Shown: positions 1-35,542 of the stretch, piece by piece
Layout of the letters: the number at the start of each line of letters is the position of its first letter
Numbering within the stretch: the first letter of the stretch is position 1
IMG/VR virus record: IMGVR_UViG_3300046538_000115
Span: 1 to 35,542 of that record
Direction: 5' to 3' (one strand)
DNA from: a virus
DNA: 35,542 bases
Program-made: the position numbers and the translations under genes
Notes under the pieces: model-generated
What the model was told of the DNA's origin: nothing
Database searches by the model: none
The model's input: the letters and a program-made list of their open reading frames with translations, nothing else

Positions 1-11
1 CAGCTGATGCC

Positions 12-32
12 GGGCGCGAAAAATCCGCGCCC
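12..32. other. 7-bp GC hairpin outside the methylase gene
   Basis: GGGCGCG (12-18) and CGCGCCC (26-32) form a perfect stem around an A-rich 7-nt loop. It lies beyond the last late gene, so it could end the leftward late transcript, but neither strand has a T-run after the stem. It may instead be host or phage-end sequence. Bases 1-83 hold no gene I can support apart from this hairpin and the end repeat. Confidence 0.35.
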
Positions 33-35
33 TGA

Positions 36-47
36 TGTGAGATAAAT
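36..47 (+). repeat. Left phage-end box (putative transposase-binding site)
   Basis: TGTGAGATAAAT lies between the methylase stop codon and the window edge. Its TGAGATAAAT core occurs inverted at 35412-35421 beyond the last early gene, with a variant at 35389-35399. Inverted short boxes at the two edges of a transposable phage are expected to bind the transposase. No direct flanking duplication could be found, so the exact terminus is open. Confidence 0.55.
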
Positions 48-83
48 GGCGTCGTGTTCTTTTGCATCCACGGCAACAGAATA

Positions 84-878
84 TCAAAACAGGCCGGCTG
101 GTTCGGCCTGTATATCCCAGCTGAAGATCAGCACCTCCTTCGCTTCGCTCCCTTTGCCTCCACCGACCGTGTACTTAATGTCAGTCGTCTCCATGTGATA
201 GCCGGCGAATACCCTGCGTATGTCTGGATGATCGTTGAGGCTGATGATGGCCTTGCCTTTGATTTCGCCCAAGAGCTTGGCCATCGCCTCGTATTGGTCG
301 AGTTCGAAGGGAACACCGTAGCCTTCGGTCTGCCAGTACGGCGGGTCGCAGTAAAACAGCGTGTGCTCGCGGTCGTACTTCTTCATCACGTCTTGCCAGC
401 TCAAGTGTTCTATATAGGTGCTGCTGAGCCGCAAGTGAGCGGCCGACAGGGTTTCCTCAAGTCTCAGCAAGTTGAGTCCTGGCGGTGTGGTGGTGGCTGT
501 ACCGTAGCTCTGGCCGTCAACGCGCCCGCCAAAGGCAGACTGCTGCAGGTAGTAGAACCTGGCTGCTCGTTGGATATCAGTGAGGGTTTCGGGTCGAGTC
601 ATCTGTAGCCACTTGAACACCTGGCGGCTCGATAAGGCCCATTTGAACTGCCTGACGAACTCCTCTAGATGGTTCTGCACCACCCGATAGAGGTTGATCA
701 AATCACCATTCACGTCATTCAACACCTCTACCTCGGCCGGTACCGGCCGGAGGAAGAACAGTGCGGCACCGCCTGCGAACGGTTCGACGTAGCAACTGTG
801 AGCAGGAAACAGCGGGAAGATGCGGTCGGCGAGACGGCGTTTACCGCCTATCCAAGGAATGATCGGTTGGGCGTACAT
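84..878 (-). CDS. dam: D12-class DNA adenine-N6 methyltransferase
   Basis: 264-aa methyltransferase, probably transferring methyl groups from S-adenosylmethionine to adenine in DNA. The N-terminus has the D12-class PWIGGK sequence (residues 8-13), followed by EPFAGG (about 32-37) for cofactor binding; the catalytic DPPY is at 178-181. It is the last gene of the late region and its start overlaps com by 31 bases. In Mu this position is held by mom, whose product modifies adenine differently, so the role is likely anti-restriction modification of progeny DNA. AGGAGG (883-888) gives a strong ribosome site, but it sits in a small hairpin. The target sequence cannot be read from the protein; GATC is only a possibility. 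Confidence 0.9.
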   Translation of the reverse strand: MYAQPIIPWIGGKRRLADRIFPLFPAHSCYVEPFAGGAALFFLRPVPAEVEVLNDVNGDLINLYRVVQNHLEEFVRQFKWALSSRQVFKWLQMTRPETLTDIQRAARFYYLQQSAFGGRVDGQSYGTATTTPPGLNLLRLEETLSAAHLRLSSTYIEHLSWQDVMKKYDREHTLFYCDPPYWQTEGYGVPFELDQYEAMAKLLGEIKGKAIISLNDHPDIRRVFAGYHMETTDIKYTVGGGKGSEAKEVLIFSWDIQAEPAGLF

Positions 879-1039
879 GAAGCCTCCTGATGGCTTTGGG
901 CGCTCGATGGCGGTTTCAGGAGGCTCTCGGCCTTCAGGTGGTTAAGTGTCCGACAGCGTGGACACTTGATCTGCAACTCAATAAAGCCGCGCACTGCGGC
1001 CAATTTCCGGCCGCAATGGCCGCATCGGATGTCTTCCAT
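848..1039 (-). CDS. com: Com-type zinc-finger translational regulator
   Basis: 63-aa protein resembling Mu Com, a small zinc-binding protein that activates translation of the downstream modification gene by binding its mRNA. Four cysteines in two CxxC pairs (C6/C9 and C26/C29) form the predicted zinc site, embedded in the Com-like pattern IRCGHCGRKL ... IKCPRC. Its 3' end overlaps the methylase start by 31 bases, the same kind of overlap seen in com-mom. The tail after residue 40 is serine/proline-rich and not conserved with Mu Com as I recall it. Family assignment is strong; action on the methylase mRNA is inferred from the arrangement. Confidence 0.88.
   Translation of the reverse strand: MEDIRCGHCGRKLAAVRGFIELQIKCPRCRTLNHLKAESLLKPPSSAQSHQEASCTPNRSFLG
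880..896 (-). promoter_or_regulatory. Hairpin over the methylase ribosome-binding site
   Basis: On the minus strand AAGCC (896-892) can pair with GGCTT (884-880) around a 7-nt loop. The Shine-Dalgarno AGGAGG (888-883) lies in the loop and 3' arm, directly before the ATG at 878. In Mu, Com opens an inhibitory structure at the mom start region, and this element is placed to do the same for the methylase. Five base pairs is a weak stem, and its use is inferred. Confidence 0.5.
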
Positions 1040-1143
1040 AGTGGGGTGAGCCCTTGATGCTGTTGTGCTAAGGTGCCCGCGCCTTGACGTCAGGCAGGCG
1101 GCCTTGGCTTTGGCTCACTGGTCTATTCAGTGGTGTCGAAGCG

Positions 1144-1173
1144 GCTGGAGGGGTGTTCGCGCACCCGTCCAGC
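1144..1173 (-). terminator. 12-bp hairpin between fibre chaperone gene and com
   Basis: GCTGGAGGGGTG (1144-1155) and CACCCGTCCAGC (1162-1173) pair with one mismatch around a 6-nt loop. It lies in the 151-nt gap after the tail-fibre chaperone gene and before com. There is no T-run on the minus strand, so it could be a factor-dependent terminator, an attenuator limiting com-methylase transcription, or an RNA stability element. None of the four 20-bp late elements occurs in this gap. Confidence 0.45.
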
Positions 1174-1190
1174 AGCCGTCTCTTACTCTT

Positions 1191-1616
1191 TCAAATTTGC
1201 TCTGTCAGCCAGGATGGGGCAGCAGGACGATGTTCGATCAACGGGAACTCTCCCGCTTCCGGCCAGTTGCGAAGCGCACGTCGGTATGCCTGAAGCTCTG
1301 CGTACTGCGTGGTCATCAATGTGGTTTCTGAACTTTCCTCCAGTTCATCACGGTGCCGGGTAACCATGCCGTCGGTTGTCGTCAACTGCCCTGCTCGCCA
1401 AGAACGCTCATTCTCGATAAGCACCTCTTCCGACAGTGGTAGTGGATCGGCAAGTACCGGGTGCCCGGCACTGTCGGCAACAACTCGCAGACCAGCAGCA
1501 GGCCCCTCAAGAAGGGCTGCGTGATGCTCGTCCGTGATCTCTACCACGTCCCCTGGTATGTAGGAATTTTCAGCCGGATCGTAAAAACCGCCTGTGGTCG
1601 CCGAGTAAAAAATCAT
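1191..1616 (-). CDS. Tail fibre assembly chaperone (Tfa/U-like)
   Basis: 141-aa protein of the caudoviral tail-fibre assembly family (lambda Tfa, Mu U, P2 G), which helps fold or trimerise the distal fibre and may stay on the tip. The N-terminus MIFYSATTGGFYDP is typical of the family, followed by an acidic middle and a C-terminal WPEAGEFP segment. It follows the tail fibre gene by a few bases in the same direction, the usual pairing. The gene is complete and shows no sign of an invertible segment. Confidence 0.85.
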   Translation of the reverse strand: MIFYSATTGGFYDPAENSYIPGDVVEITDEHHAALLEGPAAGLRVVADSAGHPVLADPLPLSEEVLIENERSWRAGQLTTTDGMVTRHRDELEESSETTLMTTQYAELQAYRRALRNWPEAGEFPLIEHRPAAPSWLTEQI

Positions 1617-1628
1617 GCGGTTCTATCC

Positions 1629-2711
1629 TCAATATCCGATGCCGATAATTGTTGTTGCCACAACTGCCCCTAGCGTCGCTGACAGCCCGTTGCTCAACAA
1701 CGTAGCCCCCGTCTTATTCCTGTTCACAACTGCCAGATTGATATAACCGTATCCAGAAACCGTGAAATCCGGGGCGAACGAGACAGAATTGAGCGCGTTA
1801 TCAAATGCAATCGGCCAGTTGAATGACGTTGAGCCACCTTGTGTAGTTGGCATGGCCACACTCACCCACTGCATGAGCATTCCGTTAGGCAGCCTCTGCC
1901 GACCGGAGCTACCAAGTACCCCCGCAAACGTGGCCGAGTGCCGAAGCGCGATGGAACCGAGGACTAAACGCCACTCGCCTGTCACCTTAGATAACAGCGC
2001 AGAGTCACCCTTCCCCAGAACAATCGGAATCGTGATACCGGCCGCATTCGTCAAGATGTCGCCAGCCGAAGCCAGCAGAGTTGCCGCACCATCGCCAGCG
2101 TTAAGCAGCAGAATCGCACCGCCTGCAGGCACTGACGCAGTAGGCGGCAAGGTAATGCTTACTGCCGTCGCAGAAGCCGAGCTAACAACACCGCCAATAC
2201 TTCCATTCCCCAGCACGGTACTGGCAGCGACCGAATTGATATTCGACCACTCGACACCCATTCGTTTTGCAAATGCAGTCGTCGCCAGGGTTGTGTCATT
2301 GTCGAACTGTGGCGCAGTCACCCCCTCGGGGAGATCGCCAGGAGTAAGCGCCGCCCCCCCAGTCACAATGCCCTTATCGCTGACCGTCACTTTGGGATAG
2401 CTGCCGGCCATCACACCGCTATTCGCCAAGGTCAGCGTGATCTCAGTGTCAGCGCTCCCATCAAAGTTACCGGTTCCTGTGGCGGCGCCCTTGAACTTTA
2501 ATGCGCGGGCTGTCTCCAGTTGAACCGCCTTACCGATGGAGGTCGCTCCCTCAACGATCTTTGCAATCTGATCCTTGAGCCACTTTGTTCGGTTCGCCAA
2601 CTGCTTAGCTTGCACGTTGTCGATACCTTCCGGCCCACCTAATACAGGGTCGGACGTCTCAAGCTGATAGATGCCTTCTGGCCATTCATTTGATTCGGTT
2701 AGATCGGCCAT
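1629..2711 (-). CDS. Tail fibre protein (P2 H / Mu S-like)
   Basis: 360-aa receptor-binding tail fibre. The first 75 residues match the baseplate-attachment part of short phage fibres (ANRTKWLKDQI region). The middle is a glycine/threonine/alanine-rich repetitive shaft. The C-terminal 95 residues, with LPNGMLMQWV and WPIAFDNAL, resemble the gp53-type fibre tip domain. The start ATG overlaps the stop of the baseplate gene I. It is short compared with Mu S or P2 H, but the N- and C-terminal domains are both present, so it does not look truncated. Confidence 0.88.
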   Translation of the reverse strand: MADLTESNEWPEGIYQLETSDPVLGGPEGIDNVQAKQLANRTKWLKDQIAKIVEGATSIGKAVQLETARALKFKGAATGTGNFDGSADTEITLTLANSGVMAGSYPKVTVSDKGIVTGGAALTPGDLPEGVTAPQFDNDTTLATTAFAKRMGVEWSNINSVAASTVLGNGSIGGVVSSASATAVSITLPPTASVPAGGAILLLNAGDGAATLLASAGDILTNAAGITIPIVLGKGDSALLSKVTGEWRLVLGSIALRHSATFAGVLGSSGRQRLPNGMLMQWVSVAMPTTQGGSTSFNWPIAFDNALNSVSFAPDFTVSGYGYINLAVVNRNKTGATLLSNGLSATLGAVVATTIIGIGY

Positions 2712-3292
2712 TAGCTGCTCCCATGGTTGTATTGGCCGTCGCGACGAGCAAAGCCGTTATGCCTGATTGCCACTGACTGATAGTCGAGTGATACCAAGCG
2801 GCAGCGTGTAGGTCCGACGGAAAGTAGAAGGCGACGCACGAGCGCAGCCTGGTCATTGGTGATGGCGCGTTTGAGAAAGACTCGATAGAGGGGCCAGGCG
2901 GCGGGGTTACCATGCACGTGATTCCCGTCCCTGGTGATTGAGCCGTCGCGCACCTGGTTACTCAGCCCCTCCTGGATTGTCACTTCGCCGAACCCCAGCA
3001 GGCGAATGACTTCACGAATCGCCCAGGGCGTGCCCTTGTAGCGGTGCAACTGAGCTGAGTTCTTGATCAGGTCACGCTTGGCATCCACCGACTCGGCCAG
3101 CAGCCAGGCTGCCTCATCGATGAGAGAGAACTGATCGGCCAGATAAGGCAGCAGTTTCGGTTTCACCAGGTCGACCAGGTAAACCAACATTGCGTTGATA
3201 TCCAGGCTGTCAAACGTCTCGTCTAGCAACTCGCAGAGCAATGCGAAACGCTCATCACTGGCCAGCGCGGGCGGCAGTTGTTGCTTAGCCAT
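2711..3292 (-). CDS. I: Baseplate wedge protein I (P2 gpI / Mu gp48-like)
   Basis: 193-aa protein of the phage tail protein I family, part of the baseplate wedge linking gpJ to the tail fibre. The hallmark order is visible: LPPALASDERF at the N-terminus, a YLADQFSLIDEAAWL stretch, then KGTPWAIREVIRLLG near the middle. I chose the ATG at 3292 because a G-rich ribosome site precedes it and it overlaps the end of gpJ by only a few bases, as is usual for this pair; the frame is open further upstream to 3343 but that part has no family resemblance. Confidence 0.88.
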   Translation of the reverse strand: MAKQQLPPALASDERFALLCELLDETFDSLDINAMLVYLVDLVKPKLLPYLADQFSLIDEAAWLLAESVDAKRDLIKNSAQLHRYKGTPWAIREVIRLLGFGEVTIQEGLSNQVRDGSITRDGNHVHGNPAAWPLYRVFLKRAITNDQAALVRRLLLSVGPTRCRLVSLDYQSVAIRHNGFARRDGQYNHGSS

Positions 3293-4406
3293 AAGCCACC
3301 CCCGCATCCTCCAGTAGGATCGATGTGCAGTTCGCCCATTCATTACTCTGCAGCTCGCGCAAGGCGCTCGGGAACTCCAGGTCAGCCTGATAGACGCCTG
3401 ACACCTGCAGCAGTGCAGTCAGCTGTTCCCGGACAAGATCGCGGCCAAGCCCTGCACGACGCTCAGCCGCATACGCCACAGCAGCAGCGTTGGCTGCCTT
3501 CATAGCTTCAGTGCGTTCTGCCGTGTCGTAGAACGTGATGCGAGCCTTGATCTGGTAGGCGACTTCGACGGGGGCATAGGCGTGCACGGTGTCGCATAAC
3601 GGGCGCAGTTTCTCGCCGCTGACCTGGCTTTTGATCCGCTGGAGCAGATCGTCCGAAGGTAAGCCGGTGCTGATAAGTGGGAATATCGCCACATGGCCAT
3701 CCGGTTGTCCTTCGTCCGGCCCATGCACGGCGACATCAATAATCGACTGATGTACCGCCAGAGCGTGGTAGCGATAGGCCCCCCGGCTGCCGGCATTGCT
3801 GAAGGCTTCAGGGGCCAGGATGATCCGCTCGCGATAAGGATCGTCTTCTTCATCCTCGGCACCATCAGCAGTGACGCTGGTGTTCGTGGCCGTCAGCCCT
3901 GCTGCAGGTGGGTTACCGATGCTGCTGATCTGGCCAACGGCCCAGCCATTGCCAACCTCTCCAGCCGTAAGACAGGTCGAAGTGACACTAATCTGGGTTT
4001 GGCCAGCAGGAATGATGGCATCCTGGTCAGTCAAGAAGGTGATCTTGGCGTCCTGGGTGCTGACCCGAGTGCCGGTAGGAATCAGCAAAGGTTGTTGCAC
4101 AGCCGTCGGTATGCTGAAGAGCATCGGGCAGCTAGCAGAAACAGCCAGCAGTCTGGGCGTGGCAACCAGTTCGCCCAGGTAATCCAGGATGGGGGCAGCT
4201 GCGAAACGCACCAGGGACTGCTCACCGGCATTTTGGATGGCCATGTCCGAGAGCGTTTTGGCATAGGCAATCAGGTCGATAAAAAGCCGCTCGACCTGAG
4301 CGGGATACAGGGTTTTCCCAGACTTGGCCTCATAGCGGGCAATCAGGGCGGCCTCAGTGGCGGTCGGATCGATCTCGACAAAGACGGGTTTAGGCAGCTC
4401 GCGCAT
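3285..4406 (-). CDS. J: Baseplate assembly protein J (P2 gpJ / Mu gp47-like)
   Basis: 373-aa baseplate wedge protein. It begins with ELPKPVFVEIDPTATEAALIARYE and carries the AGSRGAYRYHAL stretch characteristic of gpJ in the middle, followed by HVAIFPL. With gpW and gpI it forms the wedge around the spike hub of a contractile tail. The start overlaps the end of gpW and the end overlaps gpI, so the three are translationally coupled. Length is near the usual figure for Mu-type gp47 and above P2 J. Confidence 0.92.
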   Translation of the reverse strand: MRELPKPVFVEIDPTATEAALIARYEAKSGKTLYPAQVERLFIDLIAYAKTLSDMAIQNAGEQSLVRFAAAPILDYLGELVATPRLLAVSASCPMLFSIPTAVQQPLLIPTGTRVSTQDAKITFLTDQDAIIPAGQTQISVTSTCLTAGEVGNGWAVGQISSIGNPPAAGLTATNTSVTADGAEDEEDDPYRERIILAPEAFSNAGSRGAYRYHALAVHQSIIDVAVHGPDEGQPDGHVAIFPLISTGLPSDDLLQRIKSQVSGEKLRPLCDTVHAYAPVEVAYQIKARITFYDTAERTEAMKAANAAAVAYAAERRAGLGRDLVREQLTALLQVSGVYQADLEFPSALRELQSNEWANCTSILLEDAGVAYG

Positions 4407-4767
4407 AGGGCACCTCGGTCAACTGGGTGACGCCGTCCGCAACTCGCCATTGCACCCGCACTGTGATCTGCGACTCTTCAATCAGCACCTGTACCTGCAC
4501 GACGTCGATACGGGTTTCCCAACGACGAAGGGCATCGACCGCTTCCCGCACCAGGTGCGGGGTCACTCGGTTGACAGGCCAGTCGATATATAAAGGAAGG
4601 TCACTGCCGAAGTCCGGCCGATGAGCGTCGGCGCCCTTGGGCGTGGTGAGGATGATGCGAATGGACTGGTCGATATCGCGCAAGCCCTCGACAACCTCCC
4701 CGGATGTACCGAGGGCGGGCTGCCAGTGGGCGGCGGTGATGCTGGTATAAGGAGTGGGCGTCGTCAT
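4390..4767 (-). CDS. W: Baseplate protein W (T4 gp25-like / Mu gp46)
   Basis: 125-aa protein of the gp25/gpW lysozyme-like baseplate family. The DFGSDLPLYIDWPVN segment and the preceding IRIILTTPKGADAHRP match the family signature; the protein sits at the junction of wedge and sheath. It is the first gene of its block: the conserved 20-bp element is 33 bases upstream, with a short stem-loop between them and no strong Shine-Dalgarno, only GGG 3-5 bases before the ATG. Translation may therefore depend on the leader structure. Confidence 0.9.
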   Translation of the reverse strand: MTTPTPYTSITAAHWQPALGTSGEVVEGLRDIDQSIRIILTTPKGADAHRPDFGSDLPLYIDWPVNRVTPHLVREAVDALRRWETRIDVVQVQVLIEESQITVRVQWRVADGVTQLTEVPYARAA

Positions 4768-4781
4768 GCGCCCATAATGCG

Positions 4782-4803
4782 AAAGCCTGCTGGCGCAGGC
4801 TTT
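4782..4803. other. 9-bp stem-loop in the leader of gpW, fused to late element
   Basis: AAAGCCTGC (4782-4790) and GCAGGCTTT (4795-4803) pair perfectly around a 4-nt loop. The stem shares its last bases with the late element at 4800-4820. Read on the plus strand it is followed by a T-rich run and looks like an intrinsic terminator. Read on the minus strand it occupies almost the whole 33-nt leader of gpW. Confidence 0.55.
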
Positions 4804-4820
4804 TAATCGAGTTTAAAGAG
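4800..4820 (-). promoter_or_regulatory. Late element A (putative late promoter/activator site)
   Basis: One of four identical copies of a 20-21 bp sequence; on the minus strand the core reads CTTTAAACTCGATTAAAAG. Six of nine position pairs obey dyad symmetry. It lies in the gap between the spike gene V and gpW, just upstream of the baseplate block. Placement between transcription blocks suggests a late promoter or the binding site of its activator, by analogy with the C-dependent late promoters of Mu. Confidence 0.7.
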
Positions 4821-4851
4821 TCCTTGGACCGAGAAGAGATCGAGCCAGCGT

Positions 4852-5385
4852 TTAGTGGCTATGGTGGTTCGAGTTTCCACCAGCATCCATGATGGTGCCT
4901 GTTGCATTGATGTTGCCATTCACCTGCAGGTTGCCATTCAGGGCGACCTGCGGAATGTCCAGAGTCGCTGACGGAGCCCTCACCACTACCGGCTCGCCGG
5001 CTTCCACCGTGATATTCCGGCCGCATTTCACAAGTAGAGCCCCCACGCAATCCAACGTCATCACTCCGGCCGAACGGTTGTAGGTGGAGACCGTCCCGTC
5101 ACTGAACCGCACATAATCCGTGTCCTGGTCGACCACAGGCGGTGGCTCGGCAGTCGAATAGATCCCGCCCAGGTAAACACCATCCACACCGTCAGCATCC
5201 AGCAGCACTGCGACCTGTTCATTCAGCTCGGGCATCAGCGGCCGGCGCTGCGTGCCCTGGGTGTTACGTTGCGGCACGTTGAGCCAATAGCTTTCAACCC
5301 CGTCACGATCATCCAGTCGCACCCGGATGCGACAGGTCATATAGTCCACGGCGCTGACTTCGCCGTACTCCAGTTGAACACCCAT
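4852..5385 (-). CDS. V: Baseplate central spike protein V (P2 gpV / Mu gp45)
   Basis: 177-aa cell-puncturing spike. The N-terminal half is an OB-fold type domain (residues about 5-85), followed by a beta-helical stretch with short repeats around NGNLQVNGNINATG (about 150-163). It ends in NSNHHSH, matching the HxH iron-binding apex described for P2 V and phi92 spikes. It is the last gene of its block. The spike trimer attaches through its N-terminus to the gpD hub encoded just upstream. Confidence 0.92.
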   Translation of the reverse strand: MGVQLEYGEVSAVDYMTCRIRVRLDDRDGVESYWLNVPQRNTQGTQRRPLMPELNEQVAVLLDADGVDGVYLGGIYSTAEPPPVVDQDTDYVRFSDGTVSTYNRSAGVMTLDCVGALLVKCGRNITVEAGEPVVVRAPSATLDIPQVALNGNLQVNGNINATGTIMDAGGNSNHHSH

Positions 5386-6500
5386 CAGGCGATCACCTCT
5401 TGTTGAATACCGTAAGTCGACAGCGCCAAGTCAGGCTTTGTGTTTTCCAGGGTCATCGAGATCGAGGGCGCAGAAATGCGACAGACCGATTTGTCCACGG
5501 TGTAACCACCGTTGCGGGTCATTCGGTGCTGCGCGGACGTGATCAAATAGTTGCCACCCAGCATGCCTGCTGCAGCCAAGGTCACGATATTGCCGCTGAC
5601 CAGGTTGGGACGACCCATGGCGGTCCAGCTGCCAGTAGTACGCTCTCGATTGGCCTTGGCCAGTTCAGCCTTGGCTTTTGCTTTGGATTCCTCGGCCGAG
5701 GCGCTGCGCTTGCGGCTCTTCTTCGTGTCACCGCTGGTAGTGGACTTACTCACGCTACTGGGCACCGCAACAGTCTTACCATCGTTGTCGACCTTGTAGG
5801 CGATCAACTGCTTCTTCGCAGGCTCTTTGTGCTTGACCTCTACAGCCTGAGGCACGCTTTTGATCGTGTCTCGCAATCTCACGTCGGCTAGATCCTGGAG
5901 CACCTGAGTTGCTACCGGCGTTCCTTTGGCCAGCTCACTGATAGCGTGGAAGACCATCCGGGTGCCGGTGACCTTGAAGGCATAGTCGTACTCGCCGGCA
6001 AGGTTGCGCAGAAAGGTCAAGTCAGATTCTTGCTGGGTCAGTCGGTCGAGTTTGATCGGCTCGATACTGCCGATCAGTTCCAGGCCTTGACGGTCAGCCA
6101 CTTGTTTGGCGATGGCATCCAGTGTGGTGCTTTCGTATGCGCGATGCTCGGTGGTACGCAATGACGCCTTGATGCCGGTGGCCAACGCGTGAATGGTGAT
6201 GGTCGACGGCGGGCAATTCAGCTCAACCTCATCAATTTCAAACCGGCCAAGCGTGCGCAACGATTCACCTTCCCACCCAATAGCCAGGGACAAGGTGTCA
6301 CCATGACCTGGATACCAGGCGCCACGCCATTTGCCCTCGGTGTCCTCCAGTTCGACCTCCAGGCTGTCAGCCTCACCAGTGAGAAAGTCTGAATAAGTCA
6401 GTGAGAGCAGGTGCAGGCTGACATTGCGAGTGATATTGCTCTGCTGGTAGGTCAGCACAAAACGCGCTTCTGGCACCAGCTTGGGGATCATCGCATCCAT
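5385..6500 (-). CDS. D: Tail hub protein D (P2 gpD-like, late control D family)
   Basis: 371-aa baseplate hub of the P2 gpD / T4 gp27 type, joining the tail tube to the spike. Family features are the FLTGEADSLEVELED stretch near residue 40-55, SLRTTEHRAYESTTL and the ADRQGLELIG region around 125-165. A lysine/serine-rich insertion at about 245-285 (KKSRKRSASAEESKAKAK) looks like a flexible linker. It overlaps the gpX gene and ends at the gpV start. In P2 the homologue was first named a late control gene, but the family role is structural. Confidence 0.9.
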   Translation of the reverse strand: MDAMIPKLVPEARFVLTYQQSNITRNVSLHLLSLTYSDFLTGEADSLEVELEDTEGKWRGAWYPGHGDTLSLAIGWEGESLRTLGRFEIDEVELNCPPSTITIHALATGIKASLRTTEHRAYESTTLDAIAKQVADRQGLELIGSIEPIKLDRLTQQESDLTFLRNLAGEYDYAFKVTGTRMVFHAISELAKGTPVATQVLQDLADVRLRDTIKSVPQAVEVKHKEPAKKQLIAYKVDNDGKTVAVPSSVSKSTTSGDTKKSRKRSASAEESKAKAKAELAKANRERTTGSWTAMGRPNLVSGNIVTLAAAGMLGGNYLITSAQHRMTRNGGYTVDKSVCRISAPSISMTLENTKPDLALSTYGIQQEVIA

Positions 6501-6694
6501 GGTGGGAGATCCTCGGTTTTCGCCACGGGATCAAGCAGCGGAATGGCCAAGGTCAACCCAGCCGGTAGGGCTCCAGTGATCGGCACATGCATGTTGGCCT
6601 GAACAATCGGAGAATACCGATGAGCGTCACCGTAGTACCTCCACGCCAGTTGATCCCAACGCTCACCTTCAGTCGTGACATGGGTAAGAAACAT
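6488..6694 (-). CDS. X: Tail protein X (P2 gpX, LysM-like)
   Basis: 68-aa protein of the phage tail X family, a small LysM-like fold used during tail assembly. The sequence GERWDQLAWRYYGD (residues 10-23) followed by NMHVPITGALPAGLTLAIP is characteristic. It starts at the stop of gpU and overlaps gpD by 13 bases. Size equals P2 X. Confidence 0.92.
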   Translation of the reverse strand: MFLTHVTTEGERWDQLAWRYYGDAHRYSPIVQANMHVPITGALPAGLTLAIPLLDPVAKTEDLPPWMR

Positions 6695-7575
6695 CAGGCT
6701 TTCCTCGTCAGAACTTGTGCCGCCAGTCCCGCCAAGCGAGTGCTGGCACCGTTCATGGTGGTAAGCGCCTGGTCAAGCGATTCGCGGGACGCGGTAAACC
6801 GGTCCACGATGTTGCCCAGATCAACTGGATTGAGGGCGGATCGAGCCCCCATTACACTGCTTAGGACGTCCTCACCTAACCGTGACAGATCGGCACCATC
6901 TTTGAGCAGACCCGCTGCTCCCGTAAGATCTTGCAACGGCTCGATGGCCCTCGCGGTGACACCCAGCAACTGGGGAACCTGGCCAAGGATCATCGAGGCG
7001 TTACCGCTCTTGACCGTCTCATACAGGTTCTGACCGGCTTTCAGCATATTGCCGGCTGTTTTGGCGTGACCAATCACCGCCTGGACGGTGCTGGGGGATG
7101 GCATCAGTCGCGAGATAAGTCCGGGCGATCCTGCAGTAGCTGCAGGTGTGCCGCTCAAAGCAGTATCGAGTAGACCCGGACGAGCGACCTTGCGCGTGAA
7201 AGCTCCGGTGTACTCCTTCAGGCTCAATTGAACCGTTGCAGAGTGGATTTGGCCCGTAGCTGTTGCGCGGCGGATGGTGTTGCCGATGTTGGTGATGACA
7301 TAGGCGCCCAGGTACTCGCCGGAGCCCATGACAAACGCCAGAGGCTCGTGCTTGGCCTTGGCCTGGCGCAGAGCCCGTAGGCGCTCCTCGGGATCGCCCA
7401 GGGCAGGATGCAGCTCGATGGTCAGGTTGCATTCATCCAGCCCTTCACCAATCCACTCAAGCAAGGGCTTGCCCTGGATACGGGCATGCTCGGCCCAATC
7501 GGCCGAGCTGCTTTGCTCCATGCCGGTGATGCCACCAGCAACGGTGAACTCGATATCGCCCAGGATGGCAAACAT
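6694..7575 (-). CDS. U: Tail completion protein U (P2 gpU-like), extended
   Basis: 293-aa protein. Roughly the first 130 residues resemble the P2 gpU family (MFAILGDIEF, GKPLLEWIGEGLDE, LEEYTGAF-like SLKEYTGAF), a tail terminator/tube protein. P2 U is about 160 aa; the extra C-terminal half here is alanine/leucine-rich, likely helical and without a recognisable domain. Its position between the tape measure and gpX fits U. Mu-type DNA circularisation protein N is an alternative role for the position, but the N-terminal resemblance favours U. Confidence 0.82.
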   Translation of the reverse strand: MFAILGDIEFTVAGGITGMEQSSSADWAEHARIQGKPLLEWIGEGLDECNLTIELHPALGDPEERLRALRQAKAKHEPLAFVMGSGEYLGAYVITNIGNTIRRATATGQIHSATVQLSLKEYTGAFTRKVARPGLLDTALSGTPAATAGSPGLISRLMPSPSTVQAVIGHAKTAGNMLKAGQNLYETVKSGNASMILGQVPQLLGVTARAIEPLQDLTGAAGLLKDGADLSRLGEDVLSSVMGARSALNPVDLGNIVDRFTASRESLDQALTTMNGASTRLAGLAAQVLTRKA

Positions 7576-10169
7576 CAGGCAATCCCCTCATCAGACGAGC
7601 CATAGCTGCGGCGGCGCTTGTCATGCATGTAACGATCCATCATCCGCACGAAGTCGGCATAACCGGCCTGAAGGCCCTGTTGGACCTGCTGTTGAGTTTC
7701 GGTGCCGCCGGGCACGGTAATTTGAGGTGAGAAGTGAATGACGGGCTGGCCATCACCAGCAGTTGGAGAACCGCTAGGGGACGTGCCGCCGCCATTACCC
7801 ATCATGCTCGCTCTGGAGACATTGGCCGGGTTCGGCGGTGCAAGGTCGACACCCGATTGCGCTGCCATTCCGAGTGCGGCCTTGCGTACCAGACCGGCTT
7901 GCTCGCTGATGCCAATGGCCGCACCTTCGCTGATGTTGGCCCCGTACCCCATGAACACGCGGCTCGGCGACTGGATGCCAAGCGTCTCGGTGAACCAGCC
8001 TTTTACTGAAGAGCCGATGCCAATCACGCTGTCCTTCAGCGAGCTGGCCATGTTGCTGATGCCGTTTACCAGGCCTGTGACAATCATGCCGCCGAATTCG
8101 CTGAATTTGCCGGGTAGTTCGACTCCGAAATAATTCATCACGGCAGCAAATGCACGGTAGAAAAGTCCAACCGGCGAAAAGTTGACAATCAATGCGGCGA
8201 TGCCTGCAAGCCCACCACTAAAGCCAGCTTTGATCTCGCCCCAAAGTCCGACAAAGAACCCTTTGATCGGCTCCCAATAGCGGTAGATCAAATAAGCTCC
8301 GAGCGCGATACCCGTGATCAGTAAGCCGATGGGGTTCATTAGCAAAGCTCTTCCAAGCCAAAGGATCGCCTGGCCGGCAAGCTTCAATCCGAACAACAGC
8401 GTGCCGCCGAGGATCTTGCCCAAGAACAAACCGCCCCGCGCCACCATCATCAACGGTGTGCCGAGCGCCATTGTGACACCGCGCAGGAACAAACCACTGT
8501 ATTTGGCCACCGTGAGCAAACCACCGCCGATCCGGGAAAGACCAGAGATCAGCGGTGCGAATTTACCCATCTGCCATAAGCCGCGGAGTAACGTCCATTT
8601 GGCGGAGAGCGTTCTGACGGTGGTGGTCATGGCCACAAAGGGCGACAGCACCAGGTTGGCTCCATAGGCAACACCGATGAAGGCCAGTTTACTGATCAGG
8701 AGAGCACCGACCAGACCGACGATACCCTTTATAAGCGCGGGGTTTTCACCGGCCCAGGTGGCGAATGACTGCATTACCGGTAGGACTGCTTGGGTAACAT
8801 CAACAAGAGCAGGTAGCAGCACGCTACCGATGGTTATTCCGATTTCCGATAGATTAATCGTCAGCGCTTTCAACTGTTCCTTCGGACTCTCCATGCGCTT
8901 TTTCCAATCAGCATCACCAATTCCCTTATCGGCATCATCGATACTGGTTTTTTGGATTCCACTTAGGTCCTTGCGGTTTGCCAAAGCGGGTCGAACAAAA
9001 GAAAGCACCTGCATGTCGGCAAATAACTCGCCTAGCTTGTACGATTCGTTCAACCGTTTCAGAGCTATTTCTCGCTCGGCATCGTCCTTGATTGCCATCG
9101 CTTTTTGAAACTCACCAGCGGCTTTCGGACCTTTGCTCCCGACATACTGAGTAATCACTTCAAGCATTGCCTGAACTGGGGTAAGTCCTTTCCCGACCAG
9201 ATTCTGCATGCTCTCCTGAAGGTTAATTCCCGCGCCTTCGAATGACTTCAAAGTATCCTTGGCAGTAAGCTTGGACAGGAAGTTTTTGAAGTTATTGGCT
9301 GCCTCGTCATTGCTACCCGCGCCGCGCCGGGCAATCTGAAGGGAAGCACCAATCTCTGCTACGGCTCGCTCGCCAGTGATACCCAAAGCGGCAAACTGAG
9401 GAGTCAATTGAGGTAACCACTTAGCCATGTCAGCTAGTTCGAATTGACCGTTCTTCCCTGCGGAAGCGAGCATGTTCATTGAGCGCTCAAATCCTGATGC
9501 TCCAATCCCCAAGTTGTCGCTGAGCGCAATTGCCACAGAGCCGAGGTCATCCATGCTGGCTCGTGTTGCAGTAGCGAACTTAGACATTAGAGGTGCATAG
9601 GCTTCCAGCTCTTTAACGTTGGAAATCCCACCAGCGATCAGCACTTGGGCGCCTGCCGCCACCTCCATCTGAGTTTGGTTCCACTTCAGAGCAGAGCTCC
9701 TAAGGACATCGCCCAGCCGCTTCTCTTCTGCTGCGTCAAAGCCACCGGTAATGGCGATGTCATTTGTCCGGTCCTTGAAGTCGATTGCGGTGCGCATCGA
9801 CTGAACAACCGGCGCACCAAGTGCTACGCCCGTACCGACCGTTTCCATCGCCTGGCCACGTAATTCGCTGCGCTTGTTCTTGAGAGTTTCGCCACGAGCT
9901 ATGCTGATATTGAGGCGGTCCTGTTTGACCTTGAGTTGTTCAATCGTCCGTCCGACCTGGTCGTACTGCCGACGCATACGCTCAATGCCAGTACCGCCAC
10001 GCGCCAGGGACGCAGCCAGTTCGGTGCCGATGAGTTTCTGCTTGGCCGTCAGGCCATCAGTCGCACGACCGAGCTGTTGTACTGTCGATCTGGCCGAACC
10101 GAATGCACCGCTCAGGGTGCTGGAGACCGCAGCTCCGATCCTTAATCCAACCCGAACTTCACTGGCCAT
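7575..10169 (-). CDS. T: Tail tape measure protein
   Basis: 864-aa tape measure protein that sets tail length and leaves the tail during DNA ejection. It has a helical coiled-coil N-terminus (about 30-110), a TP901-1-like core around IAITGGFDAAEEKRLGDVLR and SNVKELEAYAPLMSKF, two long hydrophobic stretches (about 474-512 and 609-632), and a glycine/proline-rich tail. It is the longest protein in the window and follows the E/E' chaperone frames, the standard order. The GIQSPSRVFMGYG sequence near residue 735 is common in Mu- and P2-type tape measures. Confidence 0.93.
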   Translation of the reverse strand: MASEVRVGLRIGAAVSSTLSGAFGSARSTVQQLGRATDGLTAKQKLIGTELAASLARGGTGIERMRRQYDQVGRTIEQLKVKQDRLNISIARGETLKNKRSELRGQAMETVGTGVALGAPVVQSMRTAIDFKDRTNDIAITGGFDAAEEKRLGDVLRSSALKWNQTQMEVAAGAQVLIAGGISNVKELEAYAPLMSKFATATRASMDDLGSVAIALSDNLGIGASGFERSMNMLASAGKNGQFELADMAKWLPQLTPQFAALGITGERAVAEIGASLQIARRGAGSNDEAANNFKNFLSKLTAKDTLKSFEGAGINLQESMQNLVGKGLTPVQAMLEVITQYVGSKGPKAAGEFQKAMAIKDDAEREIALKRLNESYKLGELFADMQVLSFVRPALANRKDLSGIQKTSIDDADKGIGDADWKKRMESPKEQLKALTINLSEIGITIGSVLLPALVDVTQAVLPVMQSFATWAGENPALIKGIVGLVGALLISKLAFIGVAYGANLVLSPFVAMTTTVRTLSAKWTLLRGLWQMGKFAPLISGLSRIGGGLLTVAKYSGLFLRGVTMALGTPLMMVARGGLFLGKILGGTLLFGLKLAGQAILWLGRALLMNPIGLLITGIALGAYLIYRYWEPIKGFFVGLWGEIKAGFSGGLAGIAALIVNFSPVGLFYRAFAAVMNYFGVELPGKFSEFGGMIVTGLVNGISNMASSLKDSVIGIGSSVKGWFTETLGIQSPSRVFMGYGANISEGAAIGISEQAGLVRKAALGMAAQSGVDLAPPNPANVSRASMMGNGGGTSPSGSPTAGDGQPVIHFSPQITVPGGTETQQQVQQGLQAGYADFVRMMDRYMHDKRRRSYGSSDEGIA

Positions 10170-10265
10170 AAATTTCTCTACAAGGGGAGACTATTGCAGG
10201 TGGCCGCCCTCTATTGCAGAAGGCGGCGTGTTGCTGGTGGACTTGGTGTTAGGCGTGGCAGCTGA

Positions 10266-10379
10266 TCATCTGTTCATCCTTTCGGCAACCTCGTTCCGCC
10301 GATTGATCTCACGCTGACAAACATCGACCCAGCGCCAATACTCAACCATGTCCAATCGTGCAATCTCAGACGGCTGCAT
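10266..10379 (-). CDS. Tail assembly chaperone E' (overlapping frame)
   Basis: A 37-aa reading frame (MQPSEIARLDMVEYW...) overlapping the last 14 bases of E in a different frame. It keeps coding-like sequence upstream of its ATG as WDEALLLVLR, inside E, back to a stop at 10461-10463. GpE-type chaperone extensions of contractile phages have this tryptophan-rich look, and P2 makes E+E' by frameshift. The offset from E is +1, equal to -2, the shift reported for Mu. Either a frameshift fusion or separate initiation at 10379 is possible; I saw no clear slippery site. Confidence 0.7.
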   Translation of the reverse strand: MQPSEIARLDMVEYWRWVDVCQREINRRNEVAERMNR

Positions 10380-10680
10380 CCTCAAGACCAGCAGCAACGC
10401 CTCGTCCCAGGACTGCAGCAAGGTCTCCGCCGCCAGCCATTTCCCGCAACACCTCGGTGGCTAACTTGGAGTCGGCGATATCGAACTCGCCAAGATCCTC
10501 GATGGTGATACCCAGCATCTTGGACACAAGCACGTCTTCCATCGCCGCTTCGTCTTTGGTTACTGCCTGGGCGGCGCTGATGTCTTTACGTTTCAGACGC
10601 TTGATAGACAGCTTCGAGATCGTGTCGCCGCTGGCACTTTTGAAAGGAAACTTGAGGGTAAAGCTGATTGGTTCGGCCAT
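10366..10680 (-). CDS. E: Tail assembly chaperone E (Mu gp41-like)
   Basis: 104-aa tail assembly protein of the P2 E / Mu gp41 type; it probably coats the tape measure during tail polymerisation and is not in the virion. The N-terminus is a short beta-rich segment (ISFTLKFPFKSASGD), then a helical region with IKRLKRKDISAAQ, ending in a glycine-rich segment. It is the first gene of its block, 77 bases below late element B. The second frame E' begins inside it. GGAG lies 9-12 bases before the ATG. Confidence 0.85.
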   Translation of the reverse strand: MAEPISFTLKFPFKSASGDTISKLSIKRLKRKDISAAQAVTKDEAAMEDVLVSKMLGITIEDLGEFDIADSKLATEVLREMAGGGDLAAVLGRGVAAGLEDAAV

Positions 10681-10701
10681 CTTTGTTGCTCCAAGGTGTC
10701 G

Positions 10702-10721
10702 GTTTAATCGACTGCTTTAAG
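10702..10721 (-). repeat. Degenerate second copy of the late element
   Basis: The leader of gene E contains TTTAATCGA (10703-10711), identical to nine bases of the late element, followed by CTGCTTTAAG in place of the normal right half. It lies 36 bases from the full copy B at 10757-10776. It could be a secondary activator site or chance similarity. Confidence 0.35.
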
Positions 10722-10756
10722 TGAGCCCTGAGCATCGCACCTGGTCGTGGCGCTGA

Positions 10757-10776
10757 CTTTTAATCGAGTTTAAAGA
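10757..10776 (-). promoter_or_regulatory. Late element B
   Basis: Second of the four identical elements (20 bp; it differs from the others only at base 21). It lies between a strong hairpin that ends the capsid/sheath block and the tail chaperone gene E, in a 173-nt gap. The strong terminator directly before it supports a new transcript starting here. Confidence 0.72.
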
Positions 10777-10777
10777 C

Positions 10778-10803
10778 GAAGCCCCGCACGATGGCGGGGC
10801 TTC
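10778..10803 (-). terminator. Intrinsic terminator of the capsid-sheath-tube block
   Basis: A perfect 10-bp stem, GAAGCCCCGC (10778-10787) with GCGGGGCTTC (10794-10803), has a 6-nt loop. On the minus strand it is followed by GTCTTT, the start of late element B. It lies 50 bases after the last gene of the block. Confidence 0.75.
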
Positions 10804-10853
10804 AGGTTGCGTCCTTGCGACTCCAGTCCGTTGGAGTTAGTCCTGGTCATGCA

Positions 10854-11087
10854 TCAACAATGGCGGCAGCACTGACACTGGTAACGCGGTGTCATCTGAT
10901 AACGGCCCGACGAGAGCCTAGCCAATGCCTCTACTAACGTCCCTATCGGTAGATCTTGTATGCATCGGTTCCAGTATTCGCGAGCACGGACATAGTCCAT
11001 GTCACGACGAACTTGCATGTCGAAGATTTTGAGCAACGCTTCCGATGCATTAAACGCTTCAAGCCGCTCTACGTTGGAATGATCCAT
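10854..11087 (-). CDS. Small cysteine-rich protein of unknown function
   Basis: 77-aa protein I do not recognise. The first 60 residues look helical and charged; the C-terminus has four cysteines and a histidine in CQCCRHC, which could bind metal. The ATG at 11087 has GGAGG 5 bases upstream, and the gene directly follows the tail tube gene, so it is probably a real late gene. Position after the tube gene, where no conserved P2 or Mu structural gene is expected, makes a moron-like accessory gene possible. Confidence 0.65.
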   Translation of the reverse strand: MDHSNVERLEAFNASEALLKIFDMQVRRDMDYVRAREYWNRCIQDLPIGTLVEALARLSSGRYQMTPRYQCQCCRHC

Positions 11088-11101
11088 AAATACCTCCAGA
11101 C

Positions 11102-11626
11102 CTATGCTTGCCCAATATTCTTCCGGTACTTGGATAGCTGATCTTCGCCACCAACCCGGAAGATGTTGGACAGGTAATCCAGCAACACCACTTCATCCCC
11201 ATTGAGTACCTGGCGCACATAGGTGGCCGAGAACTGCGTTTCATACTTTGTCGGGTCGCGGGGTTTATGACTGCCCAGCTGAAACTCCTTGCCGGTGATG
11301 GTCATCATCGTGACCAAAGGGATCTCGTCGACCAGACCACCGTTGTTGAACACCTGGACGTTGGAGCGGCATTGCAGCTGGATGCTCTTGAACGGAGTGA
11401 CCAGCTTCTTCGCTGCTTCGGCGTACAGACTGTTCCAGGTCATCTTGCCTTCCAGCTTATCGATACCATCCGGCAGCTCAATCAGGCCGACCATACCCAG
11501 CCCTTGAAAGTCGCTCATCACGGCTTTGATCGAGCCGAGATCGATCTCTTCACATTTGCCGAAGAAGCTGGAGCCGTCCAGATAGATGTTGGCGTTGGAA
11601 ATGCGGTGTGCGCTAAAACCGGCCAT
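11102..11626 (-). CDS. Major tail tube protein (P2 FII / Mu M-like)
   Basis: 174-aa tail tube protein of the P2 FII family. The N-terminus (SAHRISNANIYLDGSSFFGKCEEIDLG) and the FQGLGMVGLIELPDGIDKLEGKM-like region are characteristic of the family; subunits stack as rings inside the sheath. Its ATG overlaps the sheath stop codon, and it is followed by the small cysteine-rich gene. Length is near P2 FII. Confidence 0.92.
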   Translation of the reverse strand: MAGFSAHRISNANIYLDGSSFFGKCEEIDLGSIKAVMSDFQGLGMVGLIELPDGIDKLEGKMTWNSLYAEAAKKLVTPFKSIQLQCRSNVQVFNNGGLVDEIPLVTMMTITGKEFQLGSHKPRDPTKYETQFSATYVRQVLNGDEVVLLDYLSNIFRVGGEDQLSKYRKNIGQA

Positions 11627-13050
11627 TACTGAGCCCCCAGGTTGACCAGGTATTCCCCGGTGATTTCAGTTTCGAAGGTACCGCGCTCGAACGGCACGGG
11701 AACCCCCAGTTTGTAGCTGAACAGAACGTGTCCCAGCTCAAGCTCGGTCTGTGGATTACGGGCAGGGTCATACCAGCACTCGCCACCGAGAAGCGCCTCA
11801 TCGCCAACCAGCTTGCGGATAAACAGGTTGACGCTTTCGGTGATGCTGGTAAGCAGCGAATCGGTAACCGGCTGATCAACGAACTGCAGCGAGCTGTAGC
11901 GAATCGACTCGTCCACCACGTCCTTGGTGCGCCGCACGTTTTCAAAGTTGCGCATGTGAGTCACGGTTGGCCAAGCGGCGGAACGGTTTCCCCACAGACG
12001 GAGGCCAGTGCCGAATGAATTGAAAACAGTGGTTATGCCGTTTTCGTTGAGCAGGTTGACCTCACTGTTCGCGTCATCGACCCGAGCCGTCAACGGTCGT
12101 TCCAGGCCAATCACGCCAACCAGTTCCTGGTTGGACGAGCTCCACCAGTAGCCCTTGTCGTTGTCGATCTTCGCTCGCAGACCTGCTGCGCGGATCGACA
12201 ATGGCTGCAGGCGTGAACCGTCGGTCGCCGCGTCGTACACCTTCACATGCGGATAGCACAGACGCACACGGTCGCTGCTCGTGTTGAAGTTGATGGCACC
12301 GGCCGGACCGCGCCCCGCAATAACTTGCTGGACCGTGGTCCCGATAGGCGCATCGACGTATGTAAACGCGCTGAGCTGCACGGCCGAGATGATCAATTCG
12401 ACACTCACCGAGTTCAGGGTGCTGAAGCCCGGCGCAATGAAGATTTTCGGGAAGTACCCCAAGAGGTTGTAGCTGTCCTGGAAAGCCTTCAAGCCAGTAC
12501 GCCGACCAGCGACGGTGACACCACCGATGATATCGGCAGGGGTGACCTTGCTCGGGTCAGCATGGGTGTAATCCGCCTTCACCTGGGCGTTGGCGGGAAT
12601 ACTCCCTGTCGCCAGGCGCGTCACTCGACCGGTCAGCATGTTGACGGTGTAGTCGGTGCCCAGATCGTAGGTATTGACGCCATCGGCAGACTTGATCGTT
12701 AACAGCTGCAGCGCGCCGTGCTCCAGCTGCAGCAGCTCGTTATCACCAAACTGTTTTTCCTGGTCAGCGACGTTGGTGCGATGAACCGCCGGATCGAGCA
12801 CGTTGACCACCAACACCGTACCGGTGCCGAAGTCGTAGATGCCTTCCAGGGCTTCAGGAATGCTGAAGCCGGTGAGGTGCGAGCCGAACTGAGCGGCGTC
12901 TGTTTCGTTTAACGACTGAGTCAGCTCATTGACCGGACCGATAGGCGCTGTACCAACCAGCGCGATCACCGCCGACTTGACCACCCGAATGGCCCGAGGG
13001 CCATTCTCAACCTCGGTGGTTTCAATACCGTGCAAATAGTTAGCAGCCAT
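11626..13050 (-). CDS. Tail sheath protein (P2 FI / Mu L-like)
   Basis: 474-aa contractile sheath protein. Family features are the N-terminal YLHGIETTEVENGPRAI handle region, VKSAVIALVGTAP near residue 25-37, and the C-terminal TEITGEYLVNLGAQ segment. It establishes that the virion has a contractile tail (myovirus morphology). It precedes the tube gene with a 1-base overlap. Confidence 0.94.
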   Translation of the reverse strand: MAANYLHGIETTEVENGPRAIRVVKSAVIALVGTAPIGPVNELTQSLNETDAAQFGSHLTGFSIPEALEGIYDFGTGTVLVVNVLDPAVHRTNVADQEKQFGDNELLQLEHGALQLLTIKSADGVNTYDLGTDYTVNMLTGRVTRLATGSIPANAQVKADYTHADPSKVTPADIIGGVTVAGRRTGLKAFQDSYNLLGYFPKIFIAPGFSTLNSVSVELIISAVQLSAFTYVDAPIGTTVQQVIAGRGPAGAINFNTSSDRVRLCYPHVKVYDAATDGSRLQPLSIRAAGLRAKIDNDKGYWWSSSNQELVGVIGLERPLTARVDDANSEVNLLNENGITTVFNSFGTGLRLWGNRSAAWPTVTHMRNFENVRRTKDVVDESIRYSSLQFVDQPVTDSLLTSITESVNLFIRKLVGDEALLGGECWYDPARNPQTELELGHVLFSYKLGVPVPFERGTFETEITGEYLVNLGAQ

Positions 13051-13056
13051 TGGGCT

Positions 13057-13290
13057 TCACTCCTGTCCAGTTTTCTGAGGCGTAGCTGCAGTCTTGCCGG
13101 CAGGTTTCGCGTCAGACGGTGCAAGCACCAGGTGCTTGAGTTCCAGCAGCACCAGGGTGTACTCGTGGTCGGCCGGCAGCTCGACGGATTTCCCCGGCAG
13201 CAGTTGCACGTCCAGCAGCTCGCGGGCTTCGCCTACCCGCAGAGTGGCGGCGCTTTGCGGGCCGTTATAGATGTAGCGGGTAAGTTTCAT
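13057..13290 (-). CDS. Mu gp38-like small protein (DUF2635-type)
   Basis: 77-aa protein at the position of Mu gp38, just before the sheath gene. It has a beta-rich first 55 residues (ATLRVGEARELLDVQLLPGKSVELP) and a lysine/alanine-rich tail. Similarity to the DUF2635 family is suggested by size, position and the LLPGKSVELP stretch; a precise role is not known. It overlaps the preceding gp37-like gene by four bases. Confidence 0.7.
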   Translation of the reverse strand: MKLTRYIYNGPQSAATLRVGEARELLDVQLLPGKSVELPADHEYTLVLLELKHLVLAPSDAKPAGKTAATPQKTGQE

Positions 13291-13769
13291 TGCTCTTCCT
13301 CGAAACGAACTTGTTTAAGTGGCGGGCCAGATTCGGGCCCCATAACCTGCAGTTGAGTGGCACGAAGGGCGAAGTCCTGGCCGTATTGCCAGAGCCCCTG
13401 CATATGGCCAATGAACTGCTCAGCAACTGGACGACAGGCCTGATCGCAATGCGGTGCAAACCAGCCCGTCAGGCAAGTACGGATCTGGTCGAGGTAGCTG
13501 ATCACCCCGTCCTTGCCATTGAGCTGGCGAAACACCAGGGTCAGCCTGATGACGATGTTGCGTGCCTGAAACATCGAATCGTTGGCCTCAGAACCGCCGA
13601 AGACTGATTTGCCATAAGCCAGCAGGATTGCGCCCCGTGCGTGGTTCAAGCGGTAGACCGATGGGTTTTCGGGAAACAGCTCAATCGCCAGATCCTTGCC
13701 GAAGGCTTCCTGCAGCCGATCCCGCATGGCCTCCATCAGCTGCTCGGTTTGGGTTTTGAGTTGGATCAT
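13287..13769 (-). CDS. Mu gp37-like head-tail joining protein
   Basis: 160-aa protein matching the Mu gp37 family in size, order and the pattern of ARNIVIRLTLVFRQLNGKDGVISYLD in the middle. In the virion it probably acts at the head-tail interface or as tail terminator; the role is inferred from position. It overlaps the DUF1320 gene by four bases and the next gene by four, indicating one operon. Confidence 0.8.
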   Translation of the reverse strand: MIQLKTQTEQLMEAMRDRLQEAFGKDLAIELFPENPSVYRLNHARGAILLAYGKSVFGGSEANDSMFQARNIVIRLTLVFRQLNGKDGVISYLDQIRTCLTGWFAPHCDQACRPVAEQFIGHMQGLWQYGQDFALRATQLQVMGPESGPPLKQVRFEEEQ

Positions 13770-14200
13770 CTGTAACGCTCCCAGAGATCGCCGCCGAACT
13801 GCTGACGACGTGCACGAACATGGATCTCACCAGGCTCTGGCGCAGCCTGACCGCCAGGCATGCCCAGGGTGACAGCACCGTCGCGGATGCTTTCCAGGAG
13901 CTTGATGGTGTCCTTGCGACTGTCCTTCACAGCATCTGGCAATGCCCCTTCGGGGCGGCGCTGATACAACCAGTGCCGCGCCAGGTACACCACTGCATCG
14001 CGCAATACGGTTGGGACCGGATTGAGTGGCAGGTCGTAGCGACCACGAAGGTAACCATCGACCAGCTCTTCAGCCTGGCGGACGCTATCCTCAATGACGT
14101 CCTCGTTGGGCTCCATGGCGGCGGGGTCGTCGTTGGAGAGCTGAAGCAGGATCAGCTCAGGGATGGCCTTGCCGATATCGGTGCGAGTGCAGTAGCGCAT
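13766..14200 (-). CDS. Mu gp36-like protein (DUF1320), head-tail connector
   Basis: 144-aa DUF1320 family protein. The start MRYCTRTDIGKAIPE, the VEDSVRQAEELVDGYLRGRYDLPL-like helix and VLRDAVVYLARHWLYQRR are hallmarks. DUF1320 proteins resemble gp6-type head completion connectors by fold prediction, as far as I know. Located directly after the decoration protein gene, as in Mu-type heads. Confidence 0.9.
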   Translation of the reverse strand: MRYCTRTDIGKAIPELILLQLSNDDPAAMEPNEDVIEDSVRQAEELVDGYLRGRYDLPLNPVPTVLRDAVVYLARHWLYQRRPEGALPDAVKDSRKDTIKLLESIRDGAVTLGMPGGQAAPEPGEIHVRARRQQFGGDLWERYR

Positions 14201-14208
14201 GACTGGCC

Positions 14209-14541
14209 TCAGATTCCCCGGACGATACGGATGACATCACCTGCAGCTGTCGCTGCATCCATGGTGATGCCGTTCGACTTCCCTGCAGCGAGCGTCACCG
14301 CTCGACCGGAGGCGTCAGACTCCACCTCGACACCGGCCGCCACTGCGCCACCGGCAGTGATCAGACAAATGCCCAGGACACTGACCGGGGCCACGTTGTC
14401 CACCTCGGTGTCGGCTTGAACCGTACCCAGGGCCTTGGCACCAGCAGCACACAAGGCACCATTGAAGCCGGCGAAGAGGTAACGCGGTAGATCAGTCAGC
14501 GCGACAACCGAGGTTGTGAGAACAGGTTGTTGAGTCTTCAT
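14209..14541 (-). CDS. Capsid decoration/cement protein (DUF2190-like)
   Basis: 110-aa protein rich in glycine, alanine and valine, with a beta-strand pattern (RYLFAGFNGALCAAGAKALG and GVEVESDASGRAVTLAAGKSNG split over residues 19-85). Proteins of this kind next to the major capsid gene are DUF2190-like capsid stabilising proteins. It overlaps the preceding gene by four bases. Assignment rests on size, composition and position. Confidence 0.75.
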   Translation of the reverse strand: MKTQQPVLTTSVVALTDLPRYLFAGFNGALCAAGAKALGTVQADTEVDNVAPVSVLGICLITAGGAVAAGVEVESDASGRAVTLAAGKSNGITMDAATAAGDVIRIVRGI

Positions 14542-14981
14542 TTTTCGCTCCGGGACGGTTCGATAATTCGGCGGCGCAACAGCGGGGCCGCTTCCTTATC
14601 GGTCAAGAAAATTTCATCGTCCTGGTGATACCAGGTACCGTCATGCAGCATGGACGACACATCGGTTACCAGGTAGCCAGGCAGTGTGGGAGTATCCTTG
14701 GTGCCATCCTGAAGAACGGCCGACAAGTCAGAGATACCTATTGGTGCTCGGAACTCATCAAGCCGACCACCCAGCTCATCTGAACCTTTGGTGTCAGCTG
14801 GGGTGAGTACTGCAGGAGCAGCAGGTGCGGCTTGGTCGGTGGCCTGTTCGCCCGCTGTTACAGGGCCTGCCTGCGGAAGCGCTACAGCAGCAGGTGCAGC
14901 TGCAGCGGTTTGGCTGACACCATCCTGAGCCGCATCAGCGACCTTGTCCGAGGTGGTGTCCTTGGTCTGTTTAGCTGCCAT
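14538..14981 (-). CDS. Hypothetical head-region protein, alanine/proline-rich
   Basis: 147-aa protein between the major capsid and decoration genes. Residues 1-65 are low-complexity alanine/proline/threonine; the C-terminal 70 residues (GTWYHQDDEIFLTDKEAAPLLRRR split across 115-140) look folded and recall the small Mu gp35-type proteins with an HI1506-like fold. A function cannot be assigned. The good reading frame, overlap with the next gene and operon position support it being real. Confidence 0.72.
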   Translation of the reverse strand: MAAKQTKDTTSDKVADAAQDGVSQTAAAAPAAVALPQAGPVTAGEQATDQAAPAAPAVLTPADTKGSDELGGRLDEFRAPIGISDLSAVLQDGTKDTPTLPGYLVTDVSSMLHDGTWYHQDDEIFLTDKEAAPLLRRRIIEPSRSEK

Positions 14982-14988
14982 GGGAACC

Positions 14989-15912
14989 TCAGCCGTTGAT
15001 GTCGGTGATCAGGTAACCGGCATCCGAACCCACGACCACAGGCTTATAGATGTCGGTGTTACGAACGAAGCGAACCTTGCCGCCCGCCGTGTCATAGGTA
15101 TCGATCTCGGGCATACCTTTACGACGCAGGGTGTAGCCGAAGCTCGGTTCGTCGTAGTCGGTCTGGGCGCCGGCCGCAGGTTTGGCCACGTAAGCCAGGG
15201 TCAGGTTGTCGCTCCAGATGTCGGAGGTATTGACCGAGCCGGCCAGGGACTCGCCGATCAAGACGTTCTCGATACCGAACAGGGCTTTCAGGTGTTCGAC
15301 GGTGATCAGCTTGCGTTCGGTGGAACCCAGAGCTTCCTGCAACTTTGGGTGGAACTTCAGAGACTGATACACCGAGGCGCCCATGGTCATGGTGTTGGGG
15401 CGAATACCGATTCGGCTGCGAACGACTTCCTTACCTTGTTCAACCACGGCGATGGGGTCACCACCACCATTGCTCCATTGGCTGGAGCCAGCCAGCGTGA
15501 CCTTGGAGCCGGCTGGGAAGGTGCCAGGACTCTGCGCCAGCTTGGCGCATGCGACTTCGCGGCGCAGATCGATAGCGTTGACCACACGACGGGATGCACG
15601 CGACTCTGCGTCGAACATGGATTCGTTTTTCTCGCGGTAGTCCACGGGATAAGCGAGGTCATGCTCGCGCAGCACCACGTCCAGGCCGTCTACATCATCC
15701 GGGGTCATGATGTTGGACTGGGCACGGATAGCCCGCTCGGTATCGTAGACCTCGAAAGCCTCCTTACCGAACAGCGGAACTACCCCGGCTTCCTTGTCCA
15801 TCAGCGCGATAGGGAACAAGCCTTCGCCGATGTACTGGGCGTTGCGATAGCCTCGCGCCAGATTAGTGAGGACCGGATCAACGATCCGCAATTTGCTCAA
15901 ACGGTCAGCCAT
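14989..15912 (-). CDS. Major capsid protein
   Basis: 307-aa major head protein. The N-terminus (DPVLTNLARGYRNAQYIGEGLFP) and AYPVDYREKNESMF region match capsid proteins of Pseudomonas and Burkholderia Mu-like phages rather than Mu T in detail. It follows the protease/scaffold gene by ten bases, the standard order. The motif TMTMGASVYQSLKFHPKLQE in the middle is typical of the major capsid E-type superfamily. No targeting or cleavage signal is obvious from the sequence alone. Confidence 0.9.
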   Translation of the reverse strand: MADRLSKLRIVDPVLTNLARGYRNAQYIGEGLFPIALMDKEAGVVPLFGKEAFEVYDTERAIRAQSNIMTPDDVDGLDVVLREHDLAYPVDYREKNESMFDAESRASRRVVNAIDLRREVACAKLAQSPGTFPAGSKVTLAGSSQWSNGGGDPIAVVEQGKEVVRSRIGIRPNTMTMGASVYQSLKFHPKLQEALGSTERKLITVEHLKALFGIENVLIGESLAGSVNTSDIWSDNLTLAYVAKPAAGAQTDYDEPSFGYTLRRKGMPEIDTYDTAGGKVRFVRNTDIYKPVVVGSDAGYLITDING

Positions 15913-15921
15913 GGTGACTCC

Positions 15922-16401
15922 TTATTGCTTGATGAGCTGGCGAACCGCCGACTCGTAGGGAATGTTTTTGTCAGCTGCCAAAGCATTTGCACGGTTGTGC
16001 AGGCTCAAGCGATCCGGATCGGTGTTCTTCTCGGCGAACTCCAGATCGACGCTGACGTTGATGTCGCCTTGACGGCCTTTGCTCGCCTGCTCGGCAAAGT
16101 CGATCCGTGCTGGCAGGTCGTCGAAGATCGCCTTGAGGCCTTCGATAACCGGCTTGCGCTCTTTACCTTCGCCAAACTCCAGTGGTTCATCTCCGGCTTC
16201 GGCGAAGTCCAGCGCAGCAATCAAGGCGGCGGTGTGTTTGGGCAGCAGCTTCCCGGTGCCGACCAGACTTTCAGCAAAAGCCAAGTTGCTGGAATGGCGT
16301 TGATCTGCTGCAGCCTTTCGCTGATCAGATTGGTGCTGTTCAAGTTGGGTTTTGAGACGTTTGTTTTCCGCCTCCAGGGCGGCCTGCTCCGTTGAGTTCA
16401 C
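15922..16401 (-). CDS. Internal-start scaffold protein (Mu gpZ-like), nested in protease gene
   Basis: A GTG at 16401 in the protease frame would give a 159-aa protein starting MNSTEQAALEAENK and containing only the coiled coil and scaffold part. GAGGAA at 16408-16413 lies six bases upstream, a good ribosome site inside the gene. Mu produces its scaffold Z from the 3' part of I in the same way. Existence of the product is inferred. Confidence 0.55.
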   Translation of the reverse strand: MNSTEQAALEAENKRLKTQLEQHQSDQRKAAADQRHSSNLAFAESLVGTGKLLPKHTAALIAALDFAEAGDEPLEFGEGKERKPVIEGLKAIFDDLPARIDFAEQASKGRQGDINVSVDLEFAEKNTDPDRLSLHNRANALAADKNIPYESAVRQLIKQ

Positions 16402-17031
16402 GGTGTGTTCCTCGGGGATGGTTTTGTGGGGTTGGGTGGGTTCGGTAAATGAGGGGCGGACATCTTCGCGAAGGGCTTCGGCGGCCAGGTTGTCCACGTC
16501 CCAGCCAGGCACAACCTGATCGGCCGCTTCCTGGCCGAACTGGCCAATGAGCCATTCGCGCAAGCGACGAAAGACACCGGCCGTGATGCTGTCACCGAAG
16601 TCGCCAAACTCGACGACACCTTCCTCGTCCTCTGCCAGTTCGATGGGGCGCAGGCCTTTCACTGACGGTGGCTGAGCGCCGAGAAAGCCGACATGACGCA
16701 GGTAGTACACGCCAGGCACCGGGTTGTTGGCGGCATCAGGGTGATAGAAGGAGGCGGAGATTTTTTTGAAGCTCTTTTTTGCGACCAGCTCCGCGAACGC
16801 CACATCGACTTCATGCGGTACTGCGAACAGGCCTTCAGCGGCTACCGAAAGTGACTTGACCCATCCAGCAGCCGGGGCATCGTGCTTGGGATGACCAATG
16901 ACCAGGGGGGCTTCGTGCAAGGTTGGATCGTAGGCGAGCACGGTGGCGGCCAAATCAGACTCGCCAAAAGAGATGCTGGCGCCACTCATGGTGACGTGCG
17001 TGCCAGGCTTAAAAATGTGGAGTGGCTTCAT
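15922..17031 (-). CDS. I: Head maturation protease with C-terminal scaffold (Mu gpI-like)
   Basis: 369-aa protease-scaffold precursor. The first 150 residues form the Mu I-type serine protease domain (PLVIGHPKHDAPAAGWVKSL, then KKSFKKISASFY and FLGAQPPSVKGL). Residues about 215-260 form a charged coiled coil, and the remainder is the scaffold. An internal GTG at 16401 preceded by GAGGAA could give the scaffold alone, as Mu makes I and Z from nested frames. It is the first gene of its block, 60 bases from late element C; a 10-bp inverted repeat abuts its ATG and no strong ribosome site is seen. Confidence 0.9.
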   Translation of the reverse strand: MKPLHIFKPGTHVTMSGASISFGESDLAATVLAYDPTLHEAPLVIGHPKHDAPAAGWVKSLSVAAEGLFAVPHEVDVAFAELVAKKSFKKISASFYHPDAANNPVPGVYYLRHVGFLGAQPPSVKGLRPIELAEDEEGVVEFGDFGDSITAGVFRRLREWLIGQFGQEAADQVVPGWDVDNLAAEALREDVRPSFTEPTQPHKTIPEEHTVNSTEQAALEAENKRLKTQLEQHQSDQRKAAADQRHSSNLAFAESLVGTGKLLPKHTAALIAALDFAEAGDEPLEFGEGKERKPVIEGLKAIFDDLPARIDFAEQASKGRQGDINVSVDLEFAEKNTDPDRLSLHNRANALAADKNIPYESAVRQLIKQ

Positions 17032-17032
17032 G

Positions 17033-17068
17033 GTCTGTGCGCTTCAGTTGAAGGTGATGCGCACAGAC
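17033..17068 (-). promoter_or_regulatory. 10-bp inverted repeat abutting protease start
   Basis: GTCTGTGCGC (17033-17042) and GCGCACAGAC (17059-17068) are perfect inverted repeats with a 16-nt loop. The near arm ends one base from the ATG at 17031, and no clear Shine-Dalgarno lies outside it. It could control translation of the protease or stabilise the 5' end of the capsid transcript. Bases 17112-17266, the rest of the 235-nt gap, also contain a small GGGTGC/GCACCC hairpin at 17137-17153 and no gene I can support. Confidence 0.5.
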
Positions 17069-17090
17069 TGAGCCAATGAGCGGCCCAAGC

Positions 17091-17111
17091 CTTTTAATCG
17101 AGTTTAAAGAG
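17091..17111 (-). promoter_or_regulatory. Late element C
   Basis: Third identical 21-bp element, in the 235-nt gap between the virion morphogenesis gene G and the protease gene. Mu places its late promoter PI at this same boundary, upstream of gene I, which supports a promoter role. Confidence 0.72.
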
Positions 17112-17266
17112 TGGCGCGACGGTGATGATGCGGCCAGGGTGCAATTGGCACCCGCACAGTGGGATGGGAGTAAGGCGACAGGGCTTTATAAAACGTTTAC
17201 GGCGTTATTCGCCTATACGGCTCGATGAACCGGGGCCGCATGAGCGCTCAGGCGCTTCTGAGGGCC

Positions 17267-17743
17267 TTACAGGCGAGCGGCTTTTTCCAGGTGATTCATG
17301 GCCAGATCCAAGATGGCTTCTTCTGCCTCGGGCTGCAGCTCGCCCTCGGCGTCCATCGGCAAGTATGGGCGACCTGGAATATCGCCCCACAGATGGGGGA
17401 AGTCCGACTTGGTGCCACCGAACTGCATCATGGCGGCATAGGGTTTGTTGCTGCCAACCAACGCCGAGCTGTCGGTCGCTTGCGTCGTGATCGAGGCGGC
17501 CAGGCCTGCAGAACTGACCTGCAGCATCTGCCCTGGCCAGTTACCGTTTTTCTCACGGCGTGCAGTGGTGACATCGGAAAGATCCTCCCACTCGGGGCGA
17601 CCTTCCTCGCCGAAGTTTTCCTCGGTCTGGCTGGCCAGCTCGGCAGCGATGCCACGCATCAGCGGTGCAAGCTCGCCCACGGCCCACTCAATTTTGCGCA
17701 GGGTGGCCTGCACACGCTGGTGATCCAGTTCGACGGTGAACAT
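17267..17743 (-). CDS. G: Virion morphogenesis protein G (Mu gpG-like)
   Basis: 158-aa protein of the phage virion morphogenesis family (Mu G, P2 S-like). The N-terminal VELDHQRVQATLRKIE, the RPEWEDLSDVT segment and RPYLPMDAEGEL near the end are characteristic. Mu G is needed for head/tail completion. It lies ten bases after the F-like minor head gene and is the last gene of block 1. Confidence 0.85.
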   Translation of the reverse strand: MFTVELDHQRVQATLRKIEWAVGELAPLMRGIAAELASQTEENFGEEGRPEWEDLSDVTTARREKNGNWPGQMLQVSSAGLAASITTQATDSSALVGSNKPYAAMMQFGGTKSDFPHLWGDIPGRPYLPMDAEGELQPEAEEAILDLAMNHLEKAARL

Positions 17744-17753
17744 TTAAAACCTC

Positions 17754-18584
17754 CTAGGCGGCTGCCTGTTTGCGTTTGAGCATGTCGGCCAAGCCAGTAC
17801 CTGGTGCGTTGTTGAATCCAGGGTCGGTGCGGAACGTGATGGCCTTGCCTGCTGCATCGGTGGTGCGGATGCCGGTAACTGGTGCAGTGCGGATCTCGCC
17901 GGTACGTTTGTCGATTCCGGTTTCCACGGTCTCGGTGAACATACGACCTTCGCTCGACACGACCTTCAAGCCTCGGCGTTTCACGGCGGCTTCGCTCAGT
18001 GCGACAACACGGCAACGGCAGTTGAACCCATTGGGTGGGAAGATCGCCGACCAGATCGGATCGTCATGGCGGAACACTTGCCCATGCAGCGCCCGGTGAC
18101 TCGGCCGGGTCTTGCCGTCCAGGATGGCCACGTACATCCAGTACGGGTGCGTCTCGGTGGTTTGCTCCATCTCGGCCTTGCGGCCAGCCATGTAGGCGCT
18201 CTGCAGGTTGGTCTGATAGATCGTCTTGAGACGGCGCGGACTGCCCAACTGGACCAACTCACCGACACCTTCACTGTCGACAATGACCTGCTGTCCCCAC
18301 CAGCCTTGAGACTCCAGCACCGGCTGTATATCCGCGATGAACTGTTTGAGGGTCTGGCCTTCCTGCAGTGCAGTTTCCAATGCGCCACGAATGTCCGACA
18401 GCAGATCGAGGCGCATGGCCTTGGCCACGGTGAAGGACTGGTCGTGCGCCTTGTCGAGCATTTCCTGCCAGTTCCAGGTGATCGCATAGCCCTTGGATTT
18501 CAGGTAGGCCACGGCATTTTTCGGCTCCATGCCGAATATGGCCTTGAGGTCGGCCGGGTTTGGAGTCTTCGTTGAGGTCGCCAT
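17754..18584 (-). CDS. F: Minor head protein F (Mu gp30, SPP1 gp7-like)
   Basis: 276-aa phage Mu F-like head morphogenesis protein. The conserved core is NLQSAYMAGRKAEM (about 125-138), HPYWMYVAILDGKTRPSH (about 145-162) and FPPNGFNCRCRVVALSE (about 184-200), the last including the cysteine pair typical of the family. It associates with the portal inside the head. The ATG overlaps the portal stop. It is shorter than Mu F and has no extra C-terminal toxin-like domain. Confidence 0.92.
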   Translation of the reverse strand: MATSTKTPNPADLKAIFGMEPKNAVAYLKSKGYAITWNWQEMLDKAHDQSFTVAKAMRLDLLSDIRGALETALQEGQTLKQFIADIQPVLESQGWWGQQVIVDSEGVGELVQLGSPRRLKTIYQTNLQSAYMAGRKAEMEQTTETHPYWMYVAILDGKTRPSHRALHGQVFRHDDPIWSAIFPPNGFNCRCRVVALSEAAVKRRGLKVVSSEGRMFTETVETGIDKRTGEIRTAPVTGIRTTDAAGKAITFRTDPGFNNAPGTGLADMLKRKQAAA

Positions 18585-20077
18585 CAGTCTTCCCGATCCG
18601 CATTGGCATTCAGGCGGCCCCAGATGTTGGCCATGAACAGCAGTCGCGTGAGGTTCTCCTGCAGCGCCTGGTCATCCATCGTCGGGTACGCTTCGGCCAG
18701 CAGGCCGAGCGCCTCGGAGTCAGTGCGAGCGCGCAACAGGGCGTCGATCAGAGAAGCAATGGCCTGTTCGCTCTGCTCCTGGAGCAGCTCAGCAGGAAGG
18801 CTGTTGATGGCTTGGTCCAACGCTACCTGGTCGAGAATCGGCTTCAGGGTCGATTCGGCAAACTCAGACGATTCAGCCGGCGCCGGGGTCTCTTCCAGAT
18901 CACCCTCCTGCAGGTTGTAAGTGCGCATCCAGTATTGGTTGGTGAGTTTCACCCCGGAGTCAGTCAACGACTTGTCGCGGTCGGCCTGGGTCTTATCGAT
19001 CTCTTCCTGTTCCCACAGCTCGTACACCGGGGCGGCAACGTTCTCGCCGAAGTTCAGATCGACTACACGGCGAATAATCGCGTTCATGGTCGCGACGACA
19101 ATGCCCTTGTCGCCATCGCGGATGTCTTTGACCACCTCCAGACCTGCAGTTGCGCTGGCCCGGTTGCTGTTGGACTCGGTGGTTTGGTTCTGTCCCAACA
19201 GCCCGACGTTGATTTCACTGCGGCAGTAGACCAGCAGCTCACGGTAGACCTCGGCGCTGCCGGCCTTGCCAGCGGCTTCGATGATGTCAACACTGGAGTC
19301 ATTCGGGATGGCGGCAACTGCGTCCTGGACCATCGCCTCAAGGCTGTCGAGTAACAGATCGGTTTCACCCGTGCTGGCACCACGGGGGTGTTTGCCAATC
19401 ACCCAGGGCGAACCGTACTTTTCGGTGAACTGGACCCAGAACTTCAGACCACCCTTCATGAAGATCACCGGCCAGAAGCACATGGACAAGTCAGCGAAGC
19501 CATACGGGTTGTTGTAGGTCGCATCCTGGCGGGCCACGACAAAGCGTTGCGGATCGCACAGCTCACCAGTCAACCCAGCATCGCGTGCACGGAAACGCAG
19601 GTTGTTCTCCTGGTCGTAGAGGAACCACTCGGCCGGTTTGCCCAGCAGATCCTCGGGGACAATATTCAACCCGACAGGACGCCACATCAATTCAATGGGC
19701 TGAAACCCGTATAACGGCGCGTCCAACATCTCGCGAATGATCCGGTCGAGATCGAGGTCGGTCAGCCAGTCACGTACAAAACGCTCTACGCGAACGGGGG
19801 CGTTACCGCGTTTCAGGTCGCGCTCCAGGGCGAGTACCGAAGACTTGCGACGGCGGATGTTGCCGCCGACCAGGGCAGAGCTGCGCAGATCCCGATAGAC
19901 CGTGATGTCCTTGCCTTGAGCCTTGAGGATCGGGTCCGGGTTGGGCAGGTACATACCCAGCGCCTGGGCATCGAAGCTGCGCGCACGGCTGGCGATATGT
20001 TCGGTCAGCCCCTTGTGCCTCGGCTCGGCGAAGTTGACGAATTCCGTGGGTGAGACCCACACACCTTTCTTGTTCAT
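18584..20077 (-). CDS. Portal protein (Mu gp29, DUF935)
   Basis: 497-aa portal protein of the DUF935 family, forming the dodecameric DNA channel. Features are the GLTEHIASRARSFD start region, YGFQPIELMWRPVG (about 124-137), KFWVQFTEKYGSPWVIGKHPRG (about 212-233 split) and QTTESNSNRASATAG (about 290-304), all typical for gp29. Its start overlaps the large terminase stop by four bases. Length is close to Mu gp29. Confidence 0.93.
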   Translation of the reverse strand: MNKKGVWVSPTEFVNFAEPRHKGLTEHIASRARSFDAQALGMYLPNPDPILKAQGKDITVYRDLRSSALVGGNIRRRKSSVLALERDLKRGNAPVRVERFVRDWLTDLDLDRIIREMLDAPLYGFQPIELMWRPVGLNIVPEDLLGKPAEWFLYDQENNLRFRARDAGLTGELCDPQRFVVARQDATYNNPYGFADLSMCFWPVIFMKGGLKFWVQFTEKYGSPWVIGKHPRGASTGETDLLLDSLEAMVQDAVAAIPNDSSVDIIEAAGKAGSAEVYRELLVYCRSEINVGLLGQNQTTESNSNRASATAGLEVVKDIRDGDKGIVVATMNAIIRRVVDLNFGENVAAPVYELWEQEEIDKTQADRDKSLTDSGVKLTNQYWMRTYNLQEGDLEETPAPAESSEFAESTLKPILDQVALDQAINSLPAELLQEQSEQAIASLIDALLRARTDSEALGLLAEAYPTMDDQALQENLTRLLFMANIWGRLNANADRED

Positions 20078-21693
20078 GCGTACCCCTGGGTGATGCGAGT
20101 GCCCTGACGTGGGCGACGGGATTTGACTGAGACCGGACCTGCAGCACTCTCCAGTGTTGCGAAGTTGGCCAGTGAGCCGGCACCAGCAAAGTCGCCGTGA
20201 CGGTAGAGTTCGGGGTCTTTAAGGTCTTGTGAGCGCGCTTTCATGATCATCGGAATGCCCTCGACCGTTTCAATCGAGCGCACGTCCTGCTGCAGAGAGT
20301 CATCCTTGGGCAGCGTGATAGTGCCGTCTTCAAAGAGCTGGATGAACTTCGGCATCCAGGCGCCATACCAAGCACGGCTGAGTTTCACCTGCAGGATGCG
20401 GTCATGACCGAACTCATCGGCAGCTTCTTCGGCCAGGGTTTCACCACTACCAGTGGCGTCCAGGGCTGCGCTGGCAAAGCGTGGCAGTCGACGCAGGATG
20501 TAGAACAGGATCTGTTTCTGTTGGCGGTACGGCACTTTGTGCATCTCCACCACAAACGGCACGTCACGGTGCCGTGCCTGGTCTACTGACATCGGGCAGA
20601 TGATCGAGAAGTCACGGTGACGGGCATAGTCCATACCCAGGTAATGCCGCAGCTCAGGCGTCAGCGCCTGCACCAGTGGCGCGAGATAGCGCTCAATCCA
20701 GTCCTCGACATACGCTTCCCGGCGGGCAAGGGACTGCAGCGTAAAATCATCGTCCAGCGCCAGGCGCAACACAGTACGGCCGGCGCGCATGGCGTCTTCG
20801 ATCCATACACCAGGAATACACACACCGTTGCCGTCGCGTGGGATTGCGTCCAGCTCTTCATGCATCTGCGCTTTGCGTGGGCCGTAGGCGTTGCGAATCT
20901 GCTTGTACCAGGCTTCCTTGCCTTCAACGGTGGCGACTTCCCCAGTCATCATGCACTTGCGCTCATACAACCCATTGGCAACGGCATCATCGAAGGTCGC
21001 CTTGTAGACCTCTGCCGTATCACCATAGCGGCCTTCACGGATGTCGTTGACCATCTGGTTGAAGGGGTTGCTCTTGCCGTTATGGCTACTGATGACGACG
21101 ATCCGGCCGCCCCAGATCAGCAAAGCGGTTGCGGCATCGAGCACGGCGGATACGTCACGGTGAAAGGCCGCTTCGTCGATGATCACCTTGCCCTGCAGAC
21201 CGCGCAGGTTGGCCGGGTTACTGGACAGTGCAACGATCTTGAAGCCCGAGGCGTAACGAATGCGGTAGGCATTGATCTGGCGGGTATTACCCGATTCGTC
21301 CTGGTCCTCAAACAAGAACTCTTCGATTTCGCTGACACCCGAAGCCTGAGCCTCGGCCATCACCCGGCTGAACTTGGCGCAGTAGCCGATGAACTCCAGG
21401 CCTTTTTCCTTGGTGTCACCGACATAGAACACGTCCATGCCGCCAGAGGCCTTGCGTGACGCCGCGGTGATCACCGAGTCCAGGGCCTCGGCGAAAGTGA
21501 TGCCGGTCCGACGACCTTTTTCACAAAGTTTGATTTGTGCCTGAATGCTCAACCAGTCGGCCTGGTGAGCCATGAGGATGCCATCGGCAATCGGGTTGTA
21601 GTCGCTGGGGATCTGTTTGACGCTCGGCGGTAAATCGTCCCATTCAACGACGCGCAACGTACTCGATGATGGCTTGACCGCTGGAGCACTCAT
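20074..21693 (-). CDS. Terminase large subunit (Mu gp28-like)
   Basis: 539-aa packaging motor. The ATPase has a Walker A-like loop GRRTGIT (residues 60-66) and Walker B VIIDEAAF with D173 and E174. A nuclease domain begins around GMDYARHRDFSI (about 354-365) with the expected first aspartate, and ALDATGSGETLAEE follows. Mu-type large terminases package headful from the integrated phage, carrying flanking host DNA. The gene overlaps both the DUF3486 small terminase gene and the portal gene. Confidence 0.94.
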   Translation of the reverse strand: MSAPAVKPSSSTLRVVEWDDLPPSVKQIPSDYNPIADGILMAHQADWLSIQAQIKLCEKGRRTGITFAEALDSVITAASRKASGGMDVFYVGDTKEKGLEFIGYCAKFSRVMAEAQASGVSEIEEFLFEDQDESGNTRQINAYRIRYASGFKIVALSSNPANLRGLQGKVIIDEAAFHRDVSAVLDAATALLIWGGRIVVISSHNGKSNPFNQMVNDIREGRYGDTAEVYKATFDDAVANGLYERKCMMTGEVATVEGKEAWYKQIRNAYGPRKAQMHEELDAIPRDGNGVCIPGVWIEDAMRAGRTVLRLALDDDFTLQSLARREAYVEDWIERYLAPLVQALTPELRHYLGMDYARHRDFSIICPMSVDQARHRDVPFVVEMHKVPYRQQKQILFYILRRLPRFASAALDATGSGETLAEEAADEFGHDRILQVKLSRAWYGAWMPKFIQLFEDGTITLPKDDSLQQDVRSIETVEGIPMIMKARSQDLKDPELYRHGDFAGAGSLANFATLESAAGPVSVKSRRPRQGTRITQGYA

Positions 21694-22238
21694 TTGACAC
21701 CCAGGAATTTCTGACGCCAGAACAGGGCCTGCTCTTCGCTGATCCCTCCGGTCTGTACGGTCTTGGCCAACTCAGCGTCTTGCTCCTGGAGCAGGCGATC
21801 ACGAGCAGCTTTCTCGATGGCCTGGCGCTCTTTGATGCTCAGGGTCCGGGCCTGCATCGTGTTCTTCGCTGCCCGCGCCAACTCGGCCACCTCCTTGGTG
21901 GTGACATCATCCTTTTCATGGGCACCCATCGCAGCCTGGTACGCCAGGGTCGAGATGGCCTCGACCAGCAAAGCGCCAGTCTTGTCGGACGCATCTTCAC
22001 CGAATGCACCAACGAAGGCTTCCGCCTGCTCGCGGTGTTGGCGGGTTTTCTCGGTCAGCAAATCGAAACCTTGCTTGAAGCGCCCCAGGGCGCTGCGGCT
22101 GGGAGATTTCTCGTTGGGAAAGCGCGACTGGATATCGGCCAGCATGTCATCCAGCGTCATGCGATCTTCACGCAGTAGCTTCTGGATGTACGCCTTGACC
22201 ATCGGCGGAAGACGATTGATGGATGACTTGCCTGCCAT
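21690..22238 (-). CDS. Terminase small subunit (Mu gp27, DUF3486)
   Basis: 182-aa DUF3486 protein. It starts GKSSINRLPPMVKAYIQKLL and continues with a helix-turn-helix-like part around SRSALGRFKQGFD, the pattern of Mu gp27, which functions as the DNA-recognition terminase subunit. The second half is a long charged helix. It immediately precedes the large terminase gene. Confidence 0.88.
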   Translation of the reverse strand: MAGKSSINRLPPMVKAYIQKLLREDRMTLDDMLADIQSRFPNEKSPSRSALGRFKQGFDLLTEKTRQHREQAEAFVGAFGEDASDKTGALLVEAISTLAYQAAMGAHEKDDVTTKEVAELARAAKNTMQARTLSIKERQAIEKAARDRLLQEQDAELAKTVQTGGISEEQALFWRQKFLGVK

Positions 22239-22240
22239 GG

Positions 22241-22534
22241 TTATGCCCCCGGCCGTTTGATGCCAGGGACGCGGGCGCGTCCTGCAGCGATGTCCTGACC
22301 ACGTTCGGTCAGCGTGGCCACCAGCACCGGTCCGACATCGGCAACAGTCAAAGCGCCTTGCTCGGCCAGCCAGTGCATCTCGGTTTTCACCTGGTCACGG
22401 CTGAGGGTGTGGCCGTAGTTGTCCAGGGCCATTGCCAGCACTGAGCTGTTGGCGCGGTAGCCGGTCGTCTCGGCCAGCAGGCGCAGAATCACCAGGCGGT
22501 AATCCTGGCGCAGAAAGTCGGCGAATTGGGTCAT
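22241..22534 (-). CDS. Mu gp26-like protein (winged-helix type)
   Basis: 97-aa protein at the Mu gp26 position. The sequence LVILRLLAETTGYRANSSVLAMALDNYG followed by LSRDQVKTEMHWLAEQGALTV (residues 14-65, read in pieces) looks like a small winged-helix domain. DNA binding is plausible but the function in packaging is not known to me. It overlaps the gp25-like gene by four bases. Confidence 0.85.
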   Translation of the reverse strand: MTQFADFLRQDYRLVILRLLAETTGYRANSSVLAMALDNYGHTLSRDQVKTEMHWLAEQGALTVADVGPVLVATLTERGQDIAAGRARVPGIKRPGA

Positions 22535-22836
22535 GTCTTTTCTCGCAGCAAGTAATCATTGATCCGGTCCAGCGAACGGGCCAAAGGGCCAAGCGCTTCC
22601 TTGACTCCCGACAGTTCGGCCCGTACCGCTTTCATGTCGCCCAGCAGATCGGTGACGGCGGTCTGGTCAGGTAAGTGCCGGACGTGTTCTTCCAGGGCAA
22701 CGATGCGAGTGCGCAGCTCAAGCAGTTCCTGGGCACTGGCGGCCTGGCGTTTGGTCATCCAGGTGTAGATGCTGAGTACCGTCAGCATCAGCCACTGAAC
22801 GGTTTGGAAGCCGAAGTTGAGTTCGTTCAAGTTCAT
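22531..22836 (-). CDS. Mu gp25-like membrane protein (DUF2730)
   Basis: 101-aa protein of the DUF2730 family with an N-terminal transmembrane segment (about 11-28, VQWLMLTVLSIYTWM) followed by a coiled coil (about 35-95) rich in leucine and glutamate. Topology suggests an inner-membrane anchored coiled coil; a function in Mu is not established. It overlaps the zinc-finger gene by four bases. Confidence 0.85.
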   Translation of the reverse strand: MNLNELNFGFQTVQWLMLTVLSIYTWMTKRQAASAQELLELRTRIVALEEHVRHLPDQTAVTDLLGDMKAVRAELSGVKEALGPLARSLDRINDYLLREKT

Positions 22837-23051
22837 TCAAAACCCCGCGTAGCCAAGTGTTCCAAGGCGTCTATGCAATCAAAACAATGTTCGACACCAG
22901 GGTTGTCCTGGCGTTGATCTTCGGGAATGGCATCCCCGCATTCCTCGCAGCGGTAAACCGACTGACCGGAGCCACGTCGTAACTGGCTGTTGCGCACGCG
23001 CAATTGTGAATCGCTGATGTCGTCATCTGTAGCGGGTTCAGCTACATCCAT
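22833..23051 (-). CDS. TraR/DksA-type C4 zinc-finger protein
   Basis: 72-aa protein with a YRCEECGDAIPEDQR (33-47) and HCFDCID (54-60) pair of CxxC motifs, the TraR/DksA zinc finger. Short phage and plasmid members bind the RNA polymerase secondary channel and mimic DksA with ppGpp. The N-terminal helical arm is present but short. It sits directly after the spanin genes in the late operon, so it would be made late and might tune host or phage transcription. Confidence 0.9.
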   Translation of the reverse strand: MDVAEPATDDDISDSQLRVRNSQLRRGSGQSVYRCEECGDAIPEDQRQDNPGVEHCFDCIDALEHLATRGFE

Positions 23052-23359
23052 ATGCGGTCAGTCCTTTTCCTGGAGATCAAGCAAGGCATTGAGTTGGACG
23101 AGGATGGATCGAGACCACAGGCCGTAGTCCTGGGCGTGGGCAAGAATGTCGGCGGGAGTGACGCCGCTTTCCAGTAGTTCGGCGTCAGTGCCGGTGGCGG
23201 GCCAGGCCGCTTTTTCAGCAGCGGTGGCAGTGGTGCCTGGTCTTGGGGTGGGCACACCGAGGGCGGCGTTGAAGTCGCGCAGCCAGCCAGCAGTGAACAC
23301 ACAACGAGGGATAGGCTTAGCGACAGCGCCAGGCGCCGAAATGTATTGGGTCGTGACAT
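23042..23359 (-). CDS. Outer-membrane spanin subunit (Rz1-like lipoprotein)
   Basis: 105-aa lipoprotein encoded in another frame inside the Rz gene and extending 16 bases beyond it. An N-terminal signal (FRRLALSLSLSLVVCSLLAGC) has a lipobox LLAGC with the acylated cysteine around residue 25, followed by a proline-rich stretch (PLPPLLKKRPGPPP), as in Rz1. The nested frame is the classic spanin arrangement. I chose the ATG at 23359 because it starts the signal peptide; the frame is open further upstream. Confidence 0.85.
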   Translation of the reverse strand: MSRPNTFRRLALSLSLSLVVCSLLAGCATSTPPSVCPPQDQAPLPPLLKKRPGPPPALTPNYWKAASLPPTFLPTPRTTACGLDPSSSNSMPCLISRKRTDRIWM

Positions 23360-23657
23360 GAGGGATTCGCTCCTGGAGCTGGCGTTTTTCTTCGGCGTGC
23401 CGATCAAATGTGGCGAACAGCAAAGCTTCGGCTTCGTTAGCGCGGGCGACCTGCTGCAGCAACTGCAGACGGTTTTCCTTCTCGGCAATCCCGGCCTGTT
23501 CGGCGTGTGTGGTCTTGAGTGTCTGCAAGTTGGAGTTGCCCTGAGCTTCGGCGTAACGAAAGCCGAAGCCGTAGGAGATTGAGCCGGCAGCCGCTGCGCT
23601 GATCACGCAAGCCAGCCCGGCGACAAGGAGTCCTGTTGGCAACCGATCAAGCACCAT
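23058..23657 (-). CDS. Inner-membrane spanin subunit (Rz-like)
   Basis: 199-aa i-spanin. An N-terminal membrane anchor (about 8-30) is followed by a periplasmic coiled coil (about 38-95, ending EEKRQLQERIPHVTTQYI) and a less charged C-terminal part. With the Rz1-type lipoprotein nested in its 3' half it fuses inner and outer membrane during lysis. It overlaps the small membrane protein gene upstream by 11 bases. Confidence 0.88.
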   Translation of the reverse strand: MVLDRLPTGLLVAGLACVISAAAAGSISYGFGFRYAEAQGNSNLQTLKTTHAEQAGIAEKENRLQLLQQVARANEAEALLFATFDRHAEEKRQLQERIPHVTTQYISAPGAVAKPIPRCVFTAGWLRDFNAALGVPTPRPGTTATAAEKAAWPATGTDAELLESGVTPADILAHAQDYGLWSRSILVQLNALLDLQEKD

Positions 23658-23856
23658 GGCGCTGCCTCATATGGTTGCGAGACTTACGCGCACGGCGTTT
23701 GGCTGCTGCAATGCCGGTCTTGCCGTGGCGATAAGGGGGCATGACGGCGGACCTGATCCAGGTTCCAGCGGCAGTGCTTGGAGTGGGCCAGCGACAAACA
23801 CCCGCCAGACCCGCCAACAATGCCGCGAAGGCTCTACCGAACAGGTTCAGTCTCAT
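23647..23856 (-). CDS. Small basic lysis-cassette protein, unknown
   Basis: 69-aa protein with a hydrophobic N-terminus (NLFGRAFAALLAGLAGVC, 4-21) and a strongly basic C-terminus (RRARKSRNHMRQRH). It lies between the holin-like gene and Rz with overlaps on both sides and has GGAGG upstream of the ATG. The single hydrophobic segment could be a signal or an antiholin/holin-type anchor. I do not recognise a named family. Confidence 0.62.
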   Translation of the reverse strand: MRLNLFGRAFAALLAGLAGVCRWPTPSTAAGTWIRSAVMPPYRHGKTGIAAAKRRARKSRNHMRQRHGA

Positions 23857-24080
23857 GACGGAACCTCCTGGTCAGATTGATCAGGGCCTTGCTTGATCAG
23901 GCGAGCGATGAACAGCAGGACAGCTAGACCGCTGTTGAGTGCCGCATAGGCTCGGGGCGAGAGCTGTTCCTGCCACATCGGCAACAGCTCTAGCTGGGCG
24001 AGTCCCAACAGAGCAATCAGGACACCAATCTGGACGCTGTAGAGCTTGTAGCAGCAACGCCATCCACAGATCACCTTCAT
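23853..24080 (-). CDS. Putative holin
   Basis: 75-aa protein with two predicted membrane segments (about 16-34 and 48-63) and a charged C-terminus, located directly after the endolysin gene with a four-base overlap. Size, topology and position fit a class II holin that permeabilises the inner membrane at lysis time. It resembles small holin-like proteins of Pseudomonas phages with SPRAYAALNSG between the helices. No functional motif is diagnostic. Confidence 0.78.
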   Translation of the reverse strand: MKVICGWRCCYKLYSVQIGVLIALLGLAQLELLPMWQEQLSPRAYAALNSGLAVLLFIARLIKQGPDQSDQEVPS

Positions 24081-24574
24081 GCTGGCACCTCACCTTTGCC
24101 ATGCACGATGCCGCGCTCGACGCCGGCCAGGGCCAGACCATCGGCGATGACCGACTCGCCGTACCATTGGCCACCGGGCAACGGCCCTGGGCCGTTTTCG
24201 TGGCGGATGATCGCCAGCACCAGGGCGCGCATAGTGTCGTAGCTGTAGACGTCCAGGCCTTCGTGATCAGGGGCAACGCCCAGGACGCGGGCGACGGTGA
24301 GCGTATAAGCCTCGGTGTTGTTTTCAGAGGCTGGCGCCCAGCGCTCGATGATCTCGCGAACGCTGTCGATCCGGCTGCCATCGGCGGCCAAGCGTTTGTC
24401 CTGGTAGGTGATCAGTACACGGGCAATTGCCCGGATACCCCAGCGCGGGGCGTTGAACTGGACGAAGTTTTTATCGGACTGCGCAACAGCCATGCCTTGC
24501 CAGCGGGTGCCTTTGGCGTGGCGGATGTTGCCGGGGTTGAAGTTGCGGATACCGCGAGGGGATTCGGGTCGCAT
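24077..24574 (-). CDS. Endolysin / lysozyme-like peptidoglycan hydrolase
   Basis: 165-aa protein of the type annotated as structural protein P5 or lysozyme-like in Pseudomonas phages; it starts GIRNFNPGNIRHAKGTRWQG, the NPGNI pattern of these muralytic enzymes, and has ALVLAIIRHENG near the end. It should cleave peptidoglycan at lysis. The ATG at 24574 has AGGAGG six bases upstream; an upstream in-frame start at 24625 lacks such a site. It is the first gene of block 1, 84 bases below late element D. No signal peptide is evident, so it needs the holin for export. Confidence 0.82.
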   Translation of the reverse strand: MRPESPRGIRNFNPGNIRHAKGTRWQGMAVAQSDKNFVQFNAPRWGIRAIARVLITYQDKRLAADGSRIDSVREIIERWAPASENNTEAYTLTVARVLGVAPDHEGLDVYSYDTMRALVLAIIRHENGPGPLPGGQWYGESVIADGLALAGVERGIVHGKGEVPA

Positions 24575-24622
24575 CGGACGCCTCCTGTTATGGCGCCGTA
24601 CTTTTCGGGCGCCAGAAATACA

Positions 24623-24646
24623 CACGCCGCCATCATGGGCGGCGTG
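24623..24646. other. 9-bp hairpin in the leader of the lysis block
   Basis: CACGCCGCC (24623-24631) and GGCGGCGTG (24638-24646) form a perfect stem with a 6-nt loop. It lies between late element D and the endolysin ATG, so it would be in the 5' leader of the lysis transcript. No T-run follows on the minus strand. Confidence 0.5.
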
Positions 24647-24657
24647 GTACAGGAGGG

Positions 24658-24678
24658 CTTTTAATCGAGTTTAAAGAG
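24658..24678 (-). promoter_or_regulatory. Late element D
   Basis: Fourth identical 21-bp element. It separates the lysogeny cluster from the lysis/packaging block and lies where Mu has the C-dependent lys promoter. Its position supports a switch-controlled late promoter that is silent in the lysogen, while the repressor transcript ends shortly upstream. Confidence 0.74.
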
Positions 24679-24712
24679 ATTGCTAGTCAGGTAATTCTTA
24701 GCTTTCGTTCAA

Positions 24713-25105
24713 CTAAGCCCAGCCTCGGCTGTGTTGAAAGATTTCTACGTGGGCGATGCTTTGCCGGTATGCATATACCAGCCGACCATACTTTTTTTGG
24801 ATTGGCATGAAGAAGAAGTACGGCACCAGAATCCCTAGAAAGATGGTTGTCACAAGGACGATTGAAGACGCAAAAGCGATTCCGGAAAACAGCTCTATGA
24901 GGAACGTCAAAGCGCCTAAGACCATCCAACCTACGATGGGATTGAATATCATTTTTTTACGAGCATCTGCCAGACGTTCGCGCAGATGAATGAGTAGCTC
25001 AGTCACTTCCTCGCGACTTCGGCTAGTCAGATCATCCAGGCCATAGTTATTGATATTGCCGCCAGCCACTTGCCCGACATCGCCATTGAATGACTGATTT
25101 CCCAT
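24713..25105 (-). CDS. Two-helix membrane protein with FxGxVGQ motif
   Basis: 130-aa protein of unknown function. Residues 6-20 (FNGDVGQVAGGNINN) carry the motif shared with the two genes at the top of this cluster. A helical charged region (about 30-50) leads to two membrane segments (about 52-72 and 78-100). The motif end would be cytoplasmic if the helices form a hairpin. AAGGA lies seven bases before the ATG. It is the last gene of the presumed repressor operon, a good position for a lysogenic conversion or superinfection exclusion factor; that role is inferred. Confidence 0.75.
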   Translation of the reverse strand: MGNQSFNGDVGQVAGGNINNYGLDDLTSRSREEVTELLIHLRERLADARKKMIFNPIVGWMVLGALTFLIELFSGIAFASSIVLVTTIFLGILVPYFFFMPIQKKYGRLVYAYRQSIAHVEIFQHSRGWA

Positions 25106-25204
25106 ACTTACATCCTTCGTTTGTTTGGCTGCCGCATTTCAATCATAGCCTTAACCGGCTCAGGAGCTGCCGGTTTAATCCAATGTTCAGAACCCACGCT
25201 TGAG

Positions 25205-25762
25205 TCAGCTTTTGCAGTGGGCTGGCTTGGGGTTCGCAATGACTTCTTTTGTCTCAGGATCGACAGTAAAGACAGTGAGGCACTCTCGACCACCACCAAA
25301 TTTTTTCTTCAGCTCCGCATCGCTTTCAGCATCCGCCTTCGCTGAAATTACAGGATCAGCAGATTGAAGGCAGTCATCTCGCTTTTCCTGATACTCATTC
25401 AGGGCATCTTTAATTGAGCCGGGTATTTTTTCAACACCACCGTTATGAGCTGCAGCCAACTGTGCACTCCACCAGCTACGGGAAAAATTACCAGCTGCAA
25501 AGCAACTGCCAAGTGGCTCAAAGATAGTGTTGCCGAACTGACTTTTCCCTGACTCCACTAGCGAGGAAAAATGCTTGCTGTGAGCACCAATGGCGGCCAG
25601 ATCGCCGCTCTTTAATATGGCAATACCGTCAGTCATTGCTTGGCTGAGGGCGCTCATTTGTTTAGTGGCCTGCTCCAACGACTCAGGGCTTGCCTTCTTG
25701 AAAGGCTCAGCATGAGCAGCTACAGAGATCAGCAACACGAACGTACAAAAAATTCCTTTCAT
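25205..25762 (-). CDS. Secreted protein of unknown function in lysogeny cluster
   Basis: 185-aa protein with a clear Sec signal peptide (MKGIFCTFVLLISVAAHA, cleavage expected after AHA) and so probably periplasmic. The mature part is helical and has cysteines near residues 108, 133, 161 and 183, which might form disulfides. No family recognised. GAGGG lies nine bases before the ATG at 25762 (a TTG at 25765 is an alternative). It is flanked by the two motif-bearing membrane protein genes, which suggests a joint envelope-related role expressed from the prophage. The 99-nt gap after it holds nothing I can name. Confidence 0.75.
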   Translation of the reverse strand: MKGIFCTFVLLISVAAHAEPFKKASPESLEQATKQMSALSQAMTDGIAILKSGDLAAIGAHSKHFSSLVESGKSQFGNTIFEPLGSCFAAGNFSRSWWSAQLAAAHNGGVEKIPGSIKDALNEYQEKRDDCLQSADPVISAKADAESDAELKKKFGGGRECLTVFTVDPETKEVIANPKPAHCKS

Positions 25763-25816
25763 CAATCACGCCCTCTACAAGTTCCCTATTGGCTTTACCC
25801 TGACTCGAAAACTCTC

Positions 25817-26407
25817 TCAGAACCAAATTCTACCGACCAGTACGCCTAAGCAAAACAAAACGGCAGCGTTCTGTTTATGCACGACCAGGAACTCTCTGAT
25901 CGAGATTGCTTTAGGCTCAATTGGAGACGCTTCTGGCTGTTTCATCGGCTGAAAGCGCTGAACAAACTCTAACGTTTGTTGAAGCTGTGGTTTCTGAAGG
26001 TTTATGAGCTGAGTGCGTCCGAAGCTCAACTCACAGAAATTGTTCATCTCAGCCTTCGCATCTTTTTCAGCTACGGCCCGTAACACCTTGCCCACCAACC
26101 GACGTTTATCGGCCTCTTCTTGTAGAAGCTCAAGCCTTGCTTGTATCGCGTTTCGTGCATCGACGAACTGCTCTGCAGTGATCTCGCTGATCGTGGTCAC
26201 TCCAAGTTGAGCGTGAACTCTACGCCAAACATCACGAGGGTCATCACCCAACTCCTCGCACTTTGCGCGTAATTCATGCAGCTCTTTACGCTGAGCAGAT
26301 ACCAGGCTCCGAGTCTCGATCTTGTCAACGAGACTGATGCTGACACCATAGTTATTGATATCGCCCGCCGCCGCTTGGCCTACATCACCATGAAAGTCCT
26401 GACTCAT
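25817..26407 (-). CDS. Tail-anchored protein with FxGxVGQ motif and ORF6C-like segment
   Basis: 196-aa protein. Residues 5-19 (FHGDVGQAAAGDINN) carry the shared motif. Residues about 55-90 (DVWRRVHAQLGVTTISEI...FVDARNAI) resemble the ORF6C/P22-antirepressor C-terminal type of domain. A charged helical part follows, and residues 178-195 form a C-terminal membrane anchor. AGGAG, inside the last codons of the repressor gene, is its ribosome site, so the two are co-translated. A regulator or sensor tethered to the membrane is plausible; function is unknown. Confidence 0.75.
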   Translation of the reverse strand: MSQDFHGDVGQAAAGDINNYGVSISLVDKIETRSLVSAQRKELHELRAKCEELGDDPRDVWRRVHAQLGVTTISEITAEQFVDARNAIQARLELLQEEADKRRLVGKVLRAVAEKDAKAEMNNFCELSFGRTQLINLQKPQLQQTLEFVQRFQPMKQPEASPIEPKAISIREFLVVHKQNAAVLFCLGVLVGRIWF

Positions 26408-26410
26408 GGG

Positions 26411-26827
26411 TTACTCCTTGGATTTCATATCCCCAACATTGAAGGTAACGCCTGACTTGTTGGTGACGTTGCCAGCCACAGACTGGCCCACCGACCCGTG
26501 GAACGTTTGTTTAATTGGGGCAGAGCCAGCTGTGACCGCCGCGATAGCAGCCGCTTTAACTGCTAATGGAGCGGACCTGAATTTCTCAAGCAGCTCTGTT
26601 TCATCTGCGGTGAGTGAACCCGCAGATCTCTCACCAGTAACGATATACAGCGTATCTGCACCGACCTTCGCCAGCGCAGCTAGGTAGTCCGCACCGGGAT
26701 ACCTTTCACCTTGCTCGTACTTCAGCTGAGCAAGCTTCTTGACGCCCCCAATAGCCCCGATAGCTGACTGGCTATAGCCCAGTCGCTCTCGCTCCTCTCT
26801 AAGGCGCTCTCCGATATTCAAAAGCAT
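26411..26827 (-). CDS. c: HTH repressor (Cro/CI family), lysogeny regulator
   Basis: 138-aa protein with an N-terminal XRE-type helix-turn-helix (residues about 5-65; GERLREERERLGYSQSAIGAIGG, then KYEQGERYPGADYLAALAKVGAD). There is no S24 peptidase domain, so RecA-type self-cleavage is unlikely. Residues 109-123 (FHGSVGQSVAGNVTN) match the motif at the N-termini of two downstream membrane proteins. It is divergent from the early operon and probably represses it through the operator region at 26.84-26.86 kb. The absence of a cleavage domain suggests induction through another signal. Confidence 0.85.
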   Translation of the reverse strand: MLLNIGERLREERERLGYSQSAIGAIGGVKKLAQLKYEQGERYPGADYLAALAKVGADTLYIVTGERSAGSLTADETELLEKFRSAPLAVKAAAIAAVTAGSAPIKQTFHGSVGQSVAGNVTNKSGVTFNVGDMKSKE

Positions 26828-26837
26828 TACTCACCAC

Positions 26838-26866
26838 TTGACAGGTATTCTTTTAGATACCATCAT
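26838..26866 (+). promoter_or_regulatory. Candidate early promoter
   Basis: TTGACA (26838-26843) is a perfect -35 box; 17 bases further CATCAT (26861-26866) matches four of six -10 positions. It points rightward to the Ner-like gene and the early operon. The repressor operator lies between the two boxes. Confidence 0.5.
26844..26861. promoter_or_regulatory. Candidate repressor operator
   Basis: GGTAT (26844-26848) and ATACC (26857-26861) are inverted half-sites separated by eight bases, placed in the spacer of the early promoter and 17 bases from the repressor start codon. This is a natural site for the divergent repressor or the Ner-like protein. Confidence 0.5.
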
Positions 26867-26912
26867 GATTGCCACATAACCCAATTATCTTTGCATCACA
26901 GGAGCCACCACC

Positions 26913-27125
26913 ATGGCCACCCATGCCAAAGCCCTAACCGCCGACCAGGTGAAAGAAAACTTCCGTCGAATCGGCAAAACCATTACCCAATGGGCTACCG
27001 AAAACGGTTACACCCGCAACGAGGTTTACCGCGTCCTCAATGGCCAAGCCAAAGCCAACTATGGCAAGGCCCATGACATTGCAGTGAAGCTTGGTCTTAA
27101 GCTCTCCGTAGCGTTGGCAGCGTGA
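26913..27125 (+). CDS. Small HTH regulator (Ner/Cro-like)
   Basis: 70-aa DNA-binding protein, first gene of the early operon. The HTH spans about residues 22-48 (ITQWATENGYTRNEVYRVLNG), followed by KANYGKAHDIAVKLGL. In Mu, Ner is made first and shuts down both repressor and early transcription; position and size fit that role here. AGGAG lies 9 bases before the ATG. The TGA stop is followed by a possible ATG in overlapping frame, but that frame does not look coding. Confidence 0.82.
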   Translation: MATHAKALTADQVKENFRRIGKTITQWATENGYTRNEVYRVLNGQAKANYGKAHDIAVKLGLKLSVALAA

Positions 27126-27149
27126 TGGCTACCATGCAGCGAAAGCTAA

Positions 27150-27386
27150 TCAATGCACCGCAGATCGACGCGCCTCTCGTGCTTCGGCGAGCTGCTCACA
27201 TAGCCATGCCAACGTCTTGGTTGCCTCTGCCTCTATTGACTGCCCAGGCCACCGGACCGACAGCAACGCATGATCAATGTCGCCCGGTGCAACAAACCCT
27301 TGAACTTCAAGAGCAGCCGCTAGGCGTAACCAGCCCTGCGCTAGAGCATTCACTTGTGCTTCAAGTCTCTCAATACGGTCGGTCAT
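27150..27386 (-). CDS. Small coiled-coil protein antisense to early operon
   Basis: 78-aa frame on the minus strand between two plus-strand early genes. Its sequence is strongly protein-like: RIERLEAQVNALAQGWLRLAAALEVQG has heptad leucines, and WPGQSIEAEATKTLAWLCEQLAEAREAR is helical. The opposing plus-strand frame is poor in composition. I think similar small proteins occur in Pseudomonas prophages, but I cannot name a family. Only a weak GAG precedes the ATG. Without it, the 373 bases from 27126 to 27498 would hold only the regulatory repeats near 27440. Confidence 0.55.
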   Translation of the reverse strand: MTDRIERLEAQVNALAQGWLRLAAALEVQGFVAPGDIDHALLSVRWPGQSIEAEATKTLAWLCEQLAEAREARRSAVH

Positions 27387-27422
27387 TTCTCATGTCCATG
27401 TTGGGGAATGTACCCGAAAACA

Positions 27423-27457
27423 TTGCACCTGGAGTAATCCTTTTGCATAGGTGCAAA
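27423..27457. promoter_or_regulatory. Overlapping TGCA palindromes upstream of second regulator
   Basis: TTGCACCT (27423-27430) and AGGTGCAA (27449-27456) are perfect inverted repeats separated by 18 bases. Inside, TTTGCA (27442-27447) and TGCAAA (27452-27457) form a tighter palindrome. They lie 42-76 bases before the next early regulator gene and look like an operator cluster. Confidence 0.5.
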
Positions 27458-27498
27458 TGCCCCGTTTGTTTGGAAGACGCTCTACTGAGGGCCTTCCA

Positions 27499-27978
27499 AT
27501 GAACCGTCGTCGCTGGAAGAACGTCCAACCGACCTCACTTCGCCATGCAATGGAGTTGTGTAAGGACTTCGCAAAGGAAGCGCACAACAAAGGCGTGGAG
27601 CGTATTGCCGATGAGATGGGGGTGGCTGATCACTGGTCGGTTTACAAGTGGCTGCAGACCGGACGTATGCCTGCCAATTTGATCCTTCCTTATGAACGGG
27701 CTTGCGGCTGCGATTACGTTACCCGCTGGATCGCCGCTAGCTCTGGGCGACTGACCATCGCGATGCCGACTGGTCGGCATTGCACTGCTCAAGACACCCA
27801 GGCTCTGCAAGAGCTGCTGACCACTGCTACCGGAAAGTTGTTGGCTTTCTACGCCAACAACTGCGAAGCCGAAGAAACCTTGGCAGCCATTCAGGCCGCG
27901 ATGGAAGGACTCGCCTGGCACCGAGGAAATGTCAACCAAACCCAACAGCCACAACTCGAATTGGGGGGGCAGCCATGA
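27499..27978 (+). CDS. Phage regulatory protein with HTH (CII-like)
   Basis: 159-aa protein. Residues about 10-60 (LRHAMELCKDFAKEAHNKGVERIADEMGVADHWSVYKWLQTG, read in parts) look like an HTH followed by a recognition helix with the phrase VYKWLQTGRMP; CGCDYVTRWIA follows. Similar proteins are annotated as phage regulatory or CII-like. GAGGG seven bases upstream supports the ATG at 27499. The stop overlaps the next start (ATGA). Upstream palindromes suggest regulation separate from the first promoter. Confidence 0.75.
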   Translation: MNRRRWKNVQPTSLRHAMELCKDFAKEAHNKGVERIADEMGVADHWSVYKWLQTGRMPANLILPYERACGCDYVTRWIAASSGRLTIAMPTGRHCTAQDTQALQELLTTATGKLLAFYANNCEAEETLAAIQAAMEGLAWHRGNVNQTQQPQLELGGQP

Positions 27979-28277
27979 GCCGCACCGTCTCAGCCGCCGC
28001 ACGGGTGTTGCGTGTACTCAAGGCCTTGAAGGGCCACACCGTGACCGGGCTTAGCAACACCGAACTGGCCCATTTAACCCAGGACAGCCCCAGCAACATC
28101 ACCCGAGCCATGCAGACCCTGATTGAGGAAGGCCTTGCGGTGAAGCTGGACAACGGCCGGTTCGCTCATTCCGTGGGCGTGCTGCAGATCGCCCAGGCCC
28201 ATGCCGAACACATGGCCCGCCTGACCAACCGCATGCAGGAAATCAACCAGCGCATTGCCGCTGGGTCGATGAACTAA
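27975..28277 (+). CDS. Winged-helix regulator (IclR-type HTH)
   Basis: 100-aa protein whose first 75 residues resemble an isolated IclR N-terminal winged helix: VSAAARVLRVLKALKG, then LSNTELAHLTQDSPSNITRAMQTLIEEGLAV. The effector-binding domain of full-length IclR proteins is absent; the tail is a short helix. It starts in the ATGA overlap with the previous gene. A role in controlling the switch or in aiding transposition is possible. Confidence 0.82.
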   Translation: MSRTVSAAARVLRVLKALKGHTVTGLSNTELAHLTQDSPSNITRAMQTLIEEGLAVKLDNGRFAHSVGVLQIAQAHAEHMARLTNRMQEINQRIAAGSMN

Positions 28278-28287
28278 GGAGAACACC

Positions 28288-29229
28288 ATGGCACGTACCA
28301 AAGCCCCTACTACTGAAGCTATCGAACTACCCGTGTTAGACGGCGAAATGCTGACAGCCAATCAGAATGCGATGGCAACGATGCAAACCACACATAGCGC
28401 CGAACGTGATCTGGTTAATCAGATGCTCGGTCAGATTCAGATGAGTCGGGCGATATCCAAATTTACCGACGTCGTGAGTTTGCAAAAACTGAAGAACATC
28501 AAGGAAAGCAAGATGTACCGGGCTCTTGCGGGGCAAAAGGGGTATGACAGGGAAGGTAATGAAATTGCCGACGTCGGGACTTTTGACGGGTTTTGTCGAG
28601 CACTTGGTACTAGTGCTAGCAAGGTCGATGAGGATCTAAAAAATCTCGATGTGTTCGGTGAAGAAGCTCTTCAGCAATTAACCCAAATCGGGGCCGGGTA
28701 TCGGGATCTGCGCAAATATCGTCGCCTGCCCGAGGACGATAAAACCGCCCTGATCGAAGTAGCCAAAGCCGGTGACAAGGATGCATTTCTGGATCTGGCA
28801 GAAGAGATCATCGCCAAGCACGCCAGGGAAAAAGAAGAGCTGACCCAGCGCCTCGACGAAACCAACGCAGACTACGAAGCGCAAAGCGAAGTTATGGCGA
28901 AGAAAACCACTGAGCTGGATAAGACCAAGCAGGAGCTGGAGAAGACCCGCAAGCGCCTCCAGTCCATGCCTGCGAATGAAGTCGCGAAAGAGCTTCGCCA
29001 GGAAGTCGCAGCGGTCGCCTATGAGGCGGAAGCCAACATTCTCGGCTCACTGCGTGAAGGCTTCGCCAAGCTGGAAGAGCATGCAGCCGAGAGCGGCGAA
29101 GACCACCGCACCTTTAAAGCAGGTCTGATTCGTCAGCTCGAAATCACCCTTGCGGCGGTCCGCAGCGAGTTTCACTTGCCAGAGCATGTAGACGGTGCTC
29201 CGGCCTGGATGAACGCGGCCGAGGCTTAA
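28288..29229 (+). CDS. Coiled-coil early protein of unknown function
   Basis: 313-aa protein. The N-terminal third includes AISKFTDVVSLQKLKNIKESKMYRAL, a middle part has GYRDLRKYRRLPEDDK, and residues about 170-240 form a long charged coiled coil (AREKEELTQRLDETNADYEAQ and following). It lies directly before the transposase with three bases between. Related proteins occur at this place in Pseudomonas transposable phages as far as I recall, with no assigned function. AAGGAG lies six bases before the ATG. Confidence 0.82.
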   Translation: MARTKAPTTEAIELPVLDGEMLTANQNAMATMQTTHSAERDLVNQMLGQIQMSRAISKFTDVVSLQKLKNIKESKMYRALAGQKGYDREGNEIADVGTFDGFCRALGTSASKVDEDLKNLDVFGEEALQQLTQIGAGYRDLRKYRRLPEDDKTALIEVAKAGDKDAFLDLAEEIIAKHAREKEELTQRLDETNADYEAQSEVMAKKTTELDKTKQELEKTRKRLQSMPANEVAKELRQEVAAVAYEAEANILGSLREGFAKLEEHAAESGEDHRTFKAGLIRQLEITLAAVRSEFHLPEHVDGAPAWMNAAEA

Positions 29230-29232
29230 CCC

Positions 29233-31008
29233 ATGAACCCGGTACAGATCCAGCAACTGGCCCAAATCGCCCAGCGAGCGGACAACGCCCCGCACGGTCA
29301 GCGTACTGCTGTCTACCAGGCGGGCGCGGCTGAGCTGGGTGTTTCCATCCAAACACTTCAGCGCAAGCTGAAGGAGGTCAGAGTGGCCACGCCGCGTAAA
29401 CGCCGAAGCGATGCGGGTAACAGCGCTTTACCCCTGGATGAAGCCAGATTGATTTCGGCGGTGCTGCTGGAGTCTATCCGCGCCAACAACAAGCAGCTGT
29501 CCACAATTGAACGTGCTGTTGAGCGCTTGCGCAGCAATGGCCTGATCCTCGCGGGCCGGGTTGATGAAGCCACAGGCTTGTTTCGCCCACTGACCTGCGG
29601 TGCCATCAGTCGTGCTCTGAAAAGCTACAAGCTGCATCCTGAGCAGCTGCTGCACGATGCACCAGCGGTGTCGCTGGCCAGCAATCACCCGAACCATGTT
29701 TGGCAAGTGGACGCATCGATCTCGACGCAGTTCTACCTCGCTGACAACGGCGCGCAGGCGATGAACAAAGCCGAGTTCTATGACGGCAAACCCGGCAACC
29801 TGAAGAAGATCGAACGCCAACGTCTGTGGCGCTATGTCATCACCGACCACACCAGCGGCACCTTGTACCTGGAGTACGTACTTGGTGCTGAGTCGGCCGA
29901 GAACCTGTGCACCGTGTTGATCAACGCGATGCAAAAGCGCCACGAATCGGACCCGTTTCACGGTGTGCCTTGGATGCTGATGACTGACCCTGGTGCAGCC
30001 ATGACCAGTGGCATCTTCCGCAACCTGTGCCGGGCCATGTCCATCGACTTGATCATCAACCAGGTTGGCAATGCACGAGCTAAAGGCCAGGTAGAACAGG
30101 CGCACAACATCGTTGAGCGTGAGTTTGAGAGTGCACTGAAATTTCAGGCTGCGAACAGCCTGGAGCAAATCAACGCCTGGGCCGGAAGGTGGATGCGTTA
30201 CTACAACGCCACTGCGATTCATACCCGTACCCGGCGCACTAGATATGGCGTGTGGCAGTTGATCAAGCAAGACCAGTTACGCCTGGCGCCAAGTGTCGAG
30301 GTCTGCCGTGAGCTGGCGGTCAGTACGCCGGAATATCGCACTGTCAGTAACCTGCTACGGGTTTCGTTCCGGGGCGATCAGTTCGATGTCAGCTCTGTAC
30401 CTGGTGTGATGGTCGCTGAAAAGCTGTTGATCACTCGCAATTGCTGGCGTGACAAAGACACCGCTATCGCTGTGCTGGTCGGCGAAGACGGCCGCGAGCA
30501 GTTCCACGTTATCGAGCGGATCGGTATCGATCAGTTCGGGTTTGCGGAGACCTCAGCAACCATTGGCGAACAGTACAAACGCCATGCCGAGACGCCGGCC
30601 CAAGTCTCGCGCAAAGTCCTGGAGCAGATCGCTACCGGCACCACCAGCGAAGCCGAAGCCGAAGCAGCCCGCAAGGCCAAGGCCGTACCGTTCGGTGGCT
30701 TGATTGATCCTCACAAACACGTCAGCGACACCGTGTTGCCGGCTTACATGCCGCGTCGCGGTACATCGCTGAACGTGAACGCTCCGACCGTAGAACACGC
30801 ACCACTGACGCACGTCGAGGCAGCGAAGTTGCTGCAACCACGCTTGGTCAATCTCTGGTCCGCTGAATCCTTCGGCTGGCTGCAGCAGAAATACCCGGAA
30901 GGAGTACCACAAGAGCAGCTCGATGCCATCGAGGCGGAGCTGAAACGACCTGTCGAGGTCATGCGCAAACCGTTCAGCCTGGTCCTGGCTGCGGTTGGAG
31001 GTGAGTGA
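29233..31008 (+). CDS. A: DDE transposase (MuA-like)
   Basis: 591-aa transposase that cuts and joins phage ends for integration and replicative transposition. An N-terminal helical DNA-binding part ends around residue 60. The catalytic core has D160 in WQVDAS, D252 in MTDPGA and E288 in GQVEQAHN; D252 and E288 are separated by 35 residues, the classical DD35E spacing. A beta-barrel region with YRTVSNLLRVSFRGDQFDV follows (about 356-376), then a C-terminal tail that would contact the ATPase. The stop overlaps the ATPase start. Confidence 0.95.
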   Translation: MNPVQIQQLAQIAQRADNAPHGQRTAVYQAGAAELGVSIQTLQRKLKEVRVATPRKRRSDAGNSALPLDEARLISAVLLESIRANNKQLSTIERAVERLRSNGLILAGRVDEATGLFRPLTCGAISRALKSYKLHPEQLLHDAPAVSLASNHPNHVWQVDASISTQFYLADNGAQAMNKAEFYDGKPGNLKKIERQRLWRYVITDHTSGTLYLEYVLGAESAENLCTVLINAMQKRHESDPFHGVPWMLMTDPGAAMTSGIFRNLCRAMSIDLIINQVGNARAKGQVEQAHNIVEREFESALKFQAANSLEQINAWAGRWMRYYNATAIHTRTRRTRYGVWQLIKQDQLRLAPSVEVCRELAVSTPEYRTVSNLLRVSFRGDQFDVSSVPGVMVAEKLLITRNCWRDKDTAIAVLVGEDGREQFHVIERIGIDQFGFAETSATIGEQYKRHAETPAQVSRKVLEQIATGTTSEAEAEAARKAKAVPFGGLIDPHKHVSDTVLPAYMPRRGTSLNVNAPTVEHAPLTHVEAAKLLQPRLVNLWSAESFGWLQQKYPEGVPQEQLDAIEAELKRPVEVMRKPFSLVLAAVGGE

Positions 31009-32189
31009 TGTTGAAGCTGAAGCAAATTTTACAGGGGGTAGGCCGCCCTCAGTCGGCCTTGGCTGAGTCGCTGAGTCTCAGCGATGCCACGGTTGCCCAG
31101 TTGCTGAATCACAGTCAGTGGCCTCGCAGTCTGGACTGCGACGAACTGCAGGGGCGCATCCGTGTGTTCCTGACCGAATCCGGCGCCAACGATGCCGATA
31201 TCGCCAACGCCTTTGAAGAAGTGGATCTGCCGTGCGCCAACACGGCAGATCCGGCCCAAATGAATGAGCCGTCCGGGGAGGACGAATCTATGTTACTGCC
31301 AAAACAGACCCTACAGCCAAATACCCGCAAGGTCTTTAGCCTGTTCCGTGATCCCTTTGATGAGCTGCAGTGCGCTCAGGATATGTGGGTCAGCCCTGAC
31401 ATTCGCTATGTCCGCGAGATCATGTATCAGACGGCGCGCCACGGTGGGTTCCTCGCGGTCGTGGGTGAATCCGGAGCAGGTAAAAGCACGCTACGCCGCG
31501 ACCTGGTGAACCGCATCGCCGAGGGTGGTGATCCGGTGATCATCATTGAGCCCTATGTTCTGGCCTCCGAGGACAACGACACCAAGGGCAAATCCTTGAA
31601 AAGCACTCACATTGCCGAGTCGATGATGGCTGCTGTCGCGCCGCTGGCCAAACCCAAGAGCAGCCCTGAGGCACGCTTCGCCCAACTGCACAAGGCTCTG
31701 AAAGAGTCTCATGCAGCCGGTTACCGCCACTGCCTGGTGATCGAAGAGGCACACAGCCTGCCGATCCCGACGCTCAAACACCTCAAGCGCATCCTTGAGC
31801 TGGAAGTCGGTTTCACCAAACTGGTCAGCATCATCATGATTGGCCAGCCCGAACTGGATGTGAAACTTAGCGAGCGCAACGCTGATGTGCGTGAGGTCGT
31901 ACAGCGTTGCGAGCGGGTCACCCTGACGCCAATCGAAGGCAACCGCCTGGAAGAGTTTCTGAAGTTTCGCTTTGACCGTGCGGGCAAATCGCTCGGCGAG
32001 GTCATTGATGCCAGCGGTATCCAGGCGATTGCTGCGCGACTGTCTCAGCCAAGCCGGCGCGGCGGTCGTGACGAGACTGTTTCGCTGCTGTACCCGTTGG
32101 CAATCGGCAACCTCATGATCGCGGCGATGAACTTGGCCGTACAACTCGGCGCGCCAATCGTCACCGCTGACGTCGTGAAGGGGGTGTGA
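31008..32189 (+). CDS. B: AAA+ transposition ATPase (MuB-like)
   Basis: 393-aa ATPase that selects target DNA and stimulates the transposase. An N-terminal HTH-like part (about 1-60; QSALAESLSLSDATVAQLLNHSQWPR) precedes the AAA+ domain: Walker A GESGAGKST (153-161), Walker B LVIEEAH (243-249), and a sensor region GQPELDVKL (about 282-290). Mu B has the same N-terminal HTH plus ATPase order. The start overlaps the transposase stop (TGATG); GTG at 31005 is an alternative start. Confidence 0.93.
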   Translation: MLKLKQILQGVGRPQSALAESLSLSDATVAQLLNHSQWPRSLDCDELQGRIRVFLTESGANDADIANAFEEVDLPCANTADPAQMNEPSGEDESMLLPKQTLQPNTRKVFSLFRDPFDELQCAQDMWVSPDIRYVREIMYQTARHGGFLAVVGESGAGKSTLRRDLVNRIAEGGDPVIIIEPYVLASEDNDTKGKSLKSTHIAESMMAAVAPLAKPKSSPEARFAQLHKALKESHAAGYRHCLVIEEAHSLPIPTLKHLKRILELEVGFTKLVSIIMIGQPELDVKLSERNADVREVVQRCERVTLTPIEGNRLEEFLKFRFDRAGKSLGEVIDASGIQAIAARLSQPSRRGGRDETVSLLYPLAIGNLMIAAMNLAVQLGAPIVTADVVKGV

Positions 32190-32190
32190 A

Positions 32191-32508
32191 ATGGCCGCTC
32201 TGCATCTGGTACAGATGGCCCCAGCTCAGCCGCTCAGCATCCTCACCGAGGAATTCCCGAAAAAACTGGCCACCTTCAATGATCTGACCCGTGACATGCG
32301 CGAGGCCGGAATTGTGATCAAGGCACTGGTGCTTGCGGACAACAAGATTTTTGTTGACCCCGATAGCCTAGAACTTCTGGCGCGGCGCTTTGGGCATGAG
32401 CTTCGCAGCATGCGCTGCAACGCCGAGGGGCGGCTTGCGCGCAACACGGCATCGATTCGGGGCGTCGGGGTTGTCTGGTTCACCTTGGTCAAGGAGCAGG
32501 ACAAATGA
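32191..32508 (+). CDS. Hypothetical early protein
   Basis: 105-aa protein directly after the ATPase gene. It has a helical middle (LATFNDLTRDMREAGIVIKALVL) and a beta-rich, basic second half. I do not recognise it. Start one base after the ATPase stop and a four-base overlap with the next gene show it belongs to the early operon. A small DNA- or protein-binding accessory factor is possible but unsupported. Confidence 0.75.
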   Translation: MAALHLVQMAPAQPLSILTEEFPKKLATFNDLTRDMREAGIVIKALVLADNKIFVDPDSLELLARRFGHELRSMRCNAEGRLARNTASIRGVGVVWFTLVKEQDK

Positions 32509-32984
32509 GCCAGTCACTGAACGCCTCGATTGAGGCCTTGCAAGACGCTGTATGGACGGAATTGCCGACCATGTCCTGGGCAGACGCAATGAAGCACGTT
32601 TCAACGGTGCTTGAGCACGTGCACCGCCCGTCCGCGCCGGCCGAGCATCTGTCGGCGGCCAGCGCCGCCATAGCTGAAAGCCGATTTTACGATGCCGGCC
32701 GGCATCTTCGCCGCGCATTGGTCGCTCTGGACATTCGAACCGGCGAACGCGTCGTACGTCAGGCCGAACTGTTGGACGCGTTCGACCAGGCGCACGCCGT
32801 GATGCCGTTCCTTTGGCTGGAGATTGGCTACAACCGGATCAGCGATTGGCTGGTTACGGTGGCTGACAAGTCAGGCGGCGTTGAGCGTGTGGTCGTACAG
32901 GTCGGCGGCTTTGGCGCTGATGAAACTTGCCGGTTGGCTGCACAACAGCTGCGCCAACTTCTGGAGGGTAAAACCAATGACTAA
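32505..32984 (+). CDS. Hypothetical early protein
   Basis: 159-aa acidic, mostly helical protein, not recognised. It contains HLSAASAAIAESRFYDAGRHLRRALVAL around residues 47-74, resembling a helical hairpin repeat. It overlaps both neighbours by a few bases. No signal peptide or membrane segment is seen. Confidence 0.75.
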   Translation: MSQSLNASIEALQDAVWTELPTMSWADAMKHVSTVLEHVHRPSAPAEHLSAASAAIAESRFYDAGRHLRRALVALDIRTGERVVRQAELLDAFDQAHAVMPFLWLEIGYNRISDWLVTVADKSGGVERVVVQVGGFGADETCRLAAQQLRQLLEGKTND

Positions 32985-33603
32985 TAATGAAGCTCTGCAA
33001 ATACCGCCGGGCTACCGCGTTGACGCCCTCGGACGCATGGTGCCCGAAGCCTCGATCAAGCCTACGGATCTGCTGCGCGACAAGGTGGTGATCGAAGCCG
33101 TTGACCAGGCCATGGCCATCAGCGCTATGTTGCTCAAGTTCAAAGCGCATGTGTTCGGTGAAATTGACGCGTTGCTGCAGATCAGCAAAGAGCAGTACGG
33201 CGTTGTGTCGCGTGGCACGAAGGGCAATCTGACCCTGATCAGCTTCGATGGGCGCTACAAGCTGATGCGCGCCAATCAGGACCAGATCGAGTTCAACGAA
33301 CACCTTCAGTCAGCCAAGGCGCTGCTCGATGAGTGCGCGTATGAATGGACGGCCAACTCCCACCCAGGCGTCAAAGTGTTGATCAATGACGCATTCCGGG
33401 CTGATCGCAACGGGGAGCTGCGTACCGCTCGAATCCTGTCGCTGCGCCGCCATGACATTGATGACCCGCGCTGGAAAAAGGCGATGGAGGCAATCGGCGA
33501 TGCGATCCAGGTCGCGGGCAGCCGCAGCTATATCCGCTTTTACAAGCGCGTTGGCGATACCGACCGTTACGAAGCCATCCCACTTGATTTGGCGGGGGTG
33601 TGA
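32977..33603 (+). CDS. DUF3164 family protein
   Basis: 208-aa DUF3164 protein, a family frequent in Mu-like early regions with unknown role. Hallmarks: PPGYRVDALGRMVPEASIKP at the N-terminus, GTKGNLTLISFDGRYKLMRA near the middle and RWKKAMEAIGDAIQVAGSRSYIRFYKR near the end (read in pieces). I chose the ATG at 32977 because GGAGGG lies nine bases upstream and the match to the family begins there; the frame is open to 32824. Confidence 0.92.
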   Translation: MTNNEALQIPPGYRVDALGRMVPEASIKPTDLLRDKVVIEAVDQAMAISAMLLKFKAHVFGEIDALLQISKEQYGVVSRGTKGNLTLISFDGRYKLMRANQDQIEFNEHLQSAKALLDECAYEWTANSHPGVKVLINDAFRADRNGELRTARILSLRRHDIDDPRWKKAMEAIGDAIQVAGSRSYIRFYKRVGDTDRYEAIPLDLAGV

Positions 33604-33604
33604 C

Positions 33605-34294
33605 ATGGACAACAACCGCACGCTGGAGAAGATCAAAAAGTGTCTGGAGATGGCGAAGTCCAAAACCAGCAACCCGCACGAAGCAGAGATCGCGCTGCGC
33701 CAAGCCCATAAATTGATGGAACTGTACAACCTCGAAATGGGCGATGTGCTTGCCAGCATGGCGGGGAAGGCCTCTGTTCTGGCGGGGTCTGAAGGCTCGC
33801 CGCCGGCTTGGCGGGTCAGACTTGCGCAGGTCTGCGGCCTCGCGTTCGGCACACGGTTGATCATAACCACCAGTGTTCTCGGCGCGGCTCGCTTTGTTTT
33901 CATCGGCTGCGCCGCAGCGCCTGAACTGACGGGTTACGCCTACCAGGTATTGGAGCGTCAACTACAGAAGGCACGGCGCGAGTATCTGAAATCTCAAAAG
34001 CGCTGCAAACGCGCCACGAAAGTCGCTCGCGGTGATGCCTTCGCGAATGCCTGGATCGATGCGGTGCATTCCAAAATTGAAGCCTTCGCGGGTGTCGAAG
34101 ACAACATCGCCGACGCGGTTGAAGCTTACATGGAGAAGAACTATCCAGAACTCGAAAGCGTCGAGTTGAAGCGCCGCAAGCTGAAGGCGCGTGATGAAGT
34201 CGCGGCCGACGCCGGCTATGCGGCGGGCAAGTCAGCGCAATTGCATCAGGCGGTGAACCACAGTCCCCGCGCACGTTTGACGATGGGGGTCTGA
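33605..34294 (+). CDS. DUF2786 family protein
   Basis: 229-aa protein starting with the DUF2786 domain (LEKIKKCLEMAKSKTSNPHEAEIALRQAHKLME, residues 7-39 read in parts). Members occur in many phages; a function is not established to my knowledge. The middle is basic (LQKARREYLKSQKRCKRATK). It begins two bases after the DUF3164 stop, and this ATG starts the domain, although the frame is open upstream in the antisense of that gene. Confidence 0.88.
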   Translation: MDNNRTLEKIKKCLEMAKSKTSNPHEAEIALRQAHKLMELYNLEMGDVLASMAGKASVLAGSEGSPPAWRVRLAQVCGLAFGTRLIITTSVLGAARFVFIGCAAAPELTGYAYQVLERQLQKARREYLKSQKRCKRATKVARGDAFANAWIDAVHSKIEAFAGVEDNIADAVEAYMEKNYPELESVELKRRKLKARDEVAADAGYAAGKSAQLHQAVNHSPRARLTMGV

Positions 34295-34295
34295 C

Positions 34296-34481
34296 ATGGT
34301 CTCTACAAGCATAGGGAAACTCACGTCAGGGGTGTTGGAGTTCCAGGCGGTCTGTGATCAGTGCCAACGACCTCGCGTTGTAGGAAGCCACATTAAATGC
34401 AGCAAGATCCGGCAACAGCTCCACGCGGCCCGGAATGAGCGGCAAGACGGAACGCGGTCGCGGCCGGGAGGTGCCAAGTGA
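34296..34481 (+). CDS. Small cysteine-containing early protein
   Basis: 61-aa protein with CDQC (residues 20-23) and a further cysteine at about 35, suggesting a possible metal site, followed by a basic tail. It fits tightly between DUF2786 and gemA and shares four bases (GTGA) with the latter. Not recognised; short length keeps confidence moderate. Confidence 0.6.
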   Translation: MVSTSIGKLTSGVLEFQAVCDQCQRPRVVGSHIKCSKIRQQLHAARNERQDGTRSRPGGAK

Positions 34482-34945
34482 AAAAAGCGCCTGCCAACCC
34501 AGCCCGACTGTCCTTGATCAAGCTGATCCACGTTGCCCGACGCGAACTGCGGATGGATGACGACACCTTCCGCCTGATGTTGGCCAGCATGACGGGATTG
34601 GAAGGCGCGACGTCCTCAGCCGACTTGAGCGTTCCAAACCTTCACCGGGTCTTGGAACAGCTCAAGCAACGCGGGTTTACGGTTCGTCCAAAAAAGGCGC
34701 AGCAGCGCCCGAGGGCGGACGACGCTCAGTCGCGGAAAATCCGGTCGCTGTGGCTGACCTTGCACAGCCTCGGTGCGGTGCGCGATCCGTCGGAGGAAGC
34801 GCTGGCGAAGTTCGTTCTGAACATGACTGGCGTTAACGCATTGCAATGGCTCAAGGGTTCCCAGGCTAGTCGCGTCATCGAAAACTTAAAGCAATGGCAG
34901 CAGCGCATCGAACAGGCCCCAGGCGCCGTACAGGAGGGTGTATGA
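34478..34945 (+). CDS. gemA: GemA/gp16-like regulatory protein (DUF1018)
   Basis: 155-aa DUF1018 protein, the Mu gp16/GemA family linked to modulation of host gene expression and DNA supercoiling. Hallmarks: LIKLIHVARRELRMDDDTFRLML (9-31, read in parts) and SRKIRSLWLTLHSLGAVRDPSE. The start is a GTG in GTGA overlap, with GGGAGG upstream. It precedes mor as in Mu-like phages. Confidence 0.92.
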   Translation: MKKAPANPARLSLIKLIHVARRELRMDDDTFRLMLASMTGLEGATSSADLSVPNLHRVLEQLKQRGFTVRPKKAQQRPRADDAQSRKIRSLWLTLHSLGAVRDPSEEALAKFVLNMTGVNALQWLKGSQASRVIENLKQWQQRIEQAPGAVQEGV

Positions 34946-35304
34946 CAGAGTTCAGAAGCAAAGGCCCGGAACTGCTGACCGATCTCACCGAACACATTGC
35001 GGTCGCGCTCGTTGAATTGGTGTCGATGGAGGAAGCCGCCGCTCGGCATGTGGCGCAGGAGGTCTCTGACCGCATGGCGGCGCACTGGGGCGGCCAGAAC
35101 CTCTATTTCCCGATGGGGCTATCGGTCAAGTTGAGCCGGCGTGATCGCCAGATCTACGACGAATTCAATGGCACCAACCACAGTGAGCTGGCGCGCAAAT
35201 ACGCCGTGTCGCTCCAGTGGATCTACAAGATCGTTAAAGCAGTGCGAAAGGACGAGATAGCGCGCCGTCAGGTTGATATGTTTGCCCCGCTCACTGACGG
35301 CTGA
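34942..35304 (+). CDS. mor: Mor/C-family transcription activator
   Basis: 120-aa activator of the Mor family. An N-terminal dimerisation part is followed by the YFPMGLSVKLSRRDRQIYDEFNGTN region and a C-terminal HTH (about 88-112; SELARKYAVSLQWIYKIVKAVRK, read in parts). In Mu, Mor turns on C, and C turns on the late promoters. Here it is the only Mor/C-type gene in the window, so it may act directly on the four late elements. GGAGG lies five to nine bases before the ATG. Confidence 0.93.
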   Translation: MTEFRSKGPELLTDLTEHIAVALVELVSMEEAAARHVAQEVSDRMAAHWGGQNLYFPMGLSVKLSRRDRQIYDEFNGTNHSELARKYAVSLQWIYKIVKAVRKDEIARRQVDMFAPLTDG

Positions 35305-35310
35305 GCGGGG
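35285..35310 (+). terminator. Terminator of the early operon
   Basis: A perfect 9-bp stem, CCCCGCTCA (35285-35293) with TGAGCGGGG (35302-35310), overlaps the mor stop codon and is followed by CGTCTTCTT. It would stop early transcription at the phage end. Confidence 0.85.
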
Positions 35311-35387
35311 CGTCTTCTTATTGCATTGGCTGCAACTGAATTTCACAAACCATCCCAACCTGTGCCAGCCTATCCCGGAATGGCCCA

Positions 35388-35399
35388 GGTATATCTCAC
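35388..35399 (-). repeat. Inner right-end box
   Basis: On the minus strand it reads GTGAGATATACC, nine or more bases in common with the outer right box and with the left box (GTGAGATAAAT). Two tandem boxes about 22 bases apart at one end are consistent with multiple transposase-binding sites. The sequence from 35311 to 35387 has no other feature I can name. Confidence 0.55.
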
Positions 35400-35408
35400 G
35401 TCCCCCTA

Positions 35409-35421
35409 GGTATTTATCTCA
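35409..35421 (-). repeat. Outer right-end box
   Basis: On the minus strand TGAGATAAATACC; its ten-base core is identical and inverted relative to 38-47. If the phage end follows the usual TG...CA rule, the terminus could be at 35421 (CTCA) or 35431 (AAACA). The second leaves an open reading frame in the host flank, because the stop codon TAA at 35426-35428 would then belong to the phage. Confidence 0.6.
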
Positions 35422-35431
35422 GTCCTAAACA

Positions 35432-35542
35432 ATCGGTTTCGCCAAACTGATGGGCGACCTGATCGACGGGTTGATTCAGGTGATGATGTTCTTCGGTCTG
35501 GCCGTCGTTACTTCGCTGATCATTATTTACGCCTATACCCGT
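35432..35542 (+). pseudogene. Interrupted host gene fragment, RND/MMPL-type exporter
   Basis: An open frame runs to the window edge as IGFAKLMGDLIDGLIQ followed by a hydrophobic helix (VMMFFGLAVVTSLIIIYAYTR). It resembles, from memory, the region before a membrane helix in RND/MMPL-family exporters of Pseudomonas. It begins directly beyond the phage right end without its own promoter or a good ribosome site (the first ATG is at 35450), so it looks like the downstream part of a gene split by the prophage. Only 37 codons are visible, so the call is tentative. Confidence 0.55.

What the first reader, a model, noticed from the sequence alone, without database searches (positions are those of the whole stretch)
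10266..10460. Overlapping E' frame with a +1/-2 offset
Inside and after chaperone gene E, another frame stays open from 10460 to 10266 and reads like a chaperone extension (WDEALLLVLR, then MQPSEIARLDMVEYW). Frameshifted E+E' products are conserved in tailed phages; most use -1, whereas Mu is reported to use -2, the offset seen here. No obvious slippery run is present; CTGGGACGA near 10407-10415 vaguely resembles the G-rich Mu site.
Basis: partly seen in the sequence, partly recalled or inferred. Interest (0 to 1): 0.6.

Follow-up and report, generated by a model that had tools for sequence, protein, structure and literature searches.

The report
Phage tail-chaperone +1 frameshift signal

Summary
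The E' frame (10460-10266, minus strand) is real, conserved and offset +1/-2 from E (10680-10366, Pfam Phage_TAC_7). E' sits at this offset in 263 of 265 relatives found by the E' part. CTGGGACGA is not the shift site: it lies at 10410-10402, inside sequence already evolving as E' codons, and early-stopping relatives lose it.

Across the family the signal sits at E's conserved Phe codon (window 10449-10447). It reads TTT followed by C in 118 of 119 unique Phe-bearing relatives, though TTC is the commoner Phe codon. UUU_C is a known +1 slip site. In an independent enterobacterial group, E-type substitution turns into E'-type substitution at exactly this point.

The window belongs to a Pseudomonas subclade where this codon is TTG/TTA/TTC/CTG. 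There the preceding GAGGTG, a strong Shine-Dalgarno match at nearly the RF2 spacing, is invariant (61/61). TTT phages nested in the subclade have lost GAGGTG.

Best reading: a programmed +1 shift at TTG_C with CGG in the A site, assisted by an RF2-like Shine-Dalgarno sequence, making a 137-aa E+E' fusion. No protein evidence exists. It is a new variant of a known kind.

The parts
10366..10680 (-). E: tail assembly chaperone, 104 aa (0-frame product)
   Evidence: PF10109 Phage_TAC_7, E 1.4e-13; phrog_166 tail protein, 1.6e-16; lies between tube (PF04985, 11102-11626) and tape measure (PF10145, 7575-10169)
10266..10460 (-). E' open frame, +1/-2 relative to E (stop to stop)
   Evidence: phrog_8286 3e-14; conserved in 263/265 relatives
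10269..10445 (-). E' part of the predicted fusion, 59 aa, starting GKWLAAETLLQSWDEALLLVLRMQPSEI; TGA stop at 10268-10266
   Evidence: translation; E' coding signature
10447..10449 (-). predicted +1 shift codon (P site), TTG here; TTT followed by C in 118 unique relatives
10444..10446 (-). CGG, predicted slow 0-frame A-site codon; +1 frame resumes with GGG at 10445-10443
   Evidence: CGG in 60/60 non-TTT A1 unique relatives, zero changes
10450..10455 (-). GAGGTG, Shine-Dalgarno-like stimulator directly upstream of the shift codon
   Evidence: zero changes in 60 unique non-TTT relatives; duplex with 16S 3' end -9.2 kcal/mol in 61/61 versus background -1.8
10438..10446 (-). CGG GAA ATG, invariant in the window's subclade; explained by dual coding (E: REM, E': GKW) and/or by the signal
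10402..10410 (-).

Best explanation
E and E' are the two parts of a tail-assembly-chaperone gene joined by programmed +1 ribosomal frameshifting. Most ribosomes finish E (104 aa). A minority slip one base forward when the codon at 10449-10447 (TTG here, TTT in most of the family) is in the P site and CGG is waiting in the A site. They skip C10446 and read GGG AAA TGG ..., giving a 137-aa fusion: E residues 1-78 plus 59 residues of E'. In the family at large the slip is UUU to UUC. In the window's subclade the slippery codon has been lost, and the shift is proposed to depend on GAGGTG (10455-10450), which pairs with the 16S rRNA anti-Shine-Dalgarno at nearly the RF2 spacing and destabilises the frame while the ribosome waits at CGG. 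The fusion is presumed to link tape measure and tube, as lambda gpGT does, while E alone coats the tape measure. Shown by sequence: the pair, its conservation, where E' coding begins, the invariant UUU_C of relatives and the invariant GAGGTG. Inferred: that ribosomes shift here, the +1 direction in this window, the Shine-Dalgarno mechanism, the efficiency and the tail role.
For: Location and family: PF10109 between tube and tape measure. Offset +1/-2 in 263/265 relatives. At E's conserved Phe codon, unique relatives have TTT_C 118 and TTC 1, while flanking genes use TTT for only 37% and 47% of Phe; by 70%-identity clusters the ratio is 24:1. In TTT phages this codon is nearly invariant [0,0,1 changes] while its neighbours vary. 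In the enterobacterial group CGA_TTT_C is nearly frozen, and changes move from E third positions to E first positions (= E' third positions) just after it. The E' frame has no stop from -8 nt onward in 179/179, with 48 stops four to five codons upstream of it; the earliest E stop is at +27, so every shift must lie in that interval. In the non-TTT subclade GAG GTG and CGG GAA ATG have zero changes in 60 unique sequences, against a median of 8.5 third-position changes and no zeros in 72 other E codons. Non-TTT relatives have GAGGTG 60/60, TTT relatives 13/35; TTT phages nested in the subclade have lost GAGGTG. [quoted passage not shown]); the RF2 motif puts CTTT 3 nt after its Shine-Dalgarno (PMC12421855).
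Against: No protein or reporter evidence. In this window TTG_C gives poor re-pairing in the +1 frame (UUG to UGC), so the slip step is not explained by tRNA re-pairing alone. Relatives are not independent, and recombination could move the E segment as a block, so the GAGGTG/TTT trade-off rests on few events (7 and 9 inferred changes). GAGGTG to TTG spacing (2 nt from GAGG) is not exactly that of RF2. CGG GAA ATG may be conserved only because both frames code. In the window's own subgroup alone, the codon-position profile would also allow a shift up to about 24 nt later.
Confidence: 0.72

Rival explanations
1. Frameshift pair as above, but the shift is -2, as in Mu, either at CTGGGACGA (10410-10402) or at GGA GAC (10428-10423), where tRNA-Asp could move from GAC to GAG.
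For: The frame offset fits -2. GAC (10425-10423) has few changes, and the clearest start of E' coding in the window's own subgroup is just after it. GGA CGA resembles Mu's GGG CGA.
Against: E' coding signature already precedes CTGGGACGA, and the motif decays where E stops early. GAC is not universal (AAC, GCC, GAG, CGC occur). Neither site exists in the rest of the family, which shares UUU_C. Shine-Dalgarno spacing fits +1, not backward shifting.
Confidence: 0.13
2. In this subclade E' is made separately, from an internal TTG start (10421-10419, GGCGGAGACC TTG CTG CAG), and not as a fusion.
For: TTG is present there in 55/61 non-TTT relatives and a GGAG lies 3 nt upstream in the window.
Against: The upstream pairing is not conserved (-6.2 with sd 3.3, weakest -1.5 kcal/mol). 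26 of 179 unique relatives have no ATG/GTG/TTG anywhere in E' before its core, including two in the subclade. It does not explain invariant GAGGTG 27 nt upstream. E' conservation (the Trp of GKW) begins before this TTG.
Confidence: 0.08
3. GAGGTG-N9-ATG (10455-10438) is an internal translation start in the E frame, and its conservation has nothing to do with frameshifting.
For: Spacing and sequence look like a ribosome binding site; ATG is invariant in the subclade.
Against: It would make only a 24-aa E fragment, not E'. The site coincides with the family-wide UUU_C position, and GAGGTG disappears in nested lineages that regain TTT.
Confidence: 0.05

Closest known systems
Tail assembly chaperone frameshift pairs (lambda G/GT, P2 E/E+E', Xu et al. 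2004)
   Same: position between tube and tape measure, short chaperone plus C-terminal extension in another frame, E family PF10109
   Different: those use -1 heptamers (P2: TTTTTTG, PMC3091744); here the offset is +1/-2 and the family signal is UUU_C
Phage Mu gp41 -2 frameshift
   Same: same frame offset; Mu-like transposable phage with contractile tail
   Different: Mu has CGG GGG CGA; no such G run here, a different place in E, and the evidence favours +1
Bacterial prfB (RF2) +1 frameshift
   Same: Shine-Dalgarno-like sequence immediately upstream of the shift codon, slow 0-frame A-site codon, +1
UUU_C +1 sites (influenza PA-X UCC_UUU_CGU; bacterial UUU_Ynn)
   Same: relatives of the window have TTT_C, often TTT_CGN
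   Different: the window itself has TTG_C; PA-X is a eukaryotic-virus case without Shine-Dalgarno
Haloarchaeal myovirus HSTV-2 and Listeria/SPP1 tail genes (+1)
   Same: +1 shifting in tail genes has been reported (PMC5009743, PMC3498833)
   Different: unrelated phages, different sites; no UUU_C family signal tested here

Membership tests
Tail assembly chaperone frameshift pair | Chaperone gene between major tail/tube protein and tape measure | tested here: met
   PF04985, PF10109, PF10145 in order
Tail assembly chaperone frameshift pair | Conserved overlapping extension in another frame | tested here: met
   263/265 relatives at the same offset; E' codon signature
Tail assembly chaperone frameshift pair | Fusion protein made by frameshift | not testable with these tools
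   needs mass spectrometry or a reporter
Mu-type -2 frameshift | +1/-2 frame offset | tested here: met
Mu-type -2 frameshift | G-run slip site (GGGGGCGA) allowing -2 re-pairing | tested here: not met
   absent; GGA CGA lies inside E'-coded sequence
UUU_C +1 slip site | UUU codon followed by a pyrimidine at the shift point | tested here: not met
   window has TTG_C; met in 118 unique relatives
RF2-like Shine-Dalgarno-assisted +1 shift | anti-SD complementarity about 3 nt upstream of the shift codon | tested here: met
   GAGGTG, -9.2 kcal/mol in 61/61; register within 1 nt of RF2
RF2-like Shine-Dalgarno-assisted +1 shift | slippery codon that re-pairs in +1 (CUU_U) | tested here: not met
   codon is TTG/TTA/TTC/CTG in this subclade
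RF2-like Shine-Dalgarno-assisted +1 shift | slow A-site codon (UGA in RF2) | tested here: inconclusive
   CGG invariant, 17.7% of Arg codons in these loci; decoding speed unknown, dual coding could explain it

The most novel reading that the evidence does not exclude
A clade of Pseudomonas Mu-like phages has replaced the slippery codon of a conserved UUU_C +1 frameshift with a non-slippery one (UUG_C) and compensates with an invariant Shine-Dalgarno sequence and a slow CGG codon. This would be programmed +1 frameshifting without tRNA re-pairing, with reversals visible in the tree.
Probability: 0.5. Interest if true: 0.65.

Novelty: new variant of a known kind. Interest (0 to 1): 0.5.

Why it matters
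It identifies a conserved +1 signal (UUU_C) in a tail-chaperone family where Mu's -2 might be assumed. RefSeq lists the second half as a separate small gene in the E. coli genome inspected, and the locus occurs in 629 of 5,426 E. coli genomes. The natural exchange between a slippery codon and a Shine-Dalgarno stimulator gives matched pairs for testing how much each contributes to +1 frameshifting in bacteria.

Tried and rejected
CTGGGACGA as shift site: rejected. GGA GAC (10428-10423) was my own first placement from the window's subgroup alone; given up when the wider family showed UUU_C and an earlier start of E' coding. Conserved RNA structure around the site: RNAalifold z from -2.2 to +0.5. 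A hairpin in the window (10425 to about 10369) pairs in 85% of cells but shows almost no compensatory change: inconclusive. Solved-structure search with E: nothing. NCBIfam with E and E': nothing useful. HMM placement of the Phe codon was wrong for L013, L073, L094, L100 and was corrected by anchoring on E'. BcepMu itself was not in the collection. No whole-genome kin search was possible because the window is a virus record. Several literature searches found no report of this site, but the library is open access only and Xu et al. 2004 could not be read.

Full report
WHAT IS THERE. The window is a 35.5-kb IMG/VR virus record with a Mu-like transposase/transposition-protein pair and a contractile-tail operon on the minus strand: sheath 11626-13050, tube 11102-11626, a 77-aa ORF, E 10366-10680, tape measure 7575-10169, GpU-like protein, baseplate hub. 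E is a Phage_TAC_7 tail assembly chaperone (PF10109, 1.4e-13). A second frame, E', is open at 10460-10266, offset +1/-2 from E, and matches phrog_8286 at 3e-14.

IS IT REAL. Yes. I collected relatives from IMG/VR, GTDB genomes and phage records, mostly with E' queries. Of 265 loci with both parts, 263 have E' at the same offset. The exceptions are Pasteurella phage AFS-2018a (L088), at -1 with a G GGA AAG sequence just before the E stop, and L261, where E and E' are one continuous frame. Published tail-chaperone pairs include -1, -2 and +1 cases (PMC5009743).

WHERE THE FRAME CHANGES. In an E-coding region substitutions collect at E third positions; in an E'-coding region at E first positions (= E' third positions). 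In 65 enterobacterial-type relatives the pattern is E-type until CGA TTT C, which is nearly frozen (CGA 1,1,0; TTT 0,0,0 changes), and becomes E'-type within two codons after it. In the window's own group it is E-type upstream and E'-type from about 10422 on, with a frozen block GAG GTG TTK CGG GAA ATG between. In 179 unique relatives the E' frame never has a stop from 8 nt before the TTT/TTG codon onward, while 48 have a stop four to five codons upstream of it; no E stops earlier than 27 nt after it. The shift must therefore lie in that interval in every phage, and the only shared feature there is TTT_C.

THE SIGNAL. At this codon, unique relatives read TTT_C 118, TTG_C 55, TTA_C 3, CTG_C 2, TTC_C 1. 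TTC is nearly absent although TTC is the commoner Phe codon in the flanking genes (TTT 37% and 47% in the two groups). Counted as 70%-identity clusters, TTT:TTC is 24:1. UUU followed by a pyrimidine is a known +1-prone site in bacteria, and UUU_C is the PA-X +1 site (PMC5009743, PMC3498833). tRNA-Phe pairs better with UUC than UUU, so +1 is favoured; -2 offers no re-pairing (inference from codon-anticodon rules).

THE WINDOW'S SUBCLADE. Here the codon is free (TTG, TTA, TTC, CTG), but GAG GTG before it and CGG GAA ATG after it show zero changes in 60 unique sequences; 72 other E codons all have at least one third-position change (median 8.5). CGG GAA ATG G can be explained by dual coding (E: R-E-M; E': G-K-W). 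GAGGTG lies upstream of the shift and cannot. It pairs with the 16S 3' end at -9.2 kcal/mol in 61/61, against -1.8 for other E 9-mers, -6.0 in TTT relatives of the same group and -0.5 in the enterobacterial group. GAGGTG occurs in 60/60 non-TTT but 13/35 TTT relatives of this group (Fisher p 7e-13, not corrected for relatedness). TTT phages nested among TTG phages have GCGGTG, GATGCT or GAGACR instead. In anti-SD register the shift codon starts one base closer than in RF2, where the slip site follows the SD by 3 nt. I therefore propose an SD-assisted +1 shift at TTG_C with CGG waiting in the A site. I recall a 1997 study by Schwartz and Curran on UUU/CGG dicodons in the RF2 context that fits this idea (own knowledge, not read here).

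CTGGGACGA (10410-10402) resembles Mu's CGG GGG CGA only in passing. It is invariant because E' needs W-D-E and E must avoid TGA; where E stops just upstream (L073, L085) it decays to TTGGGATGA and CTGGGATGC while E' keeps SWDE or SWDA.

PRODUCT. E 1-78 + GKWLAAETLLQSWDEALLLVLRMQPSEIARLDMVEYWRWVDVCQREINRRNEVAERMNR, 137 aa; P2 E+E' is 142 aa (PMC3091744). The role, bridging tape measure and tube, is taken from lambda and not shown here.

LIMITS. All evidence is comparative. The step at UUG_C lacks good re-pairing and is the least certain part. E' made from its own start is disfavoured: 26 of 179 unique relatives have no ATG/GTG/TTG before the E' core, and the upstream pairing is not conserved. 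RefSeq annotates E' as a separate 'GpE family phage tail protein' in the E. coli genome I opened (L268); the locus is in 629 of 5,426 E. coli genomes, and that start is probably wrong.

Noticed in passing
L261:1212-1623: A metagenomic relative in which E and E' form one continuous reading frame (natural fusion) while TTT CGG is retained; could be real or a sequencing error.
   Followed up: partly
L088:968-1401: Pasteurella phage AFS-2018a has E' at -1 instead, with GGGAAAG just before the E stop: direction of the shift changed within the family.
   Followed up: partly
window 10803-10778 (minus): Ten-base-pair GC-rich hairpin (GAAGCCCCGC CATCGT GCGGGGCTTC, then GTCTTT) just upstream of E, terminator-like, inside the tail operon; region folds with z -2.7.
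   Followed up: no
window 10854-11087 (minus): 77-aa ORF between tube and E, phrog_25421 (2e-14), unknown function.
   Followed up: no
L268:881-1018: RefSeq annotates E' as a separate 'GpE family phage tail protein' starting inside E; probably the frameshifted extension, mis-started.
   Followed up: partly
window 10425-10369 (minus): Hairpin GCTGCA.GTCCT / AGGATGCAGC downstream of the shift codon, 85% of cells paired over 67 relatives but with little covariation.
   Followed up: partly

What the first reader, a model, noticed from the sequence alone, without database searches (positions are those of the whole stretch)
24713..26827. A 15-residue motif shared by the repressor and two membrane proteins of one cluster
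The repressor C-terminus (109-123, FHGSVGQSVAGNVTN), the next gene's N-terminus (5-19, FHGDVGQAAAGDINN) and a third gene's N-terminus (6-20, FNGDVGQVAGGNINN) align without gaps: F-x-G-x-V-G-Q-x-x-x-G-[DN]-[IV]-x-N. The carriers are otherwise unrelated: an HTH protein, a tail-anchored protein and a two-helix membrane protein. A short glycine/asparagine motif placed at protein ends in adjacent genes is how bacterial amyloid signalling (RHIM-like) motifs are distributed. It could link repressor to membrane sensors, or drive an exclusion or abortive response in the lysogen. The link to amyloid motifs is my inference.
Basis: partly seen in the sequence, partly recalled or inferred. Interest (0 to 1): 0.85.

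Follow-up and report, generated by a model that had tools for sequence, protein, structure and literature searches.

The report
Matched tags on repressor and partner
In this and many other bacterial viruses, the protein that keeps the virus dormant and the gene next to it (usually a membrane protein) end and begin with the same short sequence tag. The tag changes in step in both proteins from one virus lineage to the next, which suggests that the two proteins recognise each other through it.

Summary
Three proteins of one Mu-like (B3-like) phage immunity cluster share a 15-residue motif, far above chance. It sits in the repressor tail (P0003), at the start of the next gene (P0002, tail-anchored) and at the start of a third gene (P0001, membrane).

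The larger finding is that this tail/head pairing recurs in Mu-like, P2-like and other prophages of Pseudomonadota, in many sequence 'dialects' that match within a locus. Matched tail-head similarity beats every one of 200,000 re-pairings of 30 clusters. In a repressor-based sample, heads follow tailed repressors and are nearly absent after tailless ones (Fisher 2e-10). Synonymous codons at the shared residues are fully randomised (182 identical, 180.8 expected), so the match is kept at the protein level.

One phage, Gregale, has a repressor fused to a domain related to the partner's body.

Best reading: a homotypic interaction tag tying the immunity repressor to a partner, most often in the membrane. 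Whether contact is amyloid (RHIM/BASS-like) is untested; the strict RHIM core is absent. Function (induction control, sequestration or an abortive response) is inferred. I found no prior description in the papers searched.

The parts
26411..26827 (-). P0003, HTH immunity repressor (P22 C2-like HTH, residues 5-68) with disordered C-terminal tail
   Evidence: phmmer to P22 C2 repressor 1adr E 3.7e-5; phrog_8 transcriptional regulator E 1.8e-12; AF2 tail low confidence
26459..26503 (-). motif copy 1 (repressor residues 109-123, FHGSVGQSVAGNVTN), followed by a further strand-like segment GVTFNV
25817..26407 (-). P0002, partner: motif head + SSAP-CTD/Flk-like helical body + C-terminal membrane anchor; phrog_5825
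26351..26395 (-). motif copy 2 (P0002 residues 5-19, FHGDVGQAAAGDINN)
25205..25762 (-). P0004, periplasmic/secreted protein of unknown function (phrog_23218), no motif; lies between carriers 2 and 3
24713..25105 (-). P0001, short membrane protein with motif head
   Evidence: homologues in L020, L022, L023, L034, L048, L051 and L132-134 keep the motif
25046..25090 (-). motif copy 3 (P0001 residues 6-20, FNGDVGQVAGGNINN)
24623..24646 (-). terminator-like hairpin downstream of the cluster
   Evidence: consensus match only

Best explanation
The motif is a short homotypic recognition tag, probably adopting beta structure on assembly. The disordered C-terminal tail of the phage immunity repressor and the disordered N-terminal head of the next gene's product carry the same tag and are proposed to bind each other through it. 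Because the partner is usually anchored in the inner membrane with its head in the cytoplasm, the tag would couple the repressor to a membrane platform. That most plausibly lets the partner control how much active repressor is free, i.e. the maintenance or induction of lysogeny. In this window a second membrane protein (P0001) carries the same tag and could join the same assembly. Shown: shared tag, locus-matched dialects, co-occurrence, protein-level conservation, modular swapping, and one repressor fused to a domain related to the partner's body. Inferred: physical binding, beta/amyloid-type contact, membrane recruitment and the effect on induction.
For: 1) Matched variants in many loci: B3/Ps59, KS5/AP3/Carl1, KS10, L064-L067; L109-L115; L121-L163; L187, L194, L202, L206; L223, L224, L229, L246, L247, L250. 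2) Matched tail-head score 50.2 against 30.9 for re-pairings, 0 of 200,000, 30 clusters under 50% identity. Repressor-based set of 57: 29.5 against 20.3, 0 of 100,000; presence table 14/1/2/40, Fisher 2e-10. 3) Same codon at 182 of 395 shared residues, 180.8 expected from codon usage: no recent DNA copying or gene conversion. 4) Head and tail classes agree by regex in 43 of 46 loci on a tree of partner bodies; two of the three misses (L148, L149) are a regex artefact, the third is L129, whose head lies in another frame. The tree needs 8 head-class changes; all 5 independent contrasts go the same way, 0 against, sign-test p 0.06. 5) Where the tail is missing the head is missing too: L045/L047/L145 and L141. 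6) HTH domains are swapped while tails stay (L111-L115); unrelated partner bodies (Flk-like, 2-TM, zinc-ribbon + TM) carry the head. 7) Fusion: Gregale CI-like repressor = HTH + partner-type body. 8) P0002 residues 35-98 resemble the CTD of the 80alpha Sak annealase (8qe9, Z 7.8, 1.7 A over 60 residues); the SaPI2 Stl repressor binds that CTD (PMC11846896).
Against: No interaction or structure of the complex was tested. About a quarter to a third of partners show no clear TM segment by hydropathy (e.g. KS10, L187, L224, L229, L250). Komp_PAO1_1 has a tail but no head in its genome, and L249/L232 have head-like sequence after a tailless repressor. Tail and head are often only 3-100 bp apart, so joint inheritance contributes to class matching (though not to tail-head similarity itself). 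The independent-contrast sign test alone does not reach 0.05. Only 28 and 38 sequences supported the two structure models.
Confidence: 0.6

Rival explanations
1. Amyloid signalling with a cell-death output: the repressor acts as receptor/seed and the membrane protein as effector, so that a change in the repressor (induction, superinfection) templates cross-beta assembly of the membrane protein and stops the cell or the incoming phage, like fungal NLR/HET-S or bacterial NLR/Bell pairs.
For: Matched short Gly/Asn-rich motifs in adjacent genes, one carrier usually a membrane protein; one dialect (L229) has VQIG; the N dialect resembles the fungal sigma motif (L109 tail, SW 43) and the Q dialect a tested archaeal NLR peptide (peptides from PMC8086366).
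Against: Strict RHIM core absent; mean similarity to known motifs marginal (shuffle fractions 0.007-0.17); the carrier is a DNA-binding repressor, not an NLR; no PADLOC hit for P0002 or P0001; no toxicity data.
Confidence: 0.25
2. A non-amyloid co-folding tag: tail and head form a discrete beta-hairpin or beta-arch hetero-oligomer (such as a repressor-partner complex of fixed stoichiometry or an antitoxin-toxin-like pair), with no templating.
For: Short motif, gene spacing as in two-gene operons, weak hairpin 119-131 in the repressor model; helical body related in profile to antirepressor families (phrog_245 E 4.8e-6 for L064).
Against: Homotypic sequence identity between the two partners is unusual for ordinary hetero-binding and typical of self-complementary assembly; models of the single chains are disordered at the motif.
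Confidence: 0.3
3. Sequence by-product: a duplicated or gene-converted DNA segment, or simple joint inheritance of neighbouring gene ends, without function.
For: Gene ends lie 3-100 bp apart; recombination at this spot is common (HTH swaps).
Against: Codon identity at shared residues equals the random expectation; joint inheritance cannot make the end of one protein resemble the start of another, dialect by dialect; the third carrier in the window is over 1.3 kb away.
Confidence: 0.04
4. Chance similarity of low-complexity Gly/Asn-rich ends.
For: Motif is rich in G, N, D.
Against: 0 of 5000 shuffles in each pair; conserved in tens of loci.
Confidence: 0.01

Closest known systems
BASS motifs (bacterial amyloid signalling sequences, NLR-Bell pairs; Dyrka et al. 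2020, reviewed in PMC7889193)
   Same: A short motif shared between products of adjacent genes; many sequence families with within-pair matching; one carrier often a small membrane-targeting protein
   Different: Carrier 1 is a phage HTH repressor (tag at its C-terminus), not an NLR (tag at N-terminus); the partner carries the tag at its N-terminus, not C-terminus; no Bell domain shown; amyloid formation untested
RHIM / fungal PP / BASS3
   Same: Gly/Asn/Gln-rich core with conserved Q; dialect L229 has V-Q-I-G
   Different: Window motif is V-G-Q-x-x-x-G-[DN]-[IV]-x-N; strict G-[IV]-Q-[IV]-G core not found in any dialect tested
Fungal sigma motif (Nectria; peptide in PMC8086366)
   Same: N dialect GQGNRVAGRDF / GEGQIAGGNIY aligns with GGNEVSGGNFY
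   Different: Short alignment, modest significance, unrelated carriers
Flk (flagellar secretion switch inhibitor, NF007987)
   Same: P0002 residues 28-161 match Flk at E 1.7e-14
   Different: Far below the family cut-off (53.9 of 353 bits); one repeat instead of two; phage context next to a repressor
SaPI2 Stl repressor - phage 80alpha Sak CTD (8qe9, PMC11846896)
   Same: P0002 body 35-98 has the fold of the Sak CTD, the part bound by the Stl repressor
   Different: There the CTD belongs to an annealase and binding does not use a shared tag; Z 7.8 for a helical bundle is only suggestive
Phage antirepressors (Ant / ORF6C families)
   Same: Weak profile similarity of the partner body (phrog_245, phrog_2127)
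   Different: Partner lies in the repressor operon, carries the tag and usually a membrane anchor

Membership tests
RHIM / PP / BASS3 amyloid motif | core G-[IV]-Q-[IV]-G | tested here: not met
   no strict match in any of the tails/heads of the non-redundant set; L229 tail has VQIG; core definition from PMC7885112
BASS-type signalosome | the same short motif in products of adjacent genes, matched within a locus | tested here: met
BASS-type signalosome | one carrier is an NLR (NACHT/NB-ARC) | tested here: not met
   carrier is an HTH repressor
BASS-type signalosome | second carrier has a Bell (HeLo-like) membrane-targeting domain | tested here: inconclusive
   no family hit to such a domain, but Bell was not searched with its own profile; carriers are membrane proteins
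BASS-type signalosome | motif forms cross-beta fibrils and cross-seeds | not testable with these tools
   needs peptides and ThT/EM/X-ray
P22 C2-like HTH repressor | HTH domain homologous to C2, immunity-region position opposite an early operon | tested here: met
   1adr E 3.7e-5; divergent early genes and transposase in the window
Flk (NF007987) | score above the curated cut-off | tested here: not met
   53.9 of 353 bits; related domain only
Phage antirepressor (Ant/ORF6C) | shared C-terminal helical domain | tested here: inconclusive
   phrog_245 E 3e-4 (P0002), 4.8e-6 (L064); ORF6C E 0.015 for Carl1 partner, below cut-off
Phage antirepressor (Ant/ORF6C) | binds and inactivates the repressor | not testable with these tools
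   needs biochemistry
Rad52-like/Red-beta annealase CTD fold | C-terminal helical bundle fold | tested here: inconclusive
   8qe9 Z 7.8, 6m9k Z 6.9, about 60 residues; below the caution level for helical bundles

The most novel reading that the evidence does not exclude
Temperate phages of Pseudomonadota wire their lysogeny switch through a prion-like, self-templating tag: the repressor and a membrane partner co-assemble by matched amyloid-type motifs whose lineage-specific dialects keep different prophages in one cell from cross-talking. It would be the first amyloid signalling whose receptor is a transcriptional repressor.
Probability: 0.33. Interest if true: 0.92.

Novelty: new variant of a known kind. 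Interest (0 to 1): 0.78.

Why it matters
Immunity repressors of temperate phages are usually thought of as DNA-binding proteins inactivated by RecA, antirepressors or peptides. A matched tag that ties the repressor to a partner, usually in the membrane, would be a new input to the lysis-lysogeny decision. It is common: the E. coli pair covers 509 of 5426 complete genomes, and tailed repressors were found in Pseudomonadaceae, Enterobacterales and Burkholderia phages. The dialects give a ready-made specificity test (swap Q for N), and the motif offers a tractable case for asking whether amyloid-type signalling operates in unicellular bacteria and their phages.

Tried and rejected
Curated family libraries gave no name for the partners. 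P0001 has no relative in the phage or plasmid records and only three more loci in viral contigs by its body.

Gene conversion or DNA repeat: rejected by codon saturation. Chance: rejected. Motif as part of a globular domain: not supported by the models. Direct filing as RHIM/BASS3: rejected on the core test. A first structural search by Foldseek gave no E below 0.001; only the second look pointed to the SSAP CTD.

Literature searches for phage repressors with amyloid tags or membrane partners found no precedent; the library lacks most subscription journals and most preprints. KS5-type partners had no further viral-contig relatives. The search for phrog_17822 fusions in 274 genomes found only separate genes (L185); the fusion was found in phage Gregale.

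The regexes used for class calls mislabelled some tails (window and L031; L148 and L149). The permutation set includes loci picked after seeing their similarity, so the unpicked set is the fairer test.

Full report
WHAT IS THERE. The window is a 35.5 kb virus record of a Mu-like, B3-like Pseudomonas phage or prophage. On the minus strand lies an apparent operon: repressor P0003 (26827-26411), P0002 (26407-25817), P0004 (25762-25205), P0001 (25105-24713), then a terminator-like hairpin at 24646-24623. P0003 is an HTH protein of the P22 C2 kind. P0002 starts 3 bp after the repressor's stop, with its likely ribosome site in the repressor's last codons. It has a confidently predicted helical body and a C-terminal hydrophobic segment. 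P0001 has a long hydrophobic stretch in a 130-residue chain.

THE OBSERVATION. The three 15-mers are present as described. None of 5000 shuffles reached the observed scores, while the intervening protein P0004 shows nothing. The shared residues are mostly written with different codons: P0003 and P0002 share 9 residues but only 3 codons. In 32 viral loci found through P0002 the motif is kept at the head of nearly every homologue, and in the repressor tails next to them.

DIALECTS THAT MATCH WITHIN A LOCUS. Related phages show the same layout with other versions of the motif, and the version at the end of the repressor matches the version at the start of the next gene. Examples: B3 repressor ISVTGDGNRTAGRDFHE with next gene IEVTGSNNIVAGRDFIE; KS5/AP3/Carl1 F-x-G-A-[SN]-[IV]-GQ-x-V-TGDV with F-x-G-[ED]-[IV]-GQVAGGDV; KS10 SGSGITQVGS with SGFGIIQVAGD; an E. 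coli prophage LNISGGNNRIAGRDYNE with VNSNGSNNRVAGRDFHE; QQFNGPVGSVTSGDV with QQFNGAVEQVAAGDI (L147) and GQIAGGNIYT with EQIAGRDIYN (L157); NSNIANNSINIGNNISG with QDIANNSINIGNNIAGG (L202); GNGNVQIG with GNGNFQAG (L229) and IIENVAGRDINIG with VHHLAGRDVNIT (L250). Intermediate forms (L157) suggest that the Q and N dialects are versions of one motif; that is an inference.

STATISTICS. With loci reduced to 30 clusters under 50% identity, matched tail-head local scores average 50.2 against 30.9 for random re-pairing; 0 of 200,000 permutations reach it. Some loci in that set were chosen after seeing them, so a second test used every repressor returned by a profile of the repressors over sampled genomes, 57 with a usable next gene. 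There the means are 29.5 against 20.3, 0 of 100,000; without nine loci from genomes already used they are 26.1 against 19.5, again 0. Two biases remain in that second test: the profile was built from mostly tailed repressors, and where several reading frames could be the next gene the best-scoring one was taken. Presence of a tag by regular expression: tail and head 14, tail only 1, head only 2, neither 40, Fisher 2e-10; the expression was written after seeing the sequences. The 'tail only' case (L224) has a head by eye and L247 a tail by eye. At 395 identical residues the codon is the same in 182, while 180.8 are expected from local codon usage: synonymous positions are randomised, so no recent copying explains the match. 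On a tree of 46 partner bodies the head class changes 8 times. Head and tail labels agree by regex in 43 of 46; of the three misses L148 and L149 are a regex artefact (their tails contain both VGQ and QQFNG) and L129 has its head in another frame. All 5 independent contrasts for the N class agree, p 0.06.

MODULARITY. DNA-binding domains are exchanged while tails and partners stay (L109-L115); the Q tail sits on different HTH families (L020-L046). Partner bodies are also exchanged: Flk/SSAP-CTD-like body with tail anchor (phrog_5825), KS5-type with one TM segment (phrog_6521), two-TM proteins (B3, L066), zinc-ribbon plus TM proteins (L194, L202, L206, L223) and some without a clear TM segment (KS10, L187, L250). 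Where the repressor lacks the tail, the same partner family lacks the head (L045/L047/L145, L141). In L051 P0002 is reduced to a remnant but the P0001 homologue keeps the motif.

LINK OF REPRESSOR AND PARTNER. Phage Gregale encodes a single 267-residue 'CI-like repressor' made of an HTH domain and a helical body related to the partner family, the classic fusion argument for joint function. The partner body has weak profile similarity to antirepressor families, and residues 35-98 superpose on the C-terminal bundle of the 80alpha Sak annealase (Z 7.8, 1.7 A, 60 residues), the part held by the SaPI2 repressor Stl in the solved complex (PMC11846896). This resemblance is suggestive only.

MECHANISM PROPOSED. 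Steps shown: tag sharing, matched dialects, protein-level conservation, predicted disorder of the tag in single chains, membrane segments in most partners. Steps inferred: tail-head binding by beta complementarity; recruitment of repressor to the membrane or to a mixed assembly; control of free repressor and therefore of lysogeny or induction. Dialects would keep co-resident prophages apart. Whether the assembly is amyloid is open: the motif is Gly/Asn-rich with one Q, resembles tested archaeal and fungal signalling peptides slightly more than shuffled peptides (fractions 0.007 and 0.013) but not BASS3 (0.17), and the strict RHIM core is absent (peptide sequences from PMC8086366, core from PMC7885112).

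COMPARISON. The layout works like the matched motif pairs of NLR-associated amyloid signalling (PMC7889193), found there too by comparing products of neighbouring genes, but fails membership: no NLR, no shown Bell domain, reversed tag positions, no strict RHIM core, fibrils untested. I therefore call it a new variant of a known kind rather than a member.

EXCEPTIONS. Komp_PAO1_1 has a tail but no head in its genome. L249 and L232 have head-like sequence after repressors without a recognisable tail. Tail and head are close neighbours in most loci, so linkage adds to the class agreement.

Noticed in passing
L217:1782-2585 (phage Gregale OR683403.1): CI-like repressor that is a natural fusion of HTH and a body domain related to the partner family, without a membrane segment; matches the layout of phrog_17822.
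   Followed up: partly
L194, L202, L206, L223, L251: A second partner type: a zinc-ribbon (CPxC...CxxC) plus transmembrane segments behind the tag, directly after tailed repressors.
   Followed up: partly
L109-L115: One prophage lineage exchanges the repressor's DNA-binding domain while tail and partner stay, a natural series for immunity-specificity switching.
   Followed up: partly
L045, L047, L141, L142, L145, L155: A second short element (NSGNINFGTQ / NNANINFGTQ) in some partners that is kept when the head tag is lost; possibly another interaction motif.
   Followed up: no
L067:2544-3614: The repressor/partner pair of a P2-like prophage covers 509 of 5426 complete E. coli genomes, annotated only as HTH protein and membrane or hypothetical protein.
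   Followed up: partly
window 25817-26407 and L165-L184: The partner body is related to the host flagellar switch protein Flk, which has two copies of the domain and a C-terminal anchor; Flk may share ancestry with a phage regulator.
   Followed up: partly
window 25205-25762: P0004, a secreted or periplasmic protein (phrog_23218), sits in the cluster of many of these phages, including Komp_PAO1_1 where the tagged partner is absent.
   Followed up: no
L249 (next gene after the repressor): A GNGNVQVG (RHIM-like) motif in a protein encoded after a repressor without a recognisable tail.
   Followed up: no
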